Positions 1-64,000 of a stretch of 64,000 nucleotides of DNA are shown here, one piece after another. Under the pieces are notes generated by a model. That model searched no databases. It was not told the DNA's origin and saw only the letters and a program-made list of their open reading frames with translations. Each line of letters opens with the position of its first letter. Within the stretch, counting starts at the first letter, position 1. Source of the stretch: Thereva unica (taxonomy: Eukaryota > Arthropoda > Insecta > Diptera > Therevidae). The translations under genes were made by a program, and so were the position numbers. The stretch is taken from contig CATLJY010000215.1 in NCBI GenBank assembly GCA_949987705.1, positions 1-64,000 of the forward strand, written 5' to 3'.

Positions 1-869
1 AGTGGAAACATACTTTGTTATCATAACAAATTTGTCAAACAAATCTCTTCTTATCTTCCATACTAGCACATAAACGATAATATTGCTGCTTGTCATCAGC
101 TAATTTTCAATAATTTCTAGCCGCGACTAATGTGGCTTTACTGCAAAGGACGCTCAACCAATAAAACATCATCAAGCAAAATAAATCCTAATTACGGCAA
201 CACTTCATTCGCTCCAAGCAATCAATCAATCACACTTTTTCTCGGAACTTACCTGGACAAAAATCATTAATTCAATCACCAGAAAAAACGCAGCATTAAC
301 ATGCGCAGCGTTGGTACACAATCTCGGTGCACTCGGCGGGGATCCGAAGTCTTCACCTCAAAATGTCATAAATCTTTTGACCTCCACTTTTTTTCCTCTT
401 GTTCCGCTGTCAAGATCATGGGTACTTAGCGCAGCGAGAAACACGTCGCAAACGTAAACACCCACGCTCCACTGCTGCAGGGAAGACCTACTTCCACGCC
501 AGGTAGACACAGTCAAGCACACTCAACGACCTCTAGCTCTGGCTCGAGCCACCAGAAACAGCAGCAGCCAGCCAGCGTCTATCCTAGTGGTATGGAGCCC
601 GAGCGAGAATGTCGAGATTTGCACAAGATTTCCGCCATGGTGAATGGGGAATCGGCGATGTGACAACAACCTGGCAACAATACAATTGAGGAGTTCGTAG
701 TAGATAAAATGCCAGGGGCTCACCTGGATACTGGATAAGGTGGGCATTTGCGCGGCGGGTAAGTGGGTCTCGAAAGAAGGTTCGTCTCGTGGTGATTTCC
801 TTTATTGCCGCGCCACCGATTATCGGAAACCGGGACAAGTAGGAGCATGACTAGCAGTGCGGACTTATT
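1..869 (+). other. Non-coding stretch, possible 5' untranslated exon
   Basis: No convincing coding region is present. A GC-richer segment at about 400-760 contains a short ATG-initiated ORF (591-665) that closes quickly. The segment ends in a very good splice donor (GTAAGT, GT at 759-760). This is what a leader exon of a plus-strand gene would look like, and the nearest plus-strand gene is the protease starting by 9285. That link is inference only; no transcript evidence is visible. Confidence 0.2.
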
Positions 870-2052
870 TTGATTTTGGTTCTTTTTTTCGGTTTCAATT
901 TACTTTCCAGTGACCTCCTTCGGGTGATTTGCGGCGTGGTCGGGTGCTCGTGTGATTGTATCATTGAAGAAAGTTTTAACGAGGAAGTCTTTAATGGCGT
1001 TATCGCTCGTTTTCTAAGATGTTTATTTGTGATTACCGTAATAAATCTATCCAGGGTTCGTTCGGTACATCCTGCATGTATTTACAGAAGTTGGTTACCC
1101 ATTTTATGTGCAGTCGTGCTTTTGTGGCAGCTGCATGGCGATATTAATAACAGGTGGAAAAATGAAGTTCGTTTCTTAAGTCTTTTGTTTGTTTTCATGT
1201 GGTGATGCCAATCCTTTTTTCTTTTCAGTAAGGTATTCGGTCTACGAAGTACCGCGGAAGTGTACCATAAGCCGGCAAATTACCTCAGATTTTGTAAACC
1301 AACCCGCAATTAAGGCGCAGTTTGCCTAGATCTATATCACCTGGTATAAAGCAAGGTCACGCCTGAGAACGAAACCCTACTTCTCGCTATCGCGGGACAG
1401 TGGTGACAGAGAATTTTTCCTTGTCTTGAAGCGATCCGTGCACCATATAAGTCTACCCCATGGTATCTTAGCGAAAACCCAGGATAGTACCTCTTTTACT
1501 CTAGTACTTATGGAGGAGGCCTAAACTCTGAGAATTTTGCCAGAATACAATCTGATAGAATTCCATATTCTGGGTCTCTTTCGTAACGCTGCTAATATTC
1601 CCGCGGAAACCCATCACCCTGGTGAAACCCCCATCTCAGCCTCAATAGAGGAGATCAAGCCATACCAAATTAAATAGAGTCGCAAGCCGTGCTGTATAGG
1701 ATTCTTGAAAAGGCCGACTGATGAAAATGCCGTCCATATGCCTTATGATGATATTATCTAGTTCATGGGTTTTACTTTTAGACCCAAAGTGAATCCACAG
1801 AACCTTTTGGGATCTATCATACTGTCCATTTACTGACATCAATGATGTATAGTAACTAGTGTCACACTAAAGTATTGAGGCTTGTGTTTATTCTCCGCTG
1901 GCGTGTCAGCAAGATTTGATCCTAGTCTGGCCAATCTATCTGCCCTCAATACTGGTGCGACCCGGTACCCACTGGAAAGTATGATTTTTTACCTCCTAGC
2001 AAGGAAGTTCCTGACATATTTTGATCAGCTTGGAGGTTGTATAGATCGCCCC
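870..2052. other. Unassigned interval
   Basis: I see no supported gene. The 111-codon open frame at 870-1205 begins with TTG and has no internal Met. One segment of it (1088-1153) is hydrophobic and is listed separately. The remainder is low in coding character and resembles decayed intergenic DNA. Confidence 0.4.
1088..1153 (+). other. Weak candidate exon encoding a hydrophobic segment
   Basis: A 66-nt segment is bounded by an acceptor (TTTACAG at 1081-1087) and a donor (CAG then GTGGAA, GT at 1154). One frame reads LPILCAVVLLWQLHG followed by a polar stretch, like a signal peptide or signal anchor. Notopleural and Stubble proteases are type II membrane proteins, so a missing upstream exon of this kind is expected for the protease at 9285. 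The exon would end in phase 2, whereas the first recognised protease exon needs a preceding phase-1 exon. At least one more exon would therefore be required, which makes this speculative. Confidence 0.13.
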
Positions 2053-5000
2053 TTGTTCTTCTTCTTCTTTGATCCGTGGGCTGGTGATCCGTGCGGGACG
2101 TCCCTGCAACGGATACGCTGCGGTCGGTGCGCGACGTCTCGAGCCTCGATAGCTGATAATCGTTGATTCTTTAAGTGGTGCTCAATATTATTTAGCTAGG
2201 TTTTCTGCGGTGCCGATCGCTGAATTCCGGACGGTCTCGCCAGCCTGCCGAGAGAAGTTTACGTGACAAAACGGTTATCATCTATTCGGCGATGCGGCTT
2301 TGAACGTCCGTCATCGATGCCACGTTTCCTCAACCGATGATCCCAAATATTTGAACCATGTTAGATTTAGGTTCCATCGAGGTGAACACTGGCTTTCGAT
2401 CTGTCGGGCGTGAGCACTTTGGTCTTTTCCTCATTGATTTTTAACCCTTATGATAAGATGTATAAGATGTCCGTTGCTTTGGCATCCGTGTCGGCGAAGA
2501 GGGTGTTATAGACAGCGAATATCAAGTCGGTTACCAAGTTGTTATCGTCGTATCAAACTCCGCCTCGTCCACCGAATGCTTCACGCATAATCTCGTCGAT
2601 CATCACGTTGAAGGAAAGTAGCGGAGTGACGTCTCCGTATCGGACACCCATTTGAATCGGGAACGTAGCTGGTTGAGCCATCTTACAACGAATAGAGAAG
2701 TTGGATGATTTGCAATGGCACGGGTTCGGTTTCCAAGGCTCTCCACAAACTGTTCCAATCGATGCAAGCGGATTTGAAATACACTAAAACGACAACAGTT
2801 TGTTTGCTGTGACGAATTCTTTCTTCCATTAGCTGACGAAGAGCGAATATTTGATAAATGCATCCTCGATGTGGTCTAAATGTCACTTGTTCTTTCCGGT
2901 GAGTTTTCTCTCGATGTTTCTGTAGCCTCGCTTGTATGATTTTCGTAAATGCTTTGCCGTCGATGGAAAGGAGGCTAATTCCGCGATAATTCTTGCATTT
3001 CCGTCTGTCGTCTTTCATCAAAATTGGCTTCGCTTTCTTCCACGCCGCACAGTGGGGCAAAAGGCCGAAAAGCTGGCCAAAAGTCTTTAACATTAACCAA
3101 TTAATTTGAATGGGGGGGCAAACGGCTAACAAAGACCTCGGAAAGTGGTGGTACCCGATTTGCCACCTGTGCCAAAACCCGAGAAAAGTCACTGCAGACA
3201 AACACCTAGCAGACCTGTTAGCAAGTCCTAATCCCACCTCCCCGCGGTGCCCCCTGGGGTACTTCTTCGGAAGGAGCTAACGGGAGACGGGCGAATGGCG
3301 AACTCTCTGCGCCACAAAACAGAGTTTTAAGTCGGTTGGGCTGAGGGTTAGCAACCCGCTCCCATAAAAAACACCATTGCTACGAATCGGCAAACAGTCG
3401 TTCCGCCCTATGTCCCATGAGGGATTAAAGGAGCGCAATGAAAAAAAATGATGAATTAATTTCAAATTTGGTATACGGGGGTTTTTGGGGTCGGTGATCA
3501 CGAATTTGGTGTTCATTTTTCCATAAACAAGATGGCGGCTTCAAAATGGCGACTAAAATTAGTGAAGGATACCCTGTTGCTGCGAAGACGATTGAAGGAT
3601 ACGCTACAAAACTTGATATACGGGGGTTTTTCGGGTCGCTGATTTCGAATTTATCGGCCTTTTTTTTAATAAAAAAATAAAATTTGAAATAAAAACTTGT
3701 AAGGAAATCACTCCTGAAAATATTAACCATGTAGTCCAACAAAGGATTTATTGAACGTCTGATGATCTTTACAAGTCGCAAATAAGTGGATACAAGTATT
3801 TTAAATCTTTAAAACAGAAAATTCAGAACATTTTTTTGCAAATAATAGTATAATATACAAATTTTTTAAACACTATTTTATGATAACACTTACCATTTAA
3901 CATGTATTTGCAACAAAACTGATATTTTGACCCTAAAACTCCAAGATGAAGGGCAGAAAATCGGTAGACTTTATAACCCCTTATAAGGAAGCTCTCTGCC
4001 ACATTCATTTTAGCCTATACCCAATCATTTCCGCTATTTCGCTTTTTTCAACTTAATTTGCCTATATTGTTTCCGAACTCGACAAATATAAAGAACATTC
4101 CGAAAAATTTTATGCAGCAGTTTATAAAAACAATATTTATATAAATATATTATATAATACATACATAACATATGTAATATGAATGCATAAAAAGGTTATT
4201 TATACACAAATAAGGGAAGGGAATAAACCATAAAATGATGCACTTTCTAAATAAAAACGTCCACCGACTAAAAGATCGCAAAAAGTCTCAATTTTTGTTG
4301 TTTGTATTTTGGGTAGAAATGTTTAAGGAACATATTAAAAAAAGTTTTAAAGCGGGACCTAGCGAGACTTTTAATATCGGGCTTCTTAAACAAAAGATTT
4401 TCTAGCAAAAATTATAAAAATTTCACTGTCTTTCATTAATTAATTAATTACACAGGAATAAAAATAGACAATATTGATTACAGAAATGCTTTCTACATAC
4501 CTTCAGGAAAAAAATCCATTTTTTTTACTAAATAGCTTTTACCACTGGAAAATGAGAAGCAAAACAAATAGCAGCTTCGACAAGACCTTAAAAATTCTAA
4601 CAATCACTTCCTGCAACGGTCACTTTTGCACTGATCCTGCGAAGAGAAAAAGGATACCTGACCGCCATAAACCGGTTTATTGTGTGGCAGGGATCTCCTA
4701 CTAAATATTTATCAGGCAAATTCGAAAATCGAACTTCACTTCACTTTTTGGCATTTTGCCCCACTGTGCGCCGATGGGACACAAACCGAATGCCATATGT
4801 ATGTTATGAGGACGTGGAATTGTTTTGATAAGACATCAACTCCGGCTTTGATCATTTCGGTGATTACTAGATCTATTACCGTCACTGATCCATTTTTCAG
4901 CTATTTTATTACCGACTTAACTTCGACAATTGTCGATTCGGTATCGAGAAGCTGATTCGTTGGCTTTTCGATAATCGCCAATTCGGGTGTTGGACCTTGT

Positions 5001-5290
5001 GGCGTATTGTGGTTGTACAGCTGGTGGAAGATTTCTGTCCACCGCTGCAGGCGCCCGGTCACGAAAGTTCCATCCGATTTTTTGATGGTGTCGTTTGTTG
5101 ATGTTGTTTTGCCGCCTAACCGGCGGATTGTCTGGTAGAGTGTCCGGAACTCGTGCCTCGTTATTCCAGTACGCTTCCCGTTCCGATTTCATTTTCTGTC
5201 AGACTTCTTTGTTCTATCTTCGGTATTGCGCGAAATCAACGAGTTTCATTCATTTTCACTGATCGACGAGGTCCAGACTAGACAGCTGTC
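2053..5290 (-). mobile_element. Non-LTR retrotransposon (LINE) fragment, split by a DNA transposon
   Basis: On the minus strand, 5250-4774 reads as the region before and at the start of a reverse transcriptase (recognisable pieces GTFVTGRLQRWTEIFHQLYN and ITEMIKAGVDVLS). After the interruption at 3048-4768 the RT continues at 3047-2683 with KNYRGISLLSIDGKAFTKII and the palm-region TFRPHRGCIYQIFALRQLMEE. Stops and frame changes show it is dead. The 3' end near 2053-2140 finishes with a GATCAAAGAAGAAGAAG-type tail when read on the minus strand. A second copy of this 3' end lies in the opposite orientation at about 61980-62146. The 5' portion with the endonuclease is absent. The clade (RTE/CR1-like or related) is not certain. 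Confidence 0.75.
3048..4768. mobile_element. Transib-type DNA transposon, non-autonomous
   Basis: The 1721-bp insert begins CACAGTGGGGCAAAA and ends with its inverse complement. The TIR similarity runs about 26 bp with two or three mismatches. It is flanked on both sides by CGCCG (3043-3047 and 4769-4773), a 5-bp target duplication that fits the CGNCG preference of Transib elements. The CACAGTG terminus is also the heptamer of vertebrate RAG recombination signals, in line with the known Transib/RAG1 relationship. The target is the RT gene of the LINE at 2053-5290, and the LINE reading resumes on both sides. No transposase frame is visible. The AT-rich interior holds a diverged internal duplication (about 3462-3545 against 3603-3660). 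It probably relied on a transposase supplied elsewhere. Confidence 0.85.
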
Positions 5291-5339
5291 CGAGATCCAC
5301 GGCTGCGTCCCTTTACGGATAGCTTAGTCATATGGATCC

Positions 5340-5600
5340 TCAGGGTCTGCGAGTGCTTTTCATCAGAGGATCCTTATGATGGCTCTAGTTGATCTTGGCA
5401 TCGAGCGTCATACCTAAGTATTTCGCTTCTTTTGACAAGCCTATATAGTATATAGCTCTGCCTTCATTGATCGGTTCTGGCAACCTCGGCACTTTTCGTC
5501 TCCTACTATATAGAATCAGAATCGATTTTGTCCAGATTGGCATTTAATCCTACGCAGGCAAACCAGCTGGATACCAAATCAAGTGCCTTAAAATGGTACC
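5340..5600 (-). mobile_element. Fragment of an R1/I-like LINE reverse transcriptase
   Basis: The minus strand reads KEAKYLGMTLDAKI near 5445-5390 and a decayed GLNANLDKxDSDS-type segment just upstream. Both are typical of the thumb region of R1/I-clade reverse transcriptases. Frameshifts and stops are present. It abuts the upstream end of the LINE fragment at 2053-5290 but appears to belong to a different lineage. Confidence 0.45.
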
Positions 5601-8399
5601 TTCTGATTTACCTGCAACGTCATTGGATAGATGCAAATGTAAAATGTAAAACAAAAAATAAGACAAAAAAAAATGACTAACTTCAAGTTCCTGTAGCAAA
5701 GCCTGTTATTTCTTTTAATTTAATTCGCTGACCTGTAAACCATAATCTAGATTACATTAACCCTCATAAATAAATGTGGCATGTAGAAAACGATGACTAA
5801 ATACAGCAGAAATGAAGAAAAAAAATTCCAACATAATCCGCCTTTGGTCACATGTTGAGCAATACTTTCTCTCACGTAACTGTCATAATCCATGACTTTG
5901 TAGAAAGAACTTAAGAGAATGAAGAAAGAAAGACACGAGGTACGAAAAAACCGATTTTTTTTTCACAACAGGTAAAAGAACGATCTTCCATATAAAGGTG
6001 AGTGTGAGGGAATTCGATGCAAAACAAAATGCCCATTGACCTCAGTCGCTTTAAAACCCACGTCACCTGTGTTATTTTTGTTTTGTTGGTGAAATATTCA
6101 CAGACGATACAATTCCGGTAGGAATCGCCCTCCTATTATATATTATATATTCCCTCACCTGTCGCAAAAAAAAGAATTGTGCTAATGACATGGAAAATTC
6201 GCTTCTGATGCACAATATACCGGTCCCCAATAACCAACCACCAGCACACAGCACTTAGCATTTTACAACTTGAGATACAGACAACTACCGCACCACCAAC
6301 TACGAGTCCAGTGGTATACCATCACTGCTGGGTAAACTCCGCTAAAACGATCTCACGTTGGTGTCCAGGTATTCTCGTTACCTTTGCGTAAATACCTGGC
6401 GAAATGTGTGTCAGGCCTGTCTTCTGGGGAATTTCTAGAGAATACAGTTAGATTTTACCTTTGTCTTATGGATATTTCATTTTTTTCGCGCAGAATAACC
6501 AGAATAGGACTCTTCTGGCAGGTGAGCGAAGAAAGTAGTAAGAATAGTAATAAATTGAGCAGAACCGAATGAAATAAGTGAGTTTTGTTTATCTTGGATT
6601 GAATTTCCCGCAATTTTACATACCTGACCAAAAACGAAAAATTTCCATTAATTTGCATCATCAGTCAGCTGTCGACCAGGAACGCTACCTTCACTTTTGT
6701 GTTTGCCAGTTCTTCTCTTCAGCGTTTTTTTTTTGTTACTCCCATCTATTCTGCCTCCAGGTAATTTGAGGTAATCTTCTACCTGTCTACAGACGGAGAC
6801 CAAGAATTATCATTGATTTCATTTCATTTCTTTTTCGTGTGTGGTGTACCGTTAGTCCACTTTAGATACTCTTCAGCGAAATTGTAGCGCGTTGGCACGA
6901 AATTCGTTCTTTTTCGTTCTGGCTGATTTGCGTTCTTGTTTCGTTGTGTGATGGCATAAAGGTGGCTTAATCGGGAGTTATTTGGCATGCACGAAACGTT
7001 TTTGGTTGAAGAGAAACTTTCATTACGCAGAATCATTCAGGTTTGCGTAGTTATGATGGGGGATTTTGTTTTCAACGCATAGATAATGTTTTATCGCTTC
7101 TTTGTTTTGCAAATTTAATGCAACTGTTTGGATTGGCAACCCAGCATGGTCACTCAGTCTCTGGAGAACACCATAGTAATAGGATGCCCAAAGGAAGAAG
7201 TTATTTATTTCAATCGTTCTGGACCATGAAAGCCATGTATGTGGAGTTTGAATCTGCATTAGACTCACTCGGCTTGCACATTCCAAAGAGTATCCAACCT
7301 ACGGTTGTCTGCTGTGCTGCGGAAGAGCCGTATATTCTATGCCTTAAACGTTGCACACTATAGTTGTGTATATTCCCGCCTCAAAGGACAAGGTCGACAC
7401 TAGCCGGGCGAGCATATGTAGGATCAGCTAGAGACAGGGCTGGACTAAAACTTTTGTAACTTTTGAGGTGCACCGTCCGCTAGGTGAAGACCCGACCTAA
7501 GTGGAATAAGGTGTCTTCCCTGTTATTAAATGGTTAAGCTGGTGGGATATCTTATTAGGGTATTATGGACTTTATGCTTCCGACATCTATTGGTGAAATA
7601 CCTTAGTGTCATACAACTCAACGTTTTAGGGGATTCCCCGAGCTGATTTCCCTGTCAATTTGCGGGTGCACGATTGTTTTTCGTTTGTTCGTTAGTTGTC
7701 TTTCCCTAAAATTTTGTTTCTAAAAGGGACGAGTCATGGAATTAAGAAAGAAAGAAGCTCGAATCGAGTTTAGGTCTACTCTAGCTCATTTATAGTTTGA
7801 TGGTCCCTTGCAGAAGTCTCCAGTTCCGAATGATGAGCGTTATCTGTCACAGAGTACATACATATACCCATCTACCGAACGGTCTGCTCCCTCAAAATTC
7901 TGATACCAAGAGCCGTTTTGGAAAAAGGTTGTCTGTCTTCCTTTTTTTATTTTTTTTAAAGAGTGACAGGTCAACCCACATGGTAAACACTACAGCCAAG
8001 TTAGGCCTATTATGAACCTACCCTACTAGCGGAACCGACTATCAGCCTTCCGGACAAAGACAAGGAGGTCTTTAATTGACGAAGACCGGACCTGAGAAAG
8101 GCTTATAAACTCTCTGATAAACGTTATTCTAAGCCAGATCACGAAGAATATGTTTGCAAGTCAAATCCGGCCAAATCTCCCTAGTTTCAGGGGGTGATGA
8201 TACGTTTATAGGCTCTTCTGTCTGTCTCTTGACAGCACCACGCAAGCACGGAGGCCTCATTACATTCCCCACCGACGTGCCCGCGATATTTGCTCCAGTC
8301 TGGTCAATTCATATACACTCTCGTTTCCCTCGATGTTCATTTGACCCGGTACCCGTTGAAGAGTGATCCTGTTCGGGGTCCTTCTGGCAGTTATCGACC
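5601..8399. other. Unassigned AT-rich interval
   Basis: No gene is supported. Open frames here are short, start mostly at non-ATG codons and overlap on opposite strands. The segment about 7040-7560 has more balanced composition and may be an old repeat, but I recognise no protein motif in it. Confidence 0.35.
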
Positions 8400-8795
8400 A
8401 GCTTAGAAATTATACGGGCCGACCCTTACTCCTGGCCTCGGGTAAGACTGCATTGTCATTTGTCAGGCGTTTAAATATTGGCAGAAGCCTAGAAAATGCT
8501 GGCGAAGCTGAGCAGGTGGAAGAATTTGGCAAATTAAGCCATGGGGAAAACATTCCAGCCCCCCTACACCCGACTCCAACAACAAAACGGCGCGCCAAGC
8601 TCTAATTGGGCCTTCGGTCGCACAGGACACAGCCCTTCACTTACCTTGGATATGAATCCGTCTATGTAACAGACAACATGATCCTTGTTGGGTTTGAAAT
8701 GCTCCCATTCCTCTATTGTTAGGGTCTGGATATTGAGGTCATTGCCGAAATTTAATTTTGCCTCCATGTGGTCGGTGAGTCCCGCTACCATTCCC
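8400..8795 (-). pseudogene. Decayed LINE RNase H-like fragment
   Basis: Read on the minus strand in shifting frames, 8700-8650 gives VVCYIDGFISK and 8560-8510 gives GAGMFSPWLNL. These resemble the TDGS and GAG-FS motifs of I-clade LINE RNase H domains. Several frameshifts separate the motifs and the catalytic context is not intact. The assignment rests on two short motifs only. Confidence 0.35.
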
Positions 8796-9284
8796 TGTCA
8801 ACAACCTGCTTCACGTAACAAGAGGGAGTGCAGGCATTGATTAGGGCTGTTTTCGCTCTAGTAATGACCATTTGTATTTGGCCGTTGATGACTCTTGAAT
8901 ATTTACTCGGCAGTGACTTTGAGCTACCTACTTTATTGTTGGGTTTGCACCACTGAATAAGATGTTTCTAAAGGATTGGGATCCTCCGTACTATCACAAA
9001 ATTAACATGTAAAAACAATCCCACCGCTGCCACCAATTTTTTATGTCATAGGCCTAAAGTTTTCGTACCATTCTAAATCTTCCGCCTCTGTATTATTGCA
9101 TCACCTTTGTTTTTTCTTCGTTTAAGCAGTCTGGAGGGTGTGAATCAACATAAGCTTCTTTTGCTGCCATCTATGTGTTTTCATCGTTATTCGTAATTCT
9201 AGATTTAGTAGTCCAAGCCACATTTTACATTTCTCTGTTTCCAAATTATATTTTATTTAATTTTATTTTTTTTTATTTTTCCAG
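8796..9284 (+). other. Intron upstream of the first recognised protease exon
   Basis: No coding content is seen. A long pyrimidine-rich tract at about 9250-9280 leads to the CAG acceptor at 9282-9284, so this is most simply the end of an upstream intron of the protease gene. Confidence 0.5.
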
Positions 9285-9442
9285 TTCAATCCGGAAGAAA
9301 TATACGACATTTACCGTGTATAGTTAGAAAATCAGGATTATCCGGAGTGTGTATGTTTGCAATAGATTGTATTAAATCAAATGGTACACACTTAGGTACA
9401 TGTATCGATCGATTTTATTTTGGATCATGCTGTCAAATGAAG
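9285..9442 (+). other. Np: Protease exon: Stubble-like disulfide knot domain
   Basis: The first two bases complete a codon from an upstream exon, followed by 52 codons. Six cysteines follow the pattern C-x10-C-x5-C-x10-C-x8-CC and include [14 protein letters not shown], the diagnostic end of the N-terminal knot of Stubble-type proteases. The acceptor is CCAG at 9281-9284 and the donor GTACTT at 9443. The exon ends in phase 0. It is too short and too far from a Met to show as an ordinary ORF. Confidence 0.85.
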
Positions 9443-12400
9443 GTACTTGTAACATAAATTTTCTTAATAATGAAGCAATATTTATTAATCTTCTTTTTTA
9501 ATAAACAGGACGAGAGTCTTTATCTTGCAGAAGAAATCAGCGACAATAGTATAGATCAAAATACAATATCACATTTTCCACATGAAATTACAACAGTACC
9601 AACGAGTGCACTCTTTAAACTAACAACCCCAATCCACACTAGTAGTAGTAGCAGTAGTAGTAGCAGTAGTATCACTAGTATAAGCTCATCATCATCATCC
9701 AGTACTCAAGAAATTCCAACTAAAAGTCCATACATTCCACTACAAACAGTAATTCATCCTGGAAAACAAGAGTCAACAACAACAACAACGACGACGACGA
9801 CAACAACCACTACACCAACAACCATTAAAACTTCACCAACAAAATTAACTTCAACCGAACCGATTACAACTACAATAAGTTCAACACATAGACCAACAAC
9901 TTTAGCATTTACCGCGACAACAACAAAACCTCCCGTTCTTACTACAGAGATTACCCCTAAAGAACCATCAACGATTAAAGTAACCACTCAACCCACAAGA
10001 ATAACAACGTTTCAATTAGTTGAAACAGAAGCACCGCCAACAACAACGACATACCGACCACGACCTACAAAAACGGTACAAACAACAACCCCCAAGCCTA
10101 CTCCACAACGAACGACGACACAACGTCGAACAAAACCAACCAGAAGGCCGACAACTACCAGGCCAGGAACTGTAACTACAGTTAGTGTTAATACTACAAA
10201 ACGTCCTTCTGCAAAACCAACTACACAACCACCACGGACTTCTGCACAATCAACAAAACGGACGACAAGTAAGAAGCCGTCTGTGTCCACGTCAAGACGT
10301 CCAACAACGAATTCTACACAAAAACCATCGACCAAGAATACTTCGAAGCCTTCGAGGCGTCCGACTGTTACAACAACCACCGGATCTACTGTTGTAAGGA
10401 ACACAACACAAACCAAACCCTACAGACCCGCAAGCACTAGTCCTTTAATAAGTACCACTGTGCATGCAAATCCTCCAGTAACAACAACACCAGTGGTGAC
10501 CTATGGAACTAAGGCTCCACGACCGAAACCAAAACCAACCGCAGAAATTGTACGAGTCCCACCAACAACCATAAGCGATGAAATCGAAGAAAAGGAGTCT
10601 TTCACCACCGAGCTACTGACTGAAAAAGAACCATCATCAACAACATCGAAATTCTCAACAACATCATCTACAATAACTACTACTCCTTCACCAACAACAA
10701 GCTCAACAACGACAAACAAAATTACTACTACTAAAGTACCAGTAACGTCTTCTACAACCACAAAATCTACAACACCAACAACACCAATTTCACAACCAAC
10801 TGTTACAACGACTTCAAAACCACCTTCATCAGAAGCTCTACTTACCACCGCCGCTCCTGAACCGACTACTTTAAGACCATCGTTCGTGACTTGGACAAAT
10901 TTTGACGAAGTCAAGAATAATTCAACATCACAGACCAACAACTCAATAGAAGAAGACTGGCAACCCCGACCACCGCCTGACTGGGTTCCAGTGCCAACAA
11001 TCAGACCTGATATGGAGTCAAGTAAAAATCAAACCACATCTACAACTTCATCCCCTTCAAGTTCATCAGTAATTGGTGGTACGTTTCAATGTTATTTAAG
11101 CCTCAATTTCTCTAATCCTGTTCTAATTCTAGATTACTCATCAACACTAGACATGACGTCAGCTTCTTCAATAATGACAGATAGTAGCAGTTCGAGTGAG
11201 GCCTCGAAAGAAGAGCTATCTTCGACACAATCGGTGAAACCGTCAAGTTCCAGCTCTTCAGTATATCCCTGGCCTTCAACAACCCCACCCTACAATTTTA
11301 CCACGGATGGAATTGTTTTTGGGACGACAGACTCACCTGCAGCAAATATGACAGAGCCATCAATCTCAGGAAGTAATGCAACGTTGACGCCGTCATTTAT
11401 GACAACAACACCTTTCCCATCTCTAGAAGGAATCGATTACAAGCATAGTATGTGAAATTTTTAACTTTTTTAATGTGATTCCCTAGTGCTTGGATGGAAG
11501 CTGTACTGTCGACTATTCTATCCAGAATGTTGAGCTGGCAACGCCAACCAAACTTTCATCCGATACTACCGCAACAGAAGGGTATCTGCGAGGAAACAGG
11601 AGCTCGCTATTCGTTTATGATGCTTATATTCAATGATAGTAGAGAGCACAGAGTATCTCCATATAGCACGAAGCGGGTTTTAGACCAAATTGATCTAATG
11701 GCGACCTTTTTGTGCGTCTGACAGAGCACCTCAACCAAAGCATTCGTGGCCATTGGTAAAGCTGGTTTGATGGTTCTCGATATCTTCAAAACTTTGACAC
11801 ACTGCTTTGTTGAATTAACTCTAAGTTATTGGTATCTAATGAAAAGCTATCTAGATAGTTATTTAGTCATGTAACTAGTCCCACCTGTAGGGCCCCAACA
11901 ATTGTAGGGCTGTACTCGGAGAATGCACAGAAAAAATCCACTTGGGAGGGACCAAACCAGATGTGAAACTCCAGGCTTCGGGATGTTTCATTAAACACCA
12001 ATCGTGAAATATACTCTTCACCCAGAAGCTGTTGGGCACGACAATTCCCGGTGCTGGACCGTCAGTAACTGTGACAAAGCTTCGTTTGGCCATGCGGTCC
12101 GAATTTTGATTGCTTTCGAAGCGCTGATGAAGTTAACATGTTTGAGAAACTCGCATGGCAAAAAGCTTTCCCCAAACTAGATATGTTAACCCCATATAAT
12201 TCCACTTGTCCTCAATATCGGATGAGAACCGGCCTTTATGGTCATCAAGATAATCGTTTTCTTCGTTCTTTAAAATTTCTGAAAGCTTCAGTAATGCTTC
12301 CTTGAGAGCATATTTGGCAGCGCTCAAAATAAGCTCCCCTGAGCAGCGCTCCCAATTTTCCGGCTGGGTACCTACACTGTTTCGGCCTCATTTGTATTTA

Positions 12401-15400
12401 GAGGTCTAGCTACTGTCACACCAATCCCTTTATTAAACACAGAACTTTCCAGCTTGAGCATAAGATTGTGAATAGCTAGCTCTCTCTTGGTACAGCCCTC
12501 TTGCACAAAAATTGGACGAATATAACCTATTCCAGAGGATTTATATGGTTGTCGGTTGGTTAACGAAGAAACAAATTGGTTGAGTTTTTTGTGAACTTCT
12601 TGAATTTAAAAAAAATTGAACTCTACATACATCTTAGCCTGAATCATGAACGAGCTATCTGGCAAGAATACCTATTCATGAAGGCACGGTTCACATCTGT
12701 TCTAGTGCTCTTGAAATCTTCTTTTACAACACGTTTTATTGATCTTTTGAACCGTCCTCCAATTACTGATAATACTGCACCACACCCAAACTGTTTTTTT
12801 TTGCAGAGCATGACAATGTTCGAGAGGGAGTGCTTTCCGATAAAGTATAACTATCTTATTATTGAAATAATCAATTCGCACCTGACGAGAAATCTGACAT
12901 TTCATACTGCACGATCAAATGTCTCATTATACAATTATTAAAGCATTGTGTCTTGTTTCTTTGTAAATGATTTTATATAATTATAGAAAACTTACATAAA
13001 GCATCAATGGGGAAATGGAAAAGCAAAAAAGTTTTTACTAGCATATTAAAAATTGAGACACTATTTAATCTCCCAAAATGAAATGAAACTTTTTCTATGA
13101 TTTGACCCAAGGACCAGAGTAAAACTTAATTAGTAAATGAAAGAGGTGCAATATTGGTTTACTCAATCAAGTTTGGTCTGTCTCGCTGTCGTATTCAAGA
13201 AACGCTGTCACTAAGGACTTTCCGAACAAGTCCTTCTTCGTTTATACGACCTAAATGTCCTGCCCTTTGCCAATCTACCGAGTTTGATTGTTGACGCAAT
13301 AAAACTCATTGATCACGTTATTGTATAAGCTCCCAAATCATCGTTCTGACGCACTGAGGCTAATACAATGCAAAAAACTTACTCCGCGGCTCAGAGATTA
13401 GATTGATATATATTGAGCCCCTAAAATTTTCGGATCCAAATATGAGTACTGGTAATACTGTCATTTTATATAGAAGTTTAAAAGTGCTTAACCAACTCCG
13501 ATTGTATTGACCCTCAGATACGTTGTGCGTTGAACATTTTATATTCATGCCTCTCAACGTTGATTGAGACCAATACCTCACAGATGGGACCATCAAGCAC
13601 GTTGTTTCGTTTTTGTTGCTGTGCAATATGTGTCGGTCGATCAACCTGGTCGATCAAACGTCCTGCATAGCTTTTGGTGCTCTACGAATGATGTCGACGT
13701 TGTTGGCTTTACGCAGCCGGTATTTGTGTTAACTTGCAGTTAAGCCAGAATCTTGGATCACTTTCTCCAAAGATAATTTATGAAGAGACGAAGCTCTAAA
13801 GTCTACGACTGCCAGTCCACACGATCATGCATAGATCTGAGCTCAACTCGACTCGCATCTACAGGTAGTTGGACTTGGGTTCCACCTAAGTTCAACTCAT
13901 CCTGTATACGTACTATATGATCACACTTGGCTAGTTTACCAGCTTACGAGCCCACACGCCAGAGAGTAGCGAGTAAAGTAGCCAGGTTTTCAACTTTCTC
14001 GGCGCTAGTTAGCGCTAGGGACCAAGATGACACTGGGCTAGTTAATTAGCAGTTAGTGAGTTCGCCGGCTAGTAGCATGTAAACTCGCTCAATGTAATCG
14101 AGTTTCAGGGTCGCTTTCACGTTCATCCGCCCAACCTTGTTCCGAATCATGTGTCCTAGGCCGTGCTTTAATCCGTTCCAGGCCACGCTTTAATCTCCCA
14201 GATCACTTCGTTGGGGTACAAGTCGATCTCATCGAGGCGTAGTCCTATGACCACTATCACGATCTGTAGAACTGTACACCGTCGACTCATCTTCGAATTC
14301 AGAATAAAGGCATTGTAACAACTTCGATCAACTAGTCAGGAGACTAGACTAGTTAATGGACACTGATCCTTAAGCAGGACGAATCTACCATTCAAATTTT
14401 TTTTGTTACTGTTTCACACAATCGATAAGCATCGTCTTAAAGTCTTATTCAAAGCGACTTTGCTTCACCAAACATGCCCTACTGAGAAATTTGTAGGTAA
14501 GCCTGTTCAAGCAATCTGCACTAGATATCTACAGTATCGAGAATGCACTGGGCACAACAGGTCTAAGTTACCGGTCCGGTCTTGGATCCGGTACCTAACT
14601 AAAGCAAAAAAGAAGCATCCTTCCAGGTGCTGTCGAACTACATTCCCTACCTTATCTACCTGCACTGTAACATTTTCCCTAAAATTTCCTGGGCTCAATC
14701 CCAGTAACTGCAGTCCCCTTTTTACCTATACGACAGTCTAGAGACTACGTTTGGTTTTAAATAGAACAACTCGTCTGTGAGAAACTCTATCACAGACAGA
14801 ATTTCCTAACTAGTCGAACCTGCTAGAGTTCAAACGCATGTTTCATCACCTTCTGCTGCACACCCCCTTGTACCTCTTATTCTCTTCTTTCGTTCAAACT
14901 TACTTAAGACACCAAATTGTTACTTGAACAACATGATGAATTGATCACACAAAGGGTGATTCTTAAGCTTGCTTTTTTCACATATAAAAACCTCCGAAGC
15001 GTCATTTTCAAGAAGTTGCTCATCCACTTACGTTGTAGTAATAACACAAAATTACTCCTCTTTATTTTATAGTGACCTAATCACCTGGTGCACTTTCTAC
15101 ACGTCTCAAACCCGAAGCAAAGCCACTAAAATTCTTTCATTATCGTCGAATACCATCGCCTGGGAATGATTTACTAAGAGGTACCGATTACAAAAGCAAT
15201 CAAGAGTCGCTTAATAACAGCTTACACCGGTAATTACTTTCTGCCCCAATTTTAAAATGGCACTGCTAAACAAACTACCTCGTAAAGACCCTGCAGAGCA
15301 CGCCAGAGCCTCGCTTTGTTTACAACTCTTCAATTTACCTCAAGCGTATTCCAAGTTTTTGTTCCTGTACTTGCTGCGTTGGCTTCAATTCCGAATATCT

Positions 15401-18400
15401 CGTAAATCTTGTCAATAACTTCAATCTTGCCCCCAAGTGCCTAGAAGAAGCCGTGCAACATGCCCTGAAGATGAGTCGACCAAGAAGAGTCCACAGCGAG
15501 CACCTCGGATCTGAGCCAATTGAGAGGAATTAGCCTGAACGTGACTGAGGAAATCATTGAACTTTTATTCAAGGCTAAGACGTCGTCGCCGTAAGAATCT
15601 CTGGCTTGCATCTCTAAAACCGCTAAAACCAGGCTTAACCTGGTCTCGTCGGCTTACCTTTAAGGGCGGAGTCGGTCGTTATTAATTTTATTAGAGGCAA
15701 CCTGTAATTTTCTGTCCGCTCCGACAGCGCCGCTCGGCCAGGTCTCTGCCCATCTGAATTGAGGTCAGATCGAGAAATTCGAAACCTTTCTAGTTCTAGC
15801 AGCAACTTTCACGGGAATTCCAGCACTTGAAAGAAATTCTTATTAGATCCGGCGCGATGGTCTCTTCTACCTGGGCTCCAGTTAGCTTGAACTCCACCAC
15901 CTTGCACGCCCGCGGAATAATGTTAGAAGACCTCGACCAAGGTCGAGCGAAGACTCTGCGGTGTGATCAGTGATCGGCTGGCGAGATCTTAATGCATTCA
16001 GGTGGGATAAGATTATGGTTGGGAAGTGTCTAAGAGGCAGAAGAGCACTTATGCAGCAGGAAAATTGCACATGTGGCAATTGGCTGCAAGTCGGCGGAAC
16101 GTAAGCTGCGCAGGCCAGGGGCGAGCATTTGGGATTTGTAAGTAGGCAGAGGAATGCTAAACGGACTGCAGGAGGATCTCAAGCAGGTCAGCTTTTTTGT
16201 GGAACAGGTGGTAAAAACCTTTATGTAGTTCGGGTATGCAGCAGCTAATTCCCAGGTTCTTCTACTCCTCCTCTTTTACGGTTCGTTCGCATTTAGTAGA
16301 CACGCAAGGAATTCTGCTGGGAAAACGCGCCTAGGCGAGGAAACTGTGCAACTGGAAGGCAGAATGAACTGCAGATACCTCCGCAGAGGAATTTACCTGA
16401 TCTTACTTAACTCATTTATTTTCGTATTTATCGTTATTATATAAAAATTCCTTTTCTATTTTTAGTTTGCGGAAAACGCATGTTCCCCGCGCCGCGGATC
16501 GTTGGTGGAGCAAATGCAGCGTTTGGAAGATGGCCCTGGCAGATCTCGTTAAGACAGTGGAGAACTTCGACTTATCTCCACAAGTGTGGCGCTGCCTTAC
16601 TCAATGAAAACTGGGCAATCACAGCTGCGCATTGCGTGGACAAGTAACTACCTCTTGACTCTAGCAATCAATCAATCATCAATACCAAACAAAATTATTC
16701 TTTTAGTGTTCCCCCATCGGATCTTCTCCTGCGACTTGGAGAATACGACCTCGCGGAAGAGGAAGAGCCTTATGGCTACCAAGAACGTCGAGTGCAGATT
16801 GTTGCATCCCATCCGCAGTTCGATCCGAGAACCTTCGAATATGACTTGGCACTCCTAAGGTACAGAGGAATCTCATTAGCAATCGTTCTTGTCGAACTAA
16901 ACGAATTCTGTTGTTTCTTTCTCCATTTTTAGATTTTACGAGCCCGTCGTCTTCCAACCGAATATAATTCCTGTCTGCGTACCGGAGAGCGATGCTGACT
17001 TTATTGGGCAAACGGCATACGTGACCGGATGGGGAAGACTCTATGAAGATGGACCATTGCCGAGCGTCTTGCAGGAGGTTTCTGTACCGGTCATAAATAA
17101 TACAATTTGCGAGACAATGTATAGAGCTGCCGGGTATATTGAGCACATACCGCACATATTCATTTGCGCAGGATGGAAGAAGGGCGGCTATGATTCATGT
17201 GAAGGTAAGAAGAAGTGATTGCAGAAGTTTTGAGATTATGAAGATTGAAACTTATTAGGACTTGATGGATTTAATTTTAATTTTTAAATTGATAAAGCAC
17301 GCTTAAATTAATATAATGATAATGAAGATTGGTACAGTATTTACGACACGACGATATGATATGCCGATCCTAATATGCATGTGATTATTCTAGAGCAGCA
17401 AACAAATTATGCTCGAAATAGTAAAAATGCAAAGAGAAGAAATGCAATTGTTGTCGATTCTCTCTCTCTTTAATGAAGTACCGGGTGAAAATGCAATGCG
17501 ATTGCTACTGGGAACTACCGTACTTTTAACAAATCTTGTCACTCAGATTTTAATAACACATAACTTGAATAAACTCAACATCCTGTCAAGAGATTTGTCA
17601 TTCAGATTTGTCTGTTCAAACAGCTTACGCCAAGCAACGAATCCCTGCTTCTAGCTATCATGGGAGAGTGACCGAGAACTTGAAGGGCAGCCTCCTCCTC
17701 ATCCCATACCAATAACTCTTTGACCCTGTAGAGAAACCACTTGGGGTTAGACATACCAGGTGTAGACCTCTAGTCAAGAGTCCTTCTTCACCAAACTGAT
17801 GAGGGCCCTGAAAGCTGGTGGACCGATGAATACTGGATAGAAGCCATGTATGGCCTTTAAAGTCTTTATGTCTCACCAAGTATCAATGTTAAATTGTTTA
17901 AGAGTCCCCAGGTCATCAAGGACACATTGGTAGGCCAACACTATATTTAGCCCTTTTTAGCTCTAACTGACTTTGGCTTTCAAAGGAGAAAAAAGTTCTT
18001 TTGGTGGCTTTGGAACTGCTAGTAGCTTTCCAAAATAGTATACACCTCTGCTTAACAGTAAACGGCTAAAATGGTCAAGCTGAAACTCCTCTAAGACTCC
18101 AGCTCCCAACAGACATATCTGATTTTGCCTTGTACAAGTCCACCTTGTGGTATCAAATGAATCTGGTTTTCGATATGTTAGCGATGGAATGATGATGTTA
18201 TTTATGGAATGACATTTTAACTTTGAGATCTTTGGTGTCCTTAGGAACGGCCTAAATGTCTAACAAGAAAAGGATAGCTTCAGACTATACCTAACTGTTA
18301 ATCTAATGAGAGCTTAGAAGACTGCCAGACTATGCAGACCATTCCAGTAACTGCTTGATAAAGCTCGGAACTTGGATAGAATCGCTAGCGTCCCTAGAGT

Positions 18401-20596
18401 AACGAGCATAAAATTCCCAGGTCCAAGTTTTATCACCTTCAATGACCGAATAATCTTGATTCGGCTCCAATGACAGCGCTTCTAAAAGTACAGAAATGTG
18501 GTTCGATGTGCGCAATGCCTTAAAATCACCTTAAATTCTTCTACTTCTCGTAAAGAAGTCCTAACATAATGTTCTAGAAACGAACTCTATAACTCAGCCT
18601 CTGATGTTATTTCCCAACAGTTCGTCAGATTTTATATTCCTATCCGGACTGTGTGGTAACGTTCACTATGTAAATTAGCGGAATTACCTATATGGTATTT
18701 CTGGTAAAGATACTGAGCTGTACCATTCACGAGCTTATCTCTTTGACCTATTTCTCATTTTTGGTCCAACACGGTACCCTGCTGAAGTTGATTCACTGCT
18801 CTGTAATTGGAACCCCCAACAAAGCACCGCTAATGAAAACATTTGTTCATTCTCAATTCCAATAAATCTGTGAAGCTTATGACAAAAAAAATACTTAAAG
18901 CCGTTTTGAAATCAAAGTAGAAACAACCTGGTCTTAGGGTAAGACACCAACGACAGTCACATAGGCTTTGGGGAAACACCATGTATAACGAGCAATTTTC
19001 AGGGAAAAACTTCAGTCCGGTCCTAAGAGAACGATTCTCTAGATAGCACCCACAGAAAAAGATAGACCTCATATTCAAAAATACGAACACTTTCGAAATG
19101 CTATCTACACGGCGTATAAGATATCTTGTCCAGTAAGATGTACTAAAAAGTCTTTGGAAACTTTAGAAGTTGGACACTTTTTTTAAATAGTTTCTAACCT
19201 GAATAGCTTTCTACTGGTAAAAGAGATATGATTTCAAGCCAAAGATGGTCCTGTTAATGAACACAGAGCCGGCGGATTGCTCAACTCAACCCGGATGGTA
19301 GTCGAATAAACACAGCCCCCTACCGAAACTGTTATTTGATATTTTAACTAAAAAATAAAATAGGTTTTCCACTTCATTATGAATCGAAAGAGAGGCAGGC
19401 GGTGTACAGAACACCATGAGGAGTATCGCACGGATCCGCACAATGTAAAATTATGTGTTTGGCATCGCCTCCCAAAATGAACAGCTGCAATCGGGGTCGA
19501 GAATGACATGAAGCTAGTGCTTGTTAGACGACGCTTCCATGAGATGGAATTACAGGCGAACAAAGTGATCTGGGAGATTCAATCGTGGCCTGACGCTTAC
19601 TGAGCACAAAACGTGTCTATCCGCCGTGTACCAAAAGCAGTCATAAGTCACAATGCAATCGCAAGCGTGTTGGAGTCTCAATTTCAAGGTCTATACTAAA
19701 TGAAAAGAAAGACGAAATAAGAAACTCATAAGAAGTAAGCACGACTCGCCAAAATTTGTTTTTTATGGACTGGTCACAATTTTAGCAAATGCGGGGGTTA
19801 GAATCCTGGCCATTATTGGGACCTATCTTCTAGTGAAACTTGAAGCGAGCTATTCAATAACTGAACAAATTGAGAAATAAAAAGGTCTTGGTCTCCTAAG
19901 CTCTCAAGGTTGATTACTCTCGAATATCAGGTTAAACAGCCGTTCTGCTGAGAATATCGCTAATGTGGCTGAAGATGTCGCAGAGGACTCCGGAGTATCG
20001 ACGAGTGTTGTTTTATCAAGCAGTCTCCCGACTAAGTACTGACCACGTCCAATGCTGCTTGCCCTACGCAATTGAATAAGAACCAGTCTACTGGGTAGGT
20101 ATTAGCACCCGTCACAAAGGTAATTGCTCGTTTTCTTCGTCTCACACAAGTTTTTAAGCCCCAATTTTTGCCCATACTAGTCTAGAAAAACTGTGAACGC
20201 CCCTGCGTTGATTGGGTGCTATACAGGCGATTTGACATTGCCTATTCCAGGCTTGGTTCGCGCAAGTTTTATTTTTACTCGGGATCTTCTTCTTTTGTTC
20301 GTAAAACATAAAATGTATTAAAATAAGCATGTATTGGGGACAAAAATTGTTAAAAAAATATACCTTACCAAAATTGTACTAGTAATAATAAACATACCAA
20401 ATACTACTATACTAAAAACAATATTTTAATTTTAGGCGATTCCGGTGGACCAATGGTCTTGCAAAGAGACGACAAGCGATTCCTTCTCGCTGGAGTTATA
20501 TCATGGGGTATTGGTTGTGCTGAGCCCAACCAGCCAGGAGTTTACACAAGAATATCAGAATTCAGGGACTGGATAAATCAAATCCTTCAATTTTAA
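9285..20596 (+). CDS. Np: Notopleural/matriptase-like serine protease with mucin stalk (5' end missing)
   Basis: Seven exons (9285-9442, 9509-11078, 11133-11447, 16466-16643, 16707-16859, 16933-17204, 20436-20596) join in phase. They give 2807 nt: two leading bases that complete an upstream codon, then 934 codons and a stop. Residues 11-49 form a six-cysteine knot domain ending in CC, as in Stubble. Residues 53-680 are a Thr/Ser/Pro mucin-like stalk. Residues 692-934 are a complete S1 protease: activation cleavage before IVGG, catalytic His736, Asp786 and Ser884, with Asp878 setting trypsin-like Arg/Lys specificity. Cys682 probably tethers the light chain after activation. Drosophila Np processes extracellular and zona-pellucida-domain matrix proteins of epithelia; that role is known from the family and not shown here. 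The symbol rests on remembered similarity of the catalytic domain; Stubble is the next closest family. The N-terminal anchor or signal exon was not identified. Confidence 0.85.
9509..11078 (+). other. Np: Protease exon: long Thr/Ser mucin-like stalk
   Basis: This exon gives 523 codons in phase with the knot exon. Thr, Ser, Pro and Lys dominate, in blocks of TTT, SSS and PTT. It begins DESLYLAEE after the acceptor at 9507-9508, so the ATG at 9470 is intronic and is not a start. ACA/ACT/ACG codon runs make the reverse strand open over long stretches, which produces spurious antisense frames. The expected product is a heavily O-glycosylated extracellular spacer between the membrane and the protease domain. 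Confidence 0.85.
11133..11447 (+). other. Np: Protease exon: end of the stalk
   Basis: About 104 codons continue the Ser/Thr-rich stalk and include several N-glycosylation sequons (for example NFT, NMT, NAT). The exon starts after an AG at 11131-11132 and ends in phase 1 before GTATGT at 11448. The preceding 54-bp intron is in frame and has no stop, so a continuous frame runs across it. Confidence 0.8.
11494..11780 (+). mobile_element. Decayed jockey-like reverse transcriptase remnant
   Basis: Nucleotide similarity to the better preserved RT at 38570-38690 is visible by eye around 11680-11770, where the two share the block encoding the GDLLVxLTE...LNQ segment before the palm. Stops and small indels interrupt it. 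A third copy of the same block is at 61130-61250. Confidence 0.5.
14060..14270 (-). mobile_element. R1/I-like LINE RT remnant
   Basis: The minus strand contains [16 protein letters not shown], matching DIELYANEAIWEIKAWL in the longer fragment at 42200-43500. It carries several frameshifts and lies inside the large protease intron. Confidence 0.55.
14826..15000 (+). mobile_element. 3' tail of a jockey-like LINE
   Basis: The segment has an [14 protein letters not shown] C-terminal coding trace and then the shared 3' tail (ACAAAGGGTGATTCTTAAGC at 14951-14970) ending in an ACATATAAAAA sequence. The same tail occurs at 39150-39200 and, more diverged, at 44395-44450. Confidence 0.6.
16466..16643 (+). 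other. Np: Protease exon: activation site and catalytic His
   Basis: After TTTTAG the exon completes an Ile codon and then reads [14 protein letters not shown]. This holds the light-chain cysteine and the Arg-Ile activation cleavage site. The catalytic His is at 16630-16632 in TAAHC. The donor GTAACT at 16644 splits the following Asn codon. Confidence 0.93.
16707..16859 (+). other. Np: Protease exon: catalytic Asp
   Basis: The exon encodes the segment from [15 protein letters not shown] to YDLALL. The catalytic Asp codon is at 16843-16845. The flanking introns are 63 bp and 73 bp, and the codon phases match on both sides. Confidence 0.93.
16933..17204 (+). other. Np: Protease exon: central domain and specificity Asp
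   Basis: The exon reads [19 protein letters not shown] at its start and contains [20 protein letters not shown]. It ends with YDSCEG, in which Asp 17192-17194 is the S1-pocket residue. The donor GTAAGA at 17205 opens a 3.2-kb intron that separates this exon from the catalytic serine. Confidence 0.93.
17205..20435 (+). other. Protease intron separating Asp and Ser exons
   Basis: The intron is 3.2 kb. It contains a 5S-derived SINE copy near 20015-20110 and diverged repeat sequence at about 18540-18700 that resembles 22180-22350. No other coding feature is supported. Confidence 0.6.
20015..20110 (-). repeat. 5S rRNA-derived SINE, copy A
   Basis: The reverse complement resembles the internal promoter half of 5S rRNA, including the GTACTTAGT...CTGCTTGA region next to the conserved GACCGCTTGG-type end. 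It is the most diverged of three copies (others at 21966-22055 and 36515-36603). All three continue past the 5S part into a shared AAAACRACWYTCG-like stretch, so this is a SINE body and not a random 5S pseudogene. Confidence 0.65.
20436..20596 (+). other. Np: Protease final exon: catalytic Ser and stop
   Basis: The exon begins by completing Gly and reads DSGGPMVLQ, with the catalytic Ser at 20441-20443. It continues through [20 protein letters not shown] and ends at a TAA (20594-20596). Gly residues at the usual S1-pocket positions agree with a trypsin-like pocket. Confidence 0.93.
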
Positions 20597-21545
20597 AACA
20601 AACACAAAAAAACACAGAATAGAAAATTAGGATATCAAAAAAATTCTCTAAAAAAATCGTGTTCAACACAATTTCGAACTGAAAAGTTCAAAATTTTAGT
20701 TAATAAAAAAAAACTGAGTTAAAAACTCTGTAAATGTAATTTTAAATATTCACATAATTTCTATTTTAAAACTAAGTTTTGCCTTAAAACAAAACTCGTT
20801 TCCTGGTTTTTAGCAATATTAATTATGTTACAAGAAAGAAACCAGAGATTCGATTTCTTTTTTTTTTTTTAATTTTTTATCGCAAAGTTTTAAGGCAAAA
20901 CTTTATTTTTATCTCATAACAAAAATATTGAAACAATTGTTCACTGTTGAGTATTAGTCTTGTTATCATTACTTCATAAAAATATAAAATTATTTATAAA
21001 AATATTAATTAAAAAAAAAAACGAAGACGTGATGTGGTGGTGTAGTAAATCCAGTGATTGTATATGATAATTATTATTAAAAGTAAACTTTTATTTATGT
21101 AAGAAAATATTAACAAACAAATTTATTCTCACTCATATGAAACTTTTTTTTTTTTTGAAAAAGAAGAAGAAGAAATGAAAGAAATATTAATTTTATTTAT
21201 TTATTTATATTTTCTTTTTTTTTGCAATTTGAATCTCAATTATTATTTTGTTAAAATTTGTAAATATATTTCACCAGCGATATTCATTTAATATACATTA
21301 ATTTTTTTTATATACATATAAATATAGATAATAGTAGGGTTTGTATTTTTTTTTAAATAAAATTCATTTTGCAATATTTTCCATATTGTTTGGGTCAAGC
21401 TGGATTTGGAAAATCCGGTAGATGGCACAAATTTTATTTTTATGTTTATTTTTTTTTTTTATTTTTTTGTTTTATAAGATATATAATTTTTTTTGTAATA
21501 AAGTGAATTTTTAAAAAAGGAATATAATATCTAAGTTATGTTTTC
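20597..21545 (+). other. AT-rich 3' untranslated region of the protease
   Basis: The sequence after the stop is extremely A/T-rich with long A and T tracts. AATAAA polyadenylation signals occur at 20702-20707, 21356-21361 and 21497-21502. Which one is used cannot be told from the sequence. Confidence 0.5.
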
Positions 21546-21965
21546 CAATTTCTATAAAAATGTGCTTTAAGTAGGTGGCTGGAAAAGTTTCAATAATAGA
21601 AAAGAAAATGAAATCAGTTTCTATATAGCTTTTCAAAATACTCTGCCACTTATCTTAATTTAACCCGCCACCGACTAGAAATATTTTTCTTGGGCCGCAC
21701 GGGGTTTCCCTCAATTCCACACTAGGGCCAGATGTGGAATCCACGGTAGGGCCAAATATAAAATGTAACGTGTTTATTGGCTCAATTAAAATTACCATGT
21801 TTGGCCCACTACGGTAGGCAAATTTAAGTAGATACTCTCTAAAAACGAATTAGTTTTAGAACTGTTTTCAGTTTACTAACCAAACAACAGGAAATAGTTG
21901 AATTTTGCTAGGAAGCACTGAAATTTACGTAAAAAGTAGAAAAAATTTAACGCAAGAGTGACGCT

Positions 21966-22055
21966 TTCCTAAGCGGTCCCCCAACTAAGTACTAACCACG
22001 TCCAATGCTGCTTGACCTCCGTGATCAAACGGGAACAGGTATATTGAATACTTTA
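21966..22055 (-). repeat. 5S rRNA-derived SINE, copy B
   Basis: This is the best-preserved copy. The plus strand reads AAGCGGTCCCCCAACTAAGT directly, against AAGCGGTCCCCCATCTAAGT expected for the reverse complement of insect 5S rRNA. The match continues through ACTAACC and GCTGCTTGA to GGGAAC. About 85-90 bp of 5S-like sequence are present. Confidence 0.8.
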
Positions 22056-22739
22056 TTTTAGACCGCACTTTTTTTCAGGCATGCCTATTATGTTTTCTAG
22101 GCGGGCATTTTCGCACTAAATGTGTCAGGCGGTCCACCTACTTCTTAAAATAATCATTCAAAACTACGTAATATTCTTCTGCATCCTATACAGAAGTCCT
22201 AACATAAGTAATGATGCCTTAACTGCAACATTTAAAGTTGTTCCCGATGACACCTCCAGATTTTATCCCCCAATCCGGAGTTTGAAATCATTGTGGCGTA
22301 TGTGATTTCAATGTCAGCACTGGCTGAGATACTCAAATGGCACCACTATTTCTAAAAAAACAAGCTCTTTTCGGACCCCAATTATCTTCATCAAATTGTG
22401 GATTACCCCACAGAAAGTCCCTGAGGGGGCAGGCCCCATAGTATTGAAATATAGTCCTTAATCATTATAATATCAACCCGAGGTTGATGTCAGTGGTTGA
22501 CCATAGTATACGTAGTTTGTTGGCTATGTCAAATACAGGCTGTAATTCATAAAGTTAAAAAGCGGCTGGCTGTGGATGGATAGGTTTTGAATATACGAAC
22601 ATAAAATCGTATATGCGGAGGGAAATGGTAACTGTTTAGCCGCTAGGACGTTTTGACATTTTTTGGTAGAGGTTTACTTATCACCCTGTACTTATGTATC
22701 CTATGTACCCTATGGCAGATCATCATGAACCATCACAGA
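22056..22739. other. Unassigned repeat-like interval
   Basis: No gene is supported. The segment at about 22180-22350 resembles 18540-18700 in the protease intron (shared AGAAGTCCTAACATAA and a following CAGATTTTAT...ATCCGGA block), so it is probably an unnamed dispersed repeat. Confidence 0.35.
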
Positions 22740-23030
22740 AATATGAGTACGATGCGTCCAAAAAATGACAATGAATGCGGTGAGATGAAACTTCTGGTAA
22801 GTAGTAAACCGAATTCTTCGCTACTTTAAGGGTACGATAGACGCTAAATTAGTATACAAAAGGAAAGTAGAAACTGAATTGATTGGATATTGCGATACTG
22901 ATTGGGCCGACTATGTGGATAAACGAGGGCTCCTGTGCTTAGCTCTGGTGCTCTTTTTTTTGGCAGCGTCTTTCCAAAAGTTATCTAGCTACTGCTGTGT
23001 GGATATAGCGACAACTTAAGAGTGAATTCG
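22740..23030 (+). mobile_element. Copia retrotransposon RNase H fragment
   Basis: The plus strand 22810-22926 reads RILRYFKGTIDAKL and ELIGYCDTDWADYVDKR. These are the hallmark motifs at the end of Copia Pol, where the GYxDxDWA Asp residues are part of the RNase H active site. The frame breaks immediately afterwards. No LTRs are seen nearby. It is a short dead fragment. Confidence 0.75.
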
Positions 23031-24031
23031 AGCTTATTCTTAGGCGCCGATTACTTAGGGTAAGTCAAATAAAGTGACGTATGACGTATTTTATTGTTAA
23101 AGATAGAATGCGCTTCTCCTCCTGAAATAAAGTACTATTACGTAGGCGTTAGTTAAATGTCATTATATGAGGTTTTTGGTTTTACTTTTCTATGTTTCAA
23201 TCAATTTTCGGGGGCCCCCTGACCTGGTTCCCCTAGTTGACCCATCCCTGTATACTCAACTAGTAAGGAGTACTGCTTTCGATGAGAAGCAAGAAATATT
23301 TCAAGAAGAAAGGATTCATGGCCTGAAACTTCAGTTACTCTCTTAAGGTGATTAACAGTTTGAAATATATTATTGTTCAATTCATAGTCCGAATTGATGA
23401 ATCCAACGATTTGTTTGGGACTGCGGTAGGGGATTCGTTACTTATGTGTGTTAACATTGATGCAAAATAATAGAACTAGTTTCCTAAAAGGTCATTTTAG
23501 TACTCACCCATTGGCATCTATCAGTTTCTTCCTGCAGATGGCTCTCTGCTCCTCAGCCTACCTACAGTTTCCTGTGTTGAGATCTTTGCTGCATCAGCCT
23601 TACCACCATCTTCTCATCTTGACCGTGGACCGACAACTAGTCTTTTCCCATTTGTTAGCGTAAGTTATTTCCAGGGGATGTTTTTCCTGTCCGTTCCGAA
23701 GCTGTTTTTTTACTGATATGTTGCTTGGTTATTCAGGAGGCGGAAGCGAGGAACAACGGTACAATTTTATCGCAGAACTGTTCAGTCAAGCAATCTATTC
23801 TAGTACATAAAAAAAATTGTGTACCACGCACATTTACGCTAATATAAAATTAAAATACAAAAAGAGTTGCAATTGTACCAATGATATTTATTTTACTAGC
23901 AACATTAATTTAATAAGACTAGACAAATTAAGGAAATATTTTTCAAATTTCACATTTTATAGAATCGTCAAACCGAAATCCTTTTTCATTGCATAACAAG
24001 TCCAGCCAAGTAATCCGGTCCGGTCCTAATA
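23031..24031. other. Unassigned interval next to the cecropin
   Basis: No gene is supported. The last 100-150 bp before 24031 are the 3' flank of the minus-strand cecropin; read on that strand, an ATTAAA near 23913 could serve as a polyadenylation signal. The remainder is not recognised. Confidence 0.35.
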
Positions 24032-24296
24032 TCAATGCCCTCTTACGGTGGCCAAAACGTTAGCACCTTTCTGAGCGACATCGATTCCTTGCAGAGCTCC
24101 GTCTCGAACCCGTTGACCAGCCTTTTCCTGTAAGAAAATAATAAAATTGAAAATAAAGAAGGTCCTTTTCAGTCTAAAAAAAACTAAAGGAAAAACTTAC
24201 AACTTTCTTTAAGAATTTCCTGAAGCCATGACTTTCACCAACAAAAGCCACAAGAACAATTGCGAAGACAACAAAGAAAATTTTTATGAAGTTCAT
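24032..24296 (-). CDS. Cecropin-family antimicrobial peptide precursor
   Basis: Two exons, 24296-24201 (32 codons) and 24127-24032 (31 codons plus TGA), join in phase 0 across a 73-bp GT-AG intron (GTAAGT donor, TTACAG acceptor). The 63-residue precursor is the usual cecropin length. It starts MNFIKIFFVVFAIVLVAFVG, a signal peptide, and mature sequence probably begins near FRKFLKK at residue 25. The second exon contains GQRVRDGALQGIDVAQKGAN followed by VLATVRG, the core cecropin signature. Cecropins are secreted from fat body and hemocytes as amphipathic helices that disrupt bacterial membranes. Oddities: Phe replaces the usual N-terminal Trp, and a His follows the C-terminal Gly that is normally an amidation donor. 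Neither exon is long enough to appear as an ordinary ORF. The family call is firm; the activity is inferred. Confidence 0.92.
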
Positions 24297-24354
24297 TGTT
24301 TTAATTTTGAATGTAGCTTAAAGCGGCTTGAAGTATCTTCAATGGGTGGATATT

Positions 24355-24400
24355 CAGTGAATGGTGCTAGATTGATTCTTCTACGGGCTTAAATACTACC
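24355..24400 (-). promoter_or_regulatory. Cecropin core promoter
   Basis: On the minus strand a TATTTAAG TATA-like box lies at 24395-24388. Initiator-like TCAAT and TCACT sequences follow at about 24375 and 24360. The start codon is about 90 nt downstream of the TATA box, normal for insect antimicrobial peptide genes. I found no clear NF-kB (GGGRNNYYCC) site in the 150 bp upstream; a GATA motif (AGATAA) is present near 24515. Confidence 0.5.
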
Positions 24401-25094
24401 GAGGATCGAAAAATGGTAAACCACCGAAAATGCTGCTTTTTTGTGTAAGGCATTTTTTGTGTTCACTTCCGTTTTGGTGAAAAACAAAACATTCTAACAA
24501 TTCACTTATTTTTATCTTGAATTGTTTTATTGTATAATTATAAAAGTTTGTTTTAATTAAAAGCTATTGTGGCAATATCGAAAAAAAAAAAAAAACAAAT
24601 TATGAAACATGAAACAATAATAAAACAAAAATATTGTTGCAGTCGTACAATAATGGTAGTTTCTTGAATGGAGAATGGTGTTGCGAGGTTCATTGAGAAT
24701 AAAAGTGAATCGTTGCTGACTCGAAAAATATAACAACACTCGTCATCTAATTTCATTGAAAACAATTTTGTGAATTATTACATATTTCAAATACTCGCTT
24801 GTGAATGAACGTTTCGTTAAACTCTTTGTTGTTTTACTTGCTATTGTTACTGTGTTTTTTGTTATTGATTATTTTTAAAAATTATTCAATAGTATCAATC
24901 ACTACTTACATTGTATATTGATTGATACAAGTAATAAGCAAATTTCTGGCCTTACCTAACAAGTTCATTGATCATCAATAAACCTTCAAAAATTATCTTC
25001 TATTATTTTCGGCCTCTAAGGAATTCATAACATACAGCCGTTAGGTCTTCTAAAATCTTTTGTACTAAGTACAACGGATATTAGCCTATTATTG
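24401..25094. other. AT-rich intergenic interval upstream of cecropin
   Basis: No gene is supported; the two minus-strand frames at 24553-24765 are AT-rich shadows of each other. It may contain distal control elements of the cecropin, but no specific site stands out. Confidence 0.35.
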
Positions 25095-25350
25095 TCAACC
25101 GGCCTCGGTAGAATAGGAGCTAAGGCTCCCTTATACTATTACAGAAGTCCCTGGTTCGAAACCACTCCACGACATGGTCCTTTACCTTTCCATTTCCCAT
25201 AGCTAGATAATTCTTTCCGACACACTCAAACTACACTACTAGTTGCTCGGAAGTGCTTACAACATAACTTACGGGCCTTGGGCTAAGACATTATTGGGGC
25301 CCCTTTTAAGTTATCTAACAAAGGAACTTTTTGGAGCAATTCGTCCCAGT
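25095..25350 (+). repeat. tRNA-like SINE
   Basis: The segment starts GGCCTCGGTAGAATAGGAGC and resembles a pol III A box, followed about 40 bp later by a B box (GGTTCGAAACC at 25152-25162). Related heads occur at 32700-32785 (minus) and 60815-60900 (plus). It does not fold into an intact tRNA. Confidence 0.6.
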
Positions 25351-26651
25351 TGGATTGTTTCATCGATAGTACATCAAAGTAAGGCATTTATGTAAATCCA
25401 TCATCAGGAAAGCTTAGCTTATCTTTCTTATTTCTGAAATCAATGGAGAAAATTATTAAATTCCACATAAAAAGTTAAGTTCTACATACCAAAATACAAA
25501 GGTGCAGATGCACAGTTTCAAAAACTGCAACATATTGTCTGCTAAAGTGTTTCAGGTTCGTCAAGTAGCAACCTTACTGTAGCCCAGGGTATATAGAAGC
25601 AACGTAATGTAAAAGAGGCTGACAGCTTCGTATACCGCGAAAAACGGTCACAAAGTGACGTCAGCACTAATGCAGAAACAACAACAACAGCTTCGATTTT
25701 ATATGGAAAGCGGAAACCAAGTGATCTCAGCACTAAAATGACATTTCTCTTTTACAGTACCGTGACGGTAGCCAAAAAGACAGCATTAAGCCTCCTCAAC
25801 TGCATATCTGTGTACAGAAACAGTCCCTCTCCAGTGCAGTGCGACTGCAGATGTTAAACTTATTTAAGCCGCGCCGCGGAACTGGTTAGTAATCCAATCA
25901 GCAAGCAATGGGAACATTTAATTGATGGTCATCTGCTCTCACATACTAGAGATCAAACAAGACTTTCACAAACTATTTATGGTGTATATTGGTACCAAGA
26001 ATGAAAGTACAACAATTTTTTGGATCTAAAGCTTGGTATTCACACAGTTTTAAAAATAATTTGGTATTTGGGCATGACGTCTATGGTATTCCAAATCCGT
26101 GCCAGGAGCGTTAAGGAATTTAATAACGGACTGTCTAGCCAAAATTGGCACAATATTTATGGACCAGAACCTACATGAACAACATCAATATTCCACTAAA
26201 GATCGGCTCTTCTCAACTGGAAAAAGAAGAAAGTTAAAATTTGTTGAATGACTTGGTGTCACCCTGTAGTTTTGATGCATTTTCCTCATATTGCAGCGTT
26301 ATCGGTGATCGGTACGGCAGCCCTAAAAGTATGCAAGATGCTTTAAAATTAATAGTTGGTTAATATTTAAACTGGCAAAAATACGGTTTTGATTATTGTT
26401 TAGCAACTTTCGAAGCAAATCAATGAGATTTTGATATAAACAACTAAATTTATGTTTTAATGTTTTTTGATTAGCTATTCCGGAAATATGAAGCAATTTT
26501 CGAATTTTGAATCAAACAGAGTAACATGCTATTATTATCCTGCTCTACCCCTCTCGGGAGCATATCGCTTCCACAAAACTTCGCCATCAATGTTTATATC
26601 CGCTTGGTTTAGGAGTCAGGTTTCACTATCATAGAGTAATATAAGATAAGA
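25351..26651. other. Unassigned interval left of the long-TIR element
   Basis: No gene is supported. The sequence is moderately AT-rich and may contain unrecognised repeats. Confidence 0.35.
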
Positions 26652-27657
26652 CCTAATAGTCCAGGAAGAATAGAAAAAAAGTTGAAATAAATCTACCCTG
26701 CGATTTCTTGACGCTATAATTAAGAGAAAAATCGTAGGAATTCAATGAATGTGTTTTGGATAAAATTGGTCCAGGGCAACAGGTGGTAAAAAGCTAATAA
26801 AAGGAGCGAAAACACGTTTTTTCACGTTTTGGGTACGAAAAATATGTTGTTTTGGAAAACAAAAAATACTACATAATAGTGCTTAAAAAGACGAAAATTA
26901 TGAGTTTTGGACCATTGAAATCGGTCAACAGGTTTTTGCAGAAAAATTCAAAAACCGTTAAAAATGGTCATTTTTTAACATTTAACTATAGGGAATTTAA
27001 TTATCGTAGAATCTTGCGGCAGGGCTTAAATTGTGGTTTCTGATGGTGCCTACCTACAATAAAAATTTCATGACAAAATAATGGTAACTTTTCGAGTAAA
27101 TCTCAAAAATGTAAAAACACCTGTTTTACGAAAAAAGGTTGAACAAGGCCCACAGTCGTCCTAGAAGTTTTTTGATTGACCATTTGGCTCGCAAAGGGTT
27201 GCTCTACAACCCCATTTTCATGAAATGTATGTAAGGTTTGATTTAACACCTTCAAAACGCGTTTGAAAACAGGCTCTTTTCTCGATTTTCAAAAAAAAAC
27301 ACCCGCCGGCGAAGGGGAATTGTAATATGGTGTGGGAAAGCTTTCTGCCGGCCGAGCTTCTTAGATCTAAATATTTTCGCGCGTTTTTACATATGACAGG
27401 AAAACTTTTGATATCTCGAAAACTACTGAAGGGAAATTGATGATTTTTTAAGTAGTAAAAATATAAACCCAGAAATACAAAGCCATATTATTGATGCATT
27501 GAAAACGAAGGTTTAAATTTGCTAATTATTTGTATGGGCATGTCATAATTTCCTATTTGTTTTTTAAATACAATGTGATGTGCCTTCCGCGTTTAAGGGA
27601 TATGAGTATAATAAAACAGATTTGTTGCAATTTTAATTTTTAATGTTAATGTTAGTA
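26652..27657. repeat. Left terminal inverted repeat of the 5.26-kb element
   Basis: This is the inverted copy of 30895-31910. It contains a 63-codon open frame (26852-27043, plus) whose identical twin is at 31700-31509 (minus). That is expected from the repeat and gives no evidence of a gene. The inner boundary is at GTTAGTA (27651-27657). Confidence 0.85.
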
Positions 27658-29902
27658 CTGTTTATTACCATTTGTTATAATTATAAAATTATAATTATTG
27701 TGATTTAATATCACCAGTAAATGTGTTGCATACGAAACTTGAACGATTTCTTGTGTGATTTTGTGTGTAATTATACTTTTTGGTTATACGTACAGCGAAG
27801 GTAAATCTCGCTCAGCTGAAAAACGCTGAAACATTTTTGAAGCAAGACGTTTGTTTGTACATATTTCTAATTTCGAAGGTTTGTATTTTGCTTTCAACAT
27901 TGAAATATCGCAACGAAATTTGTAACTTTATACATAATTATATTTATAAAATTTTGAATTTCACTTTTATTAGGGTTTCAATAATAATTGTCGTAATGGA
28001 TAGTGTACCAAATAAGTGTATACTGTGCGACAAGGATATTTTACAAGCCGAGTCTTCAACGGTCGTGCAAAAAAAAAACCATAAACAAGCTTGTGCAGTG
28101 CAGCTTACAGAGAAGAGATGGAAAGCATCGCAGAATGCAAATTCTTTCTTCGACAACGGTTCACTGCAGCTGCCAACGTATGTACACCGCATTGGCAAGT
28201 ATTAAAAAAAGTTCCGATATTAAAAAAAAGGAATAGTCGCAGAAAAGCGACAATCAAGCGAAGAAAGGGGAAAAAAAGTAAGCCGAAATTTCGATTATTC
28301 TGCGTTATGTTTGTTCTGCGCTCTTGATGCGTCTGATCATTATATAAAACTATCTGCAAAATATCCGGAAAGATATTCAAGAGTTTGTAAAGTAACAACT
28401 GCAGAATTTAAAACTAACGTAATTGAGTATTTAAAAAATAATAAGGACGACGGTTCTGCTGATGTTTTAGAACGATTGAAAGTCGACACAGACTTGACAC
28501 AATTGCATGCAAGATATCATTGGACGTGCTACAACACATTTCGTGCAAGTACTACCCAACAGAGAGGCCGTCCTGACTTAGAACATATTTCGGAGGCCGT
28601 CCGTTTCGTGATTAATACTATTTATAATGACTCCGAAGATTGCCAATTTTCTTTGAAAAATATTTTAGGGCAATACAGAGGAGAAGAAGCTATTGATATA
28701 TATTACATAAAAAGGAAAATAAGTGAAATACTTGGCAATGACATTATAATCTATAAAGTTAGCAAAGATTATATAATGTGTTTCCGCGATGTTTCCGAAA
28801 CAATTTTAAGTCAAGAATGGTACGAGCAACGTTCCAATAACGAACAGGAAGAAAATGCTCGAATAGTACAGGCCGCGGCAAATATTGTTTTGAGAGATAT
28901 CCGCTCACGTGTGTACGATACTGAGTATTATGAATCTCCCGATACTTTTTTGAAAGACGTTGAATCATATATACCAGAAACGTTAAAGATTTTTTTAAAT
29001 ACTCTAATAAACAACAACAAAAAACGCGCTGACTCTTCTACATGGACCAATCGAATGTTCATGTTTGCGCACTGCTTGATAGCCTCAGTAAGGCCTCGTT
29101 CATTCTTGTCACCGCTGATGCTTGGCTTATCAAGCATGCTTCATAAAAAATTCGGCTCTAAAAATCTGATATCTACGTTGTCGCACATTGGCGTCTGCGC
29201 GCCGTATGAGAAAACGGTTCGATTCGAGGCCTCTATATAACATGAGCCGCAAACCTACGAGTTTGATTCGTCCTACATGCAATTTGTTTTCGACAATGCG
29301 GATCATAACTCTAGCACGTTGGGCGGCCTGAAAACATTTCATGCGATGGGCGGCATACAGTGCGTTACTCCTGCGTCATCAGTGTCGTCTGCTAATAAAA
29401 TAAAAAGATTAAAAATATTGCCTAACGTAGCGGAAATTGGTAAGTTTGGCTTTATCCCTCTGCAAACTTTTCAAAAAAAAAAAATTGTGGTGGCTTAAAG
29501 AATGTAATTGCATCTGACCTGGCTTCAAATAGCTTCTTTTCGGAAAATGTGCAAGTAAGTTCCAAGGATTTCCTGTGGTTTCATGCCACCCAAGCATGCC
29601 CAGATGAAACACCGGGATGGAACGGATTTCATGAAAAATTTACGAAATATCGCGACTGCGACCGAACAAAGATTATTCCCCTACCATTTATTAATTCCCC
29701 GCCAAGCAACTACGACACCATTTTGACTGTGTTATTGGAAGCTGACAAAAAATGTAAAGGCAATAATCAGATGCACACATTTGTTACCTTCGACCAGCCT
29801 TTGTACCAAAAAGCTTGCGAAATTATAGCTTGCTATGCTGGCTCTGCTGACGAGAATAAATTAAGCTCTGTTATTTTGTTATATTCTCAATCCTTTTCTT
29901 AA
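27658..29902 (+). pseudogene. Broken transposase-like gene of a long-TIR element
   Basis: The coding trace begins at ATG 27996 with MDSVPNKCILCDKDI, a CxxC zinc-binding start, and shifts frame near 28130 and 28300. It then runs open from 28311 to 29240, including LHARYHWTCYNTFRAS. After a stop at 29240 it continues with FDNADHNSSTLGGLKTFHAM near 29290 and, after another shift, VTFDQPLYQKACEI near 29795. DNxDHN and FDQPLY look like active-site blocks of an RNase H-fold transposase, and I remember the same order of blocks in large uncharacterised, transposon-like proteins of insects and cnidarians. The expected C-terminus is missing and is replaced by tandem repeats. It cannot encode an active enzyme. 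The function is inferred and the family name is unknown to me. Confidence 0.65.
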
Positions 29903-30170
29903 CCAATTTCTGAGTATACTTTAATTAAACCATTCCTCTATTATCTCGCTTTAGCTTATATTCTTAATATTTCATTTAAACAATTTTTCAATATCCTTTC
30001 GTTAAATTATATCCTCAATACTTTAAGTAAACCGTTATTCAATTAACCTTCTTCGGCTTATATCCACAATACTTTACTTAAGCAATTTCTCAATATTCTA
30101 TCGTTTAATCATAATTATATTCACAATACGTCGTTAAAATACATAAATCCACAATATTTCTCAATATATG
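29879..30170. repeat. Diverged AT-rich tandem array
   Basis: A TTATATYCHCAATA-like core recurs at 29879, 29957, 30008, 30058 and 30115. The last four are spaced 50-57 bp, with CTTTA and AAACAATT pieces between. The first copy overlaps the end of the transposase-like frame. Confidence 0.65.
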
Positions 30171-30894
30171 AAAACGCGAAAAGTACGGAATACCCGGCGC
30201 CCGGTTGATATTAAAACCGAACTCAAAATCGAACTTCCGTAGTTCGTGATTAAAAATCAACTCTTTTTGAAAAAATCGTAAACCACAATATATATATAAT
30301 TATTTTAGTCAAATGCGAGCGTTTTTGTTTCTTTTGTGTAAAATCTTTATCCTTCATTTGGGCCCTCCACCAAACTTCGATACAGAGCCCGTCTAAGGCA
30401 CACTACGCCACTGATTTTTAACAATATACAAAATGTTTATTAACCCAAATCACATGTTTGTTATGATTGATATTATTCAGGTATGATCCAATCGTATAAG
30501 CTCCCATTCAAAGGACGAACACTCTAGCATGAAGGAATGATTCTTATAAGGGCATATGCTTTCCGCATCAGCTTGGACGATCACGATCTGCCTGGCCGAT
30601 AAAGAAGTCGCGAGCATGTACTCTTTAAATGCCAGAGGTTTCGAGAGACTCTTCTAAAAATGATTATGACCCCAGGCCGAAGTAATGCATGCCTTTACGG
30701 CTAGTACCGGCCTAGACTCAAATGTCATGCGACAGCCGACAGGGTTGGTGAGTTTAGTCAGTAGGAATCTGACACTACCGTCTGGGTGCGGATCCCCGTC
30801 TCCTGTCTAGGCATGGCAGCTTTAGACAGGCGGTCTCATAGGGCCGATGTAAGATTCTCACAACTCCCTCGAAAAAACAAAAACAAAAAAACAC

Positions 30895-31910
30895 TACTAA
30901 CATTAACATTAAAAATTAAAATTGCAACAAATCTGTTTTATTATACTCATATCCCTTAAACGCGGAAGGCACATCACATTGTATTTAAAAAACAAATAGG
31001 AAATTATGACATGCCCATACAAATAATTAGCAAATTTAAACCTTCGTTTTCAATGCATCAATAATATGGCTTTGTATTTCTGGGTTTATATTTTTACTAC
31101 TTAAAAAATCATCAATTTCCCTTCAGTAGTTTTCGAGATATCAAAAGTTTTCCTGTCATATGTAAAAACGCGCGAAAATATTTAGATCTAAGAAGCTCGG
31201 CCGGCAGAAAGCTTTCCCACACCATATTACAATTCCCCTTCGCCGGCGGGTGTTTTTTTTTGAAAATCGAGAAAAGAGCCTGTTTTCAAACGCGTTTTGA
31301 AGGTGTTAAATCAAACCTTACATACATTTCATGAAAATGGGGTTGTAGAGCAACCCTTTGCGAGCCAAATGGTCAATCAAAAAACTTCTAGGACGACTGT
31401 GGGCCTTGTTCAACCTTTTTTCGTAAAACAGGTGTTTTTACATTTTTGAGATTTACTCGAAAAGTTACCATTATTTTGTCATGAAATTTTTATTGTAGGT
31501 AGGCACCATCAGAAACCACAATTTAAGCCCTGCCGCAAGATTCTACGATAATTAAATTCCCTATAGTTAAATGTTAAAAAATGACCATTTTTAACGGTTT
31601 TTGAATTTTTCTGCAAAAACCTGTTGACCGATTTCAATGGTCCAAAACTCATAATTTTCGTCTTTTTAAGCACTATTATGTAGTATTTTTTGTTTTCCAA
31701 AACAACATATTTTTCGTACCCAACACGTGAAAAAACGTGTTTTCGCTCCTTTTATTAGCTTTTTACCACCTGTTGCCCTGGACCAATTTTATCCAAAACA
31801 CATTCATTGAATTCCTACGATTTTTCTCTTAATTATAGCGTCAAGAAATCGCAGGGTAGATTTATTTCAACTTTTAACTACTTTTTTGCTATCTTTCCTG
31901 GACTATAAGG
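30895..31910. repeat. Right terminal inverted repeat of the 5.26-kb element
   Basis: This is the reverse complement of 26652-27657 with about 10 extra bases close to the outer end. Both arms share the same CCGGCGGG-containing segment near the middle. The outer end is followed by LINE sequence. Confidence 0.85.
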
Positions 31911-31924
31911 GTGTAACAACGTGG

Positions 31925-32060
31925 GAGAAACAACTTCGCTGGAAGGATGGCGTAGACCAGGACGGTCAGAGATTAGGGAAGCCAAACTGGATGACATCGG
32001 TTCAGAATTGGGACCGGTGTAGAGAACGGTGGCGGTAGGATGGAATCTGTATAGAAGAAG
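31925..32060 (+). mobile_element. LINE 3' end (family L2 of this window), copy 1
   Basis: The CGCTGGAAGGATGGCGTAGA block and a following AAACTGGATGACATCGG segment recur at 33339-33480 (plus) and, inverted, at 37985-38090. In other LINEs such sequence encodes the arginine-rich end of the polymerase. No frame is intact here. Confidence 0.6.
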
Positions 32061-32590
32061 CTCTGAAAACCCCACATGACAAGCGCGTTTTTTCAGCTTA
32101 CTGCCCTCCACGGACAGACTCAACACTCAAGAAGTTGGAATTCATGCCGCTGTCACATAGGAGGCAAGTGCTTATCTCTTGCTTTACTTTGGACGTCTTA
32201 AACGATACCGGTAAGGTACAGTTCCTGTCCGATAGAATTAAGTCGTCACAATAGGCTTACAAAAATACCCTCATCGGCAGATAAAAAGAAGGAGCCCGTC
32301 AATAAATGTATATGCTTCTTCTCATGGCAGCTTAGTTCTCAGCCATTTAAATCTTTTGATTAAGTTTGGCCGTCGTGAGCCTGTATGTGCTGCCAAGCGG
32401 CCAGTGTTCGCCCGTTGTAAGGCTATCTTTCATTTTCACTCTGGTCATTGTATAATTTGTAATATAGGTAATCTACTGAACATAACTGTTTAAAAGGTTA
32501 AGGGCGCATAAAAATATCTCGCACGAGGCACCAAAATACCTAAAGCCAGCCCTGGGTATGCGTAATATTGAGACGCACCTATGAAAACTT
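32061..32590. other. Unassigned interval
   Basis: Nothing recognisable was found; probably LINE-derived or old repeat sequence. Confidence 0.3.
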
Positions 32591-32785
32591 ACCTCGAGAT
32601 CGTAAATGATGTTGGCTATGACAAGAGGAATCAGGAATGTAGAGAGGGAAGAAGAAAGAAGGAAATTTATGTAGATGGGAAAGTGGAAAAGGCGAAGGAC
32701 CGTGGGGATAGCCAGGATTCGATCTTGGAACCTCTGGGATGGTAGATAGACGCCTTTATCCCTAGGCTACCGAGGCCCTCTGCAA
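32591..32785 (-). repeat. tRNA-like SINE, minus strand
   Basis: Read on the minus strand from 32785, the head is GGCCTCGGTAGCCTAGGGAT with an A-box-like segment. A B-box-like GATCGAATCCTGG follows, then a pyrimidine-rich body. The head matches the copies at 25095 and 60815. Confidence 0.6.
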
Positions 32786-32789
32786 CGAA

Positions 32790-33130
32790 ACGGGCTTTGT
32801 ACCATTTTCATAAAGAAGTTGATATAACACAAGAAGCCAAGTACTTAGCGGAGGCGTTAAATGCCGAACTGCAGTGGAACCTGCACGTGGAACATTTTCA
32901 TGCGGTGGAGCCTGTAGATCTACAGATAAAACCCAAGTATTGGGTATATACTTTGTAAATTACGAGATTTAAGGTTAGCAGCAGTTTTGGCAGAACGGTG
33001 ATTAATAGCCAGAATACATTCCAAGAATGGTCTGCCGTTTCATCACTATTAGCTACTCATACCTTACCTTGGAGACTTTGGTCAACTTTCCATCGCTCAA
33101 TCTTGAAATATAATAGCTTTATAATAGCGA
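32790..33130 (+). mobile_element. R1/I-like LINE RT remnant
   Basis: The plus strand near 32835-32900 reads QEAKYLAEALNAELQWNLHVE in pieces, corresponding to the AKYLGVTLDA...NFxxH segment of R1/I-clade polymerases. Downstream sequence is decayed. Confidence 0.5.
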
Positions 33131-33338
33131 AGCTGGACTTTAGAGCATATGGTTGCAATTAACGATGTTCTTCAGAGGGGTCATTATATACATGCCAGTA
33201 TTATGGGAGAGATTGCTGCATTGCGTGCCTTTGATCTTAATGTTTTAGATCACTTCCCTAAAACATAAGACAGGCTATCCTGGGTTTTTCTGTAAGGTGA
33301 ACTAGCATGGGGTGCGACAGCGAGGTAGATCCAAACTT

Positions 33339-33490
33339 TCGCTGGAAGGATGGCGTATACCAGGACGCTCAGAGCTTAGGGATGCCAAACTGAATGACAT
33401 CGGCTCAGAATCGGGACAGGTGGAGAGAACAGTTGCGAGAGGCCAAGACCGGATCCCCGTTGTACAGCCGTTAAAGAAGCAGAAGAACTA
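33339..33490 (+). mobile_element. LINE 3' end (family L2 of this window), copy 2
   Basis: This is the second plus-strand copy of the GGATGGCGTA...GACATCGGCTCAGAATCGGGACAGG block seen at 31925-32060. It extends a little further downstream to GCCGTTAAAGAAGCAGAAGA. Confidence 0.6.
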
Positions 33491-35894
33491 GCATGGTACA
33501 CGGAAGGTTCCAGAAGCGGAAACAGCTGTGGGAGCACTGAGATGATTTTTTTGGCGATTTGGAATATGTGGTAAATCCATCGCAGATGCTTGGTTAACGT
33601 CACGCTTATGATGTCTGTTCTACATAGATTTGCTGGAGAGGGGAATGAACAAAGTATACTTCAGAGATTATATCGTATATTTTAGCTGGCACATATCGGC
33701 CAGAAATAGTAAAACCTTGATATGCTTATTAGTCTCTCCTATTCAGGAGAAAAATGGCACTCAATCTTATTAGACGATTCACTTTCTAAAGTTTTCTATG
33801 CCATTGCAAATGAAGAAACGTCGCAATTCTATCTTTTATCAAAATTCAATTTTCTTTTCTACAATTTCAAATTGAAATTGCCGAAGGAGAAATCAAACGT
33901 TTATATTTAAATTGTTTCACCTGGCATGAATTTCACAGAATTATGGAGAAACTCCCCTTATTTGCTTGTAGATCATCGATTTGCTAACCGCATCACGGAC
34001 TTTTTAACACCTGAAACATACCTCAAACATACCAGCCGCGATCGCCGCCTCGGACAGAGCTAGAATTCAAAGCTCGACCCATACTTAAAATCGACTGGAC
34101 TATAGGCTTTGTTTACGAATTTATGTGCGCGCGCAGTTCGTTTTCATTGAATTTAAATTGCCGAGAGAAGCTCCGGAGTCTCTCGCACTTCTTACGCAGG
34201 TCTGGCCCGATGGCTTAACCCAGAAACCCACTTGGAGTTTGTCCACTTGCTCTTATGACCACCTTTATACATTGTCCGCACCTTCATGCAATTCGATTAC
34301 CGTGTCTTGTGTTGTAGTCAACTCTTTTCTTGTTTTTCGCGGTGTTTTAACGAATTCCTTGAGAGTGAATTCACCTGGCGGAATATCAAAGGAATTTCCG
34401 GAAATAAATAAACAAGAAGAAGAGTTAAGCGGTGGAGAATAGGAGAAACTTAAACCTGTACTGATCTTGTTATCATCGCGAGCGCGGTGCACTTTGTAAT
34501 TTACACTCGGGAGTTCTATGTCGCAATTACTTCCGTTCGATTAGAGCTGGGTAATCATCAGGTAACAAGCCGCCATCATCGTGTCATTATCGGTGAGAGC
34601 TGAGCATGAAATCGGGTCAATTTGACGTAATTGAATGATAGTATCATCAGGTATGGAGAATTAGTTAACGATATCGCGCATTAGAAAACTCGCTGCGACG
34701 GTTTTTATATAATTCGTGTGATTTGTCGTGAAATTTTTAGTTTCTCCAAAAACAACTTTTATTATTAGATGAAAAAAAAAATAAAAAATTAGAAAAACAA
34801 TTTCCAAGTAAAAAGAAAGTAAAATCACAATCGCACTCGGAGCACATTGTGCACCTGTCAAGGTGTCAAGAAATGCGAAGTAAAATCAGATTTCTCACTG
34901 CCGGTTGTGCTCCAGGGCTAGGGAAAATTTCACACATTCTTTTATTAATTATCAAAATGATATGAAAAATAAAGTAAACAGTTAGCTTTATTAATTTCCA
35001 AGTCTTTCACGCCTCTTTCTAATATACATACACATAAAAATTCATTCTTACCTGGGGCAGACAATGCAGGAACAAAAGTGAAAGGTGACCCATTCATGAT
35101 ACGATTTTCACATAGATGCCCCGGCAGCGATGATGGTGGGTAATGAAAAGAAAACTTCTGTACACAAGTGAAAATCTAAAGTGGCACACACAAAAACGGC
35201 AATTAAATTGACATCTCACCTCGGATTTCAGGTGCGGCTTTGCACAGAGGTAATTATTTCGCGGTTGTTCTTGCTGGCGACAATCACAGTCGCAGTCTTT
35301 TTTAATTTTTCATTATTTCCCAGGTTCACGTCTATTTTTTGGCATGATTTTCATCAATTCTGCAGAATTCCCAGGAATTAAGGCTCAAAAAACAATTTTT
35401 TTTCGAATACTTTTTTTCCAGGTGCAATCTCCCGGGGAAATTAGCCAAAATTATTTAATCATGTCCCAAACGACTTGGCCCAGAATTTAGTGGCGGTGAG
35501 ATTGTCACCTGCGATTTCAGAGAGATGGCTATCTGCAATTTTGTTTTGACTTGGAATAATGGACCGAGTCTAGGGACAGATTGGGTGCCTAGTTAGCCAG
35601 ATTCTGTGGATTTATGATGATGAGGTATTTATGCTCCAGGTTGAGCGTGGTTGAGTAAACATTCTTGTCTTGCTAAAGTTTCTTTTTTATTGCCGATCAT
35701 CAAGCAAGCAAAAAACATCTTGTATTTGATGGATTATGCTACACCGAATGATGGACTCCAATTAATTTTGTGTAACTAAACATAATTTAATGTAGGTCAA
35801 CTTAATCTGATAAAATATTTACACCTTTCTTTTCCCGGGGTTACTTCGGCTTTATTTCAGTCGTTAGGTGTACTACTAGCACCCCAACCCCAAC
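33491..35894. other. Apparently unique intergenic DNA with E-box motifs
   Basis: No gene is supported. From about 34370 to 35510 there are at least seven CAGGTG/CACCTG or CAGGTA-type E-boxes (for example near 34369, 34558, 34850, 35049, 35230, 35420 and 35503) in sequence lacking obvious transposon motifs. That could mark a cis-regulatory region, but short motifs recur by chance. Confidence 0.3.
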
Positions 35895-36240
35895 TAGTGA
35901 TGAACAAAACTAGTCTTGCACATTTAGCAAGAAAAGCAAAACCAAGACAATACAGGACAAGGGCAAGACAAGACTGCAAAATCAAGATAGCAAGACTTTT
36001 GGCTCAGTGCCAAAAGTCTTACACTGATGAGCGAAAAGTCTTGTCTTGCACGTTTAGCAAGACCAAGACAAGACTGCAAGACTTTTTGCAAGACCTTTTG
36101 CTCATCACTGCAAGACTTTTGGCACTTAGTGATGGGCCAAATGTCTTGCTATTTTGATCTTTCACTCTTCTGTAGTCCTGTATTGTCTTGGTCTAGCTTT
36201 AGTTTTGCTAAATGTGCAAGCAAAGGCAAAACTGCAAGAC
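35895..36240. mobile_element. Nested palindromic foldback/MITE cluster
   Basis: The outer arms are inverted: CTTGCACATTTAGCAA near 35916 is complemented near 36210, and CCAAGACAATACAGGAC at about 35940 is complemented at about 36175. An inner pair with TGATGAGC-type ends (36024 and 36109) encloses another palindrome of CTTGTCTTGC and GCAAGACAAG. Ends of the form AGTGATGRGC resemble hAT-type MITEs. No clear 8-bp duplication was found. Confidence 0.55.
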
Positions 36241-36514
36241 CAGTCTCCAAACCGATCAAACCGATTGAACCGGTTCAGCAGTACCCCTACAGATTTATAA
36301 ATGAGATTTCCCGATTCGGCGAGAAGGCGCAGATTTAAGAGGCTAGTAGTCTCACTACCTCATGTGGGCCCTACGTGGATTGCCCTATACCGCCCCCAAG
36401 GGTCTAACCCTTTGCACCATAAGAAATGCTCCATTTTGAAAACCGAGTCTGAAAAATTTGAGAATTTGGGCTTGGATATGGGAGTAATAATAACGGTGGT
36501 GTCGAAAGTCGTTT

Positions 36515-36603
36515 TACCAAGCGGTCCCCCAACTGAGCACTAATCACGTTCCATTCTGCTTGACTTTTGTAATCGAACGGGAACGGGTCTATTGAGTATT
36601 GTA
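36515..36603 (-). repeat. 5S rRNA-derived SINE, copy C
   Basis: The plus strand reads CCAAGCGGTCCCCCAACTGA, then ACTAATCACG and CTGCTTGACTTTTGTAATCG. It aligns to the reverse complement of 5S rRNA over about 88 bp. The flank beyond the 5S portion (36490-36514) matches that of copy A. Confidence 0.75.
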
Positions 36604-37984
36604 AATGCAGTTGCCTAACTAGGGTAAGGCTTGCTTTATTAAAACTACTAGAAATCTTTAACCCGGTTTCGGTGGAACACCTCACTAAGAGAAAGTAGTA
36701 AATCATCCAAGATCAACTTCTTAGCTTTCGCCACGTACTCGGAATGAGTTTGTCCACCTTCAACGTCCTATGTTCGATACCTGCTCAGTAGCACCGCGAG
36801 AAGATTTCAGAAGTAATAAAATGGGAGGAGGTAGATTTTGTCCAGGTTAAAGAATCTCCAAACAACAAAGTTAAATAATGCAGAGAGCCTTATGGAAGTT
36901 TTCTTAAAGCAGCTAAAGAATCGATTTTTAGGATTTAGCGCCGGCCCTGGGGTAGATCGAGAGGAGCTGTCTCTGTAGGGGCCAGATGGGCGAGGGGCGG
37001 CAAAGTGAATGCGACAAACAATTTCAAAAAATATACAATTTTGATGGCACCTTTCAAGGGGCGTAGGGCTGCGGGTCCTGGGCAGGTGGAGGAGCATACT
37101 TGCGTTGTTTGTAGCCAGCCAAGGGTAAGTGCTCACCAATATGACTACAACACGCACAAGCAGGAAAAGCTGACTTAAAGACCCACCACAATGGCCTTAG
37201 GCCACATGCTATGCGAGATGCACCTGCCTGTCCATTGAGCAGACTGAATTTGGCGGATCTAGACAGAACAAACAAGGTGTGAACAATCCTGCTGAAGGGT
37301 CAATATAATGCCTTTATCGAATATGGCCTAGTGAAGGAAAATTTCGAGATCCCTTTTCAATGAGGGCAATCTGAGCTCACAAACCGCGGTAGAATTCACT
37401 GCGATCACTCGCTGCACCTTCTGCTGCATCGGAGAGGCAACCCGAAAAAGTTTCCGCTTTGAGAAGACAGGTGACCTAGCCCGAAATCATTTAAGACTAT
37501 TTTGGGAAGCGGGCTTTTAGCTGCTCTGCGTGGCCCCTGAAAAAAAGAGGGATACAAATCCTCTTAATTAGATGAGCGTTGGATCCTATGGATTTTCTCC
37601 AGGTCACAGTAACCCGGTGAAAAGGGTGAAAAATAAGGATAGCGGCGCGCCTGCGGTAGGTGGCCATCACCTCCATGAACTCGGCCATGGCACGTGACTG
37701 AGAGGTGTGATGGGTCGCCTTGAGCCCTGGGAAGAAGCAAATCTCGTCCTATAGAGGAGGACAAGCTACCGAAAAGCTATGTGTGGTTGGATACTTCGCA
37801 GCGGCAATAAACCACCCAGGAGAAAATATGCAGGAGTGACGAGTACTCCACGAAGTGTACAGCCCATCATTATTATAGATGACACTCTCTCATTCGGTCT
37901 ATTGACGAGCTGAGGTGGACGGGAAGTCAAATTGGCTACAAGTTTGGTTGGGTAGAGCTTGGGCTCTTCTTTGACGGCTCTACA
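36604..37984. other. Unassigned, GC-richer repeat-like interval
   Basis: No coherent coding region is supported; all open frames are short and conflict between strands. Composition resembles the flanking LINE debris, so it is probably retrotransposon-derived. Confidence 0.35.
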
Positions 37985-38090
37985 ATCTGAATACACTCCC
38001 GATTCTGAGCCGATGTCATTCAGTTTTGCATCCCTAAGTTCTGAGCGTACTCGTCTACCCCATCCTTTTAGCGGAGGTTAGGTCTTCCAG
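37985..38090 (-). mobile_element. LINE 3' end (family L2 of this window), inverted copy
   Basis: The complement of this segment matches the GACATCGGCTCAGAATCGGG and CTCAGA.CTTAGGGATGC blocks at 33339-33480. This gives three dispersed copies in the window, two plus and one minus. Confidence 0.55.
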
Positions 38091-38239
38091 GTAGACTAGC
38101 GAGCTTTCTTTTCCTCACAAAATCTAGGACCATAGCTGCCCACAGCCATACTTACAATATGCCCTCAGCTACCGCCAGCACCTCGTGAGGAGCCACAACC
38201 ATTTCCGTTCCGACCACCAGGGGCATAAACCCCGTGGTT

Positions 38240-39180
38240 ACCAAGTGAAGATCCGCGCGAGGTGTATAAATGTCTCAAAGAGCTCGACGTCAATAAATCC
38301 ACTGGCCCCGACAAAATCCCCCCTATGGTACTCAAAAAATGTGCCTCACCTTTGGCTAAACCCCTGCGCAAACTTTTTGCCCTGTCTTACTTCTCCGAAG
38401 TGTATCCCGACTCTTGGAAACTAGCTCAGGTTCAGCCCATTCCCAAAAAAGGTGAAGCCAGCGACCCTTTAAACTACCCCCAATAGCAATTACTCCTGTT
38501 CTCTCCAAAATCATGGAGACAATAATCAATAGAAGGCTGATGAAATATCTGGAATCCAACCAAATTTTACACGACAGGCGGAAAAGATCTACTGGCGACC
38601 TTCTTGTGTGTCTGACTGAGGCTCTCAACCAAAACATCCATCGTTTCGGTGAATCTGGTTTGGTTGCTCTAGATATATCCAAGGCTTTCGACAGAGTATG
38701 GCATCCCGCTCTGCTGTCTAAACTCCAAGCTATTGCTATCGACTCAGTTCTTAGGAATTGGATTGAGAGCTTTCTTTCCAGCCGTTCAATCATGGTGGTG
38801 TTGGATGGCGTCGAATCCAACCCTCATTCCATCTCGGCCGGCGCTCCCCAAGGCCCGATTCTCTCATCTGCCCTCTTTCTTATATTCATTAATGATCTGC
38901 TCTCAATCCCCTCCAACCCACTTCACAGTTTCGCCGATGACGGTACTCTGCGTTACTCCGACACCTTCGATAATATAGGACAAGCACGTGCCAGACCTTG
39001 TCCCGTAGACCGTAATATCTTAGAGTTCAAACGCAAGGTTCATCGACATCTACTCACGCACCCTCCAGACCCCTAACCTATCCTTTCTCCTCTATCCTTC
39101 AAATCAAGCTTACTACTAGACACTGACCATGACTTGAACGACATGACAGACATGTAGTACAAAGGGTGATTCCTAAGCTT
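38240..39180 (+). mobile_element. Jockey/CR1-like LINE reverse transcriptase, truncated and deleted
   Basis: This is the best-preserved RT in the window. 38262-38486 gives KSTGPDKIPPMVLKKCA and a PIPKKG motif. After a frameshift near 38487, the frame 38513-39076 gives GLVALDISKAFDRVWHPALL, AGAPQGPILSSALFLIFIND and FADDGTL, the catalytic palm motif. After DNIGQ the frame jumps straight to a C-terminal LEFKRKVHRHLLTHPPDP, so the thumb region is deleted. The 5' end (ORF1, endonuclease) is absent. The 3' tail 39150-39200 is shared with other copies. It is not functional. Confidence 0.85.
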
Positions 39181-39329
39181 GAATTTACCACATAAAAAAA
39201 AGGAGTCTGCTCCGGAAATGATAAAGATCTTCAAGACATGCTGATCAGGTTGTCCATGTGCTGGGAAAAATGAAATTTAGCATTTTACGTCACCCCTGAA
39301 TATTTAGCTTATTGTGAGAAGCCTAAAGA

Positions 39330-39610
39330 TCAGACCAGATCACTCAATTTTGGTATTAGGTGGCAATGATCTTGGTGAATGGCACCAGATCTGATTTGTC
39401 AGGATCAACACTGAGTCCTTCACTAGCGCACCATCTCTAACAGCATCTGCATAGAATGAAAGCGCGATGCCGAAAGCAAGAGGACACTCTACCAGCTGGT
39501 CACACGATATCAAAAGTACTTGGACCGTTCTACTGAGAGTCGACTTCGACAGACTTATACCCAATTCGGAAAAATTAATTAAGAAAAAGAGTGAAGGCGT
39601 CCAGAGATTC
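39330..39610 (-). mobile_element. LINE RT fragment, minus strand
   Basis: In one frame the minus strand ends with GLSVDPDKSDLVPFTK near 39380-39350, the typical block after the palm of I/jockey-clade polymerases. A frameshift separates this from the upstream frame containing FYADAVRDGAL. Confidence 0.5.
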
Positions 39611-40129
39611 AACGTTTGTAGAACCAGGACATAATAAAGTCGAAAAACATATGAAAAAATACTATAACGAAAAAGAAGGGTGGTTGGTTTGTAAACCCAT
39701 ATAAACGTCAGGCGAGAACCTGGCCTTAGCTTCGAGCTTTCTATGTTCCAACGAGCAAGAAAACCTCCTCATTCACATGTGCACGGATGGTCCCTCGCCT
39801 CCCAATTCAAAGAGTTGGTATGTTTGGCACGCGAACTTGAAAACACAATATTAATCACTTTTCTCAAATACGATTAAATCGCAAAATAATAGGTGCAATT
39901 ATAAAAAACTTTTCGCATAGTCCTAAGTCTTCACCAACAGCGAAAAATTGTTTCTCCATCGATGTCATTCGGCTTGACAAATCCTCCTCAGCGACTAATT
40001 CCACTTCTTACCATTTACCATTAATGGCTCCGCAGTCGCATAAACTTCACGTTTCCTTTCCCAAAAGCGTCTTAATTGCAATCTTCCACACTTTTTCTTC
40101 TGTAATCTGCAATTTTTCGTCAATCCCTC
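39611..40129. other. Unassigned interval
   Basis: No gene or repeat signature that I can support. Confidence 0.3.
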
Positions 40130-41000
40130 TGCAGGCCGCCGGCGATAAAAACGTCATTATTGTTCGCCGCAGGAAGGTGCTCATCGTTCGGGCCAACAAA
40201 AAGCACATTCGTCACTATTAAGAACTTGTCAAAGCTGACGACCAGAAAGAATCTGATGGACGAGGCGCATCCTACGAGCTGTGCTGAATCGGGTAATACC
40301 TGTGGCAACGATTGAATTGTTTCCATGATTGATGAAGTTCACGCCGATATCGAACGTAATCGGTTTAGGTAAGATCCAGGTGCGACGAACTTCATCAATC
40401 CGCCATTGAATTGGGTCACCGGCAAAAAAGTAATCCAACCTGATTGTCTTCTGGTGTTAGCTCCGGTGGCATCTCCCTGCGCCTCCCTGCTGGCGAAGGT
40501 GAATTTTCGTGGTGGACGTAGAGTTCGTCGTTTCCTGCAACTTTCGTTGGAATTAAGAAAATGTCCAGCACAGCATCTTGACCCCGAAGCAGGGAATTGA
40601 GGGCATATTGGCACGCATTCAATGCAAGACTTATGGACGACGACGGACTGGCATGGGTTTTTAATGAAAGTCTGGGCCGTGCCTTTCGCCCGTCCGGCTG
40701 GGGAGAATATTAATTTCCGCAATCACGTCCCAGCCCAACGCGCGGCGCGGTATTGACATTTCATTCAATTTGTGGCAATAGTGCCCCCGGGGAGCTAATT
40801 ACAGGCTGATCCAGGGCTTTGTTCCAGTTTGATGGGAATGCAGCAACCGGTTGACAAGGAAGTGAATAAATGGTGATTAATTAATCCGGGGGAGCCGCCC
40901 GCCCGCCCATCGGACGCTCCTCAATATGCATAGCAAAGTGCCGGATGATTGCAGGATTATTGAAGCTCTTATTGAAATGAAAGTTTGGACTCTGGCAATC
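40130..41000. other. GC-rich, apparently non-repetitive intergenic block
   Basis: The block stands out from its AT-rich surroundings by higher GC content and lack of transposon motifs. It contains homeodomain-like TTAATTAATCC near 40877 and several GATTA/TAATC words. Open frames on both strands overlap and none has a convincing start or domain. It could be a regulatory region, but this is a guess from composition. Confidence 0.25.
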
Positions 41001-41943
41001 TCTCGCTTTGATCTCCGTAATAGCACGACATTGAAATATTAGCGCAATCTGCTTCGGGTATTAGAGACGAATCAGATCGATAATTTCTTTTTACTTTTTG
41101 ATGTGCTACATTAAGCCCCGGGATGTTGGCAAATTGGCTTTTATTGGCGGAGGTAGATTAGATGGATTAGGTAGGAAAAAGTACATCAGATTTTATAAGC
41201 GGAAGTATAAAGATTTTAATGCAAAAAAATGTACCATTTAGAAAACTGCGGAGACAATTTTACTTTCGCAGATATTTTCCCTTCGAATAAAAAAATTCGA
41301 AAATTCCAAAGATCGACTTGGGATGAACTCAATTTCAAATAACAATAAATACACGATCGAACAATTCAACGTCATCTGCAATTCAAAATCTTCTTGCAAA
41401 TTTGTCTCCCTTAGTATTCTCTTCCATCTGCATTTGTCCAATCGACTCTTTGCCCTTCAGTCTTAGTTTTACTTTGAAAGATTGGAATATTGTCTCTCCG
41501 ATAAGATTTGGGTCTATCAATTCTTCTGAGCGCCTTTCGTTTGCTTTTGCAAGCCTAATGAAGGGCCCAATCGGGGGCATCGCTGACCATATGTCTTAAC
41601 CATCGCAAACATTGTATTTTAATCCATTCACTAAAATTCAGGGTGTTGAGATAAATAAAGAAATAAGCTGAGAAATCATGAATCAAATAGAATATTTACG
41701 AAATCTTTCGGCAGTGCACCTTTACATACGATCGAACTAGATAAAGTCTACGAGTCTATTTTTGTGATTGGGTTGAATTTATGCCGGAAACCCGTCTCTC
41801 ACAAGCAAAATTAAAGGTCCACAAGGAAGAGTCCTCTTTTCCCATTCAGTATTTAGTCGTAGAACTTCTACAGCTTCTCAGCGGCACAAACTGCTTCGCC
41901 TAGGGCTACGCAGATATCGTTATCACAGAACGTCCTATTTGCA
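41001..41943. other. Unassigned interval
   Basis: The frames at 41383-41599 face each other and have no recognisable motif. Nothing else is supported. Confidence 0.3.
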
Positions 41944-42195
41944 GTCTAAAAGCTTGTAAAAGCTTAAGATCTTTTATTTCAAAAGGTAAAACTCCCGAAA
42001 GCTTTTAAAATCTTTAAAGCTCTAAAACTTTTAAAAGCTCTTATTTAAGGGGGTTGTAATATTTTAAACATTTAAAAGCTCTTTTGAAGCTTTAAAGTTT
42101 TAAAAGTTTAAAAGCTTTTATGTAAGAGCGTGTAAAGCTTAAGAGCTTTTAAAATTTGTAAACTTTAAAGATTTTATTTTAAAAGGTTAAAAACT
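41944..42195. repeat. Simple, palindrome-rich AGCTTTTAAAAGCT repeat
   Basis: The words AAAGCTTTTAAA, TTAAAAGCTC and TTTAAAGC recur more than ten times over 250 bp. Short unit length and self-complementarity suggest slippage and expansion of a low-complexity sequence. Confidence 0.6.
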
Positions 42196-42199
42196 CATA

Positions 42200-43500
42200 T
42201 CTTAGGAATGGAAGCTTCTGACAGGCGGTCGCAACACTCCTTGGTATGATTTGCACAATTTCCTCGCACAAAAATGTTGGTAAAAAGTCAGGCAAGCGTC
42301 GATGAAGTTCATTTATTGGCCTAGTGCTAGTGGGAACGTTTACTTCAGGCAGTATTTTTACAAAGACTTTAGATTCTGCCCTTAATATCTTTTTACTCAT
42401 AGTCTCAAGCCCTATGTCTGCTAGAATGTCTATGGGGATCATCCCCGCTATCACCCACGCCCCCATCGTCGGACGTGGTCCTATATTCGCGACACGCGCA
42501 AAGTGCACTTACTATGTATACGGGCCTCCCCTTCCTGCTGTCTGCCGTGCCCTCCAAGCACTCTTTGAAATTTAGCCTCCGGTCAAACATCACTCCCAGG
42601 TACCTCAGAGCGGGCTGTGAGCGGATGATCTGTTCCCTAAATTGATTATACCTTGATCGCTACCCGATTCAGTTTTATGCTCAGCAAGCGTCAGTCCAGC
42701 GCATTCTAACCATGCTTTTATTTCCCAAATCGCTTCATTCGCATACAATTCAATGTCATCTGGGCGTTTTCCTACGGCCACTACCCCGATGTCATTCGCA
42801 GACTCGACCACCACTGCTTCCTTTTGGAAGGCGAAGCTCCAACACATAATTATTGTACATTGCGATCAACAGGAGACGGCCCAGGACGGAGCCCTGCGGA
42901 ACACCGCATGTTATCCCGGGCAACTACCATCTTCCGAACCACAATGAAACGCCCTACCCTAGAGATAGCCGACTACTACTCGCACTAGGTACTTTGATGT
43001 ACCCAGCTTGAACAACGCCTCAACTATTTTGCTCCACCTTCCTGAGTTGAAAGCATTTTGTACGTCGAGGGTTATCAGTGCTCTGCACTGCCCATCACCA
43101 TGTTGACTGCATCAGTCGTCGACCTTGCCTTTATAAAGTCGAATTGCTTATCCGAAAGGCCACCTAGCCTTTCGACGCTAGGGAGTATCCTGTTACAGAT
43201 CACCCGCTCGAAAAGTGTGCAACTAAGGAGGCAGATCGTTCTGTAGGACGATGGTTCTTCTAAAGGTTTGTTCCGATTCGGTAAAAGCACTAATTTCTTC
43301 TGTTTCCATCACTCTGGGAAGATTCCCTTCCTCAGGCACGCTGTGAAGACTTCAACGAACCTGTTTGGTGTTATCGTTGCTACTATCTTAGCCGCTTTTT
43401 GGTTTGCCATCCATGATTCATATTGAAGGGTACCTTTCGCTGGTGCGTACGCTTTGTGGAAACAAGACGTTGGCATGATCATTTTATAGGTCCAGTCTGC
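42200..43500 (-). mobile_element. R1/I-like LINE reverse transcriptase pseudogene
   Basis: On the minus strand, from 43500 downward, are pieces AACLRKGIFPEWWKQKKLVL-like, then LLPNRNKPLEEPSSYRTICL (43290-43230), FERVICNRILPSVERLGGLS and ANDIGVVAVGKRPDDIELYA (42800). WLECAGLTLAEHKTE and AGMIPIDILADIG (42430) follow. The order matches an R1/I-clade polymerase. The metal-binding YADD is changed to a SAND-like sequence, and there are several shifts and stops. It is dead. Confidence 0.75.
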
Positions 43501-43899
43501 TTCTCTGCACAGCCTTAATATTTAGGCATCTGAAGTGCTACATAATGTATATACCTGGGGGTTTCTCCCGACCTCGACAAACATTTATTTTCTGTCTTGA
43601 AAGTCGTTTGTGTGCAACCCATGTTAACCTATTTTGTATATACCCAGGAAACGTCATGCAGATCATGGAAGGGTGGACAAGTCATGCCCATCATAACATG
43701 GCATTGGCCGATTGAGGAATACCATACGGAATTGTGACGCCCATGCAGCTCCCACTATCGTAGCTGTGCGAAGTACAAAGCCAGAGACACAACCAATTTT
43801 CTTGGCAGTTTTCCAACTCTGAGTAGGTTCAGTCAATGTGTATTTAGAATCCCTTTTCGCAGAGCTTGGGCATCGAAGCTTAAAATAAGAGGTAAGAAC

Positions 43900-44275
43900 T
43901 TATACCTGATTGACACAGACGTCTGATAGAGACGCATGCAGCCCGCTTAGGTCTCGAAACTTACGATTTGTATAGAAGCTGTAAGAATCCAGACGAGGAG
44001 GAAAGTGTGAAGCACCTTCTCTGTCCCTGCCCAGCCCTAAGTAGAGACTTACCATTTTTGGTGAACCCTTCCTAAACACACTTGCGGAAATCCCAAAGTT
44101 CGGGATCCCGCAATATGAAGATTCATTAGTTCCTCGTGCTGGTTTAGCGAAGAAACGACACTTCAACGCGGAGTTAAAGAGAGATCATTATTACATAACA
44201 ATGGGCCTATTCCTTTGACCTAAGTGTTTGGGCTGTGCACCACACCACTAACCTAACCTAACCTAAGACCACGGG
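43900..44275 (+). mobile_element. 3' end of an I-type LINE with CCTAA tail
   Basis: The plus strand reads YDLYRSCKNPDEEESVKHLL followed by CPCPALSRD, the cysteine/histidine motif at the polymerase C-terminus of many I/R1-type LINEs. About 100 bp later the element ends in CTAACCTAACCTAACCTAAG (about 44252-44271), that is, repeats of CCTAA. Confidence 0.65.
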
Positions 44276-44394
44276 TCACATGGCTCACTCCCATTCCCTG
44301 CAGTTCTTGTTTTTGCACACTTTACGGTGAGGAAGTTTGTTTGTAAATATGTATCTCGGACTGTGCAAGACCAAGACTATTTTTGCTTATGACT

Positions 44395-44450
44395 GACTTG
44401 TAGTACAAAGGATGGCTCTTAGGCATACTTTTTCCACATGAGTAAAATTC
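44395..44450 (+). repeat. Isolated jockey-like LINE 3' tail
   Basis: TTGTAGTACAAAGGATGGCT followed by TTTTTCCACATGAGTAAAA resembles the tails at 14951 and 39150. No coding trace precedes it. Confidence 0.45.
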
Positions 44451-47032
44451 GTCTTCACTATCAACATTTCATTATTAAAGTTTCTACTTCAGCCACTCAT
44501 AAAATTGGTTTCTTCGTACTCGTCGTGAATATCGATTTTCCTGGGAAATTGCAAATATTTGCCCGACCTAGAAATTATCACTTTACATGCCATAAACTCC
44601 ACATCCCTTCTGCACCGCTCACAATATTATCTGCATCCGCTTAGCCAGCTCGAAGCCTCATCTGCATCCGCAGCACTGCCACGCTCGTTGCTAATCAATC
44701 AAACCGCAAAATGCATGAGCACCGGATGACTTATGCCTCGCAAACTAGATAGGAACTTTCTTTCTCTCAGTGAAAACAACAATCTGAAAATTAAGCATTT
44801 TCTTGGACGGGGCCACGACGCGATCATAATGGCTTCTCTCACACGAGATAAGGATTCATCTCTATAGGCAGATGTTTCACTTGCGTGCCATCGTGATGCT
44901 TCATCTGCTGTTCACCTGACGTTCAATTTGATCAGAACAAACAATCCCCAGAAAATGTCTGTCAAGCCAGGCGGCATCTTCCTGGTCTGGAGAGAAAGTG
45001 CTTCCCAGATGTGAAAAAGTGTTCCATAAAATCCGCAGATAGGCAATCAAACGTTCTCAACGCTTCATAATTTCCGCGTTCACGGGAACATTTCTGTGAT
45101 AAAAGCAGATAAAATTTGCAAAATTGAAATTCCATACCACGCCATGAAAAATGTGTTCAAGAAAACTCCTCAACCACTTCGGCTTGTCCCACTTTGGCTG
45201 AGTTCACCTGAAGATTACGAGAAAAAAAAGCGCTCACCTGAAATTTTTTAATTATTAACGTTCATCCGGAATATTGTGAGCCGGGCGCAGCTGGGGGCCT
45301 TTACTTAGCGAGAAATTGGCCAGCAGTTCGCCTTTATCTTGGGCCGTTCATGACGTGCCAAGTGCCTTCGTTAAACGCTAAAAGTGAAACTGATACCTTT
45401 TCAGGTGCTTTACGAGCACGAATTTCCGCTGCCCTCGACGCAGAGAGAACGCCGCCGGTACATGGTCGGGTGGTGTACCGGATCGTGAGAACTTCTTCTA
45501 GAAATGTGAAAATTTTGCACAAAACTCAAAGGCGGAGAATTATGAAAAGAAGTTGAGAAGTCGGCGTTTTTCTGGGCTTTGAAAGTGAATGATTGGGCTT
45601 CAGTCGCCGCTAATACCTGACCTGTTTCAATTACAATACCGGCGAAAAAAATATCCTTAAATCGCGCTGGAATGCGGTAGGATGGAAACGAGTCTCTCCG
45701 CGGTTCAAACTGGACCAACGTCTACTAGTGCACGACATCAATAGCCATCAGCCGATCCGGTTGCATGTCGGCTCAGGTATGAGCTAATTTCCTCCAGTCT
45801 GGGCATTTTCAGCTCCTAATGATGGACGCTTTGGAACGAATTGATAGCAAGCAAATCGCGAATACTACCGCGCGGCCCCGGCGCGGTGCAGGTCCGTGAA
45901 ACGCTTTTTAAATAAGAACTCAAACCGGGAATGGTGATAAACTGGCCTCCGTGATGCGCAGTTATGGCCGTGGTGTTCTTCACTATACTGGAGGAGGCTT
46001 CTTGCATCACACCTGTACCTGAAGAAGACCGTCCATCGAAGGTGGAAAGTCTGGATAGCCTCTGGGTTCCTGGCTCTTTGGGATTACGCTGCTGCTGGTG
46101 CTGCTGCTGCGTCTTCGATAACCGACCGTTTAATGCTGCTGATGTGATGATCACGCAATAAAATCCGATCTTTTAACTTGTTTTCGCCTGCTACACACCT
46201 GTACAGGTACCATGGAGAGCACTCACTTGTGTCGGATACCGCTAGAATATGAACCAGTGGCCCAAATTTTTCAATTCCTTGTAGTTTTTTTTTCCAAGGG
46301 TTCTGATTTTAATGGTCGAAAGTTGCGTTTACATATTTAGAATTTTATGGTTTCTAATTTTTTAGTGGACTTAGAAGTAATTGGATGCTTCGATTAGAAT
46401 TCAAAGGCGGTAATAGTTCTATTTGAATAGTTTTATTGCAGTTTAAATCAAATAATGATTTGAGATTATGCGGTAGCTTTCATGGATTACGCACTTACGT
46501 AATGTGCTTTGGATAAGCCCAAGGCTGAAGCTATTTGATATGTATTTTATGTAGAGCTGGTAGAAGAGCCCGCTCCATAAAAAGGGGAAATGAGCGAACT
46601 TGTGGAATTGTCATTGAAAATTTATTTCTGTTTTTAAACAGAGGGACGTTCCTCGCTTTGTGGGGACTTGAGCCTTCACTGCGCATGAAAATAGCGATTT
46701 TGGGTTTCCCTTCTTTTATGACGTGGGCTCTATAACTAGATCACTAGATCATCCAACCCCGTTAGTAACGCCCCAGGACATGATTTTAGGGACAAAGATA
46801 TAAAATTAAGAATATGCGATGTCAAGATATTATATATGTAGGTGTTTTATTTTTACTCTGGTCGGGCACTTCGGGAAAGACTTTTCGAAAAAGGGTGATA
46901 TATAGCAGATTACTCCAAATCTCCTAGAGCGAAGGTCGCTTGCCAGAAAGATAATTCAGTTTCAGGAAGGTTAGGTTTGAAAAGGTGTTGTCAATGTGCT
47001 GACTAGCCTAGCAAGAGCAGCAATGGGTGTGT
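44451..47032. other. Intergenic interval with CAGGTG/CACCTG motifs
   Basis: No gene is supported. E-box words CACCTG/CAGGTG occur near 44912, 45205, 45234, 45402 and 46005, and ACCTGTACAGGT near 46197 is palindromic. A CTG trinucleotide stretch lies at 46088-46110. This may be regulatory, but the evidence is only motif counting. Confidence 0.25.
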
Positions 47033-47131
47033 ATGGCCATTCCTACACGAGGGATCATGGTTCGCACGCTTCCCTTGCCCAAATTAAGCTCGTGCTCCCA
47101 GAACCATGATCTCTCGTGTAGGAATGGCCAA
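47033..47131. repeat. Strong hairpin with 31-bp arms
   Basis: 47033-47063 and 47101-47131 are inverted copies over 30 of 31 positions. The one internal mismatch would be a G-U pair in RNA. The loop contains a further GCACG/CGTGC pair that lengthens the stem. It could be a miRNA-like precursor, a minimal foldback element or an inverted duplication. Confidence 0.6.
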
Positions 47132-48950
47132 AAGAGTTGCGCATTGATAGTCTGTGACGTAAAAGATGCTCTTAACGGGGCGAAGTGCAGCAGAATCGTA
47201 GGGTATTATAGGACAACTTGCAGAGTCCGCAGAGTTTACCTATAATGAAGAACTGCCGCTACCCATTTGCGAGAATCGGTCGCTACCGGGTTCGCTGGTG
47301 AAATGCGGATTGCTGTTTTAGGATAACCACTCGACAAAATCTAAATATTTGCGAAGCGATATGGGGGATAAAAACGTGGCTCCAGAACGCTAAACTAATG
47401 CTGGTTGAGTACAAAACGGAACTATTGCTTAAAGGTGGAGCCCATAGCAGTGAAAGAAGATGACAAGGTAAGGAAGGAAAAAGCTTCCGCATCAGCCCAG
47501 AGTTGAATAAGTGGTTTGTTCGGTTCTATTGTATGCGGACTGATTATATCGCAATGGCCAATGTGTTGGGTTATATGTGGGAGCACAGTCCCAGTAGGCT
47601 GAACTTATTGCCGCTTGTCATAATCGCCATATTGTCGGCATATTTAAAGGTGTACAAGTCTATATTGTCATCTAGACTTTCTAAGGCTTCGCAGTGATGC
47701 TGGTTGCAGTGACGAAACAGGTGAAAGAAACATAGAACCCCGACTTGAGTACATCCGTTGCTAACTCATTTTCGAAGCCCCGAGTTTCCTGTCTGAATTC
47801 TTATTTCCTCGTTTTACAGCAGCCCAAGTGACGTCACGGTTTGGTAGATCATTCTTCAGTTGACTTAACTGAATCTGAATGCACCTTCAATCTCCTTAAT
47901 TGTTTCCTTGTCAGCTCCTTCTCGGCTATTCTCACGACATCGTGTTTCATGGCACGGCGACTTTACCACTTGAAAGATCCCTAAGCTGCTGTGGACAAAT
48001 CTCGAATTCCGCATTTATTGCATCGCACCCACCTACGATATTGGTAAAGGACACTTACTACTTTCGTGGCACTTTCCTCAATGGTCGTCATCTGCTCCAT
48101 GGTTACACGTGCCCAAGTTTCCTACCCTTCTTCCAAGAACCACTTAAAGGCATTTGGTCGATTGAGCAGAAAATACTTCCGCAAGAAACTCCCTTTTAAC
48201 TAACCCTTACGGCGGCGCCTACACACTGCTCCATAAACATCACCCTATAAAGGTGCGTCTAAGTGCTTCTACGAGTTCAGGTGTAATATAGGCAATCATT
48301 TCATCCACACGTGTGCTCATAAGCCTAATCTTTAAATTCATAAAATTCATTTTTAACTAAAAAACGCCCCAAACGACGATTTCTTGAAATACAACTTGAA
48401 CTTTTACGTTTCTTGTGAGGCGTTTACAAATCAATGAACTTGAAGAACACCACCTCCGATTTTGAAAAGCATGTAAACGAAAAAACCAAAATCGTTTTCC
48501 TTCTCTGTGGAAGTGATCCCCACGTGTTGGGGACGTCGTGTAAGGAAGGAGGAAAAAGGTAAACCACTTTACCTGTTCCAGGTGAACAGATTTCCAGAAA
48601 TGTCTGCTTGAAAGTGTCGGCGACCGTTTCGTAAAGTTAAACCTGTAAAAGTTTAAGTAGGAAAACACGAAATGTGTCCTCTCATGTCCTGGTGGGGTGT
48701 TTGGTTACTTTATTCGTGATATTTTTTTTTGTTGCAAGGAGTTGGTTAATTAATCCCAACCCTTTCTTACTTTTCTTGGTGGAAATTTAATTGAATTTTG
48801 AACTTTGTAGTATAGAAAGGTTGGTCTGAAATTAAAGGTGCGATGATGACTAGAATTAATAAGTTCCTGCCTCAGCTCATGTTCAATCAATATGTTCCTG
48901 TAACAGTCACAAAACCTCCCACAGTGCAAAAGGTTTTATCAGGAACAATT
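47132..48950. other. Unassigned interval
   Basis: No gene is supported. Open frames are short and on conflicting strands. A few CAGGTG words (47719, 48273, 48580) continue the pattern of the previous interval. Confidence 0.3.
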
Positions 48951-49761
48951 GAGGAGTGGGCGAACAAAACGGCACATGTCCATGGTTGGCCGTTTTCAGT
49001 GTTTTGACGGAATCGTGTTCATTACACTAAACTGCAACTAATTTCAATCTCAGACACTTCAAAAATCACTTTCATGTAATATTTTTTTGTTAGCAAAATA
49101 ACGGTTTCCCTGCAGAAAGGCACATGTCCTACGAATATTCATATTTTTTAACCATTCGTTAATGTGGATTTTCAAAAGGGCACGTATTTCATACAAAAAA
49201 GTTTTTAATCAACAATGGAAGTTCATTGCACCTCACCTGGGGCTCAAATTACATCGATTTGTATGTGCATCATAAAATGCACTAAAAATGCACTAAAATT
49301 GACCTCACTTTTGCCTCTCACGGCCCCAAAACAAGCCCGTAGGGGGCACTATGACCCCTTAAAATTTGCGTAACAGTCCCTACTATTAGGAAAAAATACC
49401 AGAAAAATCCCCCTTGCCTCTAAGGGGCCAGGGAGCTCCCCAAAAGGCTAAAAACAAAAAAAAACATGTCCAGTTGGGTTCCTGCAAAAGGACACATGTC
49501 CATTCAAGGGTTTAACAAGAGGGGATATGTCCAGTTGTGTCCCTGCAAAAGGGCACATGTCCATTTTTGTTTTAATTTTTTCTGTTAAAGTATTAAACAT
49601 ATTTAAAAAAAAAAATTTCCGTCTGAATGAGTTCAAATAGTAGCACAACCTACCATACTCATAAATAGGTAATGTGATCAGTTCAGACGCAGAAACAGTT
49701 TTTTGCGATTTCTGAACAATTTGCAAAACTGGACATGTGCCGTTTTGTTCGCCCACTCCTC
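48951..49761. mobile_element. 811-bp TIR element with GGACATGTCC-type repeats
   Basis: The first 32 bp (GAGGAGTGGGCGAAC...) recur perfectly inverted at 49730-49761. AATT flanks both sides (48947-48950 and 49762-49765) and may be the target duplication; identity extends to CAATTG, so the exact end is ambiguous. Inside, ACATGTCC words recur at about 48980, 49125, 49467, 49492, 49527 and 49556. Two direct repeats contain CCTGCAAAAGGRCACATGTC. No transposase frame is present. The superfamily is unknown. Confidence 0.8.
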
Positions 49762-50289
49762 AATTGAAATAGCATGGTTTTGTGGCTTCTTTGTCGAGCC
49801 AGGTTAACGTTTCGATATGTTTTCGATATGTTCTGTATTAAGGTACTGTTTTCTTTGAACAACTCTCTAAAGTACTTTTCCCATACTTCGGTGATAGGTT
49901 GGTTATAGCTGTAGTACTATCCTGGAGAAAACAGAAATAATTGCTGATCAACGTGGTTGAATTCACCTTTTTTAAGTATGAACTGAATCTATGCAAACTT
50001 CAAGAGTCTGTCGAAGAAGAACTATAATAGGCTAAAGAATTTCTCTAGAAGTCTGGCTAAAGACGAAACGCATTTTTAGGACGTGGAGTGCATTTGTTGG
50101 CATGGAGCTACCTATATACCATGACGAAGAAGTACTTACAGAACTGCTCATCTTAGCGCAGTTACAAATTACGTACTTACCAGATGCCTACGTATATCAG
50201 TGCTCCATCTGCTAGTACTACCTGGTTATCCTATAATGAGGTCGACGAGTGACCAAATTGTGACTCACTCTCGTCGACTTTTCGTCCAT
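49762..50289. other. Unassigned interval
   Basis: Nothing recognisable was found. Confidence 0.3.
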
Positions 50290-51460
50290 AACACAAATAA
50301 TCGAGCGAATTTCTCATTAATACCGGCGCAAACGGGTCAATCGTTCAAACAACAGCTTTTCCGGAGGGCAGTTGACTAATCTACTTTTACGGGCAGCCAA
50401 CGCAACCGTAATCCATACGCACGGCACAACGTTACTTGAACTTCATTATCCGGACTCAAAAGCCAAAGGATTTCCTTACGAAGTTTGAACTTTCTGTCGA
50501 CTTTAAACTTTGGCACTGACTCACACCCAAATATTCGAATTACTGTGTGCTCAAGTGACTCCATCCAGAAAAACTTAAAGCCTCTAATATGGTCTAAATG
50601 GGGACAGCAGCATCCCCAATTCATCTGGTCCCTAAACGGCAGTTTCATGATTGGGAGGCATGCGGCGACTATCGTCGCCTAAACACAGTTAATGTGTTAG
50701 ATACCATCATATATGCATATACCCATCGCCCCAGAAGATGTGCACAAGACGCCATTTGACTCATATGAATGTACTCTTATGCCATTCGTATTACATTATA
50801 CCTTCCGAGCCTTCCAGAGTTTTTAAATCAGGTCACGAGAGATCTGGAATTCGTCTACTTACATAATTGCTGAATCAGATAATCGAAGCCATCTCGATAG
50901 CTCTTCGAACGCCATGACAAGTTCGGTTTAGCTATCAAGCTGAAAAAGTGCGTCTCGCCAGAGATAGACTTCCTTAGCCACCGTATCTGAAAGGACGGAA
51001 TTCTTCCATCCGCAGATAAGGTAAAGGCTATTGTCGATCTCGCATCTCTCAACTTCTTTGAAGCAATTACAGAAGTTCTAAGGAATAGTAAACTTCTACC
51101 ACATATTCATCCCTAACTAAATTATTAGTACTTACATATAAACGACCACTTGAAATTGCTTCTCAACCGCCCACGTACCAAGAAAGAAAAAACAATCGAT
51201 GGCCCGCAGATAATCAAACGGCATATGACCGAGTAAAACCTTCGATGGAAGAAGCTCTCCTGCCAAACCATCCACTTGAGAATGCCAAATACAGTGACTA
51301 ACGCCTGACGCTTCAGATTATGCAACCGGAGGTGTTATGACAAAAGTGCTCGGCATTCGACAGCGAACTTTTTGCAATCTACGCTGCAATAAGACCGTTG
51401 GCGATTTGTGATACAATTTTACTTCCTCCAATCTATATAATTATAGAGACCTGATATTAC
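50290..51460 (+). mobile_element. Decayed Gypsy-type LTR retrotransposon pol remnant
   Basis: The plus strand contains an aspartic-protease-region trace near 50370-50450, an RT trace near 50720-50850 (APEDVHKTPFDSYE and a following FRAFQSFLNQVTRDLEFVY) and a trace of the segment after the palm near 50935-51000 (KKCVSPEIDFLSHRI). An RNase H-region trace (FDSELFAIYAAIR) lies near 51360. Many stops and frameshifts occur. No LTRs were found. The MITE at 51468 interrupts its 3' end. Confidence 0.65.
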
Positions 51461-51467
51461 TCAATAA

Positions 51468-51983
51468 GGCCGCGTTCCCATGGGCTGCATGCCGCACGAC
51501 AAAAGCTTTTAATGTTCTTTGATTGGCCAGGAAAATATCTCTCTCTGCACACATGTTTTCTCTCTCGCACAGCATTGCTGCAAAAATCAAACAAGGGGAA
51601 ATCCCTTGTTCACGCGGCAAAATCATGGAACTGTCAAGCTCGAGCTTTTTCCGTGCGGCATGCAACCCATGTGAACGTGCTGCAAAGTCACAGAACTAGT
51701 GATGTTTCGATTCGAGCGATGTTTAAACTTCAACATTTCACATTTTGACATCAACATTAATCGTGAACATATTTTTTTTTTATTATTAAAGTAATCCATT
51801 TCACTTTTTCAAAATCTCAAAACAGCTGATTTTCGACAACCATCAGATGCATCCATATGAACGAGGAGATGCGTCTATGCGGCAAGCTTTTTGCAGCCTC
51901 TCACGAAAATTTCCGCATACTACTCGAAGGTAAGCCGAGTTCAAGCTTTTTCCGTGCGGCATGCAGCCCATGAGAACGCGGCC
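51468..51983. mobile_element. PIF/Harbinger-like MITE
   Basis: The 516-bp element begins GGCCGCGTTCCCATGGGCTG and ends with the inverse complement. The TIR match runs about 40 bp with a few mismatches. TAA occurs immediately outside each end (51465-51467 and 51984-51986), the 3-bp TWA duplication expected for PIF/Harbinger. A third, diverged copy of the end sequence lies inside at about 51640-51675 in the orientation of the right end. No transposase is present. Confidence 0.8.
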
Positions 51984-54360
51984 TAAACCAAAACTTATCC
52001 GCTCGAAGCTAATGCACCGACCACCCCTCCCCTCCTCACCTTTTTCACCAACCACTCAGGCGCAAAATAGTACAACCCGGATCAAATTCCCCCCCCCCCC
52101 CCCTCTCTCCTTTCTCAACGAAGCTCAACTCAAGATTCAATCCCCCAGCTCGAAAGCTCAACCAAGGCTCAAACCAACTAAAGCGAAGTCCAATCAATTC
52201 CCCTGTGAGAAAGGGGACGCGATGAAGTGCAACCAATCTAACCCAGCGACTGCTGTACGACAAGGCAGAGGACTTCCCTACAGCCTGTGCTTCAAGGATG
52301 ACTTACATATGTGACTTTCATGTTCTCTGTTACTGGCGTGAAAAGCAAGGTCTCATTGTTCGGCACCACTTTGCTTGGTAAGTGATAAAACTGTAAGCAG
52401 ACTGCTTTTTAACGTGTTTAAGTGCTTTGGGCTACAAATCTGAGGTGGTAGGCGGTTAATGCTACAATAAGCTCCCATCCTAGCCACGGTACTCCTTAAG
52501 AACCCAATAGATCACTGATTCAAAGAACCCCACCCCTGGATATTCTTGGAGGTCGACAAAGAAAAGGAAATATTTAGCGGCTGTATGGCTCTTACTACCG
52601 CGATGGAATTCGTATCGCTCAACCCCTAATGTATGAAAAAGTACTGTGCTTCTTCTTTCCATAAAATCAGAAAGAAAAACTCATCCTCAATTTAAAACTA
52701 CAAAGGCTAAATAAAAACATAAAAAACCTAAATCCATTGAAATGCTAAAATCAGTGCAAAAAACACAACAATACAAACATAATTTCGTTCGCGCTGCTTT
52801 TTAAAAATAGCCATTTTTAACAAAAACATTTTTGTATGTATGTGTGTGTGTTTATTATTATTATTTTGCAAAATTCGATTAGAAATTCTACTTTTCCTTT
52901 CAGCTCAGCACTTTCTCCACCTCCCTCATAATAACCCGCCAATCACATAAATTAATTTCACATTAGGCTCCAGCATAAATCTTTATTGTCGAAAAAGTTT
53001 TTGTGTTTTTAAAAAATTTCGGGTTTTTTTATTTATGTTTTTATTTTTATTTTTTTTATTTTTGACATAAATATGAAAGATTTGCTTTCGTCGAATCATG
53101 CTCCTCCATCAATTAATGGCAACTAGTAATCGGCTACGTTTTATGCGTCAACTCTTTCCACTTTCTTTTTTCTCTCTAATATTGCGAAACTGTCACGGTC
53201 ACTTTTGTTTAGTGGCCCGGCAATGATCTGGCAGAAATTAATGGACAACACACGATCATTTTCCACCTTGCTGGTTGTGTTGTTGTTGGTGTTTTCCTAT
53301 TGTTTCTTAATTTCATCGCCACTGACCTTTAAGTTGTGAATTAGTTGCGGGGCAGAAGTAGCCTAATTTCACTCTTACAAAGCCTGCCCGGACTGACAGG
53401 TCGAGCGAGCAGTATCGGTCACAGCCCAGCATCAGTGAAAGATTTTTTAATTTCTCCAACAACAATAACAGCAACAACAACAATAAAGAAAGCAAAATTT
53501 ACCTCAAAAGTCAAAACAAAGCTTAATCAAGCGTTAACTACCTTTAAGGTAAAACAAAAAAACCAGAAGATAAGCGTTGACTGGCGAACTTAAGGTTTCC
53601 CTGAGTTACTCGTAATCCGCGCGGTGTGAGTACACCGGAGACAAGCAAGTGTCTTTGCTAAGGTAGTTGAAGCCCGGGCATTAAGCGTAGCTTGGAGCTG
53701 GAGTGAAAGACAGCGGCCCGAAAGTGACCTCAACCTGGAGCTCCGCAAGTGAATCACCGTGTGTAGAGAGTCAATCTTTTCTCCATTAAGAAAGACCATG
53801 AATAGAGGAGCTTCCTTACCGTTACCACCTTTTGAGAGAGAGACCTCTGTCTCGATAAGAAAAGACACTCGCCAGTGTAGCGCCAGCCAGAAGCTCTGCG
53901 GCCTTACTGCAGAAGAGGGAAAACTATGGGACCGGGAACTCACCTGAAGAAGAAGAGGTGTGCGCCTGTGCGGAAGTCTTAGAAACCGCCGAAGACTTGT
54001 ACCGAATCAGTTTTGCGCTGGTTGCGATTGCGGATGGTTGCAAAGTTTCGAATCATCCCGACGACGTCTTTTAGGAAAAAAAATAATAAATTTTTGTTTT
54101 AAGTGAAAGTCCTAACATCGTACGAGAATCGTGATCGTAAACCGTTCCATCTACCTTCAGTCCAGGCCTTAAGACTCTTCCGGTCAAGTAGCGGACATAC
54201 GCGTTTCAAAAATGAACGACTCGATCCGCCGCATCGGAGTTTAGTGTTGCACCTTGTGGTGCAGGTTCCAAATTGTCAACGACAGAAGCAAAATATTGAT
54301 TCAAAAATAAATAAAAAAATAAATAAAATTAATTAAGTGACTTATATTTACCGGATTTTA
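51984..54360. other. Unassigned intergenic interval
   Basis: No gene is supported. It includes a run of C at about 52089-52102, a short CAA/ACAATA stretch near 53458-53487 and several A/T tracts. The frames at 53313-53943 conflict between strands and show no domain. Confidence 0.3.
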
Positions 54361-54637
54361 CTGTTAGTTAACAGAAAGTAGTTAGTGCGCATGTGCCGAC
54401 GACTCAGTAGTGATTTTAGCTTCTAGCGAATGCGCGCGGGGCCGATAAGATACCACACACGGTTCTTGTCCGTTTTTTGTTGTTTCTAGTGCATATTGAG
54501 ATTACACCTATGACACAAGCATCCATTATTAGTTAACAGTAAATTATATTTTATTAAAGAAGAAGAAGCAATTAATTAAAAAAAATTAAAGAAGCAAAAA
54601 AATAATTTAATAAAAAAAATAAAAGAAAAATCGAAAA
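54361..54637 (+). promoter_or_regulatory. Probable leader of the gene starting at 54638
   Basis: The sequence before the ATG is strongly A-rich from about 54540, as in many insect 5' UTRs. An initiator-like CTCAGTAG lies near 54403-54410. No TATA box is obvious. The position of the start site is only a guess. Confidence 0.3.
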
Positions 54638-54764
54638 ATGTTTGTCAAGTGGAAAGCGATGTCTTCGGCGAATATCTGGGTTAACTGCCTTCTGGTAGCG
54701 CTCGGAGTCTGCGCCGCCGTTCTTCCACCTTCTGCACGTGGATTAAGCACAGTTGATGAACGTG
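54638..54764 (+). CDS. First coding exon of a secreted or membrane protein (rest outside window)
   Basis: The ATG is in a good insect context (GAAAAATG). The exon gives 42 codons plus one base and ends before a consensus donor, GTATGT, at 54765. The peptide contains WVNCLLVALGVCAAVLPPS, a clear signal peptide or signal anchor with a possible cleavage after PSARG, and then LSTVDER. A second Met at residue 8 could also start translation. I saw no second exon in the remaining 9.2 kb, so the first intron probably runs past the window. It lies on the same strand as the protease, and Drosophila Np sits in a cluster of related proteases as I recall. It may therefore be another protease, but nothing in this exon proves that. 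Confidence 0.65.
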
Positions 54765-57700
54765 GTATGTCTCATAATTTATTAAGCATTATTATTATTA
54801 GTATTTTTTTTTCGCTGCTGTTGATCGCAATGTTTTTTTCTTCTTGTTGCTTCTAATCTGTTCTGCATTTTGCCGTTGATTGGGAGATTTATGCAGATTA
54901 TAGAGTAGAAGTGGAATATGCGTTTGAGGCTGGTTGTTCTTCCGGTATTGGAGAATATGTGTCAGTAGCGCCGGAGATTAATTTTTTTTTTTGTAATATG
55001 AGCAGTTTGTGGGATGAAATGTTTTTATTTTAATTGTGGGCTTTAGAGGGGATTTAATGAATTAGGTTTTTTTAGAATATTAGATTATTCAAAGAAATTT
55101 TTCATCCATATTTAAGAGAGGATAATTTGTGATTTATTTCAGATTCAGTTATAAATTTTAAAGCAGGAAAAAAAGCCAGAAAAGTTACTTAAGAAATAAG
55201 ACTGAATATTTTTAAGCAATCCCGAATGTAGAACTCTCCGTTAACCATGTCTATTTTATCCTTAAACCATGCCTATTAAGTTCCAGAACCAAATCGCACC
55301 TCGTATTATAAGCTACGAAATATACTTTTTAAGTGGAAGCCTCAAGGCTAAGCAGTGGCGAATTCAAGGGGAGGGAAAAGGAGAAAGGGAGATATACCCC
55401 CCAAGAGCTCTATATGTTGTGGATTATTTCACTAGAAAATTAGCTTCTATATATAATCATAAAAAAATACTGTCTTTATTTTTAACGAAAAACAAACATC
55501 TTGCCAAAATGCCAATCAATTTTTAAATTGTATCTCAGCGCTTAGTTTGAAATGTTATTTAATCAATCTGCCTGAATCTGAAACTGTTGAATTTTTGAAA
55601 AACACAGTTAAATAGAAAACTCATTTTAGAACCTACATATATAGCTACAATAGCTATGTGAGCTTTTTGATTAACAGATTCCAACAGACTCGAGCAGGAC
55701 TTATGCTAGGCAGTACATTTGCCCCTTACATGAAGATAAATTGTACTGACTGCCAATTTTTTGAAATGTCCTACTTCAAAAATGTCCTACTAAGAGGACT
55801 CGTATAAGAGTGTATACCTGCATCCAAAGATCATAAATAGCTACACAGCCTGTTATTGGCCTTGGTTTCCTGCAACATCATCCTCCAGAACTGACGGACT
55901 CTGTCTTGAAGTCTGCGATTTCTTATGCCTAGGGTTCGTTGATTTCATGCTATGCTTGCTATCTGTATATCCCTGCACCCAAACCCAACCCACGAATCAC
56001 AAAGGATACAAGAACACATTCATTTTAATCCTTTCAGTCTATTTGTTGTATTAATGTGAGGGTGAACACATGTTTTTTTATATCCTTGATACCCAGGCAT
56101 AGTCTAGTCAAAATGGTAGACATTCAACTGCTGCAAAAATCGAGATTAGCTGAAAAAAAAATTGTGAACCGAGCAAAAATAAAAGATGGCATGACGCCCA
56201 AACTTAAGCAAACGATTTAAATGGCCGAGTACTGAGCTGTACACATGGGCATATGACAGTATATTGGAACCAAAAAGAGAATCTGCACCAATGTACTGTT
56301 GAGTGTGGTCTGTGAGAACTTGATCATTTTCGTTATGTACAATCGGCCTTTCGATTAGCATACTTAAAGGCTATCGATGCACAAGGGAAACAGGCTCACC
56401 AGTCGCTTGTTTGTGAAGGCACCACAAACTTGTTTATTGGTGAAAATTTATATTTAAGTGGGAAATTTTGTTATTTGAAGCAGCTCAAAAAATCAATCGA
56501 AAAAAGAAAACTTTAATTGCAGTGCCTTGATAAATTTTTTGAAATATTCGAATATGTATATGAGCACCAAATTTCATGATGTTTTTCTCAATAAATATAC
56601 TGCCGTACAGTGCGGCAAACAGCCTTCTGATGCTCGAAACAAGGGTCTGGACTATGTTTGCAACAGGGCCGGTGTGAGCCCGCTGTATGGCCATCTTTTA
56701 TTATTACTCAAGGAATTATTTTATTATTAGGGAGTACATTCTTTTACTATCAGATAACACCATCTTCAGATTTTGATTAAAATTTCAGTTCCACCTGGAA
56801 GACACTAACTAATAGATTTACGCAGGCAGGAATATTTTTAGAGATTTAGCAAGGACGAAGCGCAACTCTTTCAGCTAAACTTAACTCTGATTTGGAGACA
56901 ATTGTGTATAAATTCATGTATTCTACTCTTAACTCAGCAACTAAAACAAACACCCACTTTATAGATTTTAAATAGCACTAGCTTGCATAATTAATTGGTG
57001 ACTGATAAATAAAGTGTGTTTTATTCATAACGTTTATGTTCCTTTATAAGGAATAAAGAAGACATGATTTGATGAAACTATTTATAAGGTAGTGAATATT
57101 AAAATCGTTTTAAATAATGTGCATTTTACTAAATAATCAATCTGATATAGAATTCAACCGATTTTACAATTTGAAGTTACTGCAGAGTCAATATAACGAA
57201 AATTCGTAATTTATGACAAACGCCTTTAGGGGAGTTAAAAATATTAGGGACATTAAAATTATTTTATTATGACAATTGTAAGAAGTGGTAGTGTAGTGAA
57301 AAATAGCAGAGAATTTATATCTTTGCCATGTTATTGCCCTAATGCAATGGAAAAAAGTAATATTATTTAATAATTTTCAAATAAAATAAAAATAAAAATC
57401 AGCTGATGCTGGAAACACCTCTAAAGGCGGGTTTTTTAACATGATCTATCATTCGACAGATGGCCCTGTTTTGAGGTTTCGTAATCGAATTTGCCTAATC
57501 GTTTTACCTAATTGATGAAGTTCAAATTCCTAATTAATGCTGAATTTTCGCTATAAATGCGTGCGTGTGTCTACTTATTTCTTAGTCGTCCTAAGCTTCT
57601 TTTCTAGTTGGTCCTACCTAGCATTTTTCCTCAAAGCCTGGTGCAACATGTGTAGGTATGCCATTGTTATCTTAGGTTTACAGTAAGACCGGTGGCTCAA

Positions 57701-59560
57701 TTAGCTAACGCGCCGCATTTCGATATCACAAACTCGTGTACGTAAGGTTTCGTGGTTTCTCACCCGACTGCGGTGGATGTTTCTTCTTGGAGGTATTTTG
57801 ACAGGAAAGTTGTTTAATGTGAAGGTCACAAGAGAGCAGGTGCGATAGCTCATCAAGACCCGGATCATGTTATAATGGCTCCTTTGTTGCCAGTTTTTGG
57901 ACCCTTCCTTACTTTATATCAATACAGGTTCTGTTCCGAATGGACCATGACTCAATTGAGCCTTGCGCAAGGATCAGACCTACCATTATCTATGGGTTGA
58001 GATGACATATCTTAAGTCGGTGTGACATCTTTTACTGATGTAGAAACTGAATAGCTTTCTAAACCCTTTCCTCGATCCAGGATAAAACCAAGAAATTTCA
58101 CCCTGGATGACCTGGGCGCAGCACCATTGATGAACATCCAATAATTGGCACTCAAAAATCACTCTAAAAACCCAAACAATTTTTTAGAGCATTCTGGTTT
58201 GGACTAATTTTTGTGTGAATTTCGACAAAGCGGATGGGTTTTAAGGGTTGAAACATTTTGCTTAATCATAAATTACATTACATTACAGAAGTTCGTAAAA
58301 ATTCTTTTTAAACTGACTGGCATAATCCAAAAGCAATTTAGTTCTATTGTTCTTGTATGTTTTTTTTTTCACATACTCTTTCGGTTTGAAACTTTGTTAA
58401 AACATATAAATTAAAATGAAATCTGGATTTATTTCAAATTTCCGGACATTTCAGTTTTTGACTAAGAAAATGGAAATAAATCTGTAATTTATCATTTTAC
58501 AAACTTTGGCATTTCTTACATATAAAAAGCATCCACGAAGCGTGTCGGGTATTTTGGCCTGGCAAACAAACCTCAACATACCGGAAATTTAGTAATATTT
58601 TATACTTTTGAAACTATAATTAATAGAATAGATAAAATCGCATTTACTAGATATTAAATAGCCATTTTGACTTTTTTGACTTTTTGATGAAGTACTTTGA
58701 CGCACCAATACTTCTCAGCAGGATGAAAGATTCTTTTGGAGATTGAAATAGAAAGAATAGTAGTAGAATAAATGGTGACTAGCCCAGATCCAGAACGCAA
58801 CTAAGCAGCAACTAAGTTCTTAGTAAAACATCCGGAATAAAATTGTTCAATATCCACAATACTAAATATGTTAGTTTTCTTAATATCCGAAAAATTATTA
58901 AAATATCTTAATGCCTTTTTTATCAGAAAGATAAGATTCGACCAAACAACAAACATTTTATTACCTGTATGCATTACTCAAAAATATTTCAGCTAATATC
59001 CTACCCCGAAAAGAACAATTGGAAACTATTTTAAGGCAGTTAAAAACAGCTACAAAAGAAAATTTATTACCTTCTTGAACCAGATAAAGGCAAACGAACG
59101 GATAAAGACATTAGTTCCGTAGCCTAAAAAAGACTAAAAAGCACTTAAAAATTGATGATAATGTTCGTTCGTTTGTAAAGTAAAGATAAGAAAATTCTAT
59201 TTAGAAGTCCTTTTGGACTAAATTAGAAATATCTACAACAAACAAAAGGGCAGTGTATTCTGGGTTATTTTTGTACAATTGTTGAAGGAGCGATGTAAAA
59301 ATAGGATTCAGGATATGTTCCTTGACGTATTTGGTATTTTAAAAAATATATTGGTTTAACACGGACAATTTATAGTTAGTTCCGTTACGATAAAAATGTA
59401 TATTTCCATGGCTACTATACAAGAGAACTATACAAGCGGCAACTTGAAAATCCTTTCTTAAAAAAAAAAATATTTCAGCTGACGATTATAGGATCTCTGA
59501 TAACTTAAGTCTTAAGCCTTTTCGCAATCTAGGACTATTTTTATTGGGTTTTTAACAATT
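54765..59560 (+). other. Probable first intron, AT-rich, few recognisable features
   Basis: No coding exon was recognised. AT-rich throughout. A possible tRNA-like repeat lies at 57688-57960. The frames at 55269-55526 and 56527-56730 have no motif, and the segment around 55355 (AGTGGCGAATTCAAGGGGAG) resembles the edge of an old repeat. Confidence 0.35.
57688..57960 (+). repeat. Possible second tRNA-like SINE type
   Basis: GGTGGCTCAATTAGCTAACG resembles a tRNA A-box region, and a weak B-box-like AAGGTTTCGTGGTTTC follows about 55 bp later. It differs from the GGCCTCGGTAG family. Only this copy was seen. Confidence 0.3.
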
Positions 59561-59966
59561 ACCCAGCGGGGAATTGAAGCGCTCTGGAATAGATTCTGAA
59601 GCGCTGAAATAGAATGCCAACGCGCTTCTTATTCATATCCCAATTCCCTTCCTTTTAACACAGGCATGTCATCAGAGCGAAGCGCTTATATTTTATTGTT
59701 GAAGAAGCGCAATCGAAGCAGGGAAATGGAAGCTTTTGAGAAGCTCCTGGAGCTTTAGTTTTCACCAAAAATAGTATTTCATAACAGATACGATTATTAT
59801 AAAAGCACAAATTTACCAACTGTGGAGAATAAAAAAGAACTGGAGGAAAACAAAGCAAAAAATGAGAGTATAGAGTGGGTGCTTCCAAAGAGCTTCCATA
59901 ACATATGAATAGGAAGCGCTGCTTTCTTGCTTCTTTTGGCAGCGCTTGAAAAATTTCCCGCTGGGT
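59561..59966. mobile_element. 406-bp TIR element rich in AAGCGC motifs
   Basis: The ends ACCCAGCGGG (59561-59570) and CCCGCTGGGT (59957-59966) are perfect inverted repeats, and each is followed inward by a related GAAG/CAAG CGCT segment. The words AAGCGC or GCGCTT occur about ten times inside, with GAAGC and GCTTC in both orientations, so the element is strongly self-complementary. No duplication could be defined. Confidence 0.65.
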
Positions 59967-60026
59967 AAAGTTGCAAAAGGAAGTTTGTGTGTAGTTCCTA
60001 ATGTGGTATTAAGTTAATATATTTTT

Positions 60027-60710
60027 AACTTCCCAGTATAGGAAGTGATTGTAATCGGTCCGAAAATCGAAATCAAAAATTTCAACGTATTTTCATCTTT
60101 CAAGGTCCCAGGAGCATTTTAAGCAAAAAATTGGGAGGAAGCATGTGTGTGTGTGTGCGCGCGTACGGACGTGGTCATTTTTTCCTGCATGATATCGCGC
60201 GAACCAAAACTGATATCGACTTCGTTGAGGTGTCGTTCGAAGCGTATCAACCGAAATATGATCTGAAAAGATTTTCATGAAATTCGGTCCAGCCGTTTTT
60301 TTGTTTAAGCGACGTAAGTGATTTTTGTACCTGCACGATATCGCCGAACCACGAAAGATACTTGAGGTGCCGTTCGAAGCGTATTAGCGACAATATAATC
60401 TGAAAAGATTTTTATAATATTCGGTCCAGCGGTTTTTTGGTTTAAATGACTTAAGTGATTTTTGTACCTGCACGATACCGCGCGAACTAAAAACTATCGA
60501 CTTCATTGAGGTGCCGAAAAACATTAACACATCAATTTTATATACATTTTCGTCATCCTAATCTTGTAAGTGCGCACATTTAGTTTGACATTTTAGCGAA
60601 AATATTGATAAGCAATTGTGACAAATTTTCGGTATTATACATATATTCTATATTCATTTATTATTAAAATATCCAATCATAATATTCAACATCCATCATA
60701 CTGGGAAGTT
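60027..60710. mobile_element. 684-bp TIR element with about 140-bp internal tandem repeats
   Basis: AACTTCCCAGTAT at 60027-60039 is inverted at 60698-60710. Inside, a unit beginning CCTGCAYGATAYCGC starts at 60184, 60330 and 60467 (spacings 146 and 137 bp), with shared GTTCGAAGCGTAT and ATTCGGTCCAGC blocks. The left end ACTTCC...GGAAGT is also a small palindrome. No transposase is present. TTAA/TTGA flanks are suggestive but not decisive. Confidence 0.7.
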
Positions 60711-60814
60711 GATCGTGTGGACCGAAAGGGTCGAGCCCACATCCCAACTAGTTTATATTGAAATTGAATAAATAATTGAAACCAAACGATAGTACCATTA
60801 TTACCGGCCTTAGT

Positions 60815-60915
60815 AAACTTGGGGTTAAGGTGCCCGACTATCATCTCTGAAATCCATGACTCGAATCCACTCCGCGGTATCGCTCTTCCTCCTTTTATTT
60901 TCCCCAATATCCGAA
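60815..60915 (+). repeat. tRNA-like SINE head
   Basis: CCGGCCTTAGTAAACTTGGG followed by GTTAAGGTGCCCGACTATCA and a B-box-like GACTCGAATCCACTCC matches the heads at 25095 and 32785 (minus). It is inserted immediately beyond the TIR element at 60027-60710. Confidence 0.6.
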
Positions 60916-61500
60916 ATCAGCGTTCTGTCGCCTTAGTACCGGATAGAAATCGGTTTAATAATGCCGTGTGTTGACGTTGTCAGCTCTTTTATTTCTCTCT
61001 CTTTCCGGCTGAAGTTTGTTATCCGACATTGACTTAATAATAGAAGCCTCTTTAAAATCGTTTAGATATTAATTAATCATTAAAAAGCCTAATCTTGAAT
61101 CCAACTAAATATTAGACTACAAACAGTATGGGTTTAAACAAAAATCATTTACTGGTGACCTTGTTGTGTATCTAATAGAACCCTTCAATCAAAATATGCA
61201 TTGGTATAGTTAGTTTGATCTGGTTGCTTCATATATGACCACATATTCCAAATTACCAAACAAGCATCCGACTGGTTGGGAAATCTTAAAAGGTGCAAGT
61301 TCCTTCTACGTCCATTAGCCAGTCCCGGTGATGTTATATACAAATCCTACATTCGGCTTCACCTAGAATTCAACCTTAATTTAGAATTTCTCTTGGAAAT
61401 TGTTTTTGAGCTACTGTAGAAATGCGTAAACATTGAAAAACTTTATAAGAATTTTATACTCGCAAGACAAGACTAGCCCATTCCCTCTGCCTTAAAAGCC
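60916..61500 (+). mobile_element. Decayed jockey-like LINE remnant
   Basis: At 61130-61250 the sequence matches, with many changes, the same RT block seen at 38570-38690 and 11660-11780 (GFKQKSFTGDLVVYLIE in broken frames). The remainder is not alignable by eye. Confidence 0.45.
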
Positions 61501-61660
61501 CCTTAGTTTCTCATAACCTACATATTTGGATTCCGTTCCAAAATTCAACAACTCGATTGTGGTACAATCTTTCGCAGTCAGTATTTCCAAACTCCTACAA
61601 GATCCAACATCGATCAATACGATCTCCTTTAATGTTCTACCTGCTCCTCTTAAACCCATA
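61501..61660 (+). mobile_element. Jockey-like LINE 3' coding trace
   Basis: WYNLSQSVFPNSYKIQ near 61558-61605 is the C-terminal block that appears as WNNLRQSVIPNTYKNQEFKR at 62770-62835. The frame is lost afterward. Confidence 0.5.
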
Positions 61661-62160
61661 TTCTATCCCCCGTACTAGGTCTACTACTACACTAGCCCTC
61701 GCCTCGCTCAAGTGGTGCATATGGAAACGAACAAATATTACCATCACAACGAAAGTATGTACGTCTTTAACGAACGTTGATCTCTCCGATTCTTCTTTAT
61801 GGATCGGAAACGTGAACACTGCTCAAACCGGACGTCAGATTCTCGGTGTCTCACTCTGCGATCGCCTTCGAAAGAGACTGTTTGCCGAATGGATGATAAC
61901 CGCTTGCCCGTAAACTTCTCTGACGAAACCGTCCGGCACCCAAGAAAATTTGTCTAAAGAATATCGAGGGTGACCTAAAGAATCCAAGATTATCAGTTAC
62001 CGAGGCTCGAGACGTCGCCAAAAATCTTCAAAAATGGAAACAAATCGTGAATAGAGTTCGAGACCCAGCGGACCGACAGCAGCGTATCCGTTGCGGAGAC
62101 GTCCCGCTCGGACCGCCAGCTAACGGATCAAAGAAGAAGAAGAATTGGCAACACTCGAGC
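61661..62160 (+). mobile_element. LINE 3' end, sister of the 2053-5290 element
   Basis: Broken frames around 61795-61880 contain a LYGSETW-like block and ILGVSLCDRL. From about 61980 the sequence matches the complement of 2053-2190, including ACCGAGGCTCGAGACGTCGC and GCAGCGTATCCGTTGCGGAG, and ends with GGATCAAAGAAGAAGAAGAA. The left copy lacks about 60 bp present here. Confidence 0.7.
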
Positions 62161-62754
62161 AAATCTTGCAGTCACACCAGTGGAGAATGTACAGATGGCG
62201 TATGACGAAGATAGATATCTATGCCGAAGCATGTCGAAGATAGATACACCAAAACTAGAAAGACTCGGTTTGACTTCAGCAAGCAAAGATTATTGGACCT
62301 GCTGATAATGTCACATTGATTGATTGTGAATCCTATACCAAATCCGCTGCCGTAACTGTGGGAAAGAACAAGCTAAGTAGACAACCGAAGATTTTGCTTG
62401 CAGCTGTCTGACTCTGGCTAAGATCAGACACCTAGAAACACTTTCGTACAAAGCTTTGGAGAGTTTTTAAAGCTATAGAAGAAATGATCGTTTAGATGAA
62501 TATGACAAACTGGATCTAAAGTTCCTTCAAACAGACTGTCATATACTAAAGTAGAGGTTTTTCACGAACACCGTTTTAAAAGATTAACTTTCAGGACCAA
62601 TTGTGTCCTATTCTGCAATCCTTGGCAGCTCCACTGAAATAAACACCGTCCCTCCAGAACAGCAATATTTTCCCAAAAACATGACTAGCAGCTTATTTCC
62701 ACACCTTACAGTATTCCTTTTGACACACACGTAGGTCCATAAACCCGTTAATAA
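62161..62754. other. Unassigned interval
   Basis: Probably LINE-derived, but no motif is clear enough to name. Confidence 0.3.
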
Positions 62755-62904
62755 GTCGAACAACTCAACTATGGAACAACCTTCGACAATCAGTGATCCC
62801 GAACACATACAAAAACCAAGAATTCAAACGCATGGTTCATCGTCACCTTCTAATGAATGCCGCGAGCTCCTCTTAGCCTATCCAATCCTCTTCTTGTACT
62901 AGTC
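62755..62904 (+). mobile_element. Jockey-like LINE 3' coding end, plus strand
   Basis: The segment reads LWNNLRQSVIPNTYKNQEF followed by KRMVHRHLLMN, matching the C-terminus of the element at 38240-39180. It runs directly into an inverted copy. Confidence 0.55.
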
Positions 62905-63100
62905 CATCATGTTGTTCAAGTCATGGTGCAATGTATAGTAGTAAGCAGGATCTGAATAATAGATAGAAAGGATAGGTTAGGGGTCTGGAGGGTGCATGAA
63001 TTGATGAATTCTGAGATGTTATATGAGCTCGGAAACACCGACTACGGTAGACAGTTCTACAATCGAGTTGTTCTATTTGTAAACGAACTTCTATACCGTA
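62905..63100 (-). mobile_element. Jockey-like LINE 3' end, minus strand
   Basis: The complement contains CACCCTCCAGACCCCTAACC and TATCCTTTC, then CTTACTACTA and CATGACTTGAACAACATG. It closely matches 39055-39145 of the better preserved copy. Its 3' end faces the 3' end of the preceding plus-strand copy. Confidence 0.65.
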
Positions 63101-64000
63101 ATGTGCGCGAGGTGGGAGGTAATACATATCTAAAGTTAGCTTTAAAGTTAGCATAGATATGATTTATATTGCAGTACACTTAGTAATGCAGAATCTGCTA
63201 CAAAAATGTATAAAAGTTAATAAAATTCTTGCTCAACTTTCTCCTAATTTAAAAGTTCATCGTCGATTATTTTTCCTCATATACTATCACACCAAATAAA
63301 ATACAAATTCGTCCAATATTTATGCATTAAATGCAGTAAAAATAACTTTCCGACCAAGAAAAGAGTGAAAGTATGCAAATGTTTTCGGTTTTTGTTTAAA
63401 CGACACTATTTAGGTGCGGCAAATGATCTCATCGATCTTTGAGGATTATTAACGTTTATCACCAAACATTTTCTACATATTTTCACACAAAAACAATCGA
63501 AAAAAAAAATTGATTTTGTTTAGAAAGGTGAATTCGAGTAGCATCGATCGACCTACGCCTCTGTCTACCTATAGAAAAATAATTCCAGCAGCAGCACAGG
63601 TGATTCTGTGGTATTAAATCGCATAAGTACCTGGTCATGCATAAGAATCCCGGTGCGCATGCGTTTTATGCAATCATAAGGCCATCATCCAGATATGTAG
63701 AGCAGCACGAGTTCAACCCATCAGAAGCTGCACAGTTTTAGGTGCACTCGCCTATCGTGAACCTTGCATGCATGCACTTTGCGGAGTGTGCATATACAAG
63801 ATACGTCATGATTCCCAGTAGTTGGCCTCCCGGTGTGTGCATAATTTCATTTCATACTATTATTATATTTTTCCTCGTCTATTTTCTTTCTACGAAAAAT
63901 TTTATTGAGGAACTAATAAAAACTGGAAAGTCTTGTCTTGCAGTCAAGTCCACGGACGGCCAAGTCAAGCCGCAAAAATTTGGGTCACTGTTACGAGACA
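63101..64000. other. Unassigned end of window
   Basis: No gene is supported. AAGTCTTGTCTTGCAGTCAA near 63931 resembles the core of the palindromic cluster at 35895-36240, so another copy of that family may start here and continue beyond the window. Confidence 0.3.

What the first reader, a model, noticed from the sequence alone, without database searches (positions are those of the whole stretch)
26652..31910. Long-TIR transposon carrying an unplaced transposase-like gene
Two arms of about 1 kb are near-identical inverted copies and enclose a gene remnant with an N-terminal CxxC block, LHARYHWTC, DNADHN...TFHAMG and TFDQPLY. This block order recalls large uncharacterised transposon-like proteins that I cannot assign to a named superfamily. 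Kilobase-scale TIRs are unusual for most cut-and-paste elements.
Basis: partly seen in the sequence, partly recalled or inferred. Interest (0 to 1): 0.75.

Follow-up and report, generated by a model that had tools for sequence, protein, structure and literature searches.

The report
Long-armed Academ-type jumping gene (non-autonomous)
This is one copy of a recently spread jumping-gene family in an insect genome that carries the cut-down gene of a known but little-studied transposon type (Academ) and has unusually long, mutually corrected mirror-image ends.

The parts
26657..31905 (+). complete non-autonomous transposon copy (5249 bp), ends TAGTCCAGG...CCTGGACTA
   Evidence: same ends in 17 other elements (this motif was the script's criterion for an end) and in L044/L046
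26654..26656 (.). left target-site duplication TAA
31906..31908 (.). right target-site duplication TAA
26657..27666 (+). left terminal inverted repeat arm, A-type outer end
30886..31905 (-). right terminal inverted repeat arm, B-type outer end (10-base gap against the A end)
27996..29875 (+). truncated AcademX-like transposase gene, to profile position 611 of 1466; three changes of frame at or near A-runs (28069-28078, 28204-28229, 29473-29484) and a stop at 29238-29240
   Evidence: the first 18 profile positions are placed by eye
28017..28319 (+). N-terminal Cys/His (zinc-binding-like) blocks CILC ... VHCSCQRMY ... CLFC
   Evidence: metal binding inferred from the residues
28569..28796 (+). 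stretch corresponding (mapped by eye) to the winged-helix-like domain of the relatives' model (P0009 residues ~172-246)
29292..29309 (+). DNADHN block on strand 1 of the RNase-H-like domain; holds two invariant Asp, one of them the likely first catalytic residue
29786..29806 (+). TFDQPLY block: second catalytic-type Asp
29876..30885 (.). non-coding right interior of the family, joined to the truncated gene; segments of it also occur in shorter derivatives without the gene
29916..30113 (.). 51-bp tandem array, 3.9 diverged copies

Best explanation
The feature is one copy of a recently amplified, non-autonomous cut-and-paste DNA transposon family of the AcademX type. Shown: ~5.25-kb elements with ~1-kb TIRs, ends TAGTCCAGG, 3-bp (once 4-bp) target duplications, and a gene cut off at the same profile position in the 12 copies compared. 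Inferred: full-length AcademX proteins encoded elsewhere in the same genome bind the ends in trans, cut them out and join them to staggered target DNA with a P-element-like DDE RNase-H domain, and a tethered EXO1/FEN1-type nuclease trims flaps or ends. The two arms are kept alike by conversion or gap repair of one arm from the other, a process that spares the outer ~35 bp, where two different termini (A and B) persist.
Confidence: 0.83

Rival explanations
1. It is a long-TIR member of the P superfamily (a Galileo-like element): the transposase fold is closest to P, and Galileo also has TIRs up to about 1.25 kb with chimeric copies.
Against: Duplications are 3-4 bp here against 7 bp for Galileo. 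The relatives carry an EXO1/FEN1-type nuclease and a Cys-rich end, which P elements lack (recalled). No P-element Pfam family was listed at E<=1 for nine relatives or at E<=0.1 for six more, and no P-element chain by sequence profile at E<=10.
Confidence: 0.05
2. It is a separate, unnamed superfamily that shares with Academ only the pairing of a DDE transposase with an XPG-type nuclease.
For: No named Academ sequence could be compared. Pfam knows almost nothing of the family: DUF6589 passed its cut-off in one of 15 relatives scanned and is a precomputed label on 5 of 120 listed relatives.
Against: Duplication length, the presence of a nuclease, occurrence in animals and large protein size fit AcademX as described (passages; XPG and Cys8 recalled).
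Confidence: 0.1
3. The arms are a chance local inverted duplication, or two insertions of another repeat, around an unrelated gene remnant.
For: Arm identity (98%) is much higher than expected if the broken gene were an old decayed remnant.
Against: The same arms bound the same interior in 11 further copies on contigs C1, C2, C3 and C5. Both outer ends coincide with target duplications. Full-length relatives have the same design.
Confidence: 0.01
4. The arms are identical only because the insertions are very recent, not because arms are homogenised.
For: The copies compared are young: ten match the window element at 99.0-99.5% over 5.2 kb. At columns 319 and 320 the rarer base is always in one arm only, and eight more columns are mixed in some elements.
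Against: At eight of 18 informative columns (68, 390, 391, 392, 517, 596, 606, 658) groups of elements differ, yet never the two arms of one element. With independent arms each change would mark one arm only. Shuffles.
Confidence: 0.15

Closest known systems
AcademX lineage of the Academ superfamily (Kapitonov & Jurka 2010; Kojima 2020; seen only as references)
   Same: DDE-type transposase with a nuclease, 3- or 4-bp target duplications (PMC10045372, passages), large protein, found in animals
   Different: TIRs here are 0.34-1.1 kb and homogenised; the usual AcademX TIR length could not be checked. The window family itself lacks the nuclease half.
Galileo (P superfamily, Drosophila)
   Same: kilobase TIRs, TIR growth by taking in interior sequence, chimeric copies without matching duplications (PMC3573991, passages); P-type transposase, the best fold match here
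   Different: 7-bp duplications; no nuclease and a different protein family (recalled)
Drosophila P element transposase (PDB 6p5a, 6pe2)
   Different: no sequence match found; no XPG nuclease and 8-bp duplications (recalled)
FEN1 / EXO1 / XPG nucleases
   Different: fused behind a transposase domain; activity untested

Membership tests
AcademX | 3- or 4-bp target-site duplications | tested here: met
   16 of 19 elements (15 of 3 bp, 1 of 4 bp), none in three
AcademX | DDE/D transposase domain | tested here: met
   in relatives: RNase-H-like fold by model comparison, D, D, E acidic in 73 of 76 rows. The window copy keeps the two D blocks and lacks the E.
AcademX | nuclease in the same protein (recalled as XPG type) | tested here: met
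AcademX | C-terminal Cys-rich finger (recalled as Cys8) | tested here: met
   in relatives: seven Cys columns intact in 69 of 76 rows. Absent from the window copy.
AcademX | terminal inverted repeats | tested here: met
AcademX | sequence relationship to Repbase Academ consensus proteins | not testable with these tools
   no Repbase/Dfam library; paper on AcademH/AcademX not held
Repbase rule for non-autonomous elements (PMC4455052, passages) | same duplication length and first 11 bases with at most one mismatch to a member | tested here: met
   both window ends against the left end of the C4:52588216 element: 1 mismatch; against its right end: 2. The rule is stated for two non-autonomous elements, and that element's own Academ status rests on architecture.
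P superfamily / Galileo | 7-bp (Galileo) or 8-bp (P, recalled) target duplications | tested here: not met
   3-4 bp
P superfamily / Galileo | P-element transposase sequence family | tested here: inconclusive

The most novel reading that the evidence does not exclude
AcademX enzymes are P-element-like transposases with a built-in 5'-flap nuclease. The long arms are a by-product of their own reaction: after excision or a nuclease-made nick, one arm folds back on or templates repair of the other. Kilobase TIRs are thereby made, lengthened and kept identical, while the ~35-bp terminal binding sites stay in two unlike forms because the enzyme needs one of each.
Probability: 0.2. Interest if true: 0.7.

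Novelty: new member of a known kind. Interest (0 to 1): 0.42.

Why it matters
Academ transposons are named but little studied; I recall no biochemistry for them. This genome has a number of full-length AcademX-type genes with open frames, a young family of copies that they could move, exact ends and exact duplications. The models tie the transposase to the P-element fold and fuse it to an EXO1/FEN1-type nuclease, so the role of a flap nuclease in DNA transposition becomes testable. The concerted arms with spared, unlike termini give a concrete system for asking how long TIRs arise.

Tried and rejected
Relatives of the protein were sought in viral contigs (39 pattern matches, none confirmed) and prokaryotic genome contigs (25, none confirmed), and a 23-base arm pattern in viral contigs (none). 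Pfam scans of four relic pieces and 15 relatives gave no usable domain apart from DUF6589 above its cut-off in P0124; a paper search for DUF6589 gave one unrelated paper. The idea that the second copy of the right-flank repeat (33310-33437) would show the empty site failed: the left flank has no match beside it. The 10-kb copy L044 looked like an autonomous element, but no profile match was found in it and its extra length holds a LINE and another inverted repeat. A repressor role for the truncated protein (as recalled for P-element deletion products) was considered: in the open part of L038 the other 11 copies show 15 silent, 23 altering and 3 stop changes against neutral fractions 0.24/0.71/0.05, a weak excess of silent changes and no clear selection. 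Foldseek of the transposase model gave 0 matches at E<=0.001. The search for the full-length gene closest to the window's own protein did not complete.

Full report
Observation. The two arms are real. Arm 26652-27666 and the reverse complement of 30886-31910 share 1008 of 1025 aligned positions, with 7 mismatches and one 10-base gap; four mismatches and the gap are in the outer ~40 columns, two mismatches at the inner edge, one between. Between them lies a relic of a large protein gene. Four open pieces in three frames match, in order, a profile built from 76 relatives, covering positions 19-611 of 1466. For positions 612-1466 the window gave nothing better than E 2.1.

It is one element. The window was located in a 910-Mb assembly of 930 contigs (G000). 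The left arm finds 40 scored places at 97-100% identity, the window's own two included (40 of 1555 first-look candidates were scored, so this is a lower bound and the best matches are favoured). Many are inverted pairs about 5.25 kb apart. I fetched stretches for 24 other elements or single arms, 25 with the window. Eighteen showed both arms with the motif TAGTCCAGG...CCTGGACTA, which was the script's criterion for an end; L044 with its end piece L046 makes 19. L055 has two arm matches but no such motif, and L047, L048, L049, L050 and L054 showed one arm in the stretch taken. Flanking duplications are present in 16 of 19: fifteen of 3 bp (the window's is TAA) and one of 4 bp; L032, L038 and L045 have none. 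Shuffling the right flanks among elements gives 2.1 on average and at most 9 in 20000 shuffles.

The window copy is the standard form of a non-autonomous family. Eleven other copies (L031-L039, L041, L045) match the window element over its length, ten at 99.0-99.5% and L039 in two blocks at 99.1 and 98.2%; in these 11 and the window the coding match ends at the same profile position, 611, as it does in L047 and L049. So the loss of the second half of the gene was inherited by the amplified family, not suffered by this copy. Lesions inside the remaining half vary among copies: the stop at 29238-29240 is in 2 of 12, the frame at two A-runs varies, and the break near 28204-28229 is seen in 12 of 12. 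The three frame changes of the window copy sit at or near A-runs of 7-12 bases, so an assembly error cannot be excluded for single copies. Other derivatives are shorter or rearranged: L042, L043, L052 and L056 show no match to the protein profile; L051 and L053 consist of the left side folded back on itself with a 1.24-kb TIR; in L044 and L052 the TIR has grown inward on the right side to about 1.4 kb.

Placement. PMC10045372 (passages) states that AcademX makes 3- or 4-bp duplications and AcademH 9- or 10-bp ones, and relates this to the nuclease and helicase that they encode. The combination found here (DDE transposase, EXO1/FEN1-type nuclease, Cys-rich end, 3-4-bp duplications) is that of AcademX. 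That the AcademX nuclease is called XPG and the finger Cys8 is my recall; the paper on AcademH/AcademX was not held, and no Repbase sequences are on hand. Within the same genome, P0041 (1483 aa) finds 38 matches (31 of 3807 candidates scored), several with open frames of about 1,480-1,590 aa and no stop inside. I looked at the flanks of four such genes, taking the element to start at TAG by analogy. C4:52588216: TIRs of ~0.46 kb, ends TAGTCCAGT, TAT duplication. C2:161656540: same kind of ends and arms, no duplication seen. C1:91877625: TIRs of 1110 bp at 99.6%, ends TAGGCTAGTGCAA, TAT duplication. C1:199694734: TIRs of ~0.34 kb at 98%, TAA duplication. The first 11 bases of the window element differ from the C4 element's left end by one base and from its right end by two; PMC4455052 (passages) gives Repbase's rule for two non-autonomous elements as equal duplication length and at most one mismatch there.

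How the arms behave. In about 930 comparable inner positions, the two arms of one element differ at 0-4 places in the 12 copies of the ~5.2-kb class and at 4-24 in the six others. Summed over 18 elements the difference is 79; pairing left and right arms of different elements at random gives 199.5 on average, at least 107, in 10000 shuffles; for the 12 copies alone, 21 against 41.5, at least 27. At eight of the 18 informative columns (68, 390-392, 517, 596, 606, 658) groups of elements differ yet both arms of an element always agree; at the other ten one or more elements are mixed, and at two of those (319, 320) the rarer base is always in one arm only. So arms are, on the whole, corrected against each other. 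The outer ~35 bp are not: 17 of 19 elements have one A-type and one B-type end. The two B/B elements, L038 and L045, lie on different contigs (C1, C2), lack duplications, and share 2 kb of flank at 99.0%; they look like products of exchange or duplication through the arms, as reported for Galileo (PMC3573991, passages), although a shared repeat in the flank is not excluded. The four full-length relatives, which fall into three families, show a similar design: a short matching end, roughly 10-30 unlike bases, then long near-identical arms.

Mechanism and its limits. Shown: ends, duplications, shared deletion, recent spread of the copies compared, concerted arms, two kinds of termini, conserved catalytic-type residues, predicted folds. 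Inferred: mobilisation in trans, cut-and-paste chemistry, action of the nuclease on flaps, conversion between arms by repair. Not shown: that any full-length copy with the window family's own arms exists; the search meant for this did not complete by the machine.

Verdict. A genuine long-TIR transposon, best filed as a non-autonomous AcademX-type family: new member of a known kind, confidence 0.83. The homogenised kilobase arms with spared unlike termini, and the P-like transposase fused to an EXO1/FEN1-like nuclease, are worth a specialist's attention. A search of the held papers for Academ, P element, RNase H, transposase and superfamilies (listing only) found 20 with at least four of these terms; none of the 12 listed, which are ranked by number of terms, has all five. 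That is weak evidence that the Academ-P link is not in print.

Noticed in passing
31935-32039, 33338-33442, 37997-38076 (minus): Three copies of a short repeat that reads like the C-terminal end of a non-LTR retrotransposon (RWKDGVDQD...; by reading only); one starts 30 bp outside the element's right end.
   Followed up: partly
38456-39076: Reverse-transcriptase-like open frame, probably a LINE fragment (by reading only).
   Followed up: no
9458-11455: 665-aa open frame extremely rich in Thr, Ser and Pro, mucin-like.
   Followed up: no
60225-60487: Tandem array of a 137-bp unit, 1.9 copies, 87% matches.
   Followed up: no
L038 right flank (L057) and L045 left flank (L058): Two copies on different contigs (C1, C2) share 2 kb of flank at 99.0% and both have B/B ends without duplication: likely exchange or duplication through the long arms.
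   Followed up: partly
L044:1755-5195 and 5696-8783: A 10-kb copy holds LINE-like open frames and a further pair of 558-bp inverted repeats.
   Followed up: partly
L055:5975-6412: An open frame matching the nuclease part (profile 1080-1162, E 2.9e-17) of an Academ-type gene overlaps and runs past the outer end of an arm: this copy may have inserted into or beside a relative's gene.
   Followed up: no
L062, right flank of the C1:91877625 element: The flank just outside the right end contains a further copy of the terminal motif TAGGCTAGT.
   Followed up: no
P0109: A relative (42% identical to P0032 over 89%) is annotated in the rust fungus Austropuccinia psidii; transfer between kingdoms or contamination, not examined.
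   Followed up: no
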